Positions 1 through 53,185 of a DNA stretch of 53,185 bases are shown in pieces. The notes below the pieces were generated by a model, which was not told the origin of the DNA, did no database searches, and worked only from the letters and a program-made list of their open reading frames with translations. The stretch is from contig JALCHN010000010.1 in assembly GCA_022644775.1 (NCBI GenBank), forward strand, positions 1 to 53,185, written 5' to 3'. The DNA is from Eggerthellaceae bacterium. Its GTDB lineage: Bacteria > Actinomycetota > Coriobacteriia > Coriobacteriales > Eggerthellaceae. Both the position numbers and the translations under genes were made by a program. Each line of letters starts with the position of its first letter. Positions within the stretch are counted from its first letter, which is position 1.

Positions 1-53
1 CGCGTGATGTTGTCACACTTGAGTGTGACAACATCACGCGCCCCCGTTGTCAC
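1..53. repeat. Palindrome plus copy of dispersed 29-nt repeat
   Basis: Positions 1-19 and 22-40 form a perfect inverted repeat. Positions 25-53 are one copy of a 29-nt repeat that starts GTGACAAC and ends GTTGTCAC with core ATCACGCGCCCCC. Other copies lie at 12451-12479, 12488-12516 and 47225-47253 (reverse), with a diverged one at 6861-6888. It lies directly downstream of the symporter gene and might also fold at the end of that transcript. Confidence 0.85.
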
Positions 54-59
54 AAGCGC

Positions 60-1478
60 CTAGCGCCCGTGGATTTCCGGAATGGGATCGGTGCATTCCT
101 CGTCGAGGTGACCTTCGTAGACGTAGTGTCGGGTCTCGCGCACCACCACGCCCGAAAGCAGCAGGACCATGATGATGTTGGGGATCACCATGAGGGCGTT
201 GCCGATGTCGGACACCGTCCATACCACGTCGCCCACGCCCAGGGCGCCCACGATGCCCACGAGCACGTAGAGTACCTGATAGGGACGGATGGCCTTGCGG
301 CCGAACAGGTAGGTGACGCAGCGGTTGCCGTAGTAGCTCCAGCCCAGAATCGTGGAGTAGGCGAAGCTCACCATGCCAAGAACGAGAATAGGCGTGCCGA
401 TGTAGGGAATGCTTGCAAACGCCGCGCTCGCAAGCTGGGCGCCAGCGGTGATCGTACCGTCCATGACGATTTGCGGGTTGGCGAGCAGCGCGGACACGAG
501 CACCACGCCGGTAAGGGCGCAGATGACCACGGTCGACCAGAAGGCGCCCGTCATGGCCACGAGCGACTGGCGCGCCGGGTTCTTGGTGGAAGCCGCAGCC
601 GCCACGATCGGAGCGGTGCCCAGGCCGGCTTCGTTGGAAAACAGGCCGCGTGCGCAGCCGAACTGCAGGGCGACCATGATGCCGCTGCCCACGGCGCCGC
701 CGAAGGCCGCCTTCGACGTGAAGGCGCATTCGAAGATTTCCGCGATGGCCTCGCCCAGGTAGCCGCTGTTCATGCACAGGATGATGATGCAGCCCACCAC
801 GTAGACCACGGCCATGATCGGCACGAGCTTTTCGCACACGTTGGAAATGCTGCGCACGCCGCCGAAGATGACCAAGGCAACCGCCAGCGCGATGACGAGG
901 GCGATCGCGAGCGTGGGAATGCCGGGGAAACTCGACTGGATGATGCCCGTCATGGCGGCCGACTGCACGGCCGAACCGGTGCCGAGCGTGGCGATCACGG
1001 CGAACACGCAGAAGAGCACGGCGCCCAGGTGGGCCCACCAGGGAGTCGATCCGTCAGAGCGCTTGAAGGCGCGCTCCCAGGCAAACATGGCGCCGCCGAG
1101 CATCTCGCCGTTCTCGTCCTTCACGCGGTACTTCACCGACGCGTAGACCTCGCAGTACTTGGTGGCCATGCCGAAGACGCCCGTGATCCACATCCAAAAG
1201 ACGGCGCCCGGGCCGCCTGCTAAGATGGCCGTGGCAACGCCCACGATCGAGCCGGTGCCCACGGTCGCGGCGAGCGCGGTGGCAAGCGCCCCGAACTGGG
1301 AGACGTCGCCTTCAGCGCCTTCGTCTTTGGAAACCGAAAGCTTGATGGCCGTGCCCAGCTTCCGCTGGATGAAGCCGGTGCGCACGGACAGGAAGACATG
1401 CGAGCCGAGCAGGAGCGCGATCATGACCGGGCCCCACACAGCCGCATCGATTTGGGTGAGTATATCTATAAAATCCAT
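60..1478 (-). CDS. Alanine/glycine:cation symporter (AGCS family)
   Basis: A 472-residue polytopic inner-membrane protein that should take up alanine or glycine with Na+. The family is recognised from the N-terminal topology and the conserved stretch ATALAATVGTGSIVGVATAI, followed by FWMWITGVFGMATKYCE and a later NEAGLGTAPI motif typical of AGCS carriers. Length is normal for the family. The ATG at 1478 has no Shine-Dalgarno sequence, but a TATAAT box ends 8 nt upstream, so the message is probably leaderless. The gene is divergent from the ECF ATPase gene, with about 40 nt between the starts. The exact substrate is an inference from the family. Confidence 0.93.
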   Translation of the reverse strand: MDFIDILTQIDAAVWGPVMIALLLGSHVFLSVRTGFIQRKLGTAIKLSVSKDEGAEGDVSQFGALATALAATVGTGSIVGVATAILAGGPGAVFWMWITGVFGMATKYCEVYASVKYRVKDENGEMLGGAMFAWERAFKRSDGSTPWWAHLGAVLFCVFAVIATLGTGSAVQSAAMTGIIQSSFPGIPTLAIALVIALAVALVIFGGVRSISNVCEKLVPIMAVVYVVGCIIILCMNSGYLGEAIAEIFECAFTSKAAFGGAVGSGIMVALQFGCARGLFSNEAGLGTAPIVAAAASTKNPARQSLVAMTGAFWSTVVICALTGVVLVSALLANPQIVMDGTITAGAQLASAAFASIPYIGTPILVLGMVSFAYSTILGWSYYGNRCVTYLFGRKAIRPYQVLYVLVGIVGALGVGDVVWTVSDIGNALMVIPNIIMVLLLSGVVVRETRHYVYEGHLDEECTDPIPEIHGR

Positions 1479-1486
1479 AGCTAATT

Positions 1487-1492
1487 ATTATA
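1487..1492 (-). promoter_or_regulatory. -10 box of a leaderless symporter transcript
   Basis: TATAAT read on the minus strand ends 8 nt before the ATG at 1478. That spacing would put transcription start on or next to the start codon. No good -35 hexamer is visible. The leaderless start is inferred. Confidence 0.55.
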
Positions 1493-1518
1493 CGGCAACA
1501 GAAAGGCCAAAACGCACC

Positions 1519-3417
1519 GTGATTGCTTTTACCGATGTGCGGTTCACTTACGACGGCGCCCGTTACGCCCTCGATGGCGCGACCTTCGCCGTCCCCCGCG
1601 GATCCTACACCTGCGTGGTGGGCGGCAACGGCAGCGGAAAGAGCACGCTCGCGCGCCATCTGAACGCCCTGCTGCTGCCCGACGCCGGCACGGTCGTCAT
1701 CGACGGGCAGGAAACCGCGCCCGCCACCGTCGAAGCGGTACGGCGGAAGGTGGCGCTCGTGTTCCAGAATCCCGAAGACCAGCTCGTGGCGCCCCGGGTG
1801 GAAGACGACGTTGCCTTCGGCCCCTGCAACCTGGGCCTGCCGGAGGCCGTCGTGCGCGAACGGGCGCAGCGGGCGCTTGCCGACGTGGGGCTTGCCGGCT
1901 TCGAACGGAGGCCGATCGACGAGCTTTCGGGCGGGCAGAAGCAACGCGTGGCAATCGCGGGCGCGCTTGCTATGGAGCCTGCGGTCCTCGTGCTCGACGA
2001 GGCGTCGTCGATGCTCGACCCCGCCGGCCGCGCCGATTTAGCGGCCCTCTGCCGGCAGCTTGCCGCGGCGGGCACGACGGTGGTGAGCGTCACCCACTTC
2101 ATAGACGAAGCGGCCCGCGCCGACCAGGTCATCGTGATGGAAGCGGGACGGGTCGTGCGCCAGGGAGCGCCCGCCCAGGTCTTCGCCCGCGATTTCGACG
2201 CCCGCGCCTTCTCGATCGAAGAGCCCGCCGCCGCCCGCCTCTGCCGGGCCCTGCAGGCTTTGGGGCTGCCGGTAGCCTGGACGCTCGATGAGGCCGACCT
2301 GGCCGCCCAGGTGTCGCACGCGCTCGCAGGCGACGCTACGGCGGGCGGACAGCGGGAGCACGAGGCAAACGGCCCCGCTGCCGGAGCGCCAAAGAGCGTT
2401 GCGAACGCGCAAGCCGACGCAGGTGCTCGCACGGGCGGCCGCATCGCCGCGCAGTCCGCCCGTACGCAACCTGCGGCAACGGCCGCGCACGACGAGTCTG
2501 CCGCAGGCGGCGCCCCTGCCGACCCCGCGCCTGCGCCCCTGCTCGCCTTCCGCGACGTGGCCTACTCCTACGACCGACCGCCGAAGAAGCGCCGGCGCAC
2601 CGGCGCGCAGCCGGCCGCCGCACCGGCCCGGCGCTGGGCCGTCGACGGCGTGACCTTCGCCGTACACCCCGGCGAAATCGTGGGACTCGCAGGCCGCACG
2701 GGCAGCGGCAAGAGCACGCTCGCGCGCCTGGCGGTGGGCCTCGCCCAGCCCGAACGCGGGGAAGTCGCAGCGGGAGGCGTCCCCCTTGCCGGCCGACCCA
2801 CCGCCGACATCGTGCGCAGCGGCGTGGCAGTGGCCTTCCAGCGGCCCGAGCGGCAGATCTGCTGTCAGACCGTCTTCGACGACGTCGTGATGGGGCCCCG
2901 CAACCTGGGCGTGCCCGAAGGCGAGCTCGAGGGCCGCTACGCCCGCGCGATGGAGCGGATGGGGCTCGACGCAGGCACCCTGCGCGCGGCCGACCCCTTC
3001 AAGCTTTCGGGCGGCCAGCAGCGCCGCGTGGCGCTCGCGGGCGCGCTCGCGATGGACCCGCAGGTGCTCGTGCTCGACGAGCCCGCTGCCGGCCTCGACC
3101 CCGCCGCCCGCGAGGCGATGCTTTCCACGATCGACGGCCTGCGCGCCGCCGGCACGGGTATCCTGCTCGTCTCGCATGCCATGGACGACTGCGCCCGCCT
3201 CTGCGATAGGCTCGTCGTGCTCGACGCCGGCCGCGTCGTCGCCGCCGGCACGCCCGCGGAGGTCTTCGCAGATTCCGCCGCCCTGGCCGCCCACGGGCTC
3301 GACGCGCCCGCCCCGCAGCGCCTGGCGCGCGCCCTCGCCAAGGCCGGCGCGCCCGTCCCCTGCCCCGCGTCCCTGCGCACGGTCGACGACCTGGCGCGCG
3401 CAATCGCCGGAGCATGA
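1519..3417 (+). CDS. ecfA: Fused ECF-transporter ATPase (EcfA-EcfA' in one chain)
   Basis: About 632 residues holding two complete ABC ATPase domains of the energy-coupling-factor type that power vitamin or metal uptake. Domain 1 (about residues 1-235) has Walker A GGNGSGKST, Q-loop QNPEDQ, signature LSGGQKQR and Walker B VLVLDEASSMLDP. Domain 2 (about 350-585) has GRTGSGKST, QRPERQ, LSGGQQRR and VLVLDEPAAGLDP. An Ala/Pro-rich linker joins them. I chose GTG 1519 because homology begins at IAFTDVRFTYDG; the open frame upstream runs through the symporter gene and is not coding. In most bacteria the two ATPases are separate genes next to ecfT. No EcfT or S component is seen here, so the partner must be elsewhere. 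Substrate unknown. Confidence 0.9.
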   Translation: MIAFTDVRFTYDGARYALDGATFAVPRGSYTCVVGGNGSGKSTLARHLNALLLPDAGTVVIDGQETAPATVEAVRRKVALVFQNPEDQLVAPRVEDDVAFGPCNLGLPEAVVRERAQRALADVGLAGFERRPIDELSGGQKQRVAIAGALAMEPAVLVLDEASSMLDPAGRADLAALCRQLAAAGTTVVSVTHFIDEAARADQVIVMEAGRVVRQGAPAQVFARDFDARAFSIEEPAAARLCRALQALGLPVAWTLDEADLAAQVSHALAGDATAGGQREHEANGPAAGAPKSVANAQADAGARTGGRIAAQSARTQPAATAAHDESAAGGAPADPAPAPLLAFRDVAYSYDRPPKKRRRTGAQPAAAPARRWAVDGVTFAVHPGEIVGLAGRTGSGKSTLARLAVGLAQPERGEVAAGGVPLAGRPTADIVRSGVAVAFQRPERQICCQTVFDDVVMGPRNLGVPEGELEGRYARAMERMGLDAGTLRAADPFKLSGGQQRRVALAGALAMDPQVLVLDEPAAGLDPAAREAMLSTIDGLRAAGTGILLVSHAMDDCARLCDRLVVLDAGRVVAAGTPAEVFADSAALAAHGLDAPAPQRLARALAKAGAPVPCPASLRTVDDLARAIAGA

Positions 3418-3462
3418 AAAACCGCCCGCATCCGGGGCGCGAGGCCTCGGATGCGGGCGGTT
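3415..3462 (-). terminator. Rho-independent terminator of the DUF1292 gene
   Basis: A perfect 15-bp stem (3420-3434 with 3448-3462) is followed on the minus strand by TTTT. It overlaps the end of the convergent ecfA gene and may stop both transcripts. Confidence 0.85.
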
Positions 3463-3485
3463 GCAAGGCAGGGATGCGGTTCGCA

Positions 3486-3806
3486 CTAGGCGAAGTCGTA
3501 GAGGTCCTTGGTCGCCTTCTGGAACTCCGCGTAGGCGCGGCGGGCGATGCCTTCGTCGACCACGAGTTCGAACGCGGCCGGCTGCTCGTCCTCGTCGAGC
3601 TCGGTGACCTCCATGACCACGATCTCGCCCGACGACAGGGCCGGCGTCTCTTCGGTCACGGGGAAGAAAAACCCGTAGCGGGCGCCGTCCATCAAGAGCA
3701 GGCCCAGAAATTCCATGTTGACCAGGTTGCCCTTTTCGTCTTGGAAGGTGAAGGTCTCGCCCTCTTCGACCGGCGGGGCAAAATTAGGGGCGCTTCCCGT
3801 TTTCAC
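3486..3806 (-). CDS. DUF1292 family protein
   Basis: A 106-residue soluble acidic protein resembling the DUF1292 (YrzB-like) family: a short beta-rich core (FTFQDEKGNLVNMEFLGLL, YGFFFPV, then an acidic ELDEDEQPAAFELVVDEG stretch). Its molecular function is not known. The start is GTG 3806, preceded by GAAAGGA at a spacing of 6. It is a single-gene unit between the SecDF terminator and its own terminator at 3415-3462. Confidence 0.75.
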   Translation of the reverse strand: MKTGSAPNFAPPVEEGETFTFQDEKGNLVNMEFLGLLLMDGARYGFFFPVTEETPALSSGEIVVMEVTELDEDEQPAAFELVVDEGIARRAYAEFQKATKDLYDFA

Positions 3807-3845
3807 GTTGGGTCCTTTCGTCGCAGGGGCGCCAAGGCGCCGGGG

Positions 3846-3877
3846 TAAAAGAAAGCGCCCGCCGGGCGGCGGGCGCT
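3846..3877 (-). terminator. Rho-independent terminator of secDF
   Basis: A 10-bp GC stem (3854-3863 with 3868-3877) with a 4-nt loop is followed on the minus strand by a TTCTTTT tail. It lies 14 nt past the secDF stop. Confidence 0.9.
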
Positions 3878-3890
3878 CGCGTATGCCATT

Positions 3891-6734
3891 TTACTTGCTT
3901 TCGCCGCCGGGCTCGTCCGAGTTGCCCAATTCGTCGAACTTCTCTTTGTCGACGATGCGGATCTCCGGCTCGTCGGGCTCGGCCTTTTCGGTCTTGGCGG
4001 CGCGGCCGACCTTCTTGCGCTGGGCAGCGCGCTGAGCCTTTGCCTTCTGGGCGCCGGTGAGCACCGCGTCGTTGCCGGAAGCGGCCTTCTTGGGCTTGGC
4101 CGACGCCGGCGCAGAGGTCGAAGCAGCATCTGCGGAAGCTTCCGCAGGCACAGGCGCAGGAGCCTCGGCCGCGGCAGTGGACGCGGGCGCGGGCACGGCA
4201 GCCGCCGGCGCAAGCGAGCCGTGGGCGAAGGCGAAGCGGCCCACCTGGGTGCCGAACTTCTTCTCGAGCTTCTTGAACTTGGGCTCGTGGGTCTTCCACA
4301 TCGCGAACAGCGGGCAGGCGATCGCAATCGACGAGTAGGCGCCGGCGAGCAGGCCGATCACCATGGCGAAGGCGAAGTCCTTCAGCGTCTCGCTGCCGAA
4401 GAGCAGCATGGCGAAGACGGGGATGATCGAGGTGAGCGTCGTGTTGATCGAGCGGATGAACACCTGGTTCATCGAATGGTTGGCCATCGTCATGAAGGTG
4501 CATTTCACGTTGCTGTGCTGCATGTTGTCGGAAATGCGGTGGAAGACGACCACGGTATCGTAGAGCGAGTAACCCAGAATCGTGAGCAGGGCGGCGATCG
4601 TGTTGGGGTTCATCTCGCGGCCCACCAGGGCGTAGATGCCCACGACCAGGATGATGTCGTGCAAAAGGGCCACGATCGCGGTGATGCCCATCTTGTATTC
4701 GAAGCGGATGGCGATGTAGACGATGATGAGCACGAACGACACGATGAGGGCGAAGAACATCGACTGCACGATGCTCGCGCCCCAGTCGGGGCCAATGGTG
4801 CTCACCTGGAAGCTGTCGGTCGAAAGACCGAGCTCGCTGGCCACCTGGGTGGCGGCGTAGTTGGCCGAAGAGGCGTCGGCGTTGGCGATACGGACGATGA
4901 AGCCGTTCTCTCCGTTGCTTTCGGTGGTCTGCACGACCGGATCGCTCTCGCCCTGGTCTTCGAAGGCGCTGCGGATCTGGTCGGTGGTGACGTCGCCCGT
5001 GTCGTTGAAGGTGATGCTCGTGCCGCCCACGAACTCGATGCCAAGGTTCAGGCCGCGCACACCGATGACGGCGATGCAGAGCACCACCACGACGGCCGCG
5101 ATCGACAGGAAGACCTTGCGGTAGCCAAGGAAGTTGATGTCGTGCTTGAGGAAGCGGCCCTTCAGGCCCGCGGCGGCGCGCGCGGCTTCGCGGCCTTCCT
5201 CGCCGCCCTTGCGCGTGGCGTAGGCTTCGGTGTCGGCCGAATTGATGGCCTCGCCCGACACGGCGGTTTCGACGGACTCGCCTTCGATTTCGGCCAAGCG
5301 GCCGTAGACTTCAGCCGCATGCTCGCTGTCCTTCACGCCCCAGAAGCCCGGATGGTGCTTGATCGCATGCGGGGCGAGCAGGCGGATGATCGGCGCCTTG
5401 AAGAGCAGCATCATCACGATGTCGCAGGCGATGCCGAGCGCCAGCGTGAGGCCGAAGCCCTTAACAGAGCTCGTGGCCAGGAAGAACAGGGTGAGGGCCG
5501 TGACCAACGACACGAGGTCGGCGTCGATCGAGGTCTGAATGCCGTGGCGCACGCCGGTGATCGACGCGGCGCGGATGCTGCGCCCAAAGCGGATCTCCTC
5601 GCGGAAGCGCTCGAGCGTGAGGATCGACGAGTCGGCGGCCATGCCGATGGTGAGCACGATGCCCGCCACACCGGCCAGCGACAGGCTGAACAGGCCGAAG
5701 TGCGACAGGGTCGCGAGCAGGCCCAGGTAGAAGACCGCGAAGACGGCCATGGCGGCGGCGGTGATCATGCCCAGGCCGCGATAGAAGACCAAGAGGTAGA
5801 TCATCACGAGCAGAAGGCCGATGAGGGCCACGATCACGCCGGAGGTCAGGGCGTCCTGGCCGAGCGTGGGGCCGACCGTCTGGGCCTGGCTGAAGCTGAA
5901 GCTCACGGGCAGCGAGCCGCTCTCGAGCACGGTCTTCAAGTTCTTGGCCTCGTCCTGCGTGTAGTTGCCGGTGATCTGCACCTTGCCGTCGGTGATTTCG
6001 GACTGCACGGCGGGCGCCGAATTCACTTCGCCGTCGAGAATGATGACGATCTGGCCGTGGGTGGGCGCGAGGTCCTTGCTCGCTTCGGCGAAGGCCTGGG
6101 TGCCCGCGTCGTCGAGCTCGATGTTGACGGCCCAGTAAGCGCCGTCGCCGTTTTCGCGGTCGACGGTGACGTTCTTGATGTTGGCGCCGGTCACGATCGG
6201 GGTGTAGGTGCCCTCTTCCACCTTGAGCGCGCCGCCCGTGTTTTCGGCCGGCAGCGTGTTGCCGAAGGCGTCGGTGACCGTCGACGAACCCTCGGTGAGG
6301 TCGCCCGATGCGATCTTGTTCTTCACCGTTTCGTCGGTAAAGGAGTCGAGGCGGGCGAACTCGAGCTTGCCGGTGCGGCCGATCGTGTCGAGGGCTTCCT
6401 GGGTGTCGGAAAGGCCCGGAATCTGCACGAGGATCTGGTCGTTGCCCTGGCGCTGGACGGTGGCTTCGGAAGCACCGAGCGCATTGACGCGCGACTCGAT
6501 GATGTCGCGGCTGTTGGCCATGTCGTCGTCGGTGATCTCGCCGCCGTCGGTGGAGTTGGCCTGCAGCACGACCGACAGGCCGCCCTGGATATCGAGGCCC
6601 TGGTTGATCTTCTCCTGCGGGGGCATGAACATCACGATCGAGCCGATGACGAGCAGCGTCGTGATGATGAGCAGCCACATATTGCGGCGGTCGTTGCTCG
6701 AGGTGTGCGAGCGTTTCTTCTTCGTGTCAGCCAT
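3891..6734 (-). CDS. secDF: SecDF fused protein translocase subunit
   Basis: A 947-residue fusion of SecD and SecF, the RND-type proton-driven subunits that pull secreted proteins across the membrane with SecYEG. The SecD half starts with one membrane helix, then GLDIQGG at residues 46-52, a large periplasmic domain (about residues 60-290) and five helices. The SecF half starts near residue 530 with its helix and the LGIEFVGGTS motif, followed by the second helix bundle. After the last helix there is an unusually long tail of about 120 residues rich in Ala, Pro, Glu and Lys. The ATG at 6734 follows GAAGGG. SecD-SecF fusion is known in other bacteria; yajC, often nearby, is absent here. Confidence 0.96.
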   Translation of the reverse strand: MADTKKKRSHTSSNDRRNMWLLIITTLLVIGSIVMFMPPQEKINQGLDIQGGLSVVLQANSTDGGEITDDDMANSRDIIESRVNALGASEATVQRQGNDQILVQIPGLSDTQEALDTIGRTGKLEFARLDSFTDETVKNKIASGDLTEGSSTVTDAFGNTLPAENTGGALKVEEGTYTPIVTGANIKNVTVDRENGDGAYWAVNIELDDAGTQAFAEASKDLAPTHGQIVIILDGEVNSAPAVQSEITDGKVQITGNYTQDEAKNLKTVLESGSLPVSFSFSQAQTVGPTLGQDALTSGVIVALIGLLLVMIYLLVFYRGLGMITAAAMAVFAVFYLGLLATLSHFGLFSLSLAGVAGIVLTIGMAADSSILTLERFREEIRFGRSIRAASITGVRHGIQTSIDADLVSLVTALTLFFLATSSVKGFGLTLALGIACDIVMMLLFKAPIIRLLAPHAIKHHPGFWGVKDSEHAAEVYGRLAEIEGESVETAVSGEAINSADTEAYATRKGGEEGREAARAAAGLKGRFLKHDINFLGYRKVFLSIAAVVVVLCIAVIGVRGLNLGIEFVGGTSITFNDTGDVTTDQIRSAFEDQGESDPVVQTTESNGENGFIVRIANADASSANYAATQVASELGLSTDSFQVSTIGPDWGASIVQSMFFALIVSFVLIIVYIAIRFEYKMGITAIVALLHDIILVVGIYALVGREMNPNTIAALLTILGYSLYDTVVVFHRISDNMQHSNVKCTFMTMANHSMNQVFIRSINTTLTSIIPVFAMLLFGSETLKDFAFAMVIGLLAGAYSSIAIACPLFAMWKTHEPKFKKLEKKFGTQVGRFAFAHGSLAPAAAVPAPASTAAAEAPAPVPAEASADAASTSAPASAKPKKAASGNDAVLTGAQKAKAQRAAQRKKVGRAAKTEKAEPDEPEIRIVDKEKFDELGNSDEPGGESK

Positions 6735-6860
6735 GACGACCCTTCGCTAGCGGCGCGCACCGGGCGCGCGCCGACCGCCGCCGCGCGGGACGGCGGTTAT
6801 TCTCGTAGGTAACCAATGCATTATGACACAAGAAAAGACCGCCCGCGCGGCGGCACGTGC

Positions 6861-6888
6861 GTGACAGGGGGACGGAGGTCGTTGTCAC
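6861..6888. repeat. Diverged copy of the dispersed 29-nt repeat
   Basis: The ends GTGACA and GTTGTCAC are kept and the C5/G5 core is recognisable on the reverse strand, but the rest has drifted. It sits between the tgt stop and secDF. Confidence 0.5.
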
Positions 6889-6899
6889 GGCGCAACTAA

Positions 6900-9019
<2,120 letters not shown>

Positions 9020-9251
9020 GCTCTCGTGTCCTCGTTCGTTCGTTTTGGTGCGGTTTCCTCGAAGAGTATACGGTATCGGCGGACGCGCTGCGCCGGGCGC
9101 CCGTTCGCACGCCGGGCGCACCGCTTGCACGTCCGGGGCGCGAAGGATGCGCTTCGGGCGCGGGACGGGGATTCTGCGCAATGCCGGGGCGCTTGCTTTA
9201 CGCAGGTTCGCGGGCAACGTAGTATGGAGTTTCGGAAGGAGGCCGCCGGCC

Positions 9252-10076
9252 ATGAAAACCCTGCTGCACGCCTGTTGCGGGCCCTGTTCGCTCGAGCCCT
9301 ACAAGCTGCTCGCCGCCCAAGGGCACGACCTGACCATCGCGTTCATGAACTCGAATATCCAGCCGCGCGCGGAATACGACCACCGCCTGGCCACGCTGCG
9401 CGCCTGGGCGGACGCCAACGGCATCCCGGTCGTCGAGGGCGCATGGGACGACGTGGCCTGGCGCGCGGAAGCGGGCGCGATCACGGCCCAGGGCGGCCCG
9501 CGCGAAGACCGCTGCCGCCACTGCTATCGCCTGCGCCTTGCCGAAGCGGCTGCTTGGGCGGCGGCCCACGACTTCGAGGGGCTTTCCACCACGCTGGCCG
9601 TGAGCCCCTACCAGCTCTTCGACATCTGCCATGAAGAGCTCGTCGCCGCCTGCCGGCCCTATGGGCTCACCCCCGTGTGGCAGGATTTCCGCCCCCACTA
9701 CCCCGACGCCACGCGCGAGAGCCGAAAGCTGGGCATGTACCGGCAGAACTACTGCGGCTGCCTGTACTCGAAGGCCGAAGCCGCAGCCGAACGGGCCGCA
9801 CGCAAGCGGCAGCGCGCCGCCGAACGGGCCCGTCGCGAAGCCGAGCTCGCGCCCGTGCGCGCTGCCGAAGAGGCCGCCCGTGCGCAGAAGAAGCGCGATC
9901 GAGCCGCCTACGACGCCAAGCAGCGGGCCAAGAAGGCCGCCCGCAACGCGGCGCGCGCCAAGCTCAAGGCCGAAGCGGCCGCGGCGGCGAGCGCGCCCAA
10001 TGCGGCAGCTCCAGGCGGCGCCTCCGCTGCAGCGCCCGCCCCGGCAACGGCGACCCCCGCAGCCCATTCCGCATAG
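9252..10076 (+). CDS. queH: Epoxyqueuosine reductase QueH
   Basis: A 274-residue enzyme reducing epoxyqueuosine to queuosine, the cofactor-independent-of-B12 alternative to QueG. The four metal/cluster cysteines are visible in HACCGPCS near the N-terminus and in EDRCRHCYRLR at about residues 85-95; YCGC is also conserved further on. The core ends near residue 180. About 95 further residues are a highly charged Arg/Lys/Glu/Ala tail, predicted helical, that ends in an Ala/Pro run and is not part of the family core. ATG 9252 follows GGAAGGAGG at 9234-9242. It is co-directional with queA, 73 nt downstream, so probably one operon. Confidence 0.93.
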   Translation: MKTLLHACCGPCSLEPYKLLAAQGHDLTIAFMNSNIQPRAEYDHRLATLRAWADANGIPVVEGAWDDVAWRAEAGAITAQGGPREDRCRHCYRLRLAEAAAWAAAHDFEGLSTTLAVSPYQLFDICHEELVAACRPYGLTPVWQDFRPHYPDATRESRKLGMYRQNYCGCLYSKAEAAAERAARKRQRAAERARREAELAPVRAAEEAARAQKKRDRAAYDAKQRAKKAARNAARAKLKAEAAAAASAPNAAAPGGASAAAPAPATATPAAHSA

Positions 10077-10149
10077 GCGCCCCGCACCGCGCCCACGCGC
10101 ATCCGCAACCCATCCCGCCGCCCGCGAGCGGCTTTCCCGAAAGGCGACC

Positions 10150-11244
10150 ATGACCTACACCACCAGCGATTTCGACTACGACCTGCCCGAAGACCGCATT
10201 GCGCAGGAGCCCTGGCCCGTGCGCGACGAATGCAAGCTGCTCGTGATGGACCGCGCGACCGGCGCGCTGGAAGACCGGATCTTCCGCGACATCATCGACT
10301 ACATCGAGCCGGGCGACGTGCTGGTGGCCAACGAGACCCGCGTCATGCCGGCCCGCTTGCTGGGCCGCAAGCACGAAACGGGCGGCGAGGCCGAGGTCTT
10401 TCTGCTGCGAGAGCACGACGCGGGCGAGGCGCCGAGCAACACGAGCGCCCTATGGGAGGTGCTCGTGCGTCCCGGCAAGCGCCTGAAGCCCGGCGCGCGC
10501 ATCGATTTCACCGACAAAACCGACCCCAACGGGCGCGTGGCCCTTTCGGCCGAAATCGTCGACTTCACGCCCGGCGGCAAGGGCGAGCGCCTGGCGCGGC
10601 TTTCCACCAGCACGCACCGCACGCTCGACGAGGCCCTGCACGCCGTGGGGCACACGCCGCTGCCGCCCTACATCAAGCACTACGCGGGCGACGAGGAGAT
10701 GTACCAGACCGTCTATTCGAAGGAAGAGACGAGCGCCGCGGCGCCCACGGCCGGCCTGCATTTCACGCCCGAATTGATCGAGCGCATCAAGGCCAAGGGG
10801 GCGTTCTGGGAGACCGTCGAGCTGCAGGTGGGCATCGACACCTTCCGCATCGTCGACGAAGAGGACCCCACCACCCACAAGATGCATACGGAAACCTACA
10901 CGGTGCCGCAAGGGGTGGTGGATGCAATAGACGACGCGCACGAGCGTGGCAACAAGGTGATCGCAGTGGGCACCACGAGCACGCGCAGCCTGGAATCGGC
11001 CTGGGACGAAGGCGCCGGCGAGCTGGTGGCGCGCGAGAACGACCACACGAGCCTCTTTTTGTTCCCCGGGAGCACCTTCCACGTGATCGACGGGCTCATC
11101 ACCAACTTCCATGTGCCGCGCTCGACGCTGATGATGCTCGTGTCGGCCTTCAGCAGCCGCGACCACATCATGGCCGCCTACCGGCATGCAATCGACAACG
11201 ACTACCGCATGTTGTCCTTCGGCGACGCGATGTTCATCCACTAG
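10150..11244 (+). CDS. queA: S-adenosylmethionine:tRNA ribosyltransferase-isomerase QueA
   Basis: A 364-residue enzyme that adds the epoxycyclopentanediol moiety to preQ1-tRNA using the ribosyl part of SAM. The N-terminal FDYDLPEDRIAQEP, the EVLLRPG-like VLVRPGKRLKPG and the C-terminal NFHVPRSTLMMLVSAF are all family signatures, and full length is kept. ATG 10150 follows GAAAGG. It is the second gene of the queH-queA unit and is followed by a strong terminator at 11267. Confidence 0.97.
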   Translation: MTYTTSDFDYDLPEDRIAQEPWPVRDECKLLVMDRATGALEDRIFRDIIDYIEPGDVLVANETRVMPARLLGRKHETGGEAEVFLLREHDAGEAPSNTSALWEVLVRPGKRLKPGARIDFTDKTDPNGRVALSAEIVDFTPGGKGERLARLSTSTHRTLDEALHAVGHTPLPPYIKHYAGDEEMYQTVYSKEETSAAAPTAGLHFTPELIERIKAKGAFWETVELQVGIDTFRIVDEEDPTTHKMHTETYTVPQGVVDAIDDAHERGNKVIAVGTTSTRSLESAWDEGAGELVARENDHTSLFLFPGSTFHVIDGLITNFHVPRSTLMMLVSAFSSRDHIMAAYRHAIDNDYRMLSFGDAMFIH

Positions 11245-11266
11245 AGCCCCGTTGTCACGCGAATAG

Positions 11267-11300
11267 GGGTGCGCCCGCACGCGACGGGCGCACCCTTTCT
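11267..11300 (+). terminator. Rho-independent terminator of queHA
   Basis: An 11-bp perfect stem (11267-11277 with 11285-11295) is followed by TTTCT. A half copy of the 29-nt repeat (CCCCGTTGTCAC, 11247-11258) lies just before it. Confidence 0.9.
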
Positions 11301-11320
11301 GCTGCGCGTCGGGAGGGACG

Positions 11321-11539
11321 CCGCGCGAAACGGAGGTCTTCACGCTCTGGGCCACCGGACACGGGTCGCGGGCAATCGAGGAGGAGCTGCAGGTGAGTTC
11401 GGCGACGGTGAAGACCCACCTGCGCCACATCTACGAGAAGTGCGACACGCACAGCCGCGCGGACATCCTCGACCTGCTCGAGAGCAGCGATCTGGACGAC
11501 GTCTCGCAAGACGAGGGACGCAACGGCACGCAGCAGTAA
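11321..11539 (+). pseudogene. Orphan LuxR-type helix-turn-helix remnant
   Basis: In one frame, running to TAA 11537-11539, the translation reads PRETEVFTLWATGHGSRAIE, then the recognition-helix signature VSSATVKTHLRHIYEKCDTHSR. This is the C-terminal GerE/LuxR DNA-binding domain, here followed by about 23 acidic residues. There is no start codon, ribosome site or N-terminal sensor or membrane domain: upstream is the queA terminator. It is the 3' end of a lost LuxR-family regulator gene, of the kind often found in many copies in Eggerthellaceae. The frame is still open over the whole domain, so the loss looks recent or the piece was carried in. Confidence 0.8.
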
Positions 11540-11631
11540 AGGCGGAAGGCGCAAGGCGCGGGGCGAAACGCACGCAACTGCCGCTCCGCCGGGCCCTTCG
11601 GAAACGCTCAGCGCCCGCAAATGGCATGCCG

Positions 11632-11751
11632 ATCAAGTTTTCGAAGCGAATCAGCCGTTTCGCCTTGGGATCGAGCACTTCTTTCAAACAGATTTGAGTT
11701 GTTTGTTCATTAACGGACGCAAGATGAAGGCATCTGCTTCGAAAACTTGAT
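11632..11751. repeat. AT-richer islet bounded by 16-bp perfect inverted repeats
   Basis: ATCAAGTTTTCGAAGC at 11632-11647 is repeated as its exact reverse complement at 11736-11751. The 88 nt between are clearly lower in GC than the surroundings and hold no credible gene. The form resembles a small non-autonomous element (MITE-like) or a long hairpin. From 11752 to 11965 I see nothing else identifiable. Confidence 0.6.
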
Positions 11752-11965
11752 TGAGAAGCCATATCCGCGCCTCTATCGTTTCGGGGATCGATTGAGAAGA
11801 GAATCCAGTCGATTCGCGACCCGGAACAAGAACGGTCGCACCTCGCCTCATCCCGCAGACGCGTTGAATTGCGGGGAGACCGATGCCGGGGGCAATTCGC
11901 GACAGCATCGCCTGCCTCCGTCGTCACACCCGCCCCACCCTGCAAGCAACACCGGTCGGAAGAGG

Positions 11966-12304
11966 CTACAGGCGCGCGGCGTTCGGATGGGCGCTCAAAC
12001 ACTCCTCAAGCAACACGGCCAGATCGTCGGCATAATCATCGATGCCGTCCTGATAGTCGAGCTCCTCGAGAACGGAGTAGCGCATCGCCTCCTCGCCGTA
12101 GGCGTCCCACAGCTCTTGCAAGCGCTTGTTGGCGAGCGTGTGGGTTTCTGCCTGCAAGCGCGTGCGGTTAAGCAGGGCGGGGACGTTGCGCGCGGCAGCG
12201 AGGAACACGTCGCCTGTGGGCTCCCACAGAAACGATACGACTCCCATCTGCGGTCTGAATTCTGCAGCTCTGCGCTTGAGCGCACGTTTGCGTTCGTTGT
12301 CCAT
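11966..12304 (-). CDS. Small GIY-YIG-like family protein
   Basis: A 112-residue protein, MDNERKRALKRR at the start, then MGVVSFLWEPTGDVFLAAAR, a central LQELWDAYGEEAMRYSVLEELDY and an acidic C-terminus. This pattern resembles short proteins annotated as GIY-YIG nuclease family members in Firmicutes and Actinobacteria, but the GIY and YIG motifs are not literally present, so nuclease activity is doubtful. ATG 12304 follows GAAAGGA at 5 nt. It stands alone in a repeat-rich gap between queA and queC. Confidence 0.55.
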   Translation of the reverse strand: MDNERKRALKRRAAEFRPQMGVVSFLWEPTGDVFLAAARNVPALLNRTRLQAETHTLANKRLQELWDAYGEEAMRYSVLEELDYQDGIDDYADDLAVLLEECLSAHPNAARL

Positions 12305-12387
12305 ACGATTCCTTTCTGTTGGCGGCAAGCGCGCACGTCGCATGATAGACGCAAGGGAAATGGAAGCGCCTCAGCCACGTGCATCGC

Positions 12388-12658
12388 GACCCGCAGCAGG
12401 GGCGCGAGCGAAGCGTCTCGCCCCTCCCGGCGAGCCCCAACCGCCAGCGTGTGACAATATCACGCGCCCTTGTTGTCATAAGCAGATGTGACGACATCAC
12501 GCGCCCCCGTTGTCACACGCAACCCGCAGCAGGGGCGACAGCGAAGCGCCTCGCCCCGTCCCGCGAGCTCACCAGAGCCGCGGCCCAGGCGTCCCGACCC
12601 GGCGACCCCCACCCGGCCGCAGGGGCGCGAGCGCAGCGCACGCGCCCCGTCCCGCGCG
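12388..12658. repeat. Three decayed copies of a ~48-nt GC-rich hairpin repeat
   Basis: Copies at 12388-12435, 12521-12568 and 12611-12658 share CCGCAGGGGCG-like starts, an AGCGAAGCG centre and CGCCCC plus CCCG ends, so each can form a hairpin (GGGGCG...CGCCCC). Two copies of the 29-nt repeat are wedged between the first and second. No gene is visible from 12305 to 12912. Confidence 0.65.
12451..12516. repeat. Two tandem copies of the dispersed 29-nt repeat
   Basis: Copy 12451-12479 (ends GTGACAAT and TTGTCAT) and copy 12488-12516 (ends GTGACGAC and GTTGTCAC) lie in the same orientation with 8 nt between. The second differs from the copy at 25-53 by one base. Confidence 0.85.
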
Positions 12659-12912
12659 CAGGCCAAGCCGCAGCAACCTGAAACGTCGCAACCCGCACGC
12701 GCCACCTCCTCGCGGGCGGCCGCAACAACCCCCTGCCCCAACGCGGGCCTGTGCACGGGGCGGGCGGGCGCGGAGGGCGCCGTCGAGCGCCCCGCCAAAG
12801 AAGCGCGCGTGAGAGGGCGCGCCTTGTGAGATCTGTCGGTCGTGCGGCCGGGGCATGAGGTGACGCCCGCCCCGACCCATCGGCGCGCCCCGAAGCGCGC
12901 TTCGACGCGGGA

Positions 12913-13746
12913 CTAGCGCGAGCCGGCGCCCTCCGCGCCCGCCCGCCCCGGCGTCCCGTAGTACTCCACGGGGTCTTCCACCCCATTGGCCCGGAAGGCC
13001 GCGATGCGGTCGCGGCAGGTCGCGCACGTTCCGCAGGGCGCATCGCCGCCCTCGTAGCAGCTCCACGTGAGCTCGTAGGGAACGCCCAGCTCGAGCCCGC
13101 GCTTCACCACGCCGGCCTTGTTCTCGTCGACGAACGGCGCCCGAAGGCGCACGCGCCCATAGGTCCCGATCTCGATCGCCGCCCCCATATGGTCGGTGAA
13201 CTCCGGCGAGCAATCGGGGTAGGCGTCGCCCGCCGCGTCGTCGGCATGCGCGCCCAGAAAGACCTCGGTCACGTCGTCGGGGTAGATCGACATCGCGAGC
13301 GCCGCGACCGCCGACAGCATGAGCCCGTTGCGGAAGGGCACATAGGTCGACACCGGCCCCTCCCCGTCTTCGGCGATCTGCTCGGCGTACGACTCGTGCT
13401 TGACGTCCTGGCTGCTGCCGGCCATCAGCGCGCTGTTGGAATCCTTCAGGATTTCGGAAAGGTCGAGCACGCGATGCGCCACGCCGTAATAGCGCGCCAC
13501 CGCGTCGGCGGCCTCGAGCTCGCGGCGATGCTTCTGCCCGTAGAAGACGCTCACCGTGGTCACGTTTTCGGCGCCCAGCTCGTCGACGGCCACCGCCAGG
13601 CAGGTCGTCGAATCCACGCCGCCGCTCGAAAGCACCACGGCCTTGGTCGCCGGCCGCTGCCCGGTCACGGCCGCTTCCCGCGCCCGTTCTTCCGCCTCTT
13701 CGGCCCGCGTCACCGCGACCGCGTCATGCAGGCTGTTCCAGCTCAT
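12913..13746 (-). CDS. queC: 7-cyano-7-deazaguanine synthase QueC
   Basis: A 277-residue ATP-dependent enzyme converting CDG to preQ0. The PP-loop SGGVDS lies at about residues 41-46, and the zinc site is a C-terminal C-x7-CGTCATC cluster ([15 protein letters not shown]). About 35 N-terminal residues precede the usual family start. ATG 13746 overlaps the queF TGA by four bases (ATGA type), so the two genes are translationally coupled. Third-codon GC is very high, like its neighbours. Downstream there is a GC palindrome but no convincing terminator. Confidence 0.95.
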
Positions 13747-14255
13747 CGCGCACCGTCCCCGCTGTCGAGGTCGGAAAGCTGCGCGAACATGCGCTGGGCG
13801 GCCACCTCGCCGTAGCCGAACTTCGGATTTGCCCAGTTGGCGAAGGGGTAGATCGAAATGCCCCCGCGCGGGTAGAACATGCCGCGCACCTCGATGTACT
13901 TGGGGTCCATGAGCGCAACCAGGTCCTTCATGATCACGTTGGTCACGTCTTCGTGGAAGTCGCCGTGGTTGCGGAAGCTGAACAGGTAGAGCTTGAGGCT
14001 CTTGCTTTCCACCATGCGGACGTGGGGAATGTAGTTGATGTAGAGGGTGGCGAAGTCGGGCTGGCCGGTAATCGGGCACAGCGTGGTGAATTCGGGGCAG
14101 CGGAACGTGACCATGTAGTCGTGGTCCTGATGCTTGTTCTCGAACGTTTCAAGCAGGCTGGGATCGTAGTCGGCGGCGTAGCGCGTCCCCTGACTGCCAA
14201 GCTTGGTGAGCCCTTCGGCGGCGCGGTCGCGCCCGCCCTGTTGCGTTTCGGCCAT
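13743..14255 (-). CDS. queF: NADPH-dependent 7-cyano-7-deazaguanine reductase QueF
   Basis: A 170-residue reductase turning preQ0 into preQ1. It shows the catalytic Cys in [13 protein letters not shown] and the specificity motif VESKSLKLY, and is the short unimodular QueF form. ATG 14255 (MAETQQ) follows GGGAAGG at 7 nt; the frame open to 14288 is disregarded. It is first gene of queF-queC. No preQ1 riboswitch is visible upstream, only a TATAGT -10 box at 14295. Confidence 0.95.
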
Positions 14256-14294
14256 GTGCGTACCTTCCCTTCGGGTGCCGTGTTGCAACCGCCC

Positions 14295-14300
14295 ACTATA
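14295..14300 (-). promoter_or_regulatory. -10 box upstream of queF
   Basis: TATAGT on the minus strand, about 40 nt before the queF start, in an otherwise very GC-rich stretch. The -35 region is weak. Confidence 0.45.
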
Positions 14301-14396
14301 CCATGCGCGCGCGAAGGCCCGATGCCGCGCCCCTCACTCCGCGCCCGAAAGCGGTCGCGCCCGCGGCCCGAAAGCGCCCGCACGGGAACCCGCGCA

Positions 14397-14424
14397 TTGC
14401 ATATCCTCCCGCAACGCATATAAT
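14397..14424 (+). promoter_or_regulatory. Promoter of the lysine-riboswitch transcript
   Basis: TTGCAT (14397-14402), 16-nt spacer, TATAAT (14419-14424). The predicted start near 14431 lies just upstream of the aptamer. Confidence 0.8.
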
Positions 14425-14446
14425 CTTCGCACGGTATACACAGCCA

Positions 14447-14600
14447 TGATAGAGGCGCGGCCCCCATCAGTATCCCGCGTGCAACCCAGGGAAGGGGCGC
14501 GGGCGAAAGGGGCGGGCCGCCGAAGGGCGAAGGCTCCATCCTTCGCGCCTGGGGCGCAGCAGAACATGCTGCGCACTGTCGCTTTCGCGGAGAGCTATCA
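14447..14600 (+). promoter_or_regulatory. Lysine riboswitch (L-box)
   Basis: The stretch carries the conserved L-box blocks in order: GATAGAGG (14448), AGTA, the GCCGAAG block, CCTGG, CTGTC and the closing GGAGAGCTATC ending at 14599. P1 is GATAG paired with CTATC. Between the aptamer and the GTG start (14601-14672) CTCCG at about 14622 can pair with the CGGAG of the aptamer 3' strand, and GGGTCATG/CATGGCCC forms a hairpin before the ribosome site, so control of translation or termination is plausible. Known L-boxes turn genes off when lysine is plentiful. Confidence 0.95.
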
Positions 14601-14672
14601 CGACCGGTGCGGGCGCAAAGCTCCGAGCGGGTCATGGTAATCATGGCCCGGACCTCGACAAAGGAGCAATCT

Positions 14673-16256
14673 GTGGAATTCATCGGCACCTTCTGGTCGC
14701 TCGTGCCGCCCATCGTGGCGATCGTGCTCGCGCTGATCACCAAGGAAACCTACACCTCGCTGTTCATCGGCATCCTGGTGGGCGCCCTGCTGCTCGCCGG
14801 CGGCGACCCGATCAACACCCTCAACTACATCATCTCCGGCCAGATCGGCGACGGCGACGACGCGATGCCCGTGGGCTTCATCAACGCGATCTCCGATTCG
14901 TCCAACGCCGGCATCTTCGTCTTCCTCATCATCCTGGGCATCATGGTCGCCGTGATCAACAAGGCCGGCGGGTCGGCCGCCTTCGGCCGCTGGGCCGCCA
15001 CCCACATCAAGAGCCGCCGCGGCGCCATGCTCGCCACCTTCCTGTTGGGGTGCCTCATCTTCATCGACGACTACTTCAACTGCCTCACCGTGGGCGCCGT
15101 GATGCGCCCGATCACCGACGAGCAGAAGGTCTCGCGCGCCAAGCTCTCCTACCTGATCGACGCCACGGCCGCGCCCGTCTGCATCATCGCCCCGGTATCG
15201 AGCTGGGCGGCCGCCGTGTCGGCCACCGCCGCCGACCTCGACAACGGCATGTCGGGCATCCAGCTGTTCATCTCCACGATTCCCTACAACTTCTATTCGC
15301 TGCTCACGATCACCTTCATCATCGCGATCTGCTTCATGGGCTTCGACTACGGTCCCATGGCCAAGGCCGAATTCGAGGCCTACCGCAACGGTAACCTGGG
15401 CAACCTCACCGACGAGGCCCGCATGGAAAACGACCGCGCCCGCCTGTGGGACATGGTCCTGCCCATCATCATGCTCATCGTCTTCTGCGTGATCGGCATG
15501 CTCTACGTGGGCGGCTTCTGGGACCCTGAAGCCGAAGGCTTCGGCGACGCGTCCCTCGCCTTCGGCGACACCGACGCATCGGTGGGCCTGCCCTGGGGTT
15601 CGCTCGTGGCGCTCATCCTGTCCTTCCTCTACCTGCTCGCCCGTCGCACGATCACCTTCAAGGACGCCACCGATTGCATCGTCACCGGCTTCCGCGCGAT
15701 GGTGCCCGCCATGCTGATCCTCACCTTCGCCCTCACGCTCAAGCTCGCCACCAACGCCCTGGGCGCCGACGTCTACGTCGCCGGCCTCATGCAGAACGCC
15801 GCCGCCGGCCTGTTCAACTTCCTGCCGGCTATCATCTACCTGGTGGCCCTGGGCCTGGCCTTCGCCACGGGCACGAGCTGGGGCACCTTCGGCATCCTGA
15901 TTCCCATCGTCCTGCCGATCTTCGCCAACGACCCCACCCTGCTCACGATCGGCATCGCTGCCTGCCTGGCGGGCGCCGTCAACGGCGACCACTGCTCGCC
16001 GATTTCCGACACGACGATCATGGCCTCGGCCGGTTCCGACATCCACCACGTCGACCACGTGAGCACCCAGCTGCCCTACTCGCTCACCGTGGGCGCCATT
16101 TCCTGCGCGATGTTCCTCATCGCGGGCTTCGTGCAGAACTGGGTCATCTGCCTGCCGGTGGGCATCGCGCTCACGATCGGCACCCTGTTCATCCTGCGCG
16201 CCACCGTGGGCAAGAAGTCCTACGAGGACTTGAAGGCCTACGAGGCCGGCAAGTAG
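14673..16256 (+). CDS. NhaC-family transporter under lysine control (candidate lysine transporter)
   Basis: A 527-residue membrane protein with about 12 helices of the NhaC/ion-transporter superfamily: FIDDYFNCLTVGAVMRPITD, ATAAPVCIIAPVSSWAA, FATGTSWGTFGI and NGDHCSPISDTTIMAS are its family blocks. Sequence alone would suggest Na+/H+ antiport. The lysine riboswitch directly upstream argues for lysine transport: L-box-linked NhaC-type proteins were proposed as lysine transporters (called LysW in comparative work by Rodionov and colleagues). GTG 14673 is chosen because AAAGGAG lies 6 nt upstream; the ATG at 14643 lacks such a site. It is a single-gene unit ending in a strong terminator. Confidence 0.9.
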   Translation: MEFIGTFWSLVPPIVAIVLALITKETYTSLFIGILVGALLLAGGDPINTLNYIISGQIGDGDDAMPVGFINAISDSSNAGIFVFLIILGIMVAVINKAGGSAAFGRWAATHIKSRRGAMLATFLLGCLIFIDDYFNCLTVGAVMRPITDEQKVSRAKLSYLIDATAAPVCIIAPVSSWAAAVSATAADLDNGMSGIQLFISTIPYNFYSLLTITFIIAICFMGFDYGPMAKAEFEAYRNGNLGNLTDEARMENDRARLWDMVLPIIMLIVFCVIGMLYVGGFWDPEAEGFGDASLAFGDTDASVGLPWGSLVALILSFLYLLARRTITFKDATDCIVTGFRAMVPAMLILTFALTLKLATNALGADVYVAGLMQNAAAGLFNFLPAIIYLVALGLAFATGTSWGTFGILIPIVLPIFANDPTLLTIGIAACLAGAVNGDHCSPISDTTIMASAGSDIHHVDHVSTQLPYSLTVGAISCAMFLIAGFVQNWVICLPVGIALTIGTLFILRATVGKKSYEDLKAYEAGK

Positions 16257-16285
16257 CGCCGCCGCTCGCATCCGTCGCCCACGCA

Positions 16286-16316
16286 AGCGCTCCCGCACTC
16301 CGCGGGAGCGCTTTTT
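16286..16316 (+). terminator. Rho-independent terminator of the NhaC-family gene
   Basis: An 11-bp perfect stem (16286-16296 with 16302-16312), 5-nt loop and five T residues. Confidence 0.95.
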
Positions 16317-16374
16317 CGTGCCCAAACTATTTCATTGCAGCCAGGTCGAAGGGAAAAACGCAGGGAATCCCGAA

Positions 16375-17010
16375 CGCACCCTGACCATCGTCAACGAGTC
16401 GAATTCCAGCGCCCAGCGCATCGACGACGCCCTCGCCGCCCTGCGCGAGGGCGAGCCCCAGGGCACGGTCCCCGTCATCGCAGACGACGACTTCCACGAC
16501 CTCTACAAGCGCATCGACCGCGCCATGTACCGCTCCAAGCACCTGGGCGGCGACCGCGTCACCGTCTATTCCGACGCCCACCGCACCGAAATCAGCGCGC
16601 CCGAATCGGGCCACTGCTTCAGCCTGCAGGAGCGCTCGGCCTACGAATCGTCTAAGTTTCCCCTGCTCATGTCTAGGCGCTCGCCCGCTGGAAGGACCCG
16701 ACGCGCGGGGTGCTCTCACCGGCCGTCTTCGTGCCCGTGCTCGAAGACCGTCATCTCATCTGGGAGCTCGACCGGCACGTTCTGCGTCAAGCTTGCGCCT
16801 TCCAAGGAGCGCGCAAACGCCGCGGCCTCACCTACGTGCCCCGTTCGGTGAACCTGTCGCGCAGCGACTTTTCGGCGCCCGACCTGCACGAGACGATTTC
16901 CCAGGCCATCGCCGAAAACGGCCTTGCGCCCGCCGAGCTCGTGGCGAAGCTCGATGCCGAGGGGCTTGCCCCCATCACGCCCGGACAGAACGGCTTCTTC
17001 ACGGCGACCG
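16375..17010 (+). pseudogene. Broken GGDEF-EAL (cyclic-di-GMP) gene
   Basis: Two frames carry pieces of one gene. The first (to about 16665) ends in the last helix of a GGDEF domain, DLYKRIDRAMYRSKHLGGDR VTVYS. The second, from 16677, reads ALARWKDPTRGVLSPAVF, then VPVLEDRHLIWELDRHVL and VPRSVNLSRSDF, which is the start of an EAL phosphodiesterase domain. The codon before A-L, where EAL has its Glu, is TAG (16674-16676). The GG[DE]EF motif, the linker and most of the EAL domain are gone. No intact gene is present from 16317 to 17125. Confidence 0.8.
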
Positions 17011-17125
17011 CGCGCGCCAGGAGCTGGGCGCCGTGGCCGCGCGCGGGAGCCCCCAGCGGGGCCCCAGCGCCCATGGGCCCGCCGAGCCCGAACGAGCTCG
17101 GCGCGTCTCGCGGCCCTTCGGCACC

Positions 17126-18688
17126 CTAGAGCTTTTCGAGCGGAGCCTCGCTGTCGAAGGCGGGCGTGTCGGTCGCCGCCAATTCGGCCCGGTACTCGCG
17201 GTCGATCGCGCCCGCGCCCGAAGGCGGCGCCACCTCGAAGGGCACGGCCGGCGTGACCAGGCTCACCAGCGGCACCACCGCAAGCGAGACGAACATGGCC
17301 ACGGCGCCCGCCACGATCGACGAGCCCAGGAAGGGCACGACCATGTTGCCCACGGTAAGGCCCACGCCGCACGCGAAGCTGGCCCACACGCCCGCCTTCG
17401 ACACGCGGTTGCTGAACAGCCCCCAGAACAGCGGCCCCAAGAACGCGCCGGCGAGCGCGCCCCAGGAAATGCCCATGAGCTGGGCGATGAAGGTAATCGT
17501 CGAATGGTACTGCACGAGCGCGATCGCCGCCGAAATGGTCACGAAGACCACCACGAGGCCGCGCATCCACCCAAGCGACTGCGCCTCGGACATCTTCTTC
17601 ACCACGTTGCCCTTCAGCAAATCGAGCGTGAGCACCGACGAGCTCGTGAGCACCAGGCTCGACAGCGTCGACATGCTCGCCGAAAGCACGAGCACCACTA
17701 CCAGGCCCACCAAGAGGTCGGGCAGGTTAGAAAGCATCGTGGGGACGATGGAGTCGAAGACGGGCGTGGCGCCGTTGTAGGCGATCTGGTAGGCGTAGAG
17801 GCGGCCGAACCCGCCCAGGAAGTAGCTGCCGCCCGCCACGACGAAGGCGAACAGGGTCGAGATGATTGCGCCCTGCTTCACAGCCGGGCCGCTTTTGATC
17901 GCGTAGAACTTCTGCACCATCTGCGGCAGGCCCCAGGTGCCCAGACTCGTGAGGATCACGACCGCCACGAGGTTGACCAGGTCGGGTCCGAACATGCTCG
18001 TGAAGGCGCCCTGCAGGCTCGTGCCTTCGGCCGGGACCTGCGAGAGCGCAACGATCGCCTGCGAGGCGCCGCCGTTGTCGGCAAGCACCGCCGCCACGAC
18101 CGCCACGATACCGGCGAGCATCACGAGCCCCTGCAGAAAGTCGTTGACCACGGTGGCCATGTAGCCGCCCAGGACCACGTAGACGCAGGTCACAACGGCC
18201 ATCACGATGACGCAGACCTCGTAGGGCACGCCGAAGGCCATCGTAAACAGGCGCGAGAGGCCGTTGTAGACCGATGCGGTGTAGGGAATGAGGAAGACGA
18301 AGATGATGGCCGCCGACGCGATGCGCAGGGCGCGGCTGCGGTAGCGCTTGCCGAAGAATTCGGGCATCGTCGCCGCTTTCAGACGCTGGGTCATCTCGCG
18401 CGTGCGCGGGCCGAGCACCCACCAAGCGAGCAAGCTGCCCAGCACGGCGTTGCCGATGCCGATCCACACGGCCGAGATGCCGAACTTCCACCCGAACTGG
18501 CCGGCGTAGCCCACGAAGATGACCGCCGAAAAGTAGCTCGTGCCGAAGGCGAAGGCCGACAGCCACGGCCCCACGTTGCGGCCGCCGAGTACGAAGCCGT
18601 CAACGGTCGACGCATGCCGTCGCGTGTAGACGCCCACGCCGATCACGACGCAGAAGAAGACGACGATCATCGCTAGTTTTTCCCACAT
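17126..18688 (-). CDS. Sodium:solute symporter (SSS family)
   Basis: A 520-residue Na+-coupled carrier with about 13 membrane helices and a soluble C-terminal tail. Family features are the N-terminal GFVLGGRNVGPWLSAFAFG, the GGYMATVVNDFLQG stretch and LSASMSTLSSLVLTSSS in the sodium-site region. Substrate (proline, pantothenate, sugar, short acid) cannot be told from sequence. ATG 18688 follows AAAGGGG at 6 nt. It stands alone, converging on the GGDEF-EAL remnant; no clear terminator follows. Confidence 0.92.
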   Translation of the reverse strand: MWEKLAMIVVFFCVVIGVGVYTRRHASTVDGFVLGGRNVGPWLSAFAFGTSYFSAVIFVGYAGQFGWKFGISAVWIGIGNAVLGSLLAWWVLGPRTREMTQRLKAATMPEFFGKRYRSRALRIASAAIIFVFLIPYTASVYNGLSRLFTMAFGVPYEVCVIVMAVVTCVYVVLGGYMATVVNDFLQGLVMLAGIVAVVAAVLADNGGASQAIVALSQVPAEGTSLQGAFTSMFGPDLVNLVAVVILTSLGTWGLPQMVQKFYAIKSGPAVKQGAIISTLFAFVVAGGSYFLGGFGRLYAYQIAYNGATPVFDSIVPTMLSNLPDLLVGLVVVLVLSASMSTLSSLVLTSSSVLTLDLLKGNVVKKMSEAQSLGWMRGLVVVFVTISAAIALVQYHSTITFIAQLMGISWGALAGAFLGPLFWGLFSNRVSKAGVWASFACGVGLTVGNMVVPFLGSSIVAGAVAMFVSLAVVPLVSLVTPAVPFEVAPPSGAGAIDREYRAELAATDTPAFDSEAPLEKL

Positions 18689-18995
18689 AAAATGCCCCTT
18701 TATCGAGATCTGACCCTACACGGAGGCGCGCACACGAACCGCCGCGTCCGAGCGCAGACTCGGGCGAGCGCGTCATGTGCGCTACAGATATCGATAGGAA
18801 TAGGGGGCGTTGGAAGCGGCGCGGAACCCCGCGACGGGAAGGTCGCGTGTGAACAAAGGGGCCTGTACGTCGTCGATATGCATGCGGTCACTTTACCACA
18901 CGAAAGCGCCCATGCGCGCACGATTTCGCGACCGGCGCTCGAATGAGTCAACGGGGTCACATCTCTTTGGCTCACGCAGCCGACCTCGAAGCCGC

Positions 18996-19079
18996 CCGCT
19001 GCGGAAAATAGCGTACATTTTCGAACGCATTTCCGCCCATACGGCAGATGCTGTCCAGAAATGTACGTTATTTCAGCGG
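18996..19079. repeat. Long inverted repeat of unknown role
   Basis: AAATAGCGTACATTT (19006-19020) pairs with AAATGTACGTTATTT (19059-19073) with one G-T pair, and CCGCTG/CAGCGG extends the stem beyond a 4-nt bulge. It lies alone between the SSS symporter and the small-peptide gene. I see no gene between 18689 and 19137. Confidence 0.6.
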
Positions 19080-19137
19080 GGAGGCGCAGCTGAGGGCCGG
19101 ATGTCCCGCACGGCAGAGCGCGCCCGCCCCTCCACGC

Positions 19138-19170
19138 AAAAGGGGAACCGGATCGCTCCGATTCCCCTTT
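19138..19170 (-). terminator. Terminator of the small-peptide gene
   Basis: A stem AAAGGGGAA/TTCCCCTTT plus CGGA/TCCG with one mismatch and a 4-nt loop, followed on the minus strand by TTTTG. It is 45 nt past the peptide stop. Confidence 0.8.
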
Positions 19171-19215
19171 GGGGCGCGCAACCGCTACGGTCACGCGCGG
19201 TATGTCCTTATGCGC

Positions 19216-19302
19216 TTAGGCGACCACGGAAGCGACCATCGCGATAGCGGCAACGGCCAGCGGGGCGGAAGCGATGAGGTTCTTGGTGAATACGTTCTTC
19301 AT
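19216..19302 (-). CDS. Small hydrophobic peptide of 28 residues
   Basis: ATG 19302 to TAA 19216. The peptide starts MKNVFTKNLI and continues as an Ala/Val/Ile-rich hydrophobic segment ending in VVA. It looks like a single membrane helix or a bare signal sequence with a Lys-containing N-terminus. AAGGAG lies 9 nt before the ATG, a consensus promoter (TTGAAA-17-TATAGT) lies at 19350-19378, and a terminator follows at 19138-19170. Promoter, ribosome site, compact frame and terminator together make this a real transcription unit. I recognise no family. Function unknown; membrane peptide, toxin-like or signal peptide are possibilities. Confidence 0.75.
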   Translation of the reverse strand: MKNVFTKNLIASAPLAVAAIAMVASVVA

Positions 19303-19349
19303 AGTGAGCTCTCCTTCGTATGTCTGCATCTTCGTTTCTTGCGGATGAG

Positions 19350-19378
19350 ACTATACGGTCCCCGGCATCCCGTTTCAA
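19350..19378 (-). promoter_or_regulatory. Consensus promoter of the small-peptide gene
   Basis: On the minus strand: TTGAAA (19378-19373), 17-nt spacer, TATAGT (19355-19350). The predicted start is near 19343, giving a leader of about 40 nt. The rest of 19379-19542 is AT-richer and holds no other feature I can name. Confidence 0.8.
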
Positions 19379-19542
19379 TGCGGTCAAATCCCGCCTTCTG
19401 TTGGGCATTCAACCGACTTTGCATGAAAACGGGGGCTCTTCACAGGTGTCTTGCATAGAAGTTCGTCTATATACCCCATCAGACTGGGAAATTCTCATGT
19501 AAAGGTTTTATGAACGTAAAACCTCCACCGTTTCCCCACATT

Positions 19543-19648
19543 CTGACAAATCGTCAGACAATTTGTCAGGTTTTGCCCCCGCGTCGCCTGAACCTGACCT
19601 GACAAATCGTCAAACCTGACCTGACAAATCGTCAGACTATTTGTCAGG
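19543..19648. repeat. Left REP cluster of the transposase unit
   Basis: CTGACAAAT/ATTTGTCAG palindromes occur at 19543-19569 and 19620-19648, with a perfect tandem duplication of 22 nt (19591-19612 and 19613-19634) between. The second palindrome contains the stop codon of the transposase gene. Confidence 0.9.
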
Positions 19649-20401
19649 TTTTACCGATTGGATTATTCCCCTGCTGATTCCCGTGAGACGCTCGATTTGG
19701 CGAACGGACAGGCCAGCAGACAACAACAGCCCGAGCAGGCTATTGCGTTCCCGACGGTCAAGCGTTTTCAGCTCATTGAGATTGCGCCCCTCGAGAACCT
19801 TCTCCGCAATTTCAAGAGCCACCCCATCGCGCATCGGGCGCGTCGGCGAACGCAGGGCGTCGGCATCCATGCACTGTCGCTCCCCCGCATGCGCCCTATG
19901 GAACGCGACAAACGCTTTCTCGCTGCCAAACGCGCCTAGGACGAGCTCGGTCGAGCATATTCGACGCGCATCGGCGCGACCGGCATATTCGCCGTAGCTG
20001 CTCCAGCGGTACTCATCCTGCTTGGCGATTCCGGCTTTTTCCGGATTGAAATGGATGTAGCTCGCAATGACGAGAAAGTAGGCCTCGTCATCTACCGGTT
20101 CGCTCTTGAACCGATCTTGGAACAAGCGGCCCGTTCGTTCGTAATGGGCGTTGAACGCACGCGCGTAGGCGCCGCACACGCGCTGCATGCAGAGGGAGAT
20201 TTGGCTCATAGGCGCGCGAAGCAGCAGATGGACATGATTGCCCATAAGGCACCATGCAAGGATTTCCACGGCCGAAGTCGCCGCCGAAGAAACGAGAAGA
20301 TCGAGAAAGCGCTCGCGATCTTCGTCAGCTTCGAATATCAGCTGTCGTCCAACCCCACGACAAACGACGTGGTAGATATCGCTCTCGCACTGCTTCCGCA
20401 T
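19637..20401 (-). CDS. REP-associated tyrosine transposase (IS200/Y1 family)
   Basis: A 254-residue single-strand DNA transposase. The N-terminal strand is DIYHVVCRGVGRQLIFE, the HUH metal site is GNHVHLLL, and the tyrosine region is VIASYIHFNPEKAG, as in TnpA-REP proteins. A C-terminal helix-turn-helix follows (LLSAGLSVRQIERLTGISRG). ATG 20401 (MRKQCES) matches the family start; the 30 upstream residues are unlike it. The ribosome site is weak (GGTGG). The last codons, KPDK-stop, are encoded by the left REP itself. The key residues appear present, so it could be active. Confidence 0.9.
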   Translation of the reverse strand: MRKQCESDIYHVVCRGVGRQLIFEADEDRERFLDLLVSSAATSAVEILAWCLMGNHVHLLLRAPMSQISLCMQRVCGAYARAFNAHYERTGRLFQDRFKSEPVDDEAYFLVIASYIHFNPEKAGIAKQDEYRWSSYGEYAGRADARRICSTELVLGAFGSEKAFVAFHRAHAGERQCMDADALRSPTRPMRDGVALEIAEKVLEGRNLNELKTLDRRERNSLLGLLLSAGLSVRQIERLTGISRGIIQSVKPDK

Positions 20402-20501
20402 GCTCGCACCACCCGCCCCCTTGCACCGAATGGCCGCCGATTTCCGACCATAGTAGCAGGGCCCAGCGATGGGCGCCGAGGGCGTTTCCATCTTGAAAAC
20501 C

Positions 20502-20609
20502 AGCCAACCTGGCGAATCACCAGGTTGGCTGATGCTTCAAAACCTGACAAATACTCTGACAATTTGTCAGATGGCGAAAACCTGACAAATAGTCTGACGA
20601 TTTGTCAGG
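20502..20609. repeat. Right REP cluster with extra stem-loop
   Basis: An 11-bp perfect stem-loop with AGCCAACCTGG arms (20502-20530) is followed by CTGACAAAT/ATTTGTCAG palindromes at 20544-20570 and 20581-20609. The last base of the cluster abuts the paaK stop codon (20610). Confidence 0.9.
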
Positions 20610-21845
20610 TTATTCGTAGCGCTCGTCGAAGACGCGCTTGGTCTTCTTCTCGCTGCGCGGCAGCACGCCCAGCTCGACCACCTTCACGAGCGGCGTGAAC
20701 CCGATGCGGCTCTTCACCTCATGCGCCACGCGGTCGGCCACGTCGAGGAAGTCGTACTCGCCGGTGGTTTCCACGTAGATGCGCATCGTGTCGCGGCCTT
20801 CCAGATGCGAAATGTGAATCTGGTACTCGCTCGACAGCTCGGGGAAGGTCTGCAGCACCTCTTCGATCTGCTTGGGGAAGACGTTGACGCCCTTGATCTT
20901 CATCATGTCGTCGGAACGGCCCACCAGCGCGTCGATGCGCGGGAAACGGCTGCCGCAAGCGCACTCCCCCGGCACGATCCGCGAGATGTCGTGGGTGCGG
21001 AAGCGGATGAGCGGCGCGCCCTCCTTGCGAAGGGTCGTGATGCAGATCTCGCCGTATTCGCCGTCGGGCACGGGCTTAAGGGTTTCGGGATCGAGAATCT
21101 CCAGGTAGATGAAGTCGTCCCAGTAGTGCATGCCGCAGTCGTAGTCGCAGCTGATGCCGATGCCCGGGCCGTAGATTTCGGTGAGGCCGTAGATGTCGTA
21201 GATCTGAATGCCCAGCTCGTTCTTGATGCGACTGCGCATCTTCTCGCCCCAGCGCTCGCTGCCGATGATGCCCTTGCGCAGCGCCAGCTGGTCGCGAATT
21301 CCGCGCTTTTCGATCTCCTCGGCGAGCAGCAGGGCGTACGACGACGTGGCGCACAGCACGGTCGGCTGCATGTCCTCCATGAACTTCAGCTGCTTTTCGG
21401 TGTTGCCCGGGCCCATGGGAACGGCCATGGCGCCGAGCTTTTCCACGCCCGCCTGAAAGCCGATGCCCGCGGTCCACAGGCCGTAGCCCGTGGTGATCTG
21501 CACGCGGTCGCGCGGAGTCACGCCTGCCGTGGCGAAGCAGCGCGCGAACATGGTCGCCCAATCGTCGACGTCTCGCTGGGTGTAGGGGACGATGACCGGC
21601 GTGCCCGTCGTGCCCGACGAGCTGTGGATGCGCACGATCTTGTCTTCGGGCACCGCCGAAAGCCCCAGCGGATAGGCCTCGCGCAAATCGGCTTTCTCGG
21701 TGAAGGGAAGCTGCTCGAAATCGGCCTGGGTGCGCACGTCGGCCAGGTCGACGTCGGCGTACTTCTTGGCGTAGAAGAGCGAACGGCCCTTCAGGGTCTT
21801 GAACTGCTCGCGAATCGCCGCGAGCTGCTCGGGTTTCATTTCCAT
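20610..21845 (-). CDS. paaK: Phenylacetate-CoA ligase family enzyme
   Basis: A 411-residue AMP-forming ligase joining phenylacetate or a related aryl acid to CoA. It shows the phosphate-binding SSGTTGTPVIVPYT, the YGLTEIYGPG acyl-binding motif and the C-terminal VGRSDDMMKIKGVNVFP hinge. ATG 21845 is used (MEMKPEQ), with a GGGGA ribosome site; the frame open to 21899 is ignored. It is the last gene after iorB, 54 nt downstream, and ends directly on the REP cluster. With IorAB it should form an aryl-pyruvate to aryl-acetate or aryl-acetyl-CoA module. Confidence 0.93.
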   Translation of the reverse strand: MEMKPEQLAAIREQFKTLKGRSLFYAKKYADVDLADVRTQADFEQLPFTEKADLREAYPLGLSAVPEDKIVRIHSSSGTTGTPVIVPYTQRDVDDWATMFARCFATAGVTPRDRVQITTGYGLWTAGIGFQAGVEKLGAMAVPMGPGNTEKQLKFMEDMQPTVLCATSSYALLLAEEIEKRGIRDQLALRKGIIGSERWGEKMRSRIKNELGIQIYDIYGLTEIYGPGIGISCDYDCGMHYWDDFIYLEILDPETLKPVPDGEYGEICITTLRKEGAPLIRFRTHDISRIVPGECACGSRFPRIDALVGRSDDMMKIKGVNVFPKQIEEVLQTFPELSSEYQIHISHLEGRDTMRIYVETTGEYDFLDVADRVAHEVKSRIGFTPLVKVVELGVLPRSEKKTKRVFDERYE

Positions 21846-21899
21846 GGGTATCCCCGCTTTCCACAGCGGCCGCGTCGCTGAAACGGCGCGGCCGCCCAT

Positions 21900-22526
21900 C
21901 TAGTTGACTGAAGGCGCGCCGACGCGCGCGATGGCCGTGTCGATCGCCGCACGGTTGAGCGCGACGAAGGCGGGCTTCACACAGGCCTCCATCGCGCGCA
22001 CGAGCTCGTCGGTGCCGATGGCACCGCGCAGGCCAAACGAGGTCCCGTTCGAAGCGGCCACGGCGGAAGCAAGCATCACGAGGTTGGCCACCTTGCGGCT
22101 GCCCACCTCCTCGCAGATGGCGGCTTCGTCGACGGCCAAGAAGTGCGGCGCCGCGCCTTCCAGATACGCGAGCAGCGGCTCCGCCTCGTACGGCTCGCCC
22201 GAAAGGGTGGTCTCCACCGAGGGAATGGCCGTACGGGCGCACACGAGCAGGCCGTCGGGCGCCAGGTAGGGCAAGGCGCGCACCGCTTCGCCCGGCTCGA
22301 GCGCGACGATGCAGTCGGCCGTGCCGCGCGCGATGAGCGGGGCGTGCACCTCTTCGCCCGCGTCGCCCATGCGCACGTGCGAGGTCACGTTGCCGCCGCG
22401 CTGGGCCATGCCGATCGTTTCGGCCGTGCGGACCTTCCAACCGCGCGCCTGGGCCGCGGCAGCGAGGATCTTGGCGGCGAGCACCGACCCCTGCCCGCCG
22501 ATGCCGGCGATAAGAACGTTGAGCAT
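21900..22526 (-). CDS. iorB: Indolepyruvate oxidoreductase subunit beta
   Basis: A 208-residue small subunit of the oxygen-sensitive enzyme that oxidatively decarboxylates aryl-pyruvates to aryl-acetyl-CoA with ferredoxin. The gamma-type domain is recognised from NVLIAGIGGQGSVLAAKIL, ETIGMAQRGGNVTSHVR and DEAAICEEVGSRKVANLVML. ATG 22526 begins one base after the iorA stop, so the genes are coupled. Confidence 0.94.
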   Translation of the reverse strand: MLNVLIAGIGGQGSVLAAKILAAAAQARGWKVRTAETIGMAQRGGNVTSHVRMGDAGEEVHAPLIARGTADCIVALEPGEAVRALPYLAPDGLLVCARTAIPSVETTLSGEPYEAEPLLAYLEGAAPHFLAVDEAAICEEVGSRKVANLVMLASAVAASNGTSFGLRGAIGTDELVRAMEACVKPAFVALNRAAIDTAIARVGAPSVN

Positions 22527-22527
22527 C

Positions 22528-24447
22528 CTACTCACCTGCCTTACCAGCGAACGGAACGCGCCCTTCGGTGCGCACCGCCGCCGAAATCGCACCGTGCTGG
22601 CACACATCGACGCACAGCCCGCAGCCGTAACAGGTAGCGGCATCGACGATCATCTTCGAACCGTCGGCGGACATGGTCATGGCCGGGCAGCCGATCGCCT
22701 CCACGCACACGCGGCAGCCCACGCAGGCGTCGTCGTCGACCACGGCGCGCGGCTCGGGGCGGACGATCTGGGTGCAGGGCGAGCGGAAGATGAGCGCCGA
22801 GGGCCCTTCGAAGTCGACGGCACGCCTAGCCGCCGCCAGGCTCTCCTTCAGATAGAGGGGGTTGGCGTGCTCGATGCAGGTCACGCCGAGCCCTTCGAGC
22901 ACCGCCTCGATGCGGATGGGATCCGACACGGGGCCCATGAGCGTGCGCCCGATGCCCGGGTGGGGCTGGCCGCCCGTCATGGCCGTGGTCGAGTTGTCGA
23001 GCACGACGATCGTGATGTCGTGCTGGTTGTAAACCGCGTTGGCCACGCCGGTCATGCCGCTCGCGAAGAAGGTCGAGTCGCCGATGAAGGCGACCGCCTT
23101 GGTGCCCGGTTCGGCCACGGCGACGCCTTGCGCCATCGTGATGCCGGCGCCCATGCACAGACAGGTGTCGACCGCCTCGAGCGGCTTGGCGTTGCCCAGC
23201 GTGTAGCAGCCGATATCGCCGCAGAGCACGTTCTTCTTGCCGCGCAGGGCGCGCTTGACCGCGTAGAAGGCCCCGCGGTGGGGGCAGCCGGCGCAGAGCA
23301 CGGGCGGGCGGGCGGGCGCCTGGGGCGCTGCAGGGTCGGGTGCGGGCTCTTCGGGCAGCGCGTCGGTGACGCCCAGGAAGCGGGCGATGCGACGGGCGCA
23401 GTCTTCCACCGAATTCTCGCCGCGGGCAAGCGTCGACCCGTCGAGCTTGCCGTGCACGCGGTAAGACAGCTTGTCGCGGCCCGCCAGCATGAGCAGGTCG
23501 TCTTCGATCACGTGGTCGAGCTCTTCGAAGACGAGGACGTCGGTCTTGCCGGCCGCGAATGCGCGGGCCCGGCGCACCGGGAAGGGGAAGGGGGTCCCCA
23601 CCTGCAAAAAATCGAACGCGGGCAGCTGGGCGCCGCGGGCGATGAGCATCTCGATCGCCTCGCGCGCATAGGCGCCGCTCACGCCGCCGCAAACGATGCC
23701 GAGCGGAGCCGCTCCCGCGTCGGCGGGCGCGCATTCCTCGCCCGCATAGGCGTAAAGGGGATTGAAGGAGCCGGCGGCTTCCTCGCTCGCGATTTCGTGC
23801 AGGCGGTCGTTGATCTCGCCGTGGGCCGCGTACGACCGGCGCGGAAAGATGACCCACTTGGGGTCCTTTTCGAAGCCGCCTTCGGGCACAGGACGCGCGT
23901 GGGTTTCGCTGGGCACGTCGAAGAAGGTGCTCGCGTGGTTCACGCGCGTGGTGGGCCGCACAATGACCGGCGTATGCCACGTTTCGGATACCTCGAAGGC
24001 GTGCCGCATCATGTCGGCGCCCGATTCGGGGTTCCACGGGTCGAGCACGGGCACTTTGGCGAAGTTGGCGAAGCGGCGCGTGTCCTGCTCGGTCTGGCTG
24101 GAAATGGGGCCCGGGTCGTCGGCCACGAAGAGCACGAGCCCGCCTCGCACGCCCACGTAATTGGCAGACAGCAGGGCGTCGGCGGCCACGTTCAAGCCCA
24201 TCTGCTTGCAGGTGAACAGGCCGCGCGCGCCGCTGGCGGATGCGCCCACCAAAAGCTCGAGAGCGGCCTTTTCGTTATCGGACCATTCCACGTACACGTC
24301 GTGGGCCACGCCCGCCGCATGCAGTTTGGCCACCGTTTCGACCAGCTCGCTCGAGGGGGTGCCCGGGTAGCCGGCCACCACGTTCACGCCCGCTTCGAGA
24401 GCAGCCCAGGCGAAGGCCTCGTTGCCCATGAGCAGGGTGCTACGCAT
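22528..24447 (-). CDS. iorA: Indolepyruvate oxidoreductase subunit alpha
   Basis: A 639-residue large subunit binding TPP and two [4Fe-4S] clusters. The N-terminal pyrimidine domain has GYPGTPSSELVE; the TPP domain has CAGCPHRG, GDIGCYTLG and IGDSTFFASG with NSTTAMTGGQPHPG; the C-terminal ferredoxin domain has CVGCRVCVEAIGCP and CYGCGLCVDVCQ. The first cluster has an IGCP variant with an extra residue before the last Cys. Its start overlaps the end of purE by 8 nt. Substrates are likely indole-, phenyl- or hydroxyphenyl-pyruvate. Confidence 0.96.
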   Translation of the reverse strand: MRSTLLMGNEAFAWAALEAGVNVVAGYPGTPSSELVETVAKLHAAGVAHDVYVEWSDNEKAALELLVGASASGARGLFTCKQMGLNVAADALLSANYVGVRGGLVLFVADDPGPISSQTEQDTRRFANFAKVPVLDPWNPESGADMMRHAFEVSETWHTPVIVRPTTRVNHASTFFDVPSETHARPVPEGGFEKDPKWVIFPRRSYAAHGEINDRLHEIASEEAAGSFNPLYAYAGEECAPADAGAAPLGIVCGGVSGAYAREAIEMLIARGAQLPAFDFLQVGTPFPFPVRRARAFAAGKTDVLVFEELDHVIEDDLLMLAGRDKLSYRVHGKLDGSTLARGENSVEDCARRIARFLGVTDALPEEPAPDPAAPQAPARPPVLCAGCPHRGAFYAVKRALRGKKNVLCGDIGCYTLGNAKPLEAVDTCLCMGAGITMAQGVAVAEPGTKAVAFIGDSTFFASGMTGVANAVYNQHDITIVVLDNSTTAMTGGQPHPGIGRTLMGPVSDPIRIEAVLEGLGVTCIEHANPLYLKESLAAARRAVDFEGPSALIFRSPCTQIVRPEPRAVVDDDACVGCRVCVEAIGCPAMTMSADGSKMIVDAATCYGCGLCVDVCQHGAISAAVRTEGRVPFAGKAGE

Positions 24448-24907
24448 CGGCCATGTCCTTCTTGAAGGCGCGCATCTGGTCGCGGTAGGCCGCGTCGCCG
24501 GTGCCGAGCATCTGCAGGGCCAGGATGGCGGCGTTCTTCGCGCCGTTGATGGCCACGCAGGCCACGGGCACGCCCGACGGCATCTGCACCATGGAAAGCA
24601 GCGAATCGAGGCCGCCCAGATCGCTCGTCTTCATGGGAACGGCGATGACGGGCAGCGGCGTGTAGGCGGCCACCACGCCACCCAGGTGCGCGGCCTTGCC
24701 GGCGGCGGCGATGATGACGCGGATGCCGCGGTCTTCGGCGCTTGCGGCCCATTCGTGCACCTCGAGCGGCTTGCGATGGGCCGACGCGACCTTCACTTCG
24801 TAGGGGATGCCGAACGCATCGAGCTGGTCCATGCAAGCCTGCATATTGGGCAGGTCGCTTTTGGAACCCATGATGATGCCGACCAACGGCGTTGCTTCGT
24901 CTGCCAT
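24440..24907 (-). CDS. purE: N5-carboxyaminoimidazole ribonucleotide mutase
   Basis: A 155-residue PurE of purine synthesis. [11 protein letters not shown] at the start, SAHRKP and the [25 protein letters not shown] block are the substrate-binding signatures. ATG 24907 follows GAAGGAG. It is first in an apparent operon with iorA, iorB and paaK, which is an odd pairing; purA and purD lie 9 kb away. The 24908-25044 gap holds nothing I can identify. Confidence 0.95.
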
Positions 24908-25044
24908 GAAAACGCTCCTTCGATCACGCCCCAGCGGGGCCCTAGCATGCGCTCCATTCTACCACCCGCGCACTTCAGCAGAGTGGAGTGCGCGGAATGC
25001 GCAAGGGTCGCAGGACTTGCAGGTGCGGGGCGGGCGCGCAGACG

Positions 25045-25081
25045 CAAAAAGGGGCGCACAGCCGGTTGGCCATGCGCCCCT
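25045..25081 (-). terminator. Terminator of the DUF4013 gene
   Basis: Stem AGGGGCGCA/TGCGCCCCT with an inner GCC/GGC pair, followed on the minus strand by TTTTT. Confidence 0.9.
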
Positions 25082-25099
25082 CGAGGTGCGGGATACGGG

Positions 25100-26425
25100 C
25101 TATTTGGAAGCGCCGTCGTCGGACGCGGGCTTGGCCGGGTCGTTGGACGCAGCGGGCGCCGGGTCGTCTGCCGCGGGCTTGGCCGAATCGGCGGGCGAAG
25201 CGGGGGCTTCGGGCGCAACGGGCGCAGCCGGCTGCTGGGGCGCCTCGACCGCCGGCGCGGGCGACTCGGGCGCGGGGGCCGCAGGCTGCGACTGCACGGG
25301 GGTCGGCTGCACGGGTGCTGGCACGGGCGCCGCCGGCTGCTGGGGCTGGGATGCGGGCTGCCCCGCCGCTTCAGGCGCGGGTGCCGCAGGCTGCTGCTGT
25401 GCCGCCGTCTGTTGGGCCGCAGGGGCGTTCACCGGTTGCTGCGGCTGCTGCACCGGCTGCTGGGCCTGCCAAGCCGCGGCCGCTTGCGCCCGAGCCTGTT
25501 CCGCTTCGAAGGGCAGCGGCGCGTCCTGACCGCCCCACTTGGCCACCTCGAAGCCCTGCGTCCAGTAGCCCATCGCGCGGAAGACGAGGGCCGTGATGAA
25601 CATCTGCCCCACCACGGCCAGGTAGCACACCGCCGCAAGGAGCAGGATGCCCAGGCCGAGCACGGGCAGGATCGACTGCAGGAAGGACAGGAAGGCCGCG
25701 TCGCTCGACCCGTAGCCGTATCCGTAGCCGTACGCCAGGTCGTCGTAGGAGCCGCTCATCATGTTCATGAAAGCGGGGCCGCCGGTGAAGATCCCGATGA
25801 AGATCGACAGGAAGATGACCACGAAGATCGCGCAGGACACCGCAATGCCGATAATGAGCCCTACCACAAGGGCCATGAGCAGGATGCGCACGATGCCCGA
25901 CGCGTCATGCTTGATCATCTTCCACAGCGTCGAAATCTGGAAGGCGGGCGAGAAACGGTCGTAGATGACCGAACGCGCCGTGCCCGCGAGGGCGAAGAAT
26001 ACGATCGCGATCGCCACGACGAAGGCGAGCACGCCCATGACGAAGCCGAGCGCATCGAAGCCCGCGCTCGCCGGCGCCATGCGACCGTTTCCGTAAGCGC
26101 CCGCAGCGCCGCCGGCCGCCGCGCCCGCGAAGCCCATGAGCAGGCTCGTAAGCGCCCAGGCGATTGCGGCGTAGATGAACAGGGCTGCGAACACGAACCA
26201 ACCGCGGCGGTAGAGCTTGCCGTCCTCGTTGCCGAAGATACGGGCGGGCAGGGGCGATTTCACGCCCCAGGCGATGTCGCGCGCCCAACCGCCCAGGTAG
26301 CCGTAGGCCACGATAGGCCCGAAGATCGGAATGAAATCGAGCAGGGCGAGCAGGCAGAGCTTGCCGAACCAGCCCGGGGAATTCTTGATGTCGTTCCATG
26401 CGCGTGAATAGTAGCCTTGCTGCAT
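25100..26425 (-). CDS. DUF4013-type membrane protein with Pro/Gln/Ala tail
   Basis: A 441-residue protein. The first half (residues 1-300) has about 5-6 membrane segments; the start resembles DUF4013 proteins (WNDIKNSPGWFGKLCLLALL, then GYLGGWARDIAWG). There is a short glycine/tyrosine run (YGYGYGYG). The last 130 residues are a disordered tail of Ala, Pro, Gln, then acidic residues. ATG 26425 follows AAAGGAGG at 5 nt; the longer frame upstream is ignored. Function unknown. It is a monocistronic unit. Confidence 0.8.
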   Translation of the reverse strand: MQQGYYSRAWNDIKNSPGWFGKLCLLALLDFIPIFGPIVAYGYLGGWARDIAWGVKSPLPARIFGNEDGKLYRRGWFVFAALFIYAAIAWALTSLLMGFAGAAAGGAAGAYGNGRMAPASAGFDALGFVMGVLAFVVAIAIVFFALAGTARSVIYDRFSPAFQISTLWKMIKHDASGIVRILLMALVVGLIIGIAVSCAIFVVIFLSIFIGIFTGGPAFMNMMSGSYDDLAYGYGYGYGSSDAAFLSFLQSILPVLGLGILLLAAVCYLAVVGQMFITALVFRAMGYWTQGFEVAKWGGQDAPLPFEAEQARAQAAAAWQAQQPVQQPQQPVNAPAAQQTAAQQQPAAPAPEAAGQPASQPQQPAAPVPAPVQPTPVQSQPAAPAPESPAPAVEAPQQPAAPVAPEAPASPADSAKPAADDPAPAASNDPAKPASDDGASK

Positions 26426-26652
26426 GGTGACCTCCTTTCGGTGGGATTTCCCGCGCCAGGGGCGCTGTCTGCCGCAACGCGCCGAACGGGCCCGGAAATC
26501 CATCGTCTCGTTTTGTCTCCCGATTATAAGCGAGGGGCTGAAAGCCACCTTAAAGATTGGGTAACGGGACCCCTTCCCCGCGGAAACCACAGGCCGGGCG
26601 CAGGCCCCACCGGGCACAACCGCCGAGGCTGGAGGAAAGAGCGCCACCCCCG

Positions 26653-26694
26653 CAAAAAACGAAAACAGGCCAGAAGCAAGAAGCTTCTGGCCTG
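26653..26694 (-). terminator. Terminator of tRNA-Phe
   Basis: A perfect 12-bp stem (26666-26677 with 26683-26694), followed on the minus strand by TTTTCG and a run of six T. Confidence 0.9.
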
Positions 26695-26704
26695 CGAAAA
26701 CTCG

Positions 26705-26780
26705 TGGTGGTCGGAAAGGGACTTGAACCCCTGACACGGGGATTTTCAATCCCCTGCTCTACCAACTGAGCTATCCGACC
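26705..26780 (-). tRNA. tRNA-Phe (GAA)
   Basis: The minus strand folds as a full cloverleaf: acceptor GGTCGGA/TCCGACC, D arm with AGTTGGTAGA, anticodon stem GGGGA/TCCCC around loop TTGAAAA (anticodon GAA), T arm with TTCAAGT, and an encoded CCA end. A consensus promoter and a terminator frame it. Confidence 0.97.
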
Positions 26781-26811
26781 ATCCGGATGCGTTGCGTAAA
26801 CGCGAGATAGA

Positions 26812-26840
26812 AATATACGCGCTTCCGTCGCCTACGTCAA
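26812..26840 (-). promoter_or_regulatory. Strong promoter of tRNA-Phe
   Basis: On the minus strand: TTGACG (26840-26835), 17-nt spacer, TATATT (26817-26812), about 32 nt before the mature tRNA. Confidence 0.9.
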
Positions 26841-26994
26841 GAAAGAATTTTCGAAAGACGGAACCGGTCGCGCAGCTCCACGGAATCGCCCGTTGGCCCA
26901 AGGGGCGAGAGAGGATACCTCGCTGCACGGCCTGCACCCCGTCCGTTGGCTCGCCCGAGCGTCAGGCGGAACCCGCCGCGACGCGCGCGCCCCG

Positions 26995-27309
26995 CTAGTT
27001 GATCAGCAGCAGCTCCACCTGCTCTTTGGTCTGCAAGCCCTCTGCCCGGTCGCGCATCTTGCCGTGGTCGAACACGATGAGCGTGGGGATGTTGTACACG
27101 CGGTACTTGCGCGCGAACTCGGGCACCTCGTCGATGTTGACCTTGCCGATCTTGATCTTGCGCGGCTGCTCGCGCTCGATGCGGTCGAGCACCTTGCGCT
27201 GCTTGCGGCAGGGGCCGCACCAGGGCGCCCAGAAATCGAGCAGGACTATTCCGTCGAAATCGAGCACTTCGCGTTTGAAATTCTTCGTGGTGATCTGCAC
27301 CGTCGACAT
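26995..27309 (-). CDS. trxA: Thioredoxin
   Basis: A 104-residue thioredoxin with the redox site WCGPC (residues 30-34), the cis-proline region YNIPTLIVF and usual length. It reduces disulfides in the cytoplasm. ATG 27309 follows GAAGGGA. It lies 64 nt downstream of the SixA-CHAD gene on the same strand. No terminator is visible before the tRNA-Phe promoter. Confidence 0.95.
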   Translation of the reverse strand: MSTVQITTKNFKREVLDFDGIVLLDFWAPWCGPCRKQRKVLDRIEREQPRKIKIGKVNIDEVPEFARKYRVYNIPTLIVFDHGKMRDRAEGLQTKEQVELLLIN

Positions 27310-27373
27310 GATGTTCCCTTCGTGCGTGCGCCGGCCGGCCGGCGCGGACCTCGCGTTACCGCTCTAGGATACG

Positions 27374-28699
27374 CTATTCCGCGTAGAGCGGGCTTTCCAC
27401 CTGGCTATGAGCGCGCATCGCGTCGTTGACCACGGCTTCGGCCGAAAGGCGCAGAGCCGACAGATTGGCCTTGGCCTCTTCGGAAAGGCCCTCGGCATCG
27501 ATGCTGTCGCACAGGCCCACGTTCACGCGCGCGTCGCACAGGGCGCCCAGGGCATCCTGTTTTGCAGCCATGGCTTTGGCGGCCGCCGCCGCGTCGTCGC
27601 CCAGAAGCGGGCCGAAGACGCGCGACACGTAGCGGGCCTTCTTGCACTCCTTGCGCACATGGTGGGTTTCCTTGGCGTCGGCGTAATCGAGCTCGTCCAA
27701 GCGAGCCGTCGTGTCGATGAGCAGCAGGTCGAACGCGCTGCGCACCTCTTCGCGGGCCAAGCCGTTGCGCTCGACGCTGCCCTTCCAGCGAATCGCGCGC
27801 AGGCGGTCGAGGATGCGGGCCATGAGCTTTTCGGTCTTGTCGCTCGTAAGGAAGCCGATGACCGCGTCACGCTCGTCGTCGCGGTCGGCCTCGATGGCGG
27901 CGCACAGATCGAGCGCCGGGTTCTCGAGCCCGTGCACCTCGTCCAAGAAGACGTCGAGCTCGCGCAGGCGCGAAAGCTCGAGCACCACCGAGCGCAGATC
28001 GCGCTGGAGGCGCTTGGAGAACGACCGCTTCATGAAGGGCTCGCAGAACACGAGCAGGCTGCGCAGGGTGCGGATGCTCACGCGCAGCTTGTGGCAGGTT
28101 TCGGGCTCGTCGGGATCGGCCAAGAAGGCCTTCATGCGACCCTCGAGCTCGTCGGCCCATTCGGCGAAACGGTCGTCCAGGAAGCAGAGGGTCTTCCAGA
28201 GCTGGGATTCGGGACCTTGGGCGAACCAGAGCAGGCGAGACGGGGTGCCCTGCGATTCGTCGCCGAGGCGCACGGCCGCCATGGCGCCGGTGGCGAAGGA
28301 GATCGAGGCCCCGCTCACGCGGCGGCAGACCTCTTCGATGAAGGGGTTGTGCCCCACGGCGAAGACCACGTCGGCGTCGCAGGCGGCCAAACGGTCGCGG
28401 AAGGCGTCGATGTCCTGCTCCCACAGGCAGTTTTCGATGCGCACTTCCCCTTCGAGGGACACGCCGACCTCGTCGAGGGCGTCGACCAGGGCATCGGCCG
28501 TCTGCACGGTGCGCTCGGCCGGGCTCGTCCACACCTGGGCCGTCTCCCCGTCGCCGATCTGCAGCAGGGACAGCATGGGCGCGAAGCGCGCGTCGAGCGC
28601 CCGCCGGCCGGCGGGAGTGAGGGTGCGCGTCTCGTCGGCGCGCTCTTCGGTGCGCGCCTGGGCTTTTCCGTGGCGAACCAGAACCAACATGCGAGTCAT
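27374..28699 (-). CDS. SixA-type histidine phosphatase fused to a CHAD domain
   Basis: A 441-residue two-domain protein. Residues 1-165 are a histidine-phosphatase (SixA-like) domain with the catalytic RHG near residue 9 and VGHNPF holding the second His. Residues 200-440 are a CHAD domain: HKLRVSIRTLRSLLVF near the start and HHVRKECKKARYVSRVFGPL near the end give the conserved His and basic residues. CHAD domains bind polyphosphate, so a link to phosphate or polyphosphate metabolism is likely but inferred. ATG 28699 follows GAAGGGA at 7 nt; a longer TTG frame lacks homology. Followed by trxA. Confidence 0.9.
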   Translation of the reverse strand: MTRMLVLVRHGKAQARTEERADETRTLTPAGRRALDARFAPMLSLLQIGDGETAQVWTSPAERTVQTADALVDALDEVGVSLEGEVRIENCLWEQDIDAFRDRLAACDADVVFAVGHNPFIEEVCRRVSGASISFATGAMAAVRLGDESQGTPSRLLWFAQGPESQLWKTLCFLDDRFAEWADELEGRMKAFLADPDEPETCHKLRVSIRTLRSLLVFCEPFMKRSFSKRLQRDLRSVVLELSRLRELDVFLDEVHGLENPALDLCAAIEADRDDERDAVIGFLTSDKTEKLMARILDRLRAIRWKGSVERNGLAREEVRSAFDLLLIDTTARLDELDYADAKETHHVRKECKKARYVSRVFGPLLGDDAAAAAKAMAAKQDALGALCDARVNVGLCDSIDAEGLSEEAKANLSALRLSAEAVVNDAMRAHSQVESPLYAE

Positions 28700-28915
28700 C
28701 GTGTGCTCCCTTCGACTGGTTTGTCGCACCAGCATACCACGAGGGTTCGCGGGCGGGATCGCGGTCAAGCCGGTGCCGTCTCGGCGCGCGTCCCGGCCGC
28801 ACAGCGCGCACGTCCGCCTGGTAGGTGGGCGGGCTCGCGAACCAGTCGGCCCCGCCCAAGCCCGCGCACGCGCGCCCCCTCACAGCACGCCCCGCCTCCG
28901 CCTTCCGCACCCCAC

Positions 28916-28947
28916 ACAAAAAAGGGAGCCCCCAACGGAGCTCCCTT
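28916..28947 (-). terminator. Terminator of cydAB
   Basis: Stem AAGGGAGC (28922-28929) with GCTCCCTT (28940-28947), followed on the minus strand by TTTTTTG. Confidence 0.9.
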
Positions 28948-28987
28948 CCCAAACGGCGCAAGCGCCGGTGCATGTTCTGCGCGCCTT

Positions 28988-30019
28988 CTAGTATTCGGCG
29001 CCTTCAAGGTCGGCATCGGTCACCTTGCCGGCAAACGTGCGGTAGACCAGGAAATGGTAGAAGAGCACGAGCGGCAGGCCGATGCACAGGATCACCGTCA
29101 TCGCGCCCAAGCCCACGTCGCTACCGGCGGCCGAGGCGATCGTCACCGAGTTGGCCGGATCGACGGCCGGCACGATGTTGGGGAACAGCGAGGTGGCGGT
29201 GAGCGCCACGAGCCCCAGGCAGATCACGGCTGCGGCGAGGAAGTTGGGCAGATCGCCCGCTTCGCCCTTGCGACCGAAGGCGAGCTCGGCCAGGAAGGCG
29301 ATCACCACGAGCGCCGCGCACACGCCGGGCACCGCCAGGGGCAGATCGCCCGCCATCGTGGAGGGCACCTGCACGAAGTAGCAGACCGTCGCGAGCACGA
29401 ACAGGACGACCACCGCGATCTGGGACTTGCCGCGCAGGTCGACCGCGCGGTCGTGCAGGTCGCCGGGCAGGGTCTTCACAGCCGTCCACGCGCAGCCCAG
29501 CGACACGAACTGGGCGAGCCCCACCAGGCCGCACAGGAGCGCGAAGGGGTTGAGCAGGGCGAAGAAGCTGCCCATGTAGTCGCCGTTGGCGTCGAGCGGC
29601 AGGCCGGCGAGCACGTTGCCCACGGCCACGCCCAGAAGCAGGGCCGGCAGGAAGCTGCCCACGACGAACAGGCCGTCGCAGAGCTGCTTGGGCGCCAGGT
29701 CGCGCGAGTAGAACTCAAGGCCGATCACACGGAAGATCAGGCCGAACAGCACGAGCATGATGGCCAGGTAGAAGCCCGAGAACGTGGTCGCGTAGGCCGG
29801 GCCGAAGGCGGCGAACAGGGCGCCGCCGGCGGTGAGCAGCCACACTTCGTTGCCGTCCCACACGGGCCCGATCTCGTAGCGCAGGATCGCCTTCTCCTTC
29901 TCGTTCTTGGCCAGGAAGGGATAGGCCACGCCCACGCCCAAATCGAAGCCGTCGAGCACGAAGTAGCCGAAAATCACGACGAAAATGATGATGAACCAGA
30001 AGATCGCGAGTGCGGACAT
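28988..30019 (-). CDS. cydB: Cytochrome bd oxidase subunit II
   Basis: A 343-residue eight-helix membrane subunit of the bd quinol oxidase. It has the family start FWFIIIFVVIFGYFVLDGFDLGVG and IGPVWDGNEVWLLTAGGALF. ATG 30019 follows AAGGAGGT inside the end of cydA; only 2 nt separate the genes. Works with CydA to reduce oxygen to water at low oxygen. Confidence 0.97.
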   Translation of the reverse strand: MSALAIFWFIIIFVVIFGYFVLDGFDLGVGVAYPFLAKNEKEKAILRYEIGPVWDGNEVWLLTAGGALFAAFGPAYATTFSGFYLAIMLVLFGLIFRVIGLEFYSRDLAPKQLCDGLFVVGSFLPALLLGVAVGNVLAGLPLDANGDYMGSFFALLNPFALLCGLVGLAQFVSLGCAWTAVKTLPGDLHDRAVDLRGKSQIAVVVLFVLATVCYFVQVPSTMAGDLPLAVPGVCAALVVIAFLAELAFGRKGEAGDLPNFLAAAVICLGLVALTATSLFPNIVPAVDPANSVTIASAAGSDVGLGAMTVILCIGLPLVLFYHFLVYRTFAGKVTDADLEGAEY

Positions 30020-30021
30020 GG

Positions 30022-31461
30022 CTACTTCACCTCCTTCGCGGCAGCCGCGCCTTCGGCAACGGCGGTCGCCTCCCCAGCGGCCTTGGCGCCGCCGGCCAGC
30101 TTATCGGCGATCGAGCCCACGCTCGTCCCCTTGCGGTCGGCATCCGTGGGGCCCTGCTTGGCCAGATGGAAGAACAGGCGCAGGAACACGACGAAGATGG
30201 CCAGGTACACCACGACGAACAGCACGAGCGAGATGATGAGCTCGGTGGGGTCGACGGCCTGCGAATAGGCGTCGACCGTGCGCAGCTCGTGGTAGACGAT
30301 CCAGGGCTGGCGGCCGAATTCGGCGCACATCCACCCGGTCTGGATCGCGATGATCGGGAAGATCGGGGCGAAGAGCAGGGCCTTGAGCAATCCCTTGCCG
30401 GGCTCCTTGCCCTTCTTGGCCTTCACGGTTGCGATGAGCGCGAGCAGCACCCACAGGCAGATGAGGCCGTAGGCCAGAATCATGAGGTGGTAGGTCTGGA
30501 ACACGAGGCCCACGGGCGGGACGTCGCCCGAATCGAAGCTGTTGAGACCCTGAATCTCGTAGCTGGGGTCGCCCGAAATCAGGATGCTCGTCATGCCGGG
30601 AATGGGCACTTCGATCGCCTTGACTTCCTGAGACTCTTCGTCGACGAAGCCGATGATCGTCATGCCGGCGGGGCCGTCGGCGTACTGGGCTTCCATCGCG
30701 GCGAGTTTTTCGGGCTGCTGCTGAGCGACTTCGACGGCCTGCTGATGGCCGGCCGGCATCATGACGACGGCCGCCACGAGCGCGACGATCGTGCCCACGC
30801 GCAGGGCCTTTTTGCCGAATTCCTTCTTGGAATGCAGCATATGATAGGCACCGATCGCAACGGCCACCAGGGCGCCCATGATGATGAGGGCGACGACGAC
30901 GTGGAAGTAGCGCGGCAGGGTCGAATGATTCAGGGCGGCGGTGAAGAAATCGGTCATGACCGCCTTCGAGCCGGTGGCCGCCTGCTCGACGGTGTAGCCG
31001 GCCGGGGTCTGCATCCAGGAGTTCGCGATGATGATCCACAACGCGGACAGAAGGGAGCCGCCCCAAGCCAACCAGGAGCTGGCCAAATAGAATTTCGGGG
31101 ACACCTTGTTCTTGCCCAGAAGCACCACGCCGAGGAAGGTGCTTTCCAGGAAGAAGGCGAACAGGGCCTCGGCGGCGAGCGGGGCGCCGAAGATGTCGCC
31201 TACGAAGCGGGAGTAGTCGGCCCAGTTAGTGCCGAACGAGAACTCCATCGTGATACCGGTGGCCACGCCCACGGCGAAGCACAGGGTGAACACCTTCGCC
31301 CAGAAGGTGGCGGCTGCGATATCTTCAGCCGCTTTGCTCTTGTACGCGCGCGTTTGCTCGATCGCCATGATCAAGCCCGTGCCGATGCTCATGGGCACGA
31401 ACAAGAAGTGGTAGCAGGCGATAAAGCCAAACTGGATGCGCGCCAGCATCGCTGGATCCAT
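30022..31461 (-). CDS. cydA: Cytochrome bd oxidase subunit I
   Basis: A 479-residue subunit carrying the haems. Visible are the N-terminal ligand His (RIQFGFIACYHFLFVP), the second His (LPRYFHVVVALI), GWMCAEFGRQPW on the quinol side, and a short Q-loop type. The C-terminal 40 residues are an Ala-rich tail. ATG 31461 follows GGAGGAGAAGGAG. A consensus promoter lies about 80 nt upstream, beyond which begins the inverted-repeat array. No cydCD in the window. Confidence 0.97.
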   Translation of the reverse strand: MDPAMLARIQFGFIACYHFLFVPMSIGTGLIMAIEQTRAYKSKAAEDIAAATFWAKVFTLCFAVGVATGITMEFSFGTNWADYSRFVGDIFGAPLAAEALFAFFLESTFLGVVLLGKNKVSPKFYLASSWLAWGGSLLSALWIIIANSWMQTPAGYTVEQAATGSKAVMTDFFTAALNHSTLPRYFHVVVALIIMGALVAVAIGAYHMLHSKKEFGKKALRVGTIVALVAAVVMMPAGHQQAVEVAQQQPEKLAAMEAQYADGPAGMTIIGFVDEESQEVKAIEVPIPGMTSILISGDPSYEIQGLNSFDSGDVPPVGLVFQTYHLMILAYGLICLWVLLALIATVKAKKGKEPGKGLLKALLFAPIFPIIAIQTGWMCAEFGRQPWIVYHELRTVDAYSQAVDPTELIISLVLFVVVYLAIFVVFLRLFFHLAKQGPTDADRKGTSVGSIADKLAGGAKAAGEATAVAEGAAAAKEVK

Positions 31462-31541
31462 ACCAATCTCCTTCTCCTCCAGAGGGTGGCAGAAGCAAGG
31501 ATCATAATTGCTACAATGCCACTCTCATTACTCACATTTCG

Positions 31542-31570
31542 AGATTAGTGAAGGATACGCAGGATGTCAA
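31542..31570 (-). promoter_or_regulatory. Promoter of cydAB
   Basis: On the minus strand: TTGACA (31570-31565), 17-nt spacer, TAATCT (31547-31542). An 8-bp palindrome TTGTACAA lies about 30 nt upstream and might be an operator. Confidence 0.85.
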
Positions 31571-31653
31571 ACACTATTCCTGCATAACCTGGTCAAATTG
31601 TACAACGGAAGATGTAAGCGGCTGGTAACAAGCGCACCGTGCCGCACCAATCA

Positions 31654-32096
31654 ATTAACGCGCCCTTCTCACCCCCATCAGGCCGATTGCCCGCATTCCG
31701 ATGAGAAAGGCGCATTATTCGCCCGCAGCGACCGCTGCGGCAGGGCGCGGCGGTCCGTTAACACGCCCTTTTCGCCCCTAGCGGGGCGAACATTCCGACG
31801 AGAAAGGCGCATTAATTGGCTGGGGCCCGGTCGGACTGTGGCCGGGGTTGGGCTGTGGCCGGGCTAGGCTGTGGCTGGGGTTGGGCTGGGGCAGGGTTGC
31901 ACGGGGCGCCGGCCCGCTAACGCGCCCTTCTCGCATCAGACGCCCGAAGAGCGAGTTCCATGCCGCGAAAGGCGCATTACGTCCAGCGCCGAACGGAAAG
32001 TTCCGCCGTCGCGCGACACCGCGCAATACCAACAACGCGCCCTTCTCGCACCGGACGGGCGAGAAGGGCGCGTTAATCCGCGAAAGGCGCATTAAT
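31654..32096. repeat. Array of four inverted-repeat units between the radical SAM gene and cydA
   Basis: Each unit starts close to TTAACGCGCCCTTCTC and ends close to GAGAAAGGCGCATTAA, the rough reverse complement. Units: 31654-31719, 31757-31817, 31916-31980, 32034-32096. Unit centres differ. The fourth holds a perfect 16-bp stem (32034-32049 with 32059-32074) plus a third arm at 32080-32096. No credible gene lies in 31571-32140; the short frames here merely translate the repeat. Confidence 0.85.
31836..31899. repeat. G-rich minisatellite, 16-17 nt period
   Basis: Units starting CTGTGGC at 31836, 31853 and 31869 and a partial at 31886 form about 3.8 copies. Runs of 3-4 G on the plus strand could fold as a quadruplex. 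It separates units 2 and 3 of the inverted-repeat array. Confidence 0.75.
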
Positions 32097-32140
32097 GGGG
32101 GTCGAGCTGATCCGAACGTCGCACGAAAGCGCGCGTTGCG

Positions 32141-33463
32141 CTAACAAACGCCGGCGCAGTGCACCGACCCGTAGACGCTCCCGTCGCCGAAGAGCAGCTC
32201 ATGCTCTTCGCCGGTGAGCTTGGCGCGGGCCTGGTCGCGCAGCTTGTTCACGCCGATGAAGAACTGGCGCATCATGGCCACCATCAGGTAGCGGCCCTTG
32301 GGCGTGAGCGTGAGCTCGTAGGCGTTGTCGGTCTCGAAGGCGCCCGCCGCGCGCATATAGGCCATTTCGAGCGGAAGGCCTGCTTCCACCGACACGCCGA
32401 AGTGCTCTTTGAAGGCCTGCTTGTCCAAACGCAGGCCGAACAGGTTCATCATGAAACGATAGCGCATGCGCGAATGCAGGTCGAAGTCGGCGTAGCTGGT
32501 CGCCGACATGCGGCCGTGCTCGATGTAGTCGTTGTAGTCCTTCACCGAGAAGGTGTTCACGTACAGGCGCTGGCCCAGGTAGGTGATGCCGCCCGACCCA
32601 ATCGCCGGGTACTCTTCGTAGTCAACCACGTACTCGTCGATCATGTCGGAATTCGAGTTGTCGAAGGTCCAGGCGCTGCTCATCGTGAAGCCGTTTTCGG
32701 TGAGAGCCTGCGCGATGATGTCGTAGTAGCGCTTTTCGCGGCTGTAGTCGACGCGGCCCACCGTGGCGGCGAGCGACTTTTCCACCGAAGGCGAGGCCAT
32801 GAGCGGGTAGAACGTCGTCTGGCTCACGCCGCTTTCCAGAATGTAGGCGATATCGGTCGCCAGGATGTCTTCGGTCTGAGCCGGGAAATTGAAGATCATG
32901 TCGGCGTTCATCGACTTGAAGTGGGGCGTCGCGAGCTTCAGACGTTCCAGAATCGTGTCGGCATCGCCGTACTTTTCCAGGCGCCCCATCTGCTTGAGCA
33001 GGCCGTTGTCGAAGGACTGCACGCCCACCGAAAGGCGCTGCACGCGCCCCTCGAGCTTTTCAAGATAGGGCTCGGTGAGATGGTTGGGGTTGGTCTCGCT
33101 CGACACCTCTTTGATCGAGAAGGTCTCGCGTGACAAATCGATCGTCTTGCAGAGCTCGTCGATCATGATCGTCGGCGTGCCACCGCCCACGTAGAGGCTG
33201 TCGAAGTCGTAGCCCATTTCGGCGAGCATGAGCATCTCGCGGCGCAGGTTCTGGTAATAGGGGCGCGCACGCTCCTCGCTGTAGGGGAAGCGGTTGAACG
33301 AGCAGTAGGGGCACAGGCGCTGGCAGAAGGGCACATGCATGTAGAGCATGTAGCGCTTGCCCGGCTCGGGCCCCGGAAGGCGGTCGCCTTCGAACGGCTT
33401 CAGATTCAGATAGCGGTCGGTGCAGGATCGCACCACGCTCGACAACAGTCTTTCGCTCAGCAT
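32141..33463 (-). CDS. HemN/HemW-like radical SAM protein
   Basis: A 440-residue radical SAM enzyme of the coproporphyrinogen III oxidase-like family. HVPFCQRLCPYCSF supplies the CxxxCxxC cluster, YVGGGTPT follows, and the HemN-type C-terminal domain is recognisable. Members act as heme synthesis dehydrogenases, heme chaperones (HemW) or heme-degrading methyltransferases (ChuW/HutW); which applies cannot be told. ATG 33463 starts 9 nt after the purD stop, and its GGGAG site lies within the purD end, so translation is likely coupled. The C-terminus ends in Cys residues (HCAGVC). Confidence 0.85.
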   Translation of the reverse strand: MLSERLLSSVVRSCTDRYLNLKPFEGDRLPGPEPGKRYMLYMHVPFCQRLCPYCSFNRFPYSEERARPYYQNLRREMLMLAEMGYDFDSLYVGGGTPTIMIDELCKTIDLSRETFSIKEVSSETNPNHLTEPYLEKLEGRVQRLSVGVQSFDNGLLKQMGRLEKYGDADTILERLKLATPHFKSMNADMIFNFPAQTEDILATDIAYILESGVSQTTFYPLMASPSVEKSLAATVGRVDYSREKRYYDIIAQALTENGFTMSSAWTFDNSNSDMIDEYVVDYEEYPAIGSGGITYLGQRLYVNTFSVKDYNDYIEHGRMSATSYADFDLHSRMRYRFMMNLFGLRLDKQAFKEHFGVSVEAGLPLEMAYMRAAGAFETDNAYELTLTPKGRYLMVAMMRQFFIGVNKLRDQARAKLTGEEHELLFGDGSVYGSVHCAGVC

Positions 33464-33471
33464 ATACTGGT

Positions 33472-34767
33472 TTACTCCCACGAGCTCCGTCCGTGCGCGG
33501 CCTTCAGGCCGATGTCGGAACGGAACTGCTTTCCCTCGAAATCGATACGGTCGCACGCCTCGTAGGCACGGGCGCGCGCGTCTTCAAACGTAGCGCCCAA
33601 TGCTACTACGTTGAGCACGCGGCCACCCGCGGTGACCAAATCTCCATTTTCGTCGCGCTTGGTCCCGGCATGGAAGACCGTCACGCCCGGCAGTTCCTCG
33701 GCCGCTTCGATGCCGGTGATCTTCTTGCCCTTTTCGTAGGCCTTGGGATAGCCCTGGCTGGCGAGCACCACGCACACGGCCCATTCGTCGTCGCGCCAGG
33801 CCAGATGCACGTCCTCGGGCTTGCCTTCGGCCACCGCCACCATGATGTCGGCCAAATCGGCGTCAAGGCGCGGCAGGACGACCTGGGTTTCGGGGTCGCC
33901 GAAGCGGGCGTTGAACTCGAGCACCTTGGGGCCGGCCGGCGTGAGCATGAAGCCGCCGTAGAGCACGCCGCGGTAGTCGTGGGCGAAGGGCTCCTTCGCC
34001 GTGGCCGCAGCGGCGGTTTCCATAACCTCGGTCATCGCCGCGAGCTCGTCATCGGTGACGATCGGAACGGGGGAATACACGCCCATGCCGCCCGTGTTGG
34101 GGCCCTCGTCGCCATCGTAGGCGCGCTTGTGGTCCTGGGCCGTGGCCATGCAGAAGGCGTGCCCGCCCGTGACGAAGGCGAGCAGAGAGCATTCGGGGCC
34201 GGTGAGGCACTCTTCGACGACCACGCGACTGCCCGCCTTGCCGAAGGCGCCCTCGAAGCAGTCGCTGACGGCGTCGACGGCCTCCTCGACGGTCTGGGCC
34301 ACGATCACGCCCTTGCCGGCAGCCAGGCCATCGGCCTTCACCACGATTGGCGCGCCCATGTCGCGCACGTACTGCACGGCGGGCGCCGCTTCGGTGAAGG
34401 TGCCGTAGGCGGCCGTGGGGATGCCGTTTTCCTGCATGAAGCGCTTGCTGTAGGTCTTGCTGCCCTCGAGCTGGGCGCCCTGGGCGTCGGGCCCGAAGAC
34501 GAGCACGCCGGCCGCGCGCAGGGTGTCGGCCACGCCGGCCACGAGCGGGGCTTCGGGGCCGATCACCACGAGGTCGACCGCGTGCGCGCGGACGAAGGCG
34601 AGCACCTCTTCCCCGTTGTCGATGTCGACGCCTTCCACGTTTTCGGCGATCGCCGCCGTGCCGCCGTTGCCGGGCAGCACGTAGAGCTTCTCGCAACGCG
34701 GCGACTTCGCCAGGGCCCACGCAATCGCATGCTCGCGACCGCCGCTGCCCAAAACCGCAATGATCAT
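33472..34767 (-). CDS. purD: Phosphoribosylamine-glycine ligase
   Basis: A 431-residue ATP-grasp enzyme of purine synthesis, making glycinamide ribonucleotide. GSGGREHAIAWAL opens the N domain, VVKADGLAAGKGV is in the ATP-grasp fold, and EFNARFGDPETQVVLPRL is the ligand signature. ATG 34767 follows GAAAGGAG. It lies downstream of purA past a terminator and precedes the radical SAM gene. Confidence 0.97.
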   Translation of the reverse strand: MIIAVLGSGGREHAIAWALAKSPRCEKLYVLPGNGGTAAIAENVEGVDIDNGEEVLAFVRAHAVDLVVIGPEAPLVAGVADTLRAAGVLVFGPDAQGAQLEGSKTYSKRFMQENGIPTAAYGTFTEAAPAVQYVRDMGAPIVVKADGLAAGKGVIVAQTVEEAVDAVSDCFEGAFGKAGSRVVVEECLTGPECSLLAFVTGGHAFCMATAQDHKRAYDGDEGPNTGGMGVYSPVPIVTDDELAAMTEVMETAAAATAKEPFAHDYRGVLYGGFMLTPAGPKVLEFNARFGDPETQVVLPRLDADLADIMVAVAEGKPEDVHLAWRDDEWAVCVVLASQGYPKAYEKGKKITGIEAAEELPGVTVFHAGTKRDENGDLVTAGGRVLNVVALGATFEDARARAYEACDRIDFEGKQFRSDIGLKAAHGRSSWE

Positions 34768-34798
34768 GTCCGTCTCCTTTCGGGCGCACCTGCGCCTA

Positions 34799-34828
34799 CA
34801 AAACGGGCCCGCGCATAGGCAGGCCCGT
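34799..34828 (-). terminator. Terminator of purA
   Basis: Stem ACGGGCC/GGCCCGT (34803-34809 with 34822-34828), followed on the minus strand by four T. Moderate strength; some read-through into purD is possible. Confidence 0.75.
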
Positions 34829-34846
34829 CACACTGCACCAAAGGTG

Positions 34847-36213
<1,367 letters not shown>

Positions 36214-36216
36214 GTA

Positions 36217-38418
36217 CTACAGCTCGACCACGTTGGTACCCTTGCCGGCATCGCGCAGAAGCCTTACAACTTCCCGGTGGCAGGTGAAGACGATGACCTG
36301 GCGGGTGCGCGCGAGGTCGGCCAGCGCCGCTGCGGCGCTCGCGCGGCGGTCGTCGTCGAAGTTGACCAAGATGTCGTCGCAAACGACCGGCACGCTACGG
36401 CCCACGTTCGACGCTTCCTGCAGAAGGGCGATGCGCAGGGCCAGGTAGAGCTGCTGGCGCGTGCCCGTGGACAGGTAGAGCGGGTCGCGCACGGTGCCGC
36501 GGTCGTCGGCCACTTCCAGGTGCCCTTCCCCGCTGATGCGCACCGAGGTCCAGGCACCGGCGGTCATCTGGGCGAGCAGGGTCGAAGCGCGCCGGTAGAC
36601 GGCCGGCTGGCTCTGGCCCTCCCAGGCCGAAATCGCGCGGGCGAGCAGGCGCTTTTCCAGAAGCAGGCGCGCGTAGTCCTGCATGGAATCGGCCAGGCGG
36701 GTGGTGAGCATGGCGTGCTCGAGCTTGGCGTCGTCGAAATCGCGGGCGTGCCGGGCCTGGGCGAGCACCTGGCCGAGCTCGCCGTAGCGGGTGTTGATGC
36801 TCTCGATCGTGCGCAGCTGGTCGTCGCGCTGTTCGGTCACGCGGGCGATGCGGGCGTCGACGACGGCCAGGGGCGTATCGGGCTTGGCGCCCAGGGCCGA
36901 AAGCGCTGCGGCACGATCGGCCTCGTTGCGGGCGAAGGCGGCGTCGAGCGAGGCCCGCTGGGCGCGCAGCGACTGGCGACGCTGGGCGAGCACGCTTTCG
37001 TCGGCGCGCACCTCTCCCCATTCGTCGAGCAGGGCGCGGGCCCGGCGCAGGCTGCCGTTGGCGGCGGTGAGCCCGGCGTCGGAAAGGAAGCGGGCGATCT
37101 GGGCATCCTGGGCCGCCAGGGCGTTCTTGCTCACTTCGAGCTTCTTGGCGTCCTTCTGCATGACCCACTGGGCGTCGGCGATGCGGTTGGTGCGCTCCTG
37201 GTCGGCGTGGTTGGGACGCAGCAGCATGGCGAAGGCGGCGCAGGCCATGCCGAAGGCGGCGACCACCAGAAAGATGCCGAGCGCGGTGACCGACAGGCTC
37301 CCGATCGCGCGGCCCCGCAGGAAGACGGGCACGCCGAGCACGGCGAAGACCACGGGCAGCACGACGGAGAGCAGGATCTGCAGCAGGCGCTGGCGCTTGG
37401 CCAGGCGCTCGAGCTCCTTCATGTCGTCGGCCTCGAGCAGGGCCTCGTATTCGGCTTGGGAGACGATCGCGTCCTGCTGGGCGATCGACAGGGCGTGTTC
37501 GGCTCGACCGCGCTGTTCGGACAAGTCGTCCATCTGGGCGCGCAGAGTGCGCTCTTCCACCGCGTCGATCGAGGGCGGCCGTCCGGCATCGTCGATGGCC
37601 CGCATGCTCGCCTCGAGCTCCGATTCCTGTTTTTCCAGCTGGGCGGACCGCTCTTCGAGCTGGGCGCGCGCGTCTTCGGCCTGAGCGAGGGCCGCCCGCT
37701 GCACGGTGAGCGCCTCGAGCTCTTCGTTGCTCTTCTTCACGGCGGCCATGAGGCTCGCGCGGCGCTCGGCTAGCTCGCGGTACTCATGGTCTTCCTGCTT
37801 GAGCTGGTCGGCTTCGGCCTGGCCGCGGTTCATGGCCTCGCGGGCGTCGGCGAGGGCGGCCCGCAGGTTGGGGATGGAATTCACATGCGCTTTGCCGCGC
37901 GAGGTGAGGGCCGCAAGCTCCTCGTCGATGCGCGCCATCGCTTCGGCCGGCGATGCGGCGGTGCCCGCCCCGGCCGTGAGCAGGCGCGAAGTCACGCGAC
38001 TCGTCTTGCCCAGCCCGCGCAGCTGGTCGGCATCGAGCGAGAAGACGGAACGGAAGGTTTCGCGGTCGATGTCGGCGAGCACCGAAGGCGCCGGGTCGGG
38101 TGCGATGCCGTCGACGTTGCGGGCGCGCGTGAGCCGCTGTTCGCTGCCCTCCCCCGCCTTGGGCGCGAAGACGAGCGTGCCGCAGCGCTCGGCGTTCACC
38201 GGCTTGTAGACGTTGCGGTTGCCGCGTGCCTCCTCCCAGCCGAAGAGGACACCGCTCACCAGTTCGGACACGGTGGTCTTGCCGGCCTCGTTGGGGCCGT
38301 AGACCACGTTGAGCCCCGAGGTGAAGGGACCCACGTCGCGCTGGGCGAAGGCGCCGAAGGCCTCGATGCGAATCGAGCGCAGATAGTAGTCGGAAGGACG
38401 GACGTGCTTAGCGCTCAT
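36217..38418 (-). CDS. SbcC/YhaN-like AAA ATPase with mid-protein membrane helices
   Basis: A 733-residue ABC-type ATPase. The N-terminal lobe has Walker A GPNEAGKTT near residue 41; the C-terminal lobe has the signature STGTRQQLYLALR and Walker B PVVCDDILVNFDD. Between are long coiled coils. Unlike SbcC, the middle (about residues 345-405) carries two hydrophobic segments, so it may be membrane-tethered, as in YhaN proteins. ATG 38418 overlaps the end of the phosphoesterase gene by 11 nt. The pair probably works in DNA end processing or recombination. Confidence 0.87.
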   Translation of the reverse strand: MSAKHVRPSDYYLRSIRIEAFGAFAQRDVGPFTSGLNVVYGPNEAGKTTVSELVSGVLFGWEEARGNRNVYKPVNAERCGTLVFAPKAGEGSEQRLTRARNVDGIAPDPAPSVLADIDRETFRSVFSLDADQLRGLGKTSRVTSRLLTAGAGTAASPAEAMARIDEELAALTSRGKAHVNSIPNLRAALADAREAMNRGQAEADQLKQEDHEYRELAERRASLMAAVKKSNEELEALTVQRAALAQAEDARAQLEERSAQLEKQESELEASMRAIDDAGRPPSIDAVEERTLRAQMDDLSEQRGRAEHALSIAQQDAIVSQAEYEALLEADDMKELERLAKRQRLLQILLSVVLPVVFAVLGVPVFLRGRAIGSLSVTALGIFLVVAAFGMACAAFAMLLRPNHADQERTNRIADAQWVMQKDAKKLEVSKNALAAQDAQIARFLSDAGLTAANGSLRRARALLDEWGEVRADESVLAQRRQSLRAQRASLDAAFARNEADRAAALSALGAKPDTPLAVVDARIARVTEQRDDQLRTIESINTRYGELGQVLAQARHARDFDDAKLEHAMLTTRLADSMQDYARLLLEKRLLARAISAWEGQSQPAVYRRASTLLAQMTAGAWTSVRISGEGHLEVADDRGTVRDPLYLSTGTRQQLYLALRIALLQEASNVGRSVPVVCDDILVNFDDDRRASAAAALADLARTRQVIVFTCHREVVRLLRDAGKGTNVVEL

Positions 38419-39676
38419 CGCTGCCTCCGTCCAATTCGTCGAGCAGGGCGTCGGTGGCCTGCCGCTGCAGAGAGCCGACGCCGCGGATCACGTGAGCGGG
38501 CAGCTGGAGGCCCGCCTTCAGGAACTCGTCTTGCAGATAGGCCACCGCGCCCGGCTCATCGGATGCCGCCAGGTCGGCCTGCTCGAGCAGGACCTGTGGA
38601 AAGAGCCCTTCGCGCTTCAGGGCCGCACGGTCGTGCGGGGCGCGCGTGCGGTCGATGAGCGCGTCGCAGAAAAACACCGGGTAGCCTTCGTTGACCTCGT
38701 CGCGCAAATCGCCTAGGACGCCCGCGTCGGCGAGCAGACCGTGCAGAGGCGTGGTGCCCACCAGAGTCACGCGCTCGACCATTTCCTCGCACTGGGCGGC
38801 GCCGTTGGCCGCGAACAGGGCGCGCATGATCGCATCGTGCACGTCGGCGATCGTGGTGCAGGCCGACACGTCGACGTCGAGCTTCTGCCAGACCACGCTG
38901 GCCAAGGGGACGAATTCGGCGCGGTTGGCCTTGCCCTCTTCGAGCGTGACTGCCAGGCAGCCGCGGGCCCCCGTTTCGTTGATGTCGCGGCCCTGGATGC
39001 AGCCGGAAAAGGCGATGCGGGGATCGGCGGCGTCGTCGAGGCGCGCTTCGTGGATGTGGCCCAGCGCCCAGTAGTCCATGCCGGCGGCGGCGAGCTGCCG
39101 AGGATCGGCGGGCGCCTTGGTGGGGTCGATGTCGAGGCCGGTGTGCAGGACGCCCACCGCGAAGGGGGCGCGCACGCCGCAGGCTGCCTCGGCCGCCGCG
39201 CGCGTGATGCCGGCCGCGATGTCGTCACCGGGAGCCACCGACTGGCTGTAATAGCCGCGACCGCCCAAAAGCGCGAGCGGGCGGCCGTCGCGCTCGTAGA
39301 CGAAATAGCCTGGGGCGTCGGCGGGGAACATGCGCACGTTGGCGGGCAATTCCGCATACGACGTCTGCCAGGACGTGTAGGGGTCGTGGTTGCCCGTGCA
39401 GAAATAGACGGGGATACCGGCGTCGGCAAGCTTTTGCAGGCCGCGCACGAAATGGGCGAAATCGCGGTAGGACGGGCGCGCGGCGTCGAAGATGTCGCCC
39501 GCGATCACCACGAAGTCGCAGGCGCGGTCGATCGCCGCGGCCACGAGCCGGTCGTAGGCTTCGGGGATGGCCTCGACCAGGCGGTCGGCCCAGGTGGGCG
39601 ACAGGGCGCGCAGGCCCCGGAAGGGCGCGCCCAGGTGCAGGTCGGCGGCGTGGATGAATGTTACCGTTTCGCTCAT
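38408..39676 (-). CDS. SbcD/YhaO-like metallophosphoesterase
   Basis: A 422-residue calcineurin-like nuclease partner of the downstream ATPase. Metal motifs are visible in order: HAADLHLGAPF (DxH), AGDIFD, TGNHD, LHTG and LGHIH. The C-terminal 150 residues form the cap that would contact the ATPase. ATG 39676 (MSETVTF) begins the family match. No good ribosome site is seen directly upstream. dnaB ends 26 nt upstream on the same strand. Confidence 0.9.
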   Translation of the reverse strand: MSETVTFIHAADLHLGAPFRGLRALSPTWADRLVEAIPEAYDRLVAAAIDRACDFVVIAGDIFDAARPSYRDFAHFVRGLQKLADAGIPVYFCTGNHDPYTSWQTSYAELPANVRMFPADAPGYFVYERDGRPLALLGGRGYYSQSVAPGDDIAAGITRAAAEAACGVRAPFAVGVLHTGLDIDPTKAPADPRQLAAAGMDYWALGHIHEARLDDAADPRIAFSGCIQGRDINETGARGCLAVTLEEGKANRAEFVPLASVVWQKLDVDVSACTTIADVHDAIMRALFAANGAAQCEEMVERVTLVGTTPLHGLLADAGVLGDLRDEVNEGYPVFFCDALIDRTRAPHDRAALKREGLFPQVLLEQADLAASDEPGAVAYLQDEFLKAGLQLPAHVIRGVGSLQRQATDALLDELDGGSDER

Positions 39677-39701
39677 GGCAGTAAGTGTAGCGTAGGGGCG
39701 G

Positions 39702-41129
39702 CTAGATGATGTCGTCGTAGCGCGAACCGTCGACGTAGTCGCCGAACGCCGTGTTCTCGGCCGACCAGGACAGGGTGATGTCGCGCGTGGCGCCGTTACG
39801 GTGCTTGGCCACAATCAGGTTTGCGGTGCCCAGCTCGGGGCGCTCGTCGCTTTCGGCCTCCATTTCATCCATGCTGCGGTCGATGAACATGACGATGTCG
39901 GCGTCCTGTTCGATGGAGCCCGATTCGCGCAGGTCGGAAAGCATAGGGCGCTTGCTCTTCCCGCGCTGTTCGACCGCGCGAGAGAGCTGGGACAGGGCGA
40001 GCACGGGCATGTCCATTTCCTTGGCGAGGACCTTCAAACCGCGCGAGATCTCGCCGACCTCGACGGCGCGGTTGCCGTCCTTACGGGTCTGCGGCGGGCT
40101 CATGAGCTGCAGGTAGTCGACCACGATGAGGCCCTTGTCCTTGTCGCGCAGCTCGCGGCGGGCCTTGGCGCGCGCTTCAAGAATCGAAAGCGAAGGCGTG
40201 TCGTCGATGTAGAGCTCGCAGTTGGACAGGCGGGTGATCGCGTCGGCCAGCTGCTGCCAGTCGGATTCGCCCAGAAAGCCCCCGCGGACCTTTTCGAGGC
40301 TGATGTGGGCCTCGGCGCACAGGATGCGCTGCACGAGCTGGGAGGCGCTCATTTCCAGCGAGAAGAAGGTGACCGGATAGCCGGCTTTGGCGGCGTTGGT
40401 GGCGATGTTCAGAGCGAGCGAGGTCTTGCCCACGCCGGGGCGGGCGGCCAAGATCACCAGGTCGCCGCCGCGCCAGCCATGGAAGAGGTTGTCGACGTCG
40501 GCGAAGCCGGTGGGCACGCCGGCCAGGTGGCTCTTCTGCTCGGCCAGCTTGGTGATCTCATCGAAGGCGTCGGTGAGCAGGTCGTTGATTGCTTTGAACG
40601 ATGACGACACGCGCTGTTCGGTAACGTTGAACAGGGTCTTTTCGGCCGTTTCGACCACCTGGTCGAGGTCGTCGGGCGCGTCGTAGGCGAGGGCCTTGAT
40701 CTGCGACGAAGCGTAGATCAGGTCGCGCAGGACCGCCTGGCGCTTGACGATGTCGGTGTGGGTGACCCAGTTGGTGAGCGCGAAGGTGTTATCGGCCAGA
40801 TCGACCAGATAGGAATCGCCGCCGATGGCGTCGAGCTGACCGTTGGCGCGGAGGTTTTCGGCCAGGGAAAGCTGGTCGATGGGGATGTTGCGCGCATGCA
40901 GGTCGAGCATGCTGCGGAAGATCGTCTGATGGGCCGGGCGGAAGAAGGATTCGGGCGTGAGCTTCGAGGCAACTTCGTCGATCGCGTCGGGGTTGAGCAT
41001 GCAGGCGGCGAGCACCGATTGCTCCGCTTCGATGTTCTGGGGAATCTGGCGGCTGCCGCTTGCGGTGCCGGGCAGGCCCCCGCCGTTGTATTCATCGGCG
41101 CGAAGTCCGGGCGATGCGTAATTGGGCAT
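39702..41129 (-). CDS. dnaB: Replicative DNA helicase DnaB
   Basis: A 475-residue hexameric helicase. The N-terminal DnaG-binding domain starts PQNIEAEQSVLAACML; the RecA-like motor has Walker A ARPGVGKTSL, FFSLEM, VVDYLQLM (Walker B) and an arginine-rich C-terminus. No intein. ATG 41129 follows AAGGAG at 9 nt. It follows rplI in the standard ribosomal-replication cluster, but a terminator lies between. Confidence 0.97.
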   Translation of the reverse strand: MPNYASPGLRADEYNGGGLPGTASGSRQIPQNIEAEQSVLAACMLNPDAIDEVASKLTPESFFRPAHQTIFRSMLDLHARNIPIDQLSLAENLRANGQLDAIGGDSYLVDLADNTFALTNWVTHTDIVKRQAVLRDLIYASSQIKALAYDAPDDLDQVVETAEKTLFNVTEQRVSSSFKAINDLLTDAFDEITKLAEQKSHLAGVPTGFADVDNLFHGWRGGDLVILAARPGVGKTSLALNIATNAAKAGYPVTFFSLEMSASQLVQRILCAEAHISLEKVRGGFLGESDWQQLADAITRLSNCELYIDDTPSLSILEARAKARRELRDKDKGLIVVDYLQLMSPPQTRKDGNRAVEVGEISRGLKVLAKEMDMPVLALSQLSRAVEQRGKSKRPMLSDLRESGSIEQDADIVMFIDRSMDEMEAESDERPELGTANLIVAKHRNGATRDITLSWSAENTAFGDYVDGSRYDDII

Positions 41130-41281
41130 GATAGATAGCTCCTTAACCTCGAACGATACGTGACCTACACCATAGGGCATGGGATGGGGCACGTGCGACC
41201 CACAAAGGGGACAGCGGGCGTGCGCCCCCGAATGCGAGCAATCCGAAACCGAGCCGGCACTTCAAGCTTTGGGCTGCTCGC

Positions 41282-41318
41282 AAAAAGCCCCCGGACAGGC
41301 GAATGCCTGTACGGGGGC
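41282..41318 (-). terminator. Terminator after rplI
   Basis: Stem GCCCCCG/CGGGGGC with inner ACAGGC/GCCTGT, followed on the minus strand by TTTTT. It separates rpsF-ssb-rpsR-rplI from dnaB. Confidence 0.9.
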
Positions 41319-41364
41319 GTGCAGCCTGCGTTGCGGGCGTAGAGCCCCCTGCGCATGCGTGTGC

Positions 41365-41916
41365 CTATTCGGCAGCCTTTTCGGCGGCTTCCTCGGCGGC
41401 TTCTTCAGCCTCTTCGGCTTCCGCTTCGGCCTCTTCGGCAACGGCTTCGGCCTCGGCAGCGGCGAACCATTCGTCGTCGCCCACGAGCAGCTTGAGCGCG
41501 GCCTTCACGTCGCGGTGCAGGGAAAGCACGGCTTCGTGTTCGCCGGCGGTCTTCACGGCTTCCTTGAAGTCGATCAGGCGACGGTCGACTTCCACGCCAT
41601 GCTGTTCCTTCAGGGCGTCGGCGACCATCTGAGCGGTCACGGAACCGAACAGAACGCCTTCTTCGCCCACGCGGGCGTTGATCTTGACGGTAGCACCGTC
41701 GAGCTTGGCCTTCAGTTCTTCAGCGGTGGCAACGCGCGCGGCTTCACGCTTGGCGATGTTGTTGCGGCGCTGTTCCAGCTGCTTGAGGTTGCCCTTGGTG
41801 GCAAGGACGGCCTTGCCGTTCGGCAGCAGGTAGTTGTTGGCGAAACCAGGAGCTACGTCGATGACGTCGCCTTCAACGCCCCTACCCTTCAGCTCTTCGA
41901 GCAAGATAATCTTCAT
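41365..41916 (-). CDS. rplI: 50S ribosomal protein L9
   Basis: A 183-residue L9 with the N-terminal MKIILLEELKGRGVEGDVIDV and GFANNYLLPNGKAV signatures. It is longer than usual (about 150): the last 30 residues are an Ala/Glu-only acidic helix. ATG 41916 follows GGAAGGA. Part of the rpsF operon. Confidence 0.96.
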   Translation of the reverse strand: MKIILLEELKGRGVEGDVIDVAPGFANNYLLPNGKAVLATKGNLKQLEQRRNNIAKREAARVATAEELKAKLDGATVKINARVGEEGVLFGSVTAQMVADALKEQHGVEVDRRLIDFKEAVKTAGEHEAVLSLHRDVKAALKLLVGDDEWFAAAEAEAVAEEAEAEAEEAEEAAEEAAEKAAE

Positions 41917-41931
41917 AGCGATCCTTCCAAA

Positions 41932-42195
41932 CTAACCGCGGTTGCGGCGGTCGCCGCGGCCGCTGACGGAAGGCACGGCGTAAGGCATGAGCGCCATTTC
42001 GCGAGCGCGCTTCACAGCCGTGGCGATGTCGCGCTGGTGCTGGGTGCAGGCACCCGTCACGCGGCGCGGCTTGATCTTTCCGCGATCGGTTACATATTTA
42101 CGCAGCATCTGAGTGTCTTTGTAGTCGATGTACTGGGTGTCTTCCTTGCAGAACTGGCAGTACTTACGACGAGGCTGCTTTACGTAGTCGGACAT
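41932..42195 (-). CDS. rpsR: 30S ribosomal protein S18
   Basis: An 87-residue S18. [18 protein letters not shown] keeps the two Cys of a zinc-type S18, and [19 protein letters not shown] is the conserved core. ATG 42195 follows GAAAGAGGG. It is 20 nt after ssb. Confidence 0.97.
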
Positions 42196-42215
42196 AAAAC
42201 CCTCTTTCGTAGTCC

Positions 42216-42659
42216 CTAGAACGGGATGTCTTCATCGTAGACAGAGGCGTTGACCGCAGGCGCAGCGGGTGCCGGCGCCTGCTGGGCGCGCGGGGCGTAG
42301 CCGCCGCCGTTGTTGTACCCGCCGTTGTCGTTGCGCGAGGACATGAACTCGATTTCGTCCACAATGACTTCCAGCTTGGAACGCTTCTGACCGTCGCGCT
42401 CCCACTGGCTCCAGCGCAGTTTGCCTTCGATGGCAACCTTGCTGCCCTTGTGCAGATACGAGCTGATCGCACTCGCGCGGGAACCGAACATCGTGCAATC
42501 CACGAAATTCGGATAGTCCTCCCACTCGCCGGTCTGCTGGTTCTTGCGGCGGTCGTTGACCGCCACACCCAGGCCGAGCACGGGCATGCCGCTTGCGGTC
42601 TGGCGCAGTTCGGGGTCGCGGGTAAGGTTTCCGGTGATAACGACTCGATTGATGCTCAT
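42216..42659 (-). CDS. ssb: Single-stranded DNA-binding protein
   Basis: A 147-residue OB-fold [28 protein letters not shown]-like [12 protein letters not shown] and [21 protein letters not shown]. The tail ends in the DEDIPF tip that binds partner proteins. ATG 42659 follows AAGAGGT. Confidence 0.97.
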
Positions 42660-42716
42660 GGTCTAACCTCTTATCGCTTTGGGGTGCTCGCGCACCCGGT
42701 TCACAAAGGAATCGTA

Positions 42717-43010
42717 CTAGTCGCGGTCGGTGCGGCAGACGATCATGTGGCGCTTGACGGCGTCGGTGATGCGCAGGACGCGGTCGAGCTCAGCGATGTT
42801 CTGGGGATCTGCGTGAAAGTCGACGAGCGTGTAATCGCCCTCGTTCAGACCTTCTACCTCGTATGCGAGCTTGCGCTTGCCCCACTCTTCGACGTTGTCG
42901 ACAGTGCCGTTGCCTTCGGCAACGGTGGCGTTGATGCGCTTGGAAACGGTCGCACGGGTTTCTTCATCGATAGACGGATCGACGAAGAACAGCAATTCAT
43001 AAGCCTTCAT
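42717..43010 (-). CDS. rpsF: 30S ribosomal protein S6
   Basis: A 97-residue S6: YELLFFVDPSIDEETRA at the start and RKLAYEVEGLNEGDYTLVDF in the core. ATG 43010 follows AAAGGAGGT. First gene of rpsF-ssb-rpsR-rplI. Confidence 0.97.
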   Translation of the reverse strand: MKAYELLFFVDPSIDEETRATVSKRINATVAEGNGTVDNVEEWGKRKLAYEVEGLNEGDYTLVDFHADPQNIAELDRVLRITDAVKRHMIVCRTDRD

Positions 43011-43030
43011 TGGTACACCTCCTTTGGACT

Positions 43031-43089
43031 CTACGGCTTCGGGCTGAAAGCTTGATCACCCGAAGCAGGATTAAGCTTGCCTATGGTAG
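43031..43089 (-). promoter_or_regulatory. Hairpin in the rpsF leader
   Basis: On the minus strand GCTTCGGG and CCCGAAGC (43066-43059 and 43043-43036) form an 8-bp stem; CTAC/GTAG (43089-43086 with 43034-43031) can close an outer stem with unpaired bases. The place fits the S6:S18 autoregulatory leader known in many bacteria, but I cannot match the full consensus. From 43090 to 43308 I see nothing clear. Confidence 0.35.
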
Positions 43090-43308
43090 CACCCGGCATC
43101 GGCGATTGCCGAACATCCGCCGAGCGCTCCACAAAACGAGCTCAACCGAGCCGTCGCGTCCTTGATGGGTTCACCCTATCAGCCGCAGAGCGCGTCTTCG
43201 AACGAAAACGCTCGCGCGGCGGGCGCGCAAGGGGCGCCCGCAAGGCGGGCACTGGGCGCGGGTTCGGCATGAATTCGGCACGCAGACGGCACGAATGCGG
43301 CGCGCAGC

Positions 43309-43344
43309 CAAAAAGGGGCGCCGCCCCACCAGGCGACGCCCCCT
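43309..43344 (-). terminator. Terminator of the acidic hypothetical gene
   Basis: Stem AGGGGCG with CGCCCCCT, followed on the minus strand by TTTTTGGC. Confidence 0.8.
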
Positions 43345-43363
43345 CTATGCGCTGCAGGAGGAC

Positions 43364-43933
43364 CTACTTGTCTTCGGTAAGACCTTCCGGCGAGGCTTCC
43401 TCGTCGGCCGCGGTCTCTTCCGCCTCGGCTTCGGCATCCTCTTCTTCGCCCTCTTCGGCAAGGGGCGCGTCGACCTCGTAGTTGGTGAGGATCATGAAGT
43501 TAGGGGCTTTGCCGATGTAGATCGGCTCATCGGCGATCGAGGTCACGTTGCCCTCGTCGTCGGATTCGTAGACGATGCCGACCGCATAGCCCCAGTCGGC
43601 GCCGGGCACGCCGCCTTCGGCGATGAGCGCGTCCTTCTCGCCCTGGTCGGTGTCGAGATAACCGTCGTAGCAGAGGGCGTAGGCATCGGCACCGCGCACG
43701 TGCTGCACGTTGTGACGGGCGTAGGCGTAGACCTCCTCGGCGGATTCGCCGTCCATCTGCTCCATAATGAGCTTGTCCTTCACGGCAAGCGAGGTAAAGG
43801 CGACGACCTCTTCGCCGGCTTCGAGCTTTTTTCGCGCTTCGTCGAGCGATGCGAGCAGCACCGACGTGAGCGTCATATCGATTTCGGGAACGGCTTCGTC
43901 GGAGTCTTCGATCATGCGTTCGGATTCAGCCAT
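43364..43933 (-). CDS. Acidic protein of unknown function
   Basis: A 189-residue protein I do not recognise. There is no membrane segment or signal. The core has repeated Tyr/Asp positions (YAYARHNVQHVRGADAYALC, then DWGYAVGIVYESDDEGNV); the last 40 residues are almost all Glu, Ala and Asp. ATG 43933 follows GAGGGGG at 5 nt. It is a monocistronic unit with its own terminator, and base use matches its neighbours, so it is probably a genuine lineage gene. Confidence 0.75.
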   Translation of the reverse strand: MAESERMIEDSDEAVPEIDMTLTSVLLASLDEARKKLEAGEEVVAFTSLAVKDKLIMEQMDGESAEEVYAYARHNVQHVRGADAYALCYDGYLDTDQGEKDALIAEGGVPGADWGYAVGIVYESDDEGNVTSIADEPIYIGKAPNFMILTNYEVDAPLAEEGEEEDAEAEAEETAADEEASPEGLTEDK

Positions 43934-44050
43934 TGCGGCCCCCTCTCGTGTGGAAATTGCTGCCACGAGTATACGCGAGCGCGGGCGCAGCGGGCGGGAA
44001 CAGAACCTCAAACCTGTGTGAGAAGCCTCCGGGCGTTTCGCGTGGAGCGA

Positions 44051-44314
44051 CCGTGCGAAACGCGCCTGCTCGTCTCGCACGGCCGCTGCAGCTGGATACT
44101 CGTTTCGCACGGCCGCTGCAGCTGGGCGCCCATCGTGCAAGGTTATTTCACGCGATTTCGCGTTCGGGCCCCATATAGGGGCATCTCCGCTCGTTTTGCA
44201 GGAAAATGTCAGGACGAACGTTGAAATCCTGCTCATCCTGCAGGGTCGTTGCGCGATTCTGCTCAAAACGCACGGTCGCGTCAGGTTTCGGCTGCAGCAA
44301 CCCTGCGAAACGAG
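44051..44314. repeat. Cluster of CTCGTTTCGCACGG motifs in both orientations
   Basis: Near-copies occur at 44069-44082 and 44099-44112 (plus; part of a 25-nt direct repeat with period 30), 44190-44202 (plus), 44051-44064 and 44302-44314 (reverse). The 577-nt gap from 43934 to 44510 holds no gene; this motif cluster is its only clear content. Confidence 0.6.
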
Positions 44315-44469
44315 TTGCAACCAGGTCATTTCCCGTTCGGGTGGCAACAACCGTGCATTCCGAGTCGTGCGTCGCTGCCCTCTGGGAAGCACCGCAGCGA
44401 ACCCCGTTCTACCCGCTCCGCCGGGCGCGCGTTCCCCTCGCGGGTTCGAATCCCTTCCACCTGCGGGAA

Positions 44470-44500
44470 TAAAAAAAGCAGGCGCATTTCTGCACCTGCT
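44470..44500 (-). terminator. Terminator of tRNA-Ser (CGA)
   Basis: A 10-bp stem (44477-44486 with 44491-44500, one G-T pair), followed on the minus strand by seven T. Confidence 0.93.
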
Positions 44501-44510
44501 CGATTCCTTC

Positions 44511-44603
44511 TGGCGGAGGAGGAGGGATTCGAACCCTCGTTACCTGGATTACAGGTAAAACGGTTTTCGAGACCGCCGCATTCAACCACTCTGCCACCCC
44601 TCC
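44511..44603 (-). tRNA. tRNA-Ser (CGA)
   Basis: The minus strand gives acceptor GGAGGGG with its 3' partner, a long variable arm, anticodon loop CTCGAAA (anticodon CGA) and T loop TTCGAAT, plus an encoded CCA: a class II serine tRNA. Confidence 0.95.
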
Positions 44604-44675
44604 GTGGGTGTCGGCCCCGGTTTTCGTGAGCCGAATCTGCCTTTCGGCAGCGCGTTGGGCTTGCGCCCTATCCTA

Positions 44676-44700
44676 TTAAAAAGCGCGCCGAAGCACGCTT
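44676..44700 (-). terminator. Terminator of tRNA-Ser (GGA)
   Basis: Stem AAGCGTGC/GCGCGCTT with a UUCG loop, then TTTTTAA on the minus strand. Confidence 0.88.
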
Positions 44701-44708
44701 GTTAGTTC

Positions 44709-44800
44709 TGGCGGAGAGATGGGGATTCGAACCCCAGATACCCTTGTGGGGCATACACGATTTCCAATCGTGCTCCTTCGGCCAGCTCGGACATCTCTCC
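44709..44800 (-). tRNA. tRNA-Ser (GGA)
   Basis: The minus strand gives acceptor GGAGAGA/TCTCTCC, anticodon stem CACGA/TCGTG around TTGGAAA (anticodon GGA), a long variable arm and an encoded CCA. A TATACT -10 box lies about 30 nt upstream (44831-44836). Confidence 0.96.
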
Positions 44801-44928
44801 ATAACCGCCTTGTTCTAGCAGCGATGTTGAAGTATACAGCAAAATTCGCACGGACGGAAGAGGTTTGGCAGCCGCGCGAAAATCCACAATTCCTCGACGG
44901 TGACAAGGGTTGGCCGAGAGGAACAAGA

Positions 44929-45013
44929 GGGGGTTTGGGGGTTTGGGGGTTTGGGGGTTTGGGGGTTTGGGGGTTTGGGGGTTTGGGGGTTTGGGGGTTT
45001 GGGGGTTTGGGGG
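44929..45013. repeat. Perfect (G5T3)10-G5 tandem repeat
   Basis: Eleven runs of exactly five G on the plus strand, each separated by TTT, 85 nt without a single interruption. It should form very stable G-quadruplexes and be prone to length change. The frames across it (PNPQTPK-type repeats) are artefacts. The rest of 44801-45192 holds no gene. Confidence 0.97.
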
Positions 45014-45192
45014 TCCGGCCCTCGGGACTTCTCTCGCTTTCAGACATCTGCCGACCCAGGCGGCCCGGCAGGATGCCGCGGAACGCCGCGATGGGCTCGA
45101 GGAGCAGGCCGCAATCGCAAGACAAGCGCGCCGCGACCCGCAGGGCAGGCGCAGGCCGGCTGCAGCCTCCCGCCCCACCCCGTCTGCGGGCA

Positions 45193-45218
45193 TAAAAACG
45201 GGGCGCCGAAGCGCCCCG
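45193..45218 (-). terminator. Terminator of the PPIase lipoprotein gene
   Basis: Stem CGGGGCGC/GCGCCCCG with a 4-nt loop, followed on the minus strand by TTTTT. Confidence 0.92.
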
Positions 45219-45233
45219 CGTTCAACAGCGGCC

Positions 45234-46496
45234 CTAGTTGGCAGAGCTGCTGAGGCTTGTGGTCGAATCGCTCTCGGACGGAGCGCTCGCGGAGCTCGAG
45301 GAGCTGCTCGCGTCGATCGCGCTCGACGCATCCGAGCTCGAAGAGCTGGCGTCGGCAGAGCTCGAGCTCGAGGAATCGGCCGCGCTGCTCGCGTCGGAAC
45401 TCGTGTCGCTGCTCGTCGTCGCGTCGGTGGAGCTGCTGCTCGACGAGCTGTCGTCGGACTGGTACTGGGACATGTCGACGTCATAGGGGAGACCGCTCGG
45501 CATATCGTTCTTCTGGATGTCGGCCTGGTTCTTGTAGTCCTGGAACCAAGTCTGGTAAGCGCTCGCCTCGTTGGAGCTCTTTACCATCGAACGCAGGTAC
45601 TCCACCAGTTCGGGCGGCACCTGGTCGAGGCTCGTGACCTCGTCGGGAGCGGTGTAAACTTCGGTGCACTTGATGATGTGGATGCCGTAGTCGCTCTTCA
45701 CCAGGCCGCTGACCTGGCCTTCGGACAAGTTGGCAAGCGCATCGGTGTATTCGGAGACGAACTGGTTGAGCAGGTCCCAACCCACGTTGCCGCCATCGGC
45801 CTTGGAAGCGTCGTCGGTGGAGTACTGCTGCACGGCGTCTTCGAAGGACAGCTCGCCGGAATTGATCTTGTCGAGCACTTCCTGAGCGGTGGCCTCGTCG
45901 TCGCTGCTGAACAGGATCTGCGAGGACTTCTTCGCGCCGCTGAAGGCGGACGCGTACTGCTGGGCGTAGGTGAGCAGGTCGTCGTCGGAAGGATCGGTGT
46001 TGTCGGAAGCGACCTTGTCCTTCAGCGCGCTTTCGAGCATGGCCTGGCGCACGCTCTCGCGGTACTGGTCTTCGGTGGTACCGGCCTGCTGCAGCGCATT
46101 GTTCCACGCGTCGTCGTCGCTGTAGTTCGACTTCATTTGCTCGACCTGGGCGTCGACGTCGTCGTCGCTGACCGATACACCGTTCTCGTCGGCGGCCTGC
46201 TTGGTGAGCTCGATGTCTTCGTAGTAGCTGATCACTTCATCGCGCACCGACGAAGGATCGAGACTGTACTGGGCCATCCACTTGCCCCAGGAGTCGTCGT
46301 CGGTGAGGTTTTGCGACGTACGGAAGTTCTGGATGTAGTCGGTGACGGTCTGCTCGGAGATTTCGGTGCCGTTGACCGTAGCAGCCACCTGGTCGTTTGA
46401 CTGCGACCCGCTCGAAGAGCAAGCCGCAAGGCCGGTAAGGCACGCGGCAGAAAGCGCCACGGCGCACACCGAACGTGCAATGTTAAATGATTTCAT
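45234..46496 (-). CDS. SurA/PrsA-like peptidyl-prolyl isomerase lipoprotein
   Basis: A 420-residue secreted foldase. The signal peptide ends in lipobox LAAC (about residues 22-25), so it is a membrane-anchored lipoprotein. Residues 35-180 are a SurA-N-like chaperone region; residues 190-290 are a parvulin domain (SSQILFSSDDEATAQEVLD, DGGNVGWDLL, GLVKSDYGIHIIKC). The last 75 residues are almost only Ser, Ala, Asp and Thr, an unstructured tail. ATG 46496 follows AGGAAGG. Likely helps fold proteins delivered by Sec. Confidence 0.92.
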   Translation of the reverse strand: MKSFNIARSVCAVALSAACLTGLAACSSSGSQSNDQVAATVNGTEISEQTVTDYIQNFRTSQNLTDDDSWGKWMAQYSLDPSSVRDEVISYYEDIELTKQAADENGVSVSDDDVDAQVEQMKSNYSDDDAWNNALQQAGTTEDQYRESVRQAMLESALKDKVASDNTDPSDDDLLTYAQQYASAFSGAKKSSQILFSSDDEATAQEVLDKINSGELSFEDAVQQYSTDDASKADGGNVGWDLLNQFVSEYTDALANLSEGQVSGLVKSDYGIHIIKCTEVYTAPDEVTSLDQVPPELVEYLRSMVKSSNEASAYQTWFQDYKNQADIQKNDMPSGLPYDVDMSQYQSDDSSSSSSSTDATTSSDTSSDASSAADSSSSSSADASSSSSDASSAIDASSSSSSASAPSESDSTTSLSSSAN

Positions 46497-46746
46497 GCGA
46501 ACCTTCCTACTGCGTGTAAAGTTCTCGTCAATGCGCAGTATTCTCCCATAGGGAAAAAATGCGGGATTGGGTTACACGATATGTTCATCCCCGCACCACA
46601 AATGACTCTACGATTTTCCCTCAGTTATCCTTGTTTAACTATAGGTTTCAACTGGGAATATAGCGTGTAAATGCCAGACATCGGTCGGGTTGCGCTTCAG
46701 GCGGAAGACCCGTCGCGCCGCGCCCGCGCACGGCCGCCTTCGCTGG

Positions 46747-46752
46747 TACAAT
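46747..46752 (+). promoter_or_regulatory. -10 box of a leaderless gene
   Basis: TACAAT ends 7 nt before the ATG at 46760, so transcription should start on or beside that codon. No ribosome site is present. Confidence 0.6.
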
Positions 46753-46759
46753 GACGTTC

Positions 46760-47224
46760 ATGAACGACGCAAGCAACATCTACGCACACGACCGCTCCCG
46801 CGTATGGGACGACTTCCAAGCCAGTCTTTCCGGCAGTCGGGAAGGCCTCTTCGTCGCCGTCTGCACCACGTCGACGTCGGATGAGGCCCGCAACGCCATC
46901 GTGAAATCGGCCCAGGCCCTGGGCTACGGGGCCGACGGCGTCACCTTCGTGACGATCGACGCCACCGGCACCCGGCTCACTGCGCCACAGCTCATCGATA
47001 TCGTGGAAAGCATGGACCCCCTGTGCGTGGTCGCCGCCGACGCCGGCTCGACCCTTCTGTTCGCCGAAGCGGCCCAGAAGCTCGTCGAGCCCAACGAGCC
47101 CATCCGCCTGAACGGCCGCGAGGTACGCGCCTTCGACGATCTCAACGAGCTCATGAACACGCCCGCCGGCAAGCAGAAGGCCTGGGCGCTGCTGAAGACC
47201 CTGCCCCATTTCCCCCGCTCGTAG
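46760..47224 (+). CDS. Hypothetical protein, leaderless
   Basis: A 154-residue soluble protein of mixed alpha/beta pattern that I do not recognise. Phrases such as LFVAVCTTSTSDEARNAIVK, VTFVTIDATGTRLTAPQLID and CVVAADAGSTLLFAEAAQKL suggest a Rossmann-like sheet. No membrane segments or known motifs. The nearby ATG 46751 overlaps the -10 box, so ATG 46760 (MNDASN) is preferred. It is divergent from the PPIase lipoprotein and its stop codon abuts a copy of the 29-nt repeat. Confidence 0.7.
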   Translation: MNDASNIYAHDRSRVWDDFQASLSGSREGLFVAVCTTSTSDEARNAIVKSAQALGYGADGVTFVTIDATGTRLTAPQLIDIVESMDPLCVVAADAGSTLLFAEAAQKLVEPNEPIRLNGREVRAFDDLNELMNTPAGKQKAWALLKTLPHFPRS

Positions 47225-47253
47225 ATGACAACGGGGGCGCGTGATGTTGACAC
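47225..47253. repeat. Reverse copy of the dispersed 29-nt repeat
   Basis: Read on the minus strand it differs from the copy at 25-53 at two positions. It starts immediately after the stop of the upstream plus-strand gene. Confidence 0.9.
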
Positions 47254-47277
47254 AAACGGCGCCCCGAAGGACGCCGT
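47251..47277 (-). terminator. Terminator of the ACT-domain gene
   Basis: A 9-bp stem (47256-47264 with 47269-47277, one G-T pair) with a UUCG loop on the minus strand, followed by TTTGTG. Confidence 0.75.
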
Positions 47278-47304
47278 CTCGCATGCTCTGGCTTATGCGG
47301 CCGT

Positions 47305-47574
47305 TTAGATCTTGTACATGTAATCGAACACGTCTTGGCGCTGCAGGACGATCTGCACGCCCAGGCGCTTGGCTTCGGCGTCGAGCTTTTCCTGCACTTC
47401 GTTGAAGCCCGCCGTGTCGGTGTCGAGCGTGACCATCATGGTCATGCTGAAGATCCCGTCGAGGATCGTTTGGGAGATGTCGTCGATGTTCGCGTGGCAT
47501 TCGGCGAGCACCGCGGACACGCCCGCAACGATGCCGGATTGGTCTTTGCCCAGAACGGAAAGCACACAGCGCAT
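47305..47574 (-). CDS. ACT-domain protein (UPF0237 family)
   Basis: An 89-residue single ACT domain: RCVLSVLGKDQSGIVAGVSAVLAE, then ANIDDISQTILDGIFSM and a C-terminal LGVQIVLQRQDVFDYMYKI, typical of UPF0237. Such proteins bind small ligands, probably amino acids, but the role is unknown. ATG 47574 is used because GAAAGG lies 6 nt upstream of it and directly abuts the ATG at 47580. Confidence 0.9.
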   Translation of the reverse strand: MRCVLSVLGKDQSGIVAGVSAVLAECHANIDDISQTILDGIFSMTMMVTLDTDTAGFNEVQEKLDAEAKRLGVQIVLQRQDVFDYMYKI

Positions 47575-47619
47575 TGTCATCCTTTCTCGATGTCGTGCTA
47601 TTGTACCGCGCCGCTCGCG

Positions 47620-48216
47620 CTAGCGGCCCAGAATCAGGGAAAGGGCCTCTTGGCGCGTGACCGGGTTGTTGCGGAAGATGCCGCGCACGGCGCTCGTGGT
47701 GGTCTTGCTGCCCGGCTTCTTCACGCCGCGCATGCTCATGCAGAGATGCTCGGCCTCGAGCACGACGATCGCGCCCTGGGGCTGGAGCTGCTCCATCAGA
47801 GTGTCGGCTACCTGGCCGGTGAGGCGCTCCTGCACCTGCGGGCGGCGCGCGAAGCAGTCGACCAAGCGCGCGAGCTTCGAAATGCCGCAAATGTGCCCGT
47901 CGGCCGCCGGGATGTAGGCCACGTGGGCCTTGCCGAAGAAGGGCGCCAGATGATGCTCGCACATCGAATAGAAGGGGATGTCACGCACGAGGACCATTTC
48001 CTCGTGGTGCTCGTCGAAGGTGGTTTCGAAGTATTCGGCCGGGTCGGCGTAGAGGCCGGCGAAGCATTCGGCGTACATCTTCGCCACGCGCTCAGGGGTC
48101 TTCTGCAGGCCCTCGCGGTCGGGGTCTTCGCCCACGCCTTCCAAAATCATCCGCACGCCAGCTTCGATCTTTTCAAGGTCCATGTGCGAACCGGTGATGT
48201 CCATTTCGTTGCTCAT
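47620..48216 (-). CDS. folE: GTP cyclohydrolase I
   Basis: A 198-residue enzyme opening the folate and deazapurine (queuosine) pathways by making dihydroneopterin triphosphate. [20 protein letters not shown] holds the zinc Cys and His, [24 protein letters not shown] and [14 protein letters not shown] follow. ATG 48216 is assumed; GAAGGA is 13 nt away. It is 45 nt upstream of the ACT gene on the same strand. The gap 48217-48363 has no feature. Confidence 0.96.
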
Positions 48217-48363
48217 AGCTGCAAATCAGTCCTTCAGTGGTTGCGGGAAGCGACCCGGCGCGCACGCGTCGGGAAAAAGCGCATGGGCAGAGTATGGCCT
48301 AGGGGCGCCCGGCGCGCGAGCGGGGTGCGGAATCTCCAGCGAAAGAGGGGAAACGGCACCCGC

Positions 48364-48936
48364 TCACGACGGACGGTCCGCGTCCGAAAGGCGCATCGTG
48401 CAATCGCATGCGGCCGCTACCGCCGGGTCGTGAGTGACGATCAGCACGGGTGCGCCCTGCGCATGAGAGCGCACCGCCGACAGCACAGCGGCGGCCGATT
48501 CGGCATCGAGGCGCTGAGTGGGCTCGTCGAGCAAGAATGCCTCGGCCGGGTAGGCAAGGGCCCGAGCGACGGCCACGCGCCGGCGCTGACCTCCCGAAAG
48601 CGAAGCGACGCGAAGGTCTTCTCTGCCGGCAAGCCCCAGCTCGGCGAGCAGGCTTGCGGCCCGGGCGCGAGTTGCGCCCACGAGCTCAACGTTAGCCAGA
48701 GCCGACGCCCACGGCAGGAGCAGGTCGTCTTCGAACACCATCGAAAGACGGTCGGGCACGTCCTCCACCCTGCCGGCGTCAGGCGTCTCGAGCCCCGCAA
48801 GCAGGCGCAGGGCCGTCGTCTTCCCGCACCCGGAGGGGCCCACAAGCGCGGTGACGCCCTCGCTGGGCACTTCGAGAGTAAGACCGCGAAAGACGGTCGT
48901 TCCACCGTAGCTTTTATCGACGCGATCGAGCTTCAT
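48364..48936 (-). CDS. ABC importer ATPase (SsuB/TauB-like)
   Basis: A 190-residue, rather short ABC ATPase. Walker A is GPSGCGKTT, signature LSGGQRRR, Walker B AFLLDEPT and H-loop VTHD. The Q-loop position reads MVFEDDLLLPW, with Glu where almost all relatives have Gln. ATG 48936 overlaps the permease gene by 23 nt. Last gene of the importer operon. Confidence 0.9.
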   Translation of the reverse strand: MKLDRVDKSYGGTTVFRGLTLEVPSEGVTALVGPSGCGKTTALRLLAGLETPDAGRVEDVPDRLSMVFEDDLLLPWASALANVELVGATRARAASLLAELGLAGREDLRVASLSGGQRRRVAVARALAYPAEAFLLDEPTQRLDAESAAAVLSAVRSHAQGAPVLIVTHDPAVAAACDCTMRLSDADRPS

Positions 48937-49738
48937 CGGAATCCCCCTCCCCCGCTGCCTCGTCCGCACGCGCCAACCGCCAGCGTCTCGTGAGCGCGCG
49001 CAGCGCAGCTTCGAGCGCCAAGCTCAGAAGGACGATCGCAATCGTCCAGACGAACAGGTCGGAGCCTTCCAAGGCGAGCTTCGCCCGGTAGACTCCAGTG
49101 CCTATGGCAAAAGGCGGCAAAGCGAGCACTTCGGCCGTCACGCCCGATTTCCAAGCCAGGCCCATGCCCACTTCGGCGGCGGCCGCCAACTCGCCCGAAA
49201 GGGACGGCAGGTATATCGACCAGAACGCTTTCATGCGCGAAATGCGAAAGACGCGCACCACATCGGCGTATGCGGCCGATGCGGCGTCGAGCCCCTCGAT
49301 CGCGTGGGTCCAAAACACGGGTAGGACCATAAGAGCCGCAACGAGCGTGGGTATCACGGTGTTGCTCGCCCACAAAAGGAGCACGAGCACGAAGCAAACC
49401 ATCGGGGTCGTCCGCAAGATTTTCACGAATGGAGCGAGCACCGTGCGCAGGCGCGGCGCACCATGCATGGCCACCGCCAGCATGACGCCCGCGACCATAC
49501 CGATTGCGAAGCCGGCGAAGATGCGCGCGAGCGACAAGGCGACCGACCGCCAAAAATCAGCGGTCGTCCCCAGCTGCAAGGCGCGGGCGCCCACGTCAAG
49601 GGGTCCGGGAACCACGTAACCCGCGCCTACCGCCAGAGCAGTCGCCTGCCAGCCGCCGAAGAACACCAAAAGGAAGAGGGCGGCGTCGGCCGCACGCCGC
49701 CCCTTAGCGGGGCGCTGCCGACCGCCCGCCGGCCCCAT
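48914..49738 (-). CDS. ABC importer permease (SsuC/TauC-like)
   Basis: A 274-residue membrane protein with about six helices. The binding-protein-dependent permease loop is AEVGMGLAWKSGVTAEVLALP. The charged N- and C-terminal ends are cytoplasmic. I prefer ATG 49738 (GGGGGT 8 nt upstream, inside the end of the binding-protein gene); GTG 49744 is possible. Confidence 0.9.
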   Translation of the reverse strand: MGPAGGRQRPAKGRRAADAALFLLVFFGGWQATALAVGAGYVVPGPLDVGARALQLGTTADFWRSVALSLARIFAGFAIGMVAGVMLAVAMHGAPRLRTVLAPFVKILRTTPMVCFVLVLLLWASNTVIPTLVAALMVLPVFWTHAIEGLDAASAAYADVVRVFRISRMKAFWSIYLPSLSGELAAAAEVGMGLAWKSGVTAEVLALPPFAIGTGVYRAKLALEGSDLFVWTIAIVLLSLALEAALRALTRRWRLARADEAAGEGDSDEARSRR

Positions 49739-49746
49739 CGTCACGA

Positions 49747-50736
49747 CTACCCCCGGTAGTAGAAGTCATCGCCGGGAACGGAGCCGCCCACAGACGAGGG
49801 GTTGCTCTGGGCGAGCACGCCCAGGAAACCGTTCACCGGAGCCTTCATGTCGTCGCCCGTAAGGCACACCAGGCCGCAGCGCGGAATGGCCTCCTGAGCC
49901 GCGGCGGCGTTGGGCAGAATGCCCTTGTCGGCGCACAGCTGCGCGGTCGCAGCAACATCGTCGTTGGCCTTCGCAATCGACCCGTCGAGGTCGGTAAGGA
50001 AGGCGTCGACCGCCTCGGGATGCTCGTCGAGATAATCGGTGCGAGCGACCACGCACCCCAAGGCAAGATCAGTACCGGTGGCCTGCTTCCACAGGTCGTT
50101 GATGCTCAAAGCCACCTGCACGCCGGCGTTCTTTCCTTGAGCCACCGACACGAAGGGTTCGGGCAACATCGCAATCGAGGCTTCGCCGTTGGCCACCATA
50201 GCCGCAAGCTGGGCGTTGTCGGCGACATAGGTCACCGTAACGTCCTGCCCCGGCACCAGCCCTGCCTGCGTGAGCAGGTATTCGAGCACATACTGGGGGT
50301 TGGCCCCCTGACCGGTGGCGTAGACGGTCTTGCCCTTCAGGTCGGCAAGATTTGCCACCGGCTTGCCATTGTCGACCACGTACAGCGACCCCAGGGCATC
50401 GACTGCGACGACCTTCACTCCTCCCTGGGTTTTGTTGTAGAGCGTGCTCGCCAGATTGGTGGGCACGGCGGCGATATCGACCGACCCGCTGCTCACCGCG
50501 CTCACCACCTGGTCGGGTTGGCTCACGAACTGAACGTTGTACGCCGAATCGTCGGCGAGATTGGCCATGCCGATGCCCGTGGGGCCGTTGATGGCCATGA
50601 CCTGCGGGGGTTCCGCAGACGCGCTATCGGCTTTCTGGCCCGCCTGCGCACAGCCGGCGCAGAGGCAGGCCATCGCAAGGAGCAGAACCGCCAGCGCGAA
50701 CGGCCGTGCGACCTTGGTTTTCGCTCGTGTGTTCAT
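49747..50736 (-). CDS. ABC substrate-binding lipoprotein (SsuA/THI5-like)
   Basis: A 329-residue lipoprotein with lipobox LCAGC and a type II binding-protein fold: INGPTGIGMANLAD, SSGSVDIAAVPTNLASTLYN and the hinge GKTVYATGQGANPQYVLEYLL. The family covers sulfonate, nitrate, thiamine-precursor and other importers; the ligand is not predictable. ATG 50736 follows AAGGAGA. The operon is SBP-permease-ATPase, downstream of the hydrogenase gene. Confidence 0.9.
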   Translation of the reverse strand: MNTRAKTKVARPFALAVLLLAMACLCAGCAQAGQKADSASAEPPQVMAINGPTGIGMANLADDSAYNVQFVSQPDQVVSAVSSGSVDIAAVPTNLASTLYNKTQGGVKVVAVDALGSLYVVDNGKPVANLADLKGKTVYATGQGANPQYVLEYLLTQAGLVPGQDVTVTYVADNAQLAAMVANGEASIAMLPEPFVSVAQGKNAGVQVALSINDLWKQATGTDLALGCVVARTDYLDEHPEAVDAFLTDLDGSIAKANDDVAATAQLCADKGILPNAAAAQEAIPRCGLVCLTGDDMKAPVNGFLGVLAQSNPSSVGGSVPGDDFYYRG

Positions 50737-50758
50737 TCTTCGATTCTCCTTACAAGAC

Positions 50759-50781
50759 GGCGCCCGCAACCGGCGGGCGCC
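50759..50781 (-). terminator. Hairpin after the hydrogenase gene
   Basis: A 9-bp perfect stem GGCGCCCGC/GCGGGCGCC with a 5-nt loop; the T-run after it is poor (GTCTTGT), so it may only attenuate into the ABC operon. Confidence 0.55.
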
Positions 50782-50788
50782 GCGCACG

Positions 50789-52525
50789 TTAGATATCCCA
50801 AGCGGCCTGATCGGTATGCAACCAAGCCTCGGCGGTTTCGGAAAGCGGTTCGCCCAAGCGCTCACGGTAGAGCTTTTGTATGTCGGGGTTCTCGTGCGAA
50901 TAGCGCAGCACATCGGCCCCGTCGAGAGCATTGAGCACCGCTGCCCTTTCGGCATGCAGCTCATGATTGAAGGAAATGGGCTGGCCGCCGCCGCCCACGC
51001 AGCCGCCGGGACAGGCCATGATCTCGACGAAATCGCATTCGACCGTGCCCGCACGCAGGGCATCGAGCAGCTTGGCCGTGTTGGAAAGTCCGCTCGCCAC
51101 CGCGACCTTCAGATGCAGGCCGGCAAGGTCGAGTTGTTTTTCGACCCAGGGGCGTTCGGGCGTGGCCGCCGTGGTGTCGCATACGGCAATGGCGGGGTTT
51201 TCGCCCGTGAGGAAGTAGCCCGCCGTGCGCAAGGCGGCCTCCATCACGCCGCCCGTGCGACCGAAGATGGTGCCAGCGCCCGTGCTCGTCCCCAACGGGT
51301 TGTCGAAGTCCTCTTCGGGCAGGTCGGCGCAATTCACGCCGAACATGGCAATCATCCGGTCGAACTCGCGGGTCGAGAGCACGGCATCGACGTCGCGCCC
51401 GACATCGGTGGACAGCTGCGGCACGTCGGCTTCGTATTTCTTGGCAACGCAGGGCATGACGCTCACGAGGAAAACGCGCTTGCCTTCGGCAGCGGCGCGG
51501 TCGGCAAGAACGTGCTTGGTCACGGCGCCCTGCATTTGATGAGGCGACTTGCTCGAAGAAAGCTGGGGGACGAAATCGGGATAATGCAGTTTGGCGAAGC
51601 GCACCCAGCCCGGGCAGCAGCTCGTGAACATGGGGCGCGGCTTGCCGGAGCGATACCATTCGATGAACTCGCTCGCCTCTTCCATGATCGTGAGGTCGGC
51701 GCCGAAATCGACGTCGTAGACCAGATCGAACCCTATCCGGCGCAATGCGGCAACCATGCGGCCCTGCGTGGCCTCTTCGCGAGAAAGCCCCGCGCCTTCG
51801 CCCCAGGACGCGCGGATGGCGGGCGCCACCTGCGCCACCACAAGAACGTCGGGGTCGGCGAGAGCGTCGACGACCCGGTCGATGTCGCGGCGCGCCGTGA
51901 GGGCGCCCGTAGGACAATGGGTGATGCATTGGCCGCACAGCGTGCAACCGGCCTGCGCGATGGGCGCACCGCCGGCAACGCCGACGCTGCGATGTTCGGC
52001 CGGCCCCGCCGCTTCCCATACCGAGCAGTACTGGACCTTGGCGCATTCGGACACGCAGCGCATGCAGCGGATGCACTTGGTAGCGTCGCGCTGCAGGGGA
52101 AACGCGGGATCCCACGGCTCGAAGGCGTAGACGGGCTCGGCGTCGAGCTCGCCCACGTTGAGATCGTGCGCGAGCTTCTGCAGGGCACAGGTGCCCGTGC
52201 GCTCGCAGGTGGTGCACTCGCTGCGATGGCCGGACAGGATGGTCTTGAGGTTGCGGCGACGGGCCGACACGACGCGCGGCGTGCGCGTGCGCACCTGCAT
52301 GCCCTCCCAAACCGGGGTGTTGCAGGCGGGCACAAGGCCCTCTTCGCCCTCGACTTCGACCACGCACATGCGGCAGGAGCCGATATCGTTGACGCGCCGC
52401 ATCCAGCACAGAGTGGGCACCGGGGAGCCGGCAGCTTTCGCTGCGCGCAGGACGGTAGACGAAGCGGGCACGGTAACGGCGGCTCCATCGACCGTGACCG
52501 TAACTTCAGAACGTTCGCTAGACAT
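50789..52525 (-). CDS. hydA: [FeFe] hydrogenase, multi-cluster type
   Basis: A 578-residue enzyme. N-terminal [2Fe-2S] domain (CWMRRVNDIGSCRMC, PACNTP), His-Cys [4Fe-4S] domain (HRSECTTCERTGTCALQ) and two [4Fe-4S] sites (CIRCMRCVSEC, CTLCGQCITHCP) feed an H-cluster domain with all three signatures: TSCCPGW, MPCVAKKYEA and MACPGGCVGGGGQP. All H-cluster cysteines are present, so it should be active once HydEFG mature it. ATG 52525 overlaps the flavin gene by 8 nt. Directs electrons to or from H2; partner unclear. Confidence 0.95.
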   Translation of the reverse strand: MSSERSEVTVTVDGAAVTVPASSTVLRAAKAAGSPVPTLCWMRRVNDIGSCRMCVVEVEGEEGLVPACNTPVWEGMQVRTRTPRVVSARRRNLKTILSGHRSECTTCERTGTCALQKLAHDLNVGELDAEPVYAFEPWDPAFPLQRDATKCIRCMRCVSECAKVQYCSVWEAAGPAEHRSVGVAGGAPIAQAGCTLCGQCITHCPTGALTARRDIDRVVDALADPDVLVVAQVAPAIRASWGEGAGLSREEATQGRMVAALRRIGFDLVYDVDFGADLTIMEEASEFIEWYRSGKPRPMFTSCCPGWVRFAKLHYPDFVPQLSSSKSPHQMQGAVTKHVLADRAAAEGKRVFLVSVMPCVAKKYEADVPQLSTDVGRDVDAVLSTREFDRMIAMFGVNCADLPEEDFDNPLGTSTGAGTIFGRTGGVMEAALRTAGYFLTGENPAIAVCDTTAATPERPWVEKQLDLAGLHLKVAVASGLSNTAKLLDALRAGTVECDFVEIMACPGGCVGGGGQPISFNHELHAERAAVLNALDGADVLRYSHENPDIQKLYRERLGEPLSETAEAWLHTDQAAWDI

Positions 52526-53185
52526 ATTGGACGCGACCCCCTTCCATTGCACCGCACCCGTAATGGTCGCAGCGCAGGCATCTGCTCGCTTCTTGTTGGG
52601 CTTCCTCAACCGACATCTCGACTTCGACGCCTTCGAAGTCGCAGCGGCGTTCGTGCGGAAGGCGTTCGTGCACTTCCACGCGGCCGCAGGGCGTACGCTT
52701 GTTGGGATGAGGCGCCGGAGCGCTCACTCCGCAATCAAGCTCATGATGAAAGCCCAGGAACTCGTCGATGTTGCGCGCGGCCACCTTGCCGGCCCCCACC
52801 GCGAGGATCACGGTTTTGGGCCCGAGCTGGCAGTCGCCGCCCACGAAGACGTTGGGGAGGCTTCCTGCCGCCTTGAGCTGGGGCGTCGCGATGAAACGCG
52901 CGCGATCGGCTTCCATGCCGGCCTCTTCGAAGGGGGCCGATTCGATGGCTTGGCCCACGGCGACGAGGACGACGTCGGCCGGGATGCGCAGCGGCGGCTT
53001 GCTCGCCTTCTGCGGCGCCGGGCGGCCGCGCTTGACCGCGCCGATGAACTGGGGCCGGGTGACGAGCGCCGTGCAATGGCCCGCCTCGCCGACCTCGATG
53101 TGGTCGGGCGCCTGGAGCATGAGGATCTCGACGCCCTCCTGCATGGCGGAGTCGATCTCGGTGCGCAGGGCCGTCATGCAGGAGG
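52518..53185 (-). CDS. FAD/NAD(P)-dependent oxidoreductase, GltD-like C-terminal part (cut by window edge)
   Basis: The C-terminal about 220 residues of a flavoprotein related to the small subunit of glutamate synthase. DVVLVAVGQAIES and PNVFVGGDCQLGPKTVILAVGAGKVAARNI are typical of that fold. The frame stays open to the window end, so the gene is partial. A Cys-containing tail (CLRCDHYGC) follows the fold. Its stop overlaps the hydA start by 8 nt, so it is translationally coupled and probably passes electrons to the hydrogenase, as in NAD(P)-linked hydrogenases. Confidence 0.85.
   Translation of the reverse strand, partial: SCMTALRTEIDSAMQEGVEILMLQAPDHIEVGEAGHCTALVTRPQFIGAVKRGRPAPQKASKPPLRIPADVVLVAVGQAIESAPFEEAGMEADRARFIATPQLKAAGSLPNVFVGGDCQLGPKTVILAVGAGKVAARNIDEFLGFHHELDCGVSAPAPHPNKRTPCGRVEVHERLPHERRCDFEGVEVEMSVEEAQQEASRCLRCDHYGCGAMEGGRVQYV

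What the first reader, a model, noticed from the sequence alone, without database searches (positions are those of the whole stretch)
14397..16256. Lysine riboswitch drives an NhaC-family transporter
All conserved L-box blocks (GATAGAGG, AGTA, GCCGAAG, CTGG, CTGTC, GGAGAGCTATC) follow a good promoter directly upstream of a gene that would be called a Na+/H+ antiporter. The riboswitch points to lysine as substrate, as in LysW-type proteins proposed from comparative genomics. Interplay of CTCCG at about 14622 with the aptamer 3' strand suggests the switching mechanism.
Basis: partly seen in the sequence, partly recalled or inferred. Interest (0 to 1): 0.75.

Follow-up and report, generated by a model that had tools for sequence, protein, structure and literature searches.

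The report
Lysine riboswitch controlling an NhaC-family transporter
A bacterium of the family Eggerthellaceae has a genuine lysine-sensing RNA switch in front of a transporter gene that would be annotated as a sodium/proton antiporter but most likely imports lysine; the arrangement is already known, and what is added here is its spread in this family and a better-supported switching model.

Summary
Rfam's lysine aptamer RF00168 matches window 14442-14605 (+) over its full length at 89.1 bits, E 3.9e-22, and it is the only lysine riboswitch in the genome. It lies 67 nt upstream of a 527-residue PF03553 transporter whose likely start is GTG 14673. In 119 Eggerthellaceae genomes all 37 with a lysine riboswitch carry a close orthologue of this gene. 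Of their 44 riboswitches 36 sit directly in front of it and 7 in front of dapA or lysA; none of 72 genomes without the orthologue has one. This supports a lysine transporter, most likely an importer, but transport itself is unproven.

A better-supported model is strand exchange. The P1 3' strand pairs either with the P1 5' strand (lysine bound) or with 14630-14639. In the bound state GCTCC 14620-14624 can cover the Shine-Dalgarno sequence. Six relatives have true terminators at the same place, so this is most likely an OFF switch.

The riboswitch-NhaC pairing ('LysW') is published. This is a new member of a known kind.

The parts
14397..14424 (+). Promoter-like site TTGCAT-16 nt-TATAAT
   Evidence: Direct reading; kept in genus mate G001; not listed by the consensus scanner because the -35 box matches only 3 of 6
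14442..14605 (+). Lysine riboswitch aptamer (RF00168); P1 = 14447-14452 with 14595-14600
   Evidence: cmscan 89.1 bits, E 3.9e-22, full model
14596..14605 (+). P1 3' strand and its extension TATCACGACC, which can leave P1 and pair with 14630-14639 (9 of 10 pairs, one C-A mismatch)
   Evidence: matched versus permuted complementarity across 36 leaders
14620..14624 (+). Anti-Shine-Dalgarno GCTCC, complementary to GGAGC 14663-14667
   Evidence: direct reading; pairing probability 0.67-0.76 when P1 is enforced and 0.00 when the alternative helix is enforced
14628..14650 (+). Expression-platform hairpin CGGGTCATG-GTAAT-CATGGCCCG (9 pairs, no U tract); its 5' arm is the alternative partner of the P1 3' strand and its 3' arm (14640-14647) that of the P1 5' strand (14443-14450)
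   Evidence: relatives have terminators at this place
14660..14666 (+). Shine-Dalgarno sequence AAAGGAG
   Evidence: direct reading, 6 nt before the start codon; similar in relatives
14673..16256 (+). NhaC-superfamily (LysW-type) transporter, 527 aa, GTG start
   Evidence: PF03553 E 1.8e-43; orthologues 60-96% identical downstream of lysine riboswitches
16285..16316 (+). Probable intrinsic terminator after the gene (AAGCGCTCCCGC-ACTCC-GCGGGAGCGCTT then TTT), so the gene appears to be transcribed alone
   Evidence: direct reading; not listed by the scanner's T-run rule

Best explanation
A lysine-responsive OFF riboswitch controls a single gene for a secondary transporter of the NhaC superfamily (LysW type), which most likely imports lysine, coupled to Na+ or H+. 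Shown here: the aptamer, the linkage, and sequence complementarity for two exclusive folds. Inferred: with little lysine, the hairpin arms at 14628-14650 capture the two P1 strands (14596-14605 with 14630-14639; 14443-14450 with 14640-14647), the anti-Shine-Dalgarno is held inside, and the gene is translated. With lysine, P1 is locked, the hairpin closes on itself, GCTCC 14620-14624 pairs with the Shine-Dalgarno at 14663-14667, and translation falls. Lysine as substrate and import as direction are inferred from the regulon and from the OFF logic.
For: RF00168 at 89.1 bits; only one in the genome. Linkage in the family: 37 of 119 genomes have RF00168, a close orthologue is in 47, all 37 are among the 47, 36 riboswitches are adjacent to the orthologue, and none of the other 72 genomes has one. 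Seven of the 8 remaining riboswitches in the family precede dapA or lysA; one is cut by a contig end. In 50 further named records, mostly Clostridia, 31 have the riboswitch within 400 nt upstream of the homologue. The separate paralogue clade (15 rows) comes from genomes without RF00168 or lies on contigs without one. Alternative P1 pairing: mean matched score 23.0 against 18.7 permuted, 0 of 20,000 permutations as high; without ligand the model gives 0.88 for the alternative helix and 0.98 for the P1 5' strand with the 3' arm at transcript end 14654. Six of 36 relatives have a terminator whose 5' arm is the alternative partner, which fixes the OFF logic there. One compensatory change in the genus pair at the stem next to the anti-SD (CGAG/CTCG to CGAA/TTCG).
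Against: No transport or binding data. Ten of 47 family genomes with the orthologue show no riboswitch, and 11 orthologues lack one next to the gene, so the gene can work without it. The platform hairpin in the window has no U tract, so OFF logic is carried over from relatives and from the anti-SD. Predicted Shine-Dalgarno accessibility differs little between the two enforced folds (0.54-0.61 against 0.42 with no or 12 nt of coding sequence, reversed at 30 nt). In 6 of 36 leaders the matched complementarity is no better than mismatched. The permutation test does not correct for relatedness.
Confidence: 0.7

Rival explanations
1. The gene is a real Na+/H+ antiporter for pH control, switched on when lysine is low because lysine decarboxylase then cannot consume protons.
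For: The superfamily name and PF03553; this reading is in the literature for Clostridioides difficile (PMC11477304; PMC5584792).
Against: The protein fails the NhaC equivalog model (50.6 bits, cut-off 370). All other lysine riboswitches identified in the family regulate lysine synthesis. NhaC-superfamily members under tyrosine T-boxes suggest amino acid transport in the superfamily (PMC2494555).
Confidence: 0.12
2. The transporter moves lysine outward or exchanges it (lysine/cadaverine, or another basic amino acid), rather than importing it.
For: NCBIfam ArcD (arginine/ornithine antiporter) is a weak hit (42 bits); the elevator fold of the superfamily allows either direction.
Against: An exporter would be expected under an ON switch; terminators in six relatives and the anti-SD indicate OFF. 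ArcD score is far below its cut-off of 650.
Confidence: 0.13
3. The platform works by transcription termination without a U tract (or by Rho), not by hiding the Shine-Dalgarno sequence.
For: The hairpin 14628-14650 occupies the place of true terminators in relatives L004, L010, L014, L023, L029 and L137; P1 exchange is shared.
Against: No U tract follows the hairpin; GCTCC pairs exactly with the Shine-Dalgarno sequence, and in leaders of the window's clade the loop-SD complementarity beats all but 1 of 10,000 permutations.
Confidence: 0.25
4. The aptamer is a degenerate relic without function.
For: P1 is only 6 pairs in the window and the alternative helix has a C-A mismatch.
Against: Full-length match at 89.1 bits, promoter and platform kept in the genus mate.
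Confidence: 0.02

Closest known systems
LysW, the NhaC-superfamily (COG1757) candidate lysine transporter under lysine riboswitches (PMC5584792, citing earlier comparative genomics)
   Same: Lysine riboswitch directly upstream of an NhaC-superfamily gene; proposed lysine transport
   Different: That survey names lysW in Firmicutes, Gamma- and Betaproteobacteria; for Coriobacteriales the text passages read here list only biosynthetic operons. Here it is in Eggerthellaceae (Actinomycetota). No direct sequence comparison with a published LysW could be made.
CD1655 of Clostridioides difficile (lysine riboswitch, 'NhaC like'; PMC11477304)
   Same: Same genetic arrangement; function stated there as unknown
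   Different: Different phylum; sequence not compared here
OFF-type lysine riboswitches of B. subtilis and E. coli lysC (cited in PMC11477304)
   Same: Lysine-bound P1 excludes an alternative helix that otherwise keeps the gene on
   Different: Here the platform hairpin has no U tract and an anti-Shine-Dalgarno element; the target is a transporter
Tyrosine T-box regulated NhaC-family transporters of Firmicutes (PMC2494555)
   Same: Superfamily member under an amino-acid-specific RNA element
   Different: Different RNA element and predicted substrate
MleN (9a59), ArsB (10tp), MtrF/YdaH, VcINDY and other ion-transporter superfamily structures
   Same: Same overall fold (MleN Foldseek E 2.1e-6; ArsB Z 20.9)
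   Different: 9-15% identity; fold does not tell the substrate

Membership tests
Lysine riboswitch (RF00168) | Covariance-model match above the gathering score | tested here: met
   89.1 bits against 30, full length
Lysine riboswitch (RF00168) | Binds lysine | not testable with these tools
   Needs in-line probing or calorimetry
Lysine riboswitch (RF00168) | Expression platform with two exclusive folds | tested here: met
   Alternative P1 helix by complementarity, permutation and folding; computational only
LysW-type transporter | NhaC/Na_H_antiporter superfamily protein | tested here: met
   PF03553 149.4 bits, cut-off 23
LysW-type transporter | Gene directly under a lysine riboswitch, conserved in relatives | tested here: met
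   36 of 44 family riboswitches; 31 of 50 further records
LysW-type transporter | Sequence clade with published LysW proteins | not tested
LysW-type transporter | Transports lysine | not testable with these tools
   No experiment; stated as unknown for the C. difficile gene in PMC11477304
NhaC Na+/H+ antiporter (TIGR00931 equivalog) | Score above the curated cut-off | tested here: not met
   50.6 bits, cut-off 370
Arginine/ornithine antiporter ArcD (NF052307) | Score above the curated cut-off | tested here: not met
   42.3 bits, cut-off 650
Tet(35) (NF000013) | Score above the curated cut-off | tested here: not met
   166 bits, cut-off 750; shared superfamily only

The most novel reading that the evidence does not exclude
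Within one bacterial family the same P1 strand-exchange core has been fitted to different outputs in front of one transporter: true terminators in some lineages, Shine-Dalgarno or start-codon masking in others (the window's genus among them), and loss of the whole switch in others that keep the gene and a promoter.
Probability: 0.4. Interest if true: 0.4.

Novelty: new member of a known kind. Interest (0 to 1): 0.3.

Why it matters
Genes like this are annotated as Na+/H+ antiporters, and as late as 2024 a review calls the function of the riboswitch-linked NhaC unknown. The near-exclusive pairing of lysine riboswitches in Eggerthellaceae with this gene or with dapA/lysA makes lysine transport a specific, easily tested hypothesis, and gives a clade boundary (91 rows against 15 paralogues) for correcting annotation.

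Tried and rejected
Lysine auxotrophy: lysA was not found in this genome, but the genus mate has it next to homoserine dehydrogenase, and no block of that 11.5 kb region is found in this 95%-complete assembly, so a gap cannot be told from a loss; the claim was dropped.

Minimum-energy folding of the platform alone does not separate the two states; enforced folds were needed.

Published LysW or NhaC sequences could not be fetched, so no tree with named references. No solved structure is similar by sequence. The 2003 comparative-genomics paper is not held. Residues special to the riboswitch clade (such as K357, G in paralogues) gave no clear lysine-site argument.

A loose terminator scan of the 80 named loci includes chance hits and mis-anchored leaders and was not used as evidence beyond the family set.

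Full report
Observation. The lysine aptamer is real: RF00168 matches 14442-14605 on the + strand over all 182 model positions, 89.1 bits, E 3.9e-22. It is the only one in the genome. Upstream lies TTGCAT-16 nt-TATAAT (14397-14424), which has a weak -35 box but is kept in the genus mate. Downstream lies a transporter gene, GTG 14673 to 16256, 527 residues, PF03553 at E 1.8e-43. A hairpin with a T run follows the gene (16285-16316, direct reading), and the neighbours queF/queC and a Na+:solute symporter are on the other strand, so the gene appears to stand alone.

What the gene is. It scores far below the curated cut-offs for NhaC (50.6/370), ArcD (42.3/650) and Tet(35) (166/750), so it belongs to the superfamily without being one of these. 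An AlphaFold model (mean pLDDT 82.9, pTM 0.81) has the ion-transporter superfamily fold: MleN is the best Foldseek match (E 2.1e-6), and NaS1, ArsB, NaDC3 and MleN lead by Z 20-22. The fold does not tell the substrate.

Linkage. The window lies in family Eggerthellaceae (named records; lineage). Of 119 family genomes, 37 have RF00168, with 44 places. A close orthologue (E below 1e-100) is in 47. All 37 are among these 47; none of the 72 others has a lysine riboswitch. In 36 cases the riboswitch is directly upstream of the orthologue. Of the other 8 places, 4 precede lysA directly, 3 precede dapA (one of these followed by lysA), and 1 is cut by a contig end. In 50 named records, chiefly Clostridia, 31 have the riboswitch within 400 nt upstream on the same strand (contigs were matched by coordinates because contig numbers do not always agree). 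In the protein tree the 91 rows of this clade are separate from 15 family paralogues without a riboswitch (support 100). Riboswitch loss within the clade is repeated; in several such orthologues a TATAAT box lies about 30-45 nt before the start codon, and a sensitive Rfam search found no lysine aptamer upstream of ten of them. None of these counts is corrected for relatedness.

Substrate. The regulon of lysine riboswitches in this family consists of lysine synthesis (dapA, lysA) and this transporter, which makes lysine the natural substrate. NhaC-superfamily members under tyrosine T-boxes are an independent precedent for amino acid transport in the superfamily (PMC2494555). A 2024 review still calls the function unknown and offers a Na+/H+ antiporter role (PMC11477304). 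Transport is therefore inferred.

Switch. The 3' strand of P1 with its extension, TATCACGACC 14596-14605, is complementary to GGTCATGGTA 14630-14639, the 5' arm of a 9-pair hairpin 14628-14650. The hairpin's 3' arm ATCATGGC 14640-14647 is complementary to GCCATGAT 14443-14450, the 5' side of P1. So the hairpin arms mimic both P1 strands. Without ligand, at transcript end 14654, the model gives 0.88 for the first and 0.98 for the second alternative helix, and P1 is near 0; with 30 nt of coding sequence the two states are nearly equal. The difference, 1.8 to 5.3 kcal/mol against the P1 fold, is of a size that ligand binding could plausibly cover (inference).

Across 36 family leaders the P1 3' strand fits its own downstream region better than those of other leaders (mean 23.0 against 18.7; 0 of 20,000 permutations), with 30 of 36 individually better. 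Within one genus, L026 CATGGCT/AGCCATG is replaced by L028 CATGATC/GATCATG, three compensatory changes. Six leaders (L004, L010, L014, L023, L029, L137) have a true terminator whose 5' arm is this alternative partner, so lysine binding should switch the gene off. Other leaders lack a U tract; several show strong complementarity of the downstream arm with the start codon (L009 CCATGTCCC/GGGACGTGG) or of the loop with the Shine-Dalgarno sequence.

In the window the hairpin has no U tract, but GCTCC 14620-14624 pairs with GGAGC 14663-14667 over the Shine-Dalgarno sequence. This pairing has probability 0.67-0.76 with P1 enforced and 0.00 with the alternative helix enforced. The genus mate keeps it, with one compensatory change next to it (CGAG/CTCG against CGAA/TTCG), although its folding figures are less clear. 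Translation control is thus the most likely mode here; termination remains possible.

Known or new. Lysine riboswitches before NhaC-superfamily genes (lysW) are described in PMC5584792 and for C. difficile. The paper passages read here name lysW for Firmicutes, Gamma- and Betaproteobacteria, and for Coriobacteriales only biosynthetic operons; no held paper joins lysine riboswitch and Eggerthella. This is a new member of a known kind with a taxonomic extension and a refined switching model.

Noticed in passing
G000 whole genome; L163 5166-6782: lysA, and the homoserine dehydrogenase beside it in the genus mate, have no counterpart found in this assembly; gap or real loss could not be decided.
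   Followed up: partly
L114-L117, L121, L122: Orthologues without the riboswitch have a TATAAT box about 30-45 nt before the start codon, as if the riboswitch had been cut out between promoter and gene.
   Followed up: partly
L009, L011, L026, L027, L134: In some relatives the arm that pairs with the P1 3' strand is also complementary to the start codon region, suggesting start-codon masking.
   Followed up: partly
window 16318-16851: Short ORF after the transporter with a stretch that reads like the end of a GGDEF domain (DDDFHDLYKRIDRAMYRSKHLGGDRV) but no Pfam match; possibly a gene remnant.
   Followed up: no
window 19637-20491: IS200-like (Y1_Tnp) transposase gene on the - strand.
   Followed up: no
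window 12913-14288: queF and queC (queuosine synthesis) divergent from the transporter; their reading frames overlap slightly.
   Followed up: no
window 20610-22643: AMP-binding ligase next to a pyruvate/ketoacid ferredoxin oxidoreductase subunit, as in aromatic amino acid breakdown modules.
   Followed up: no
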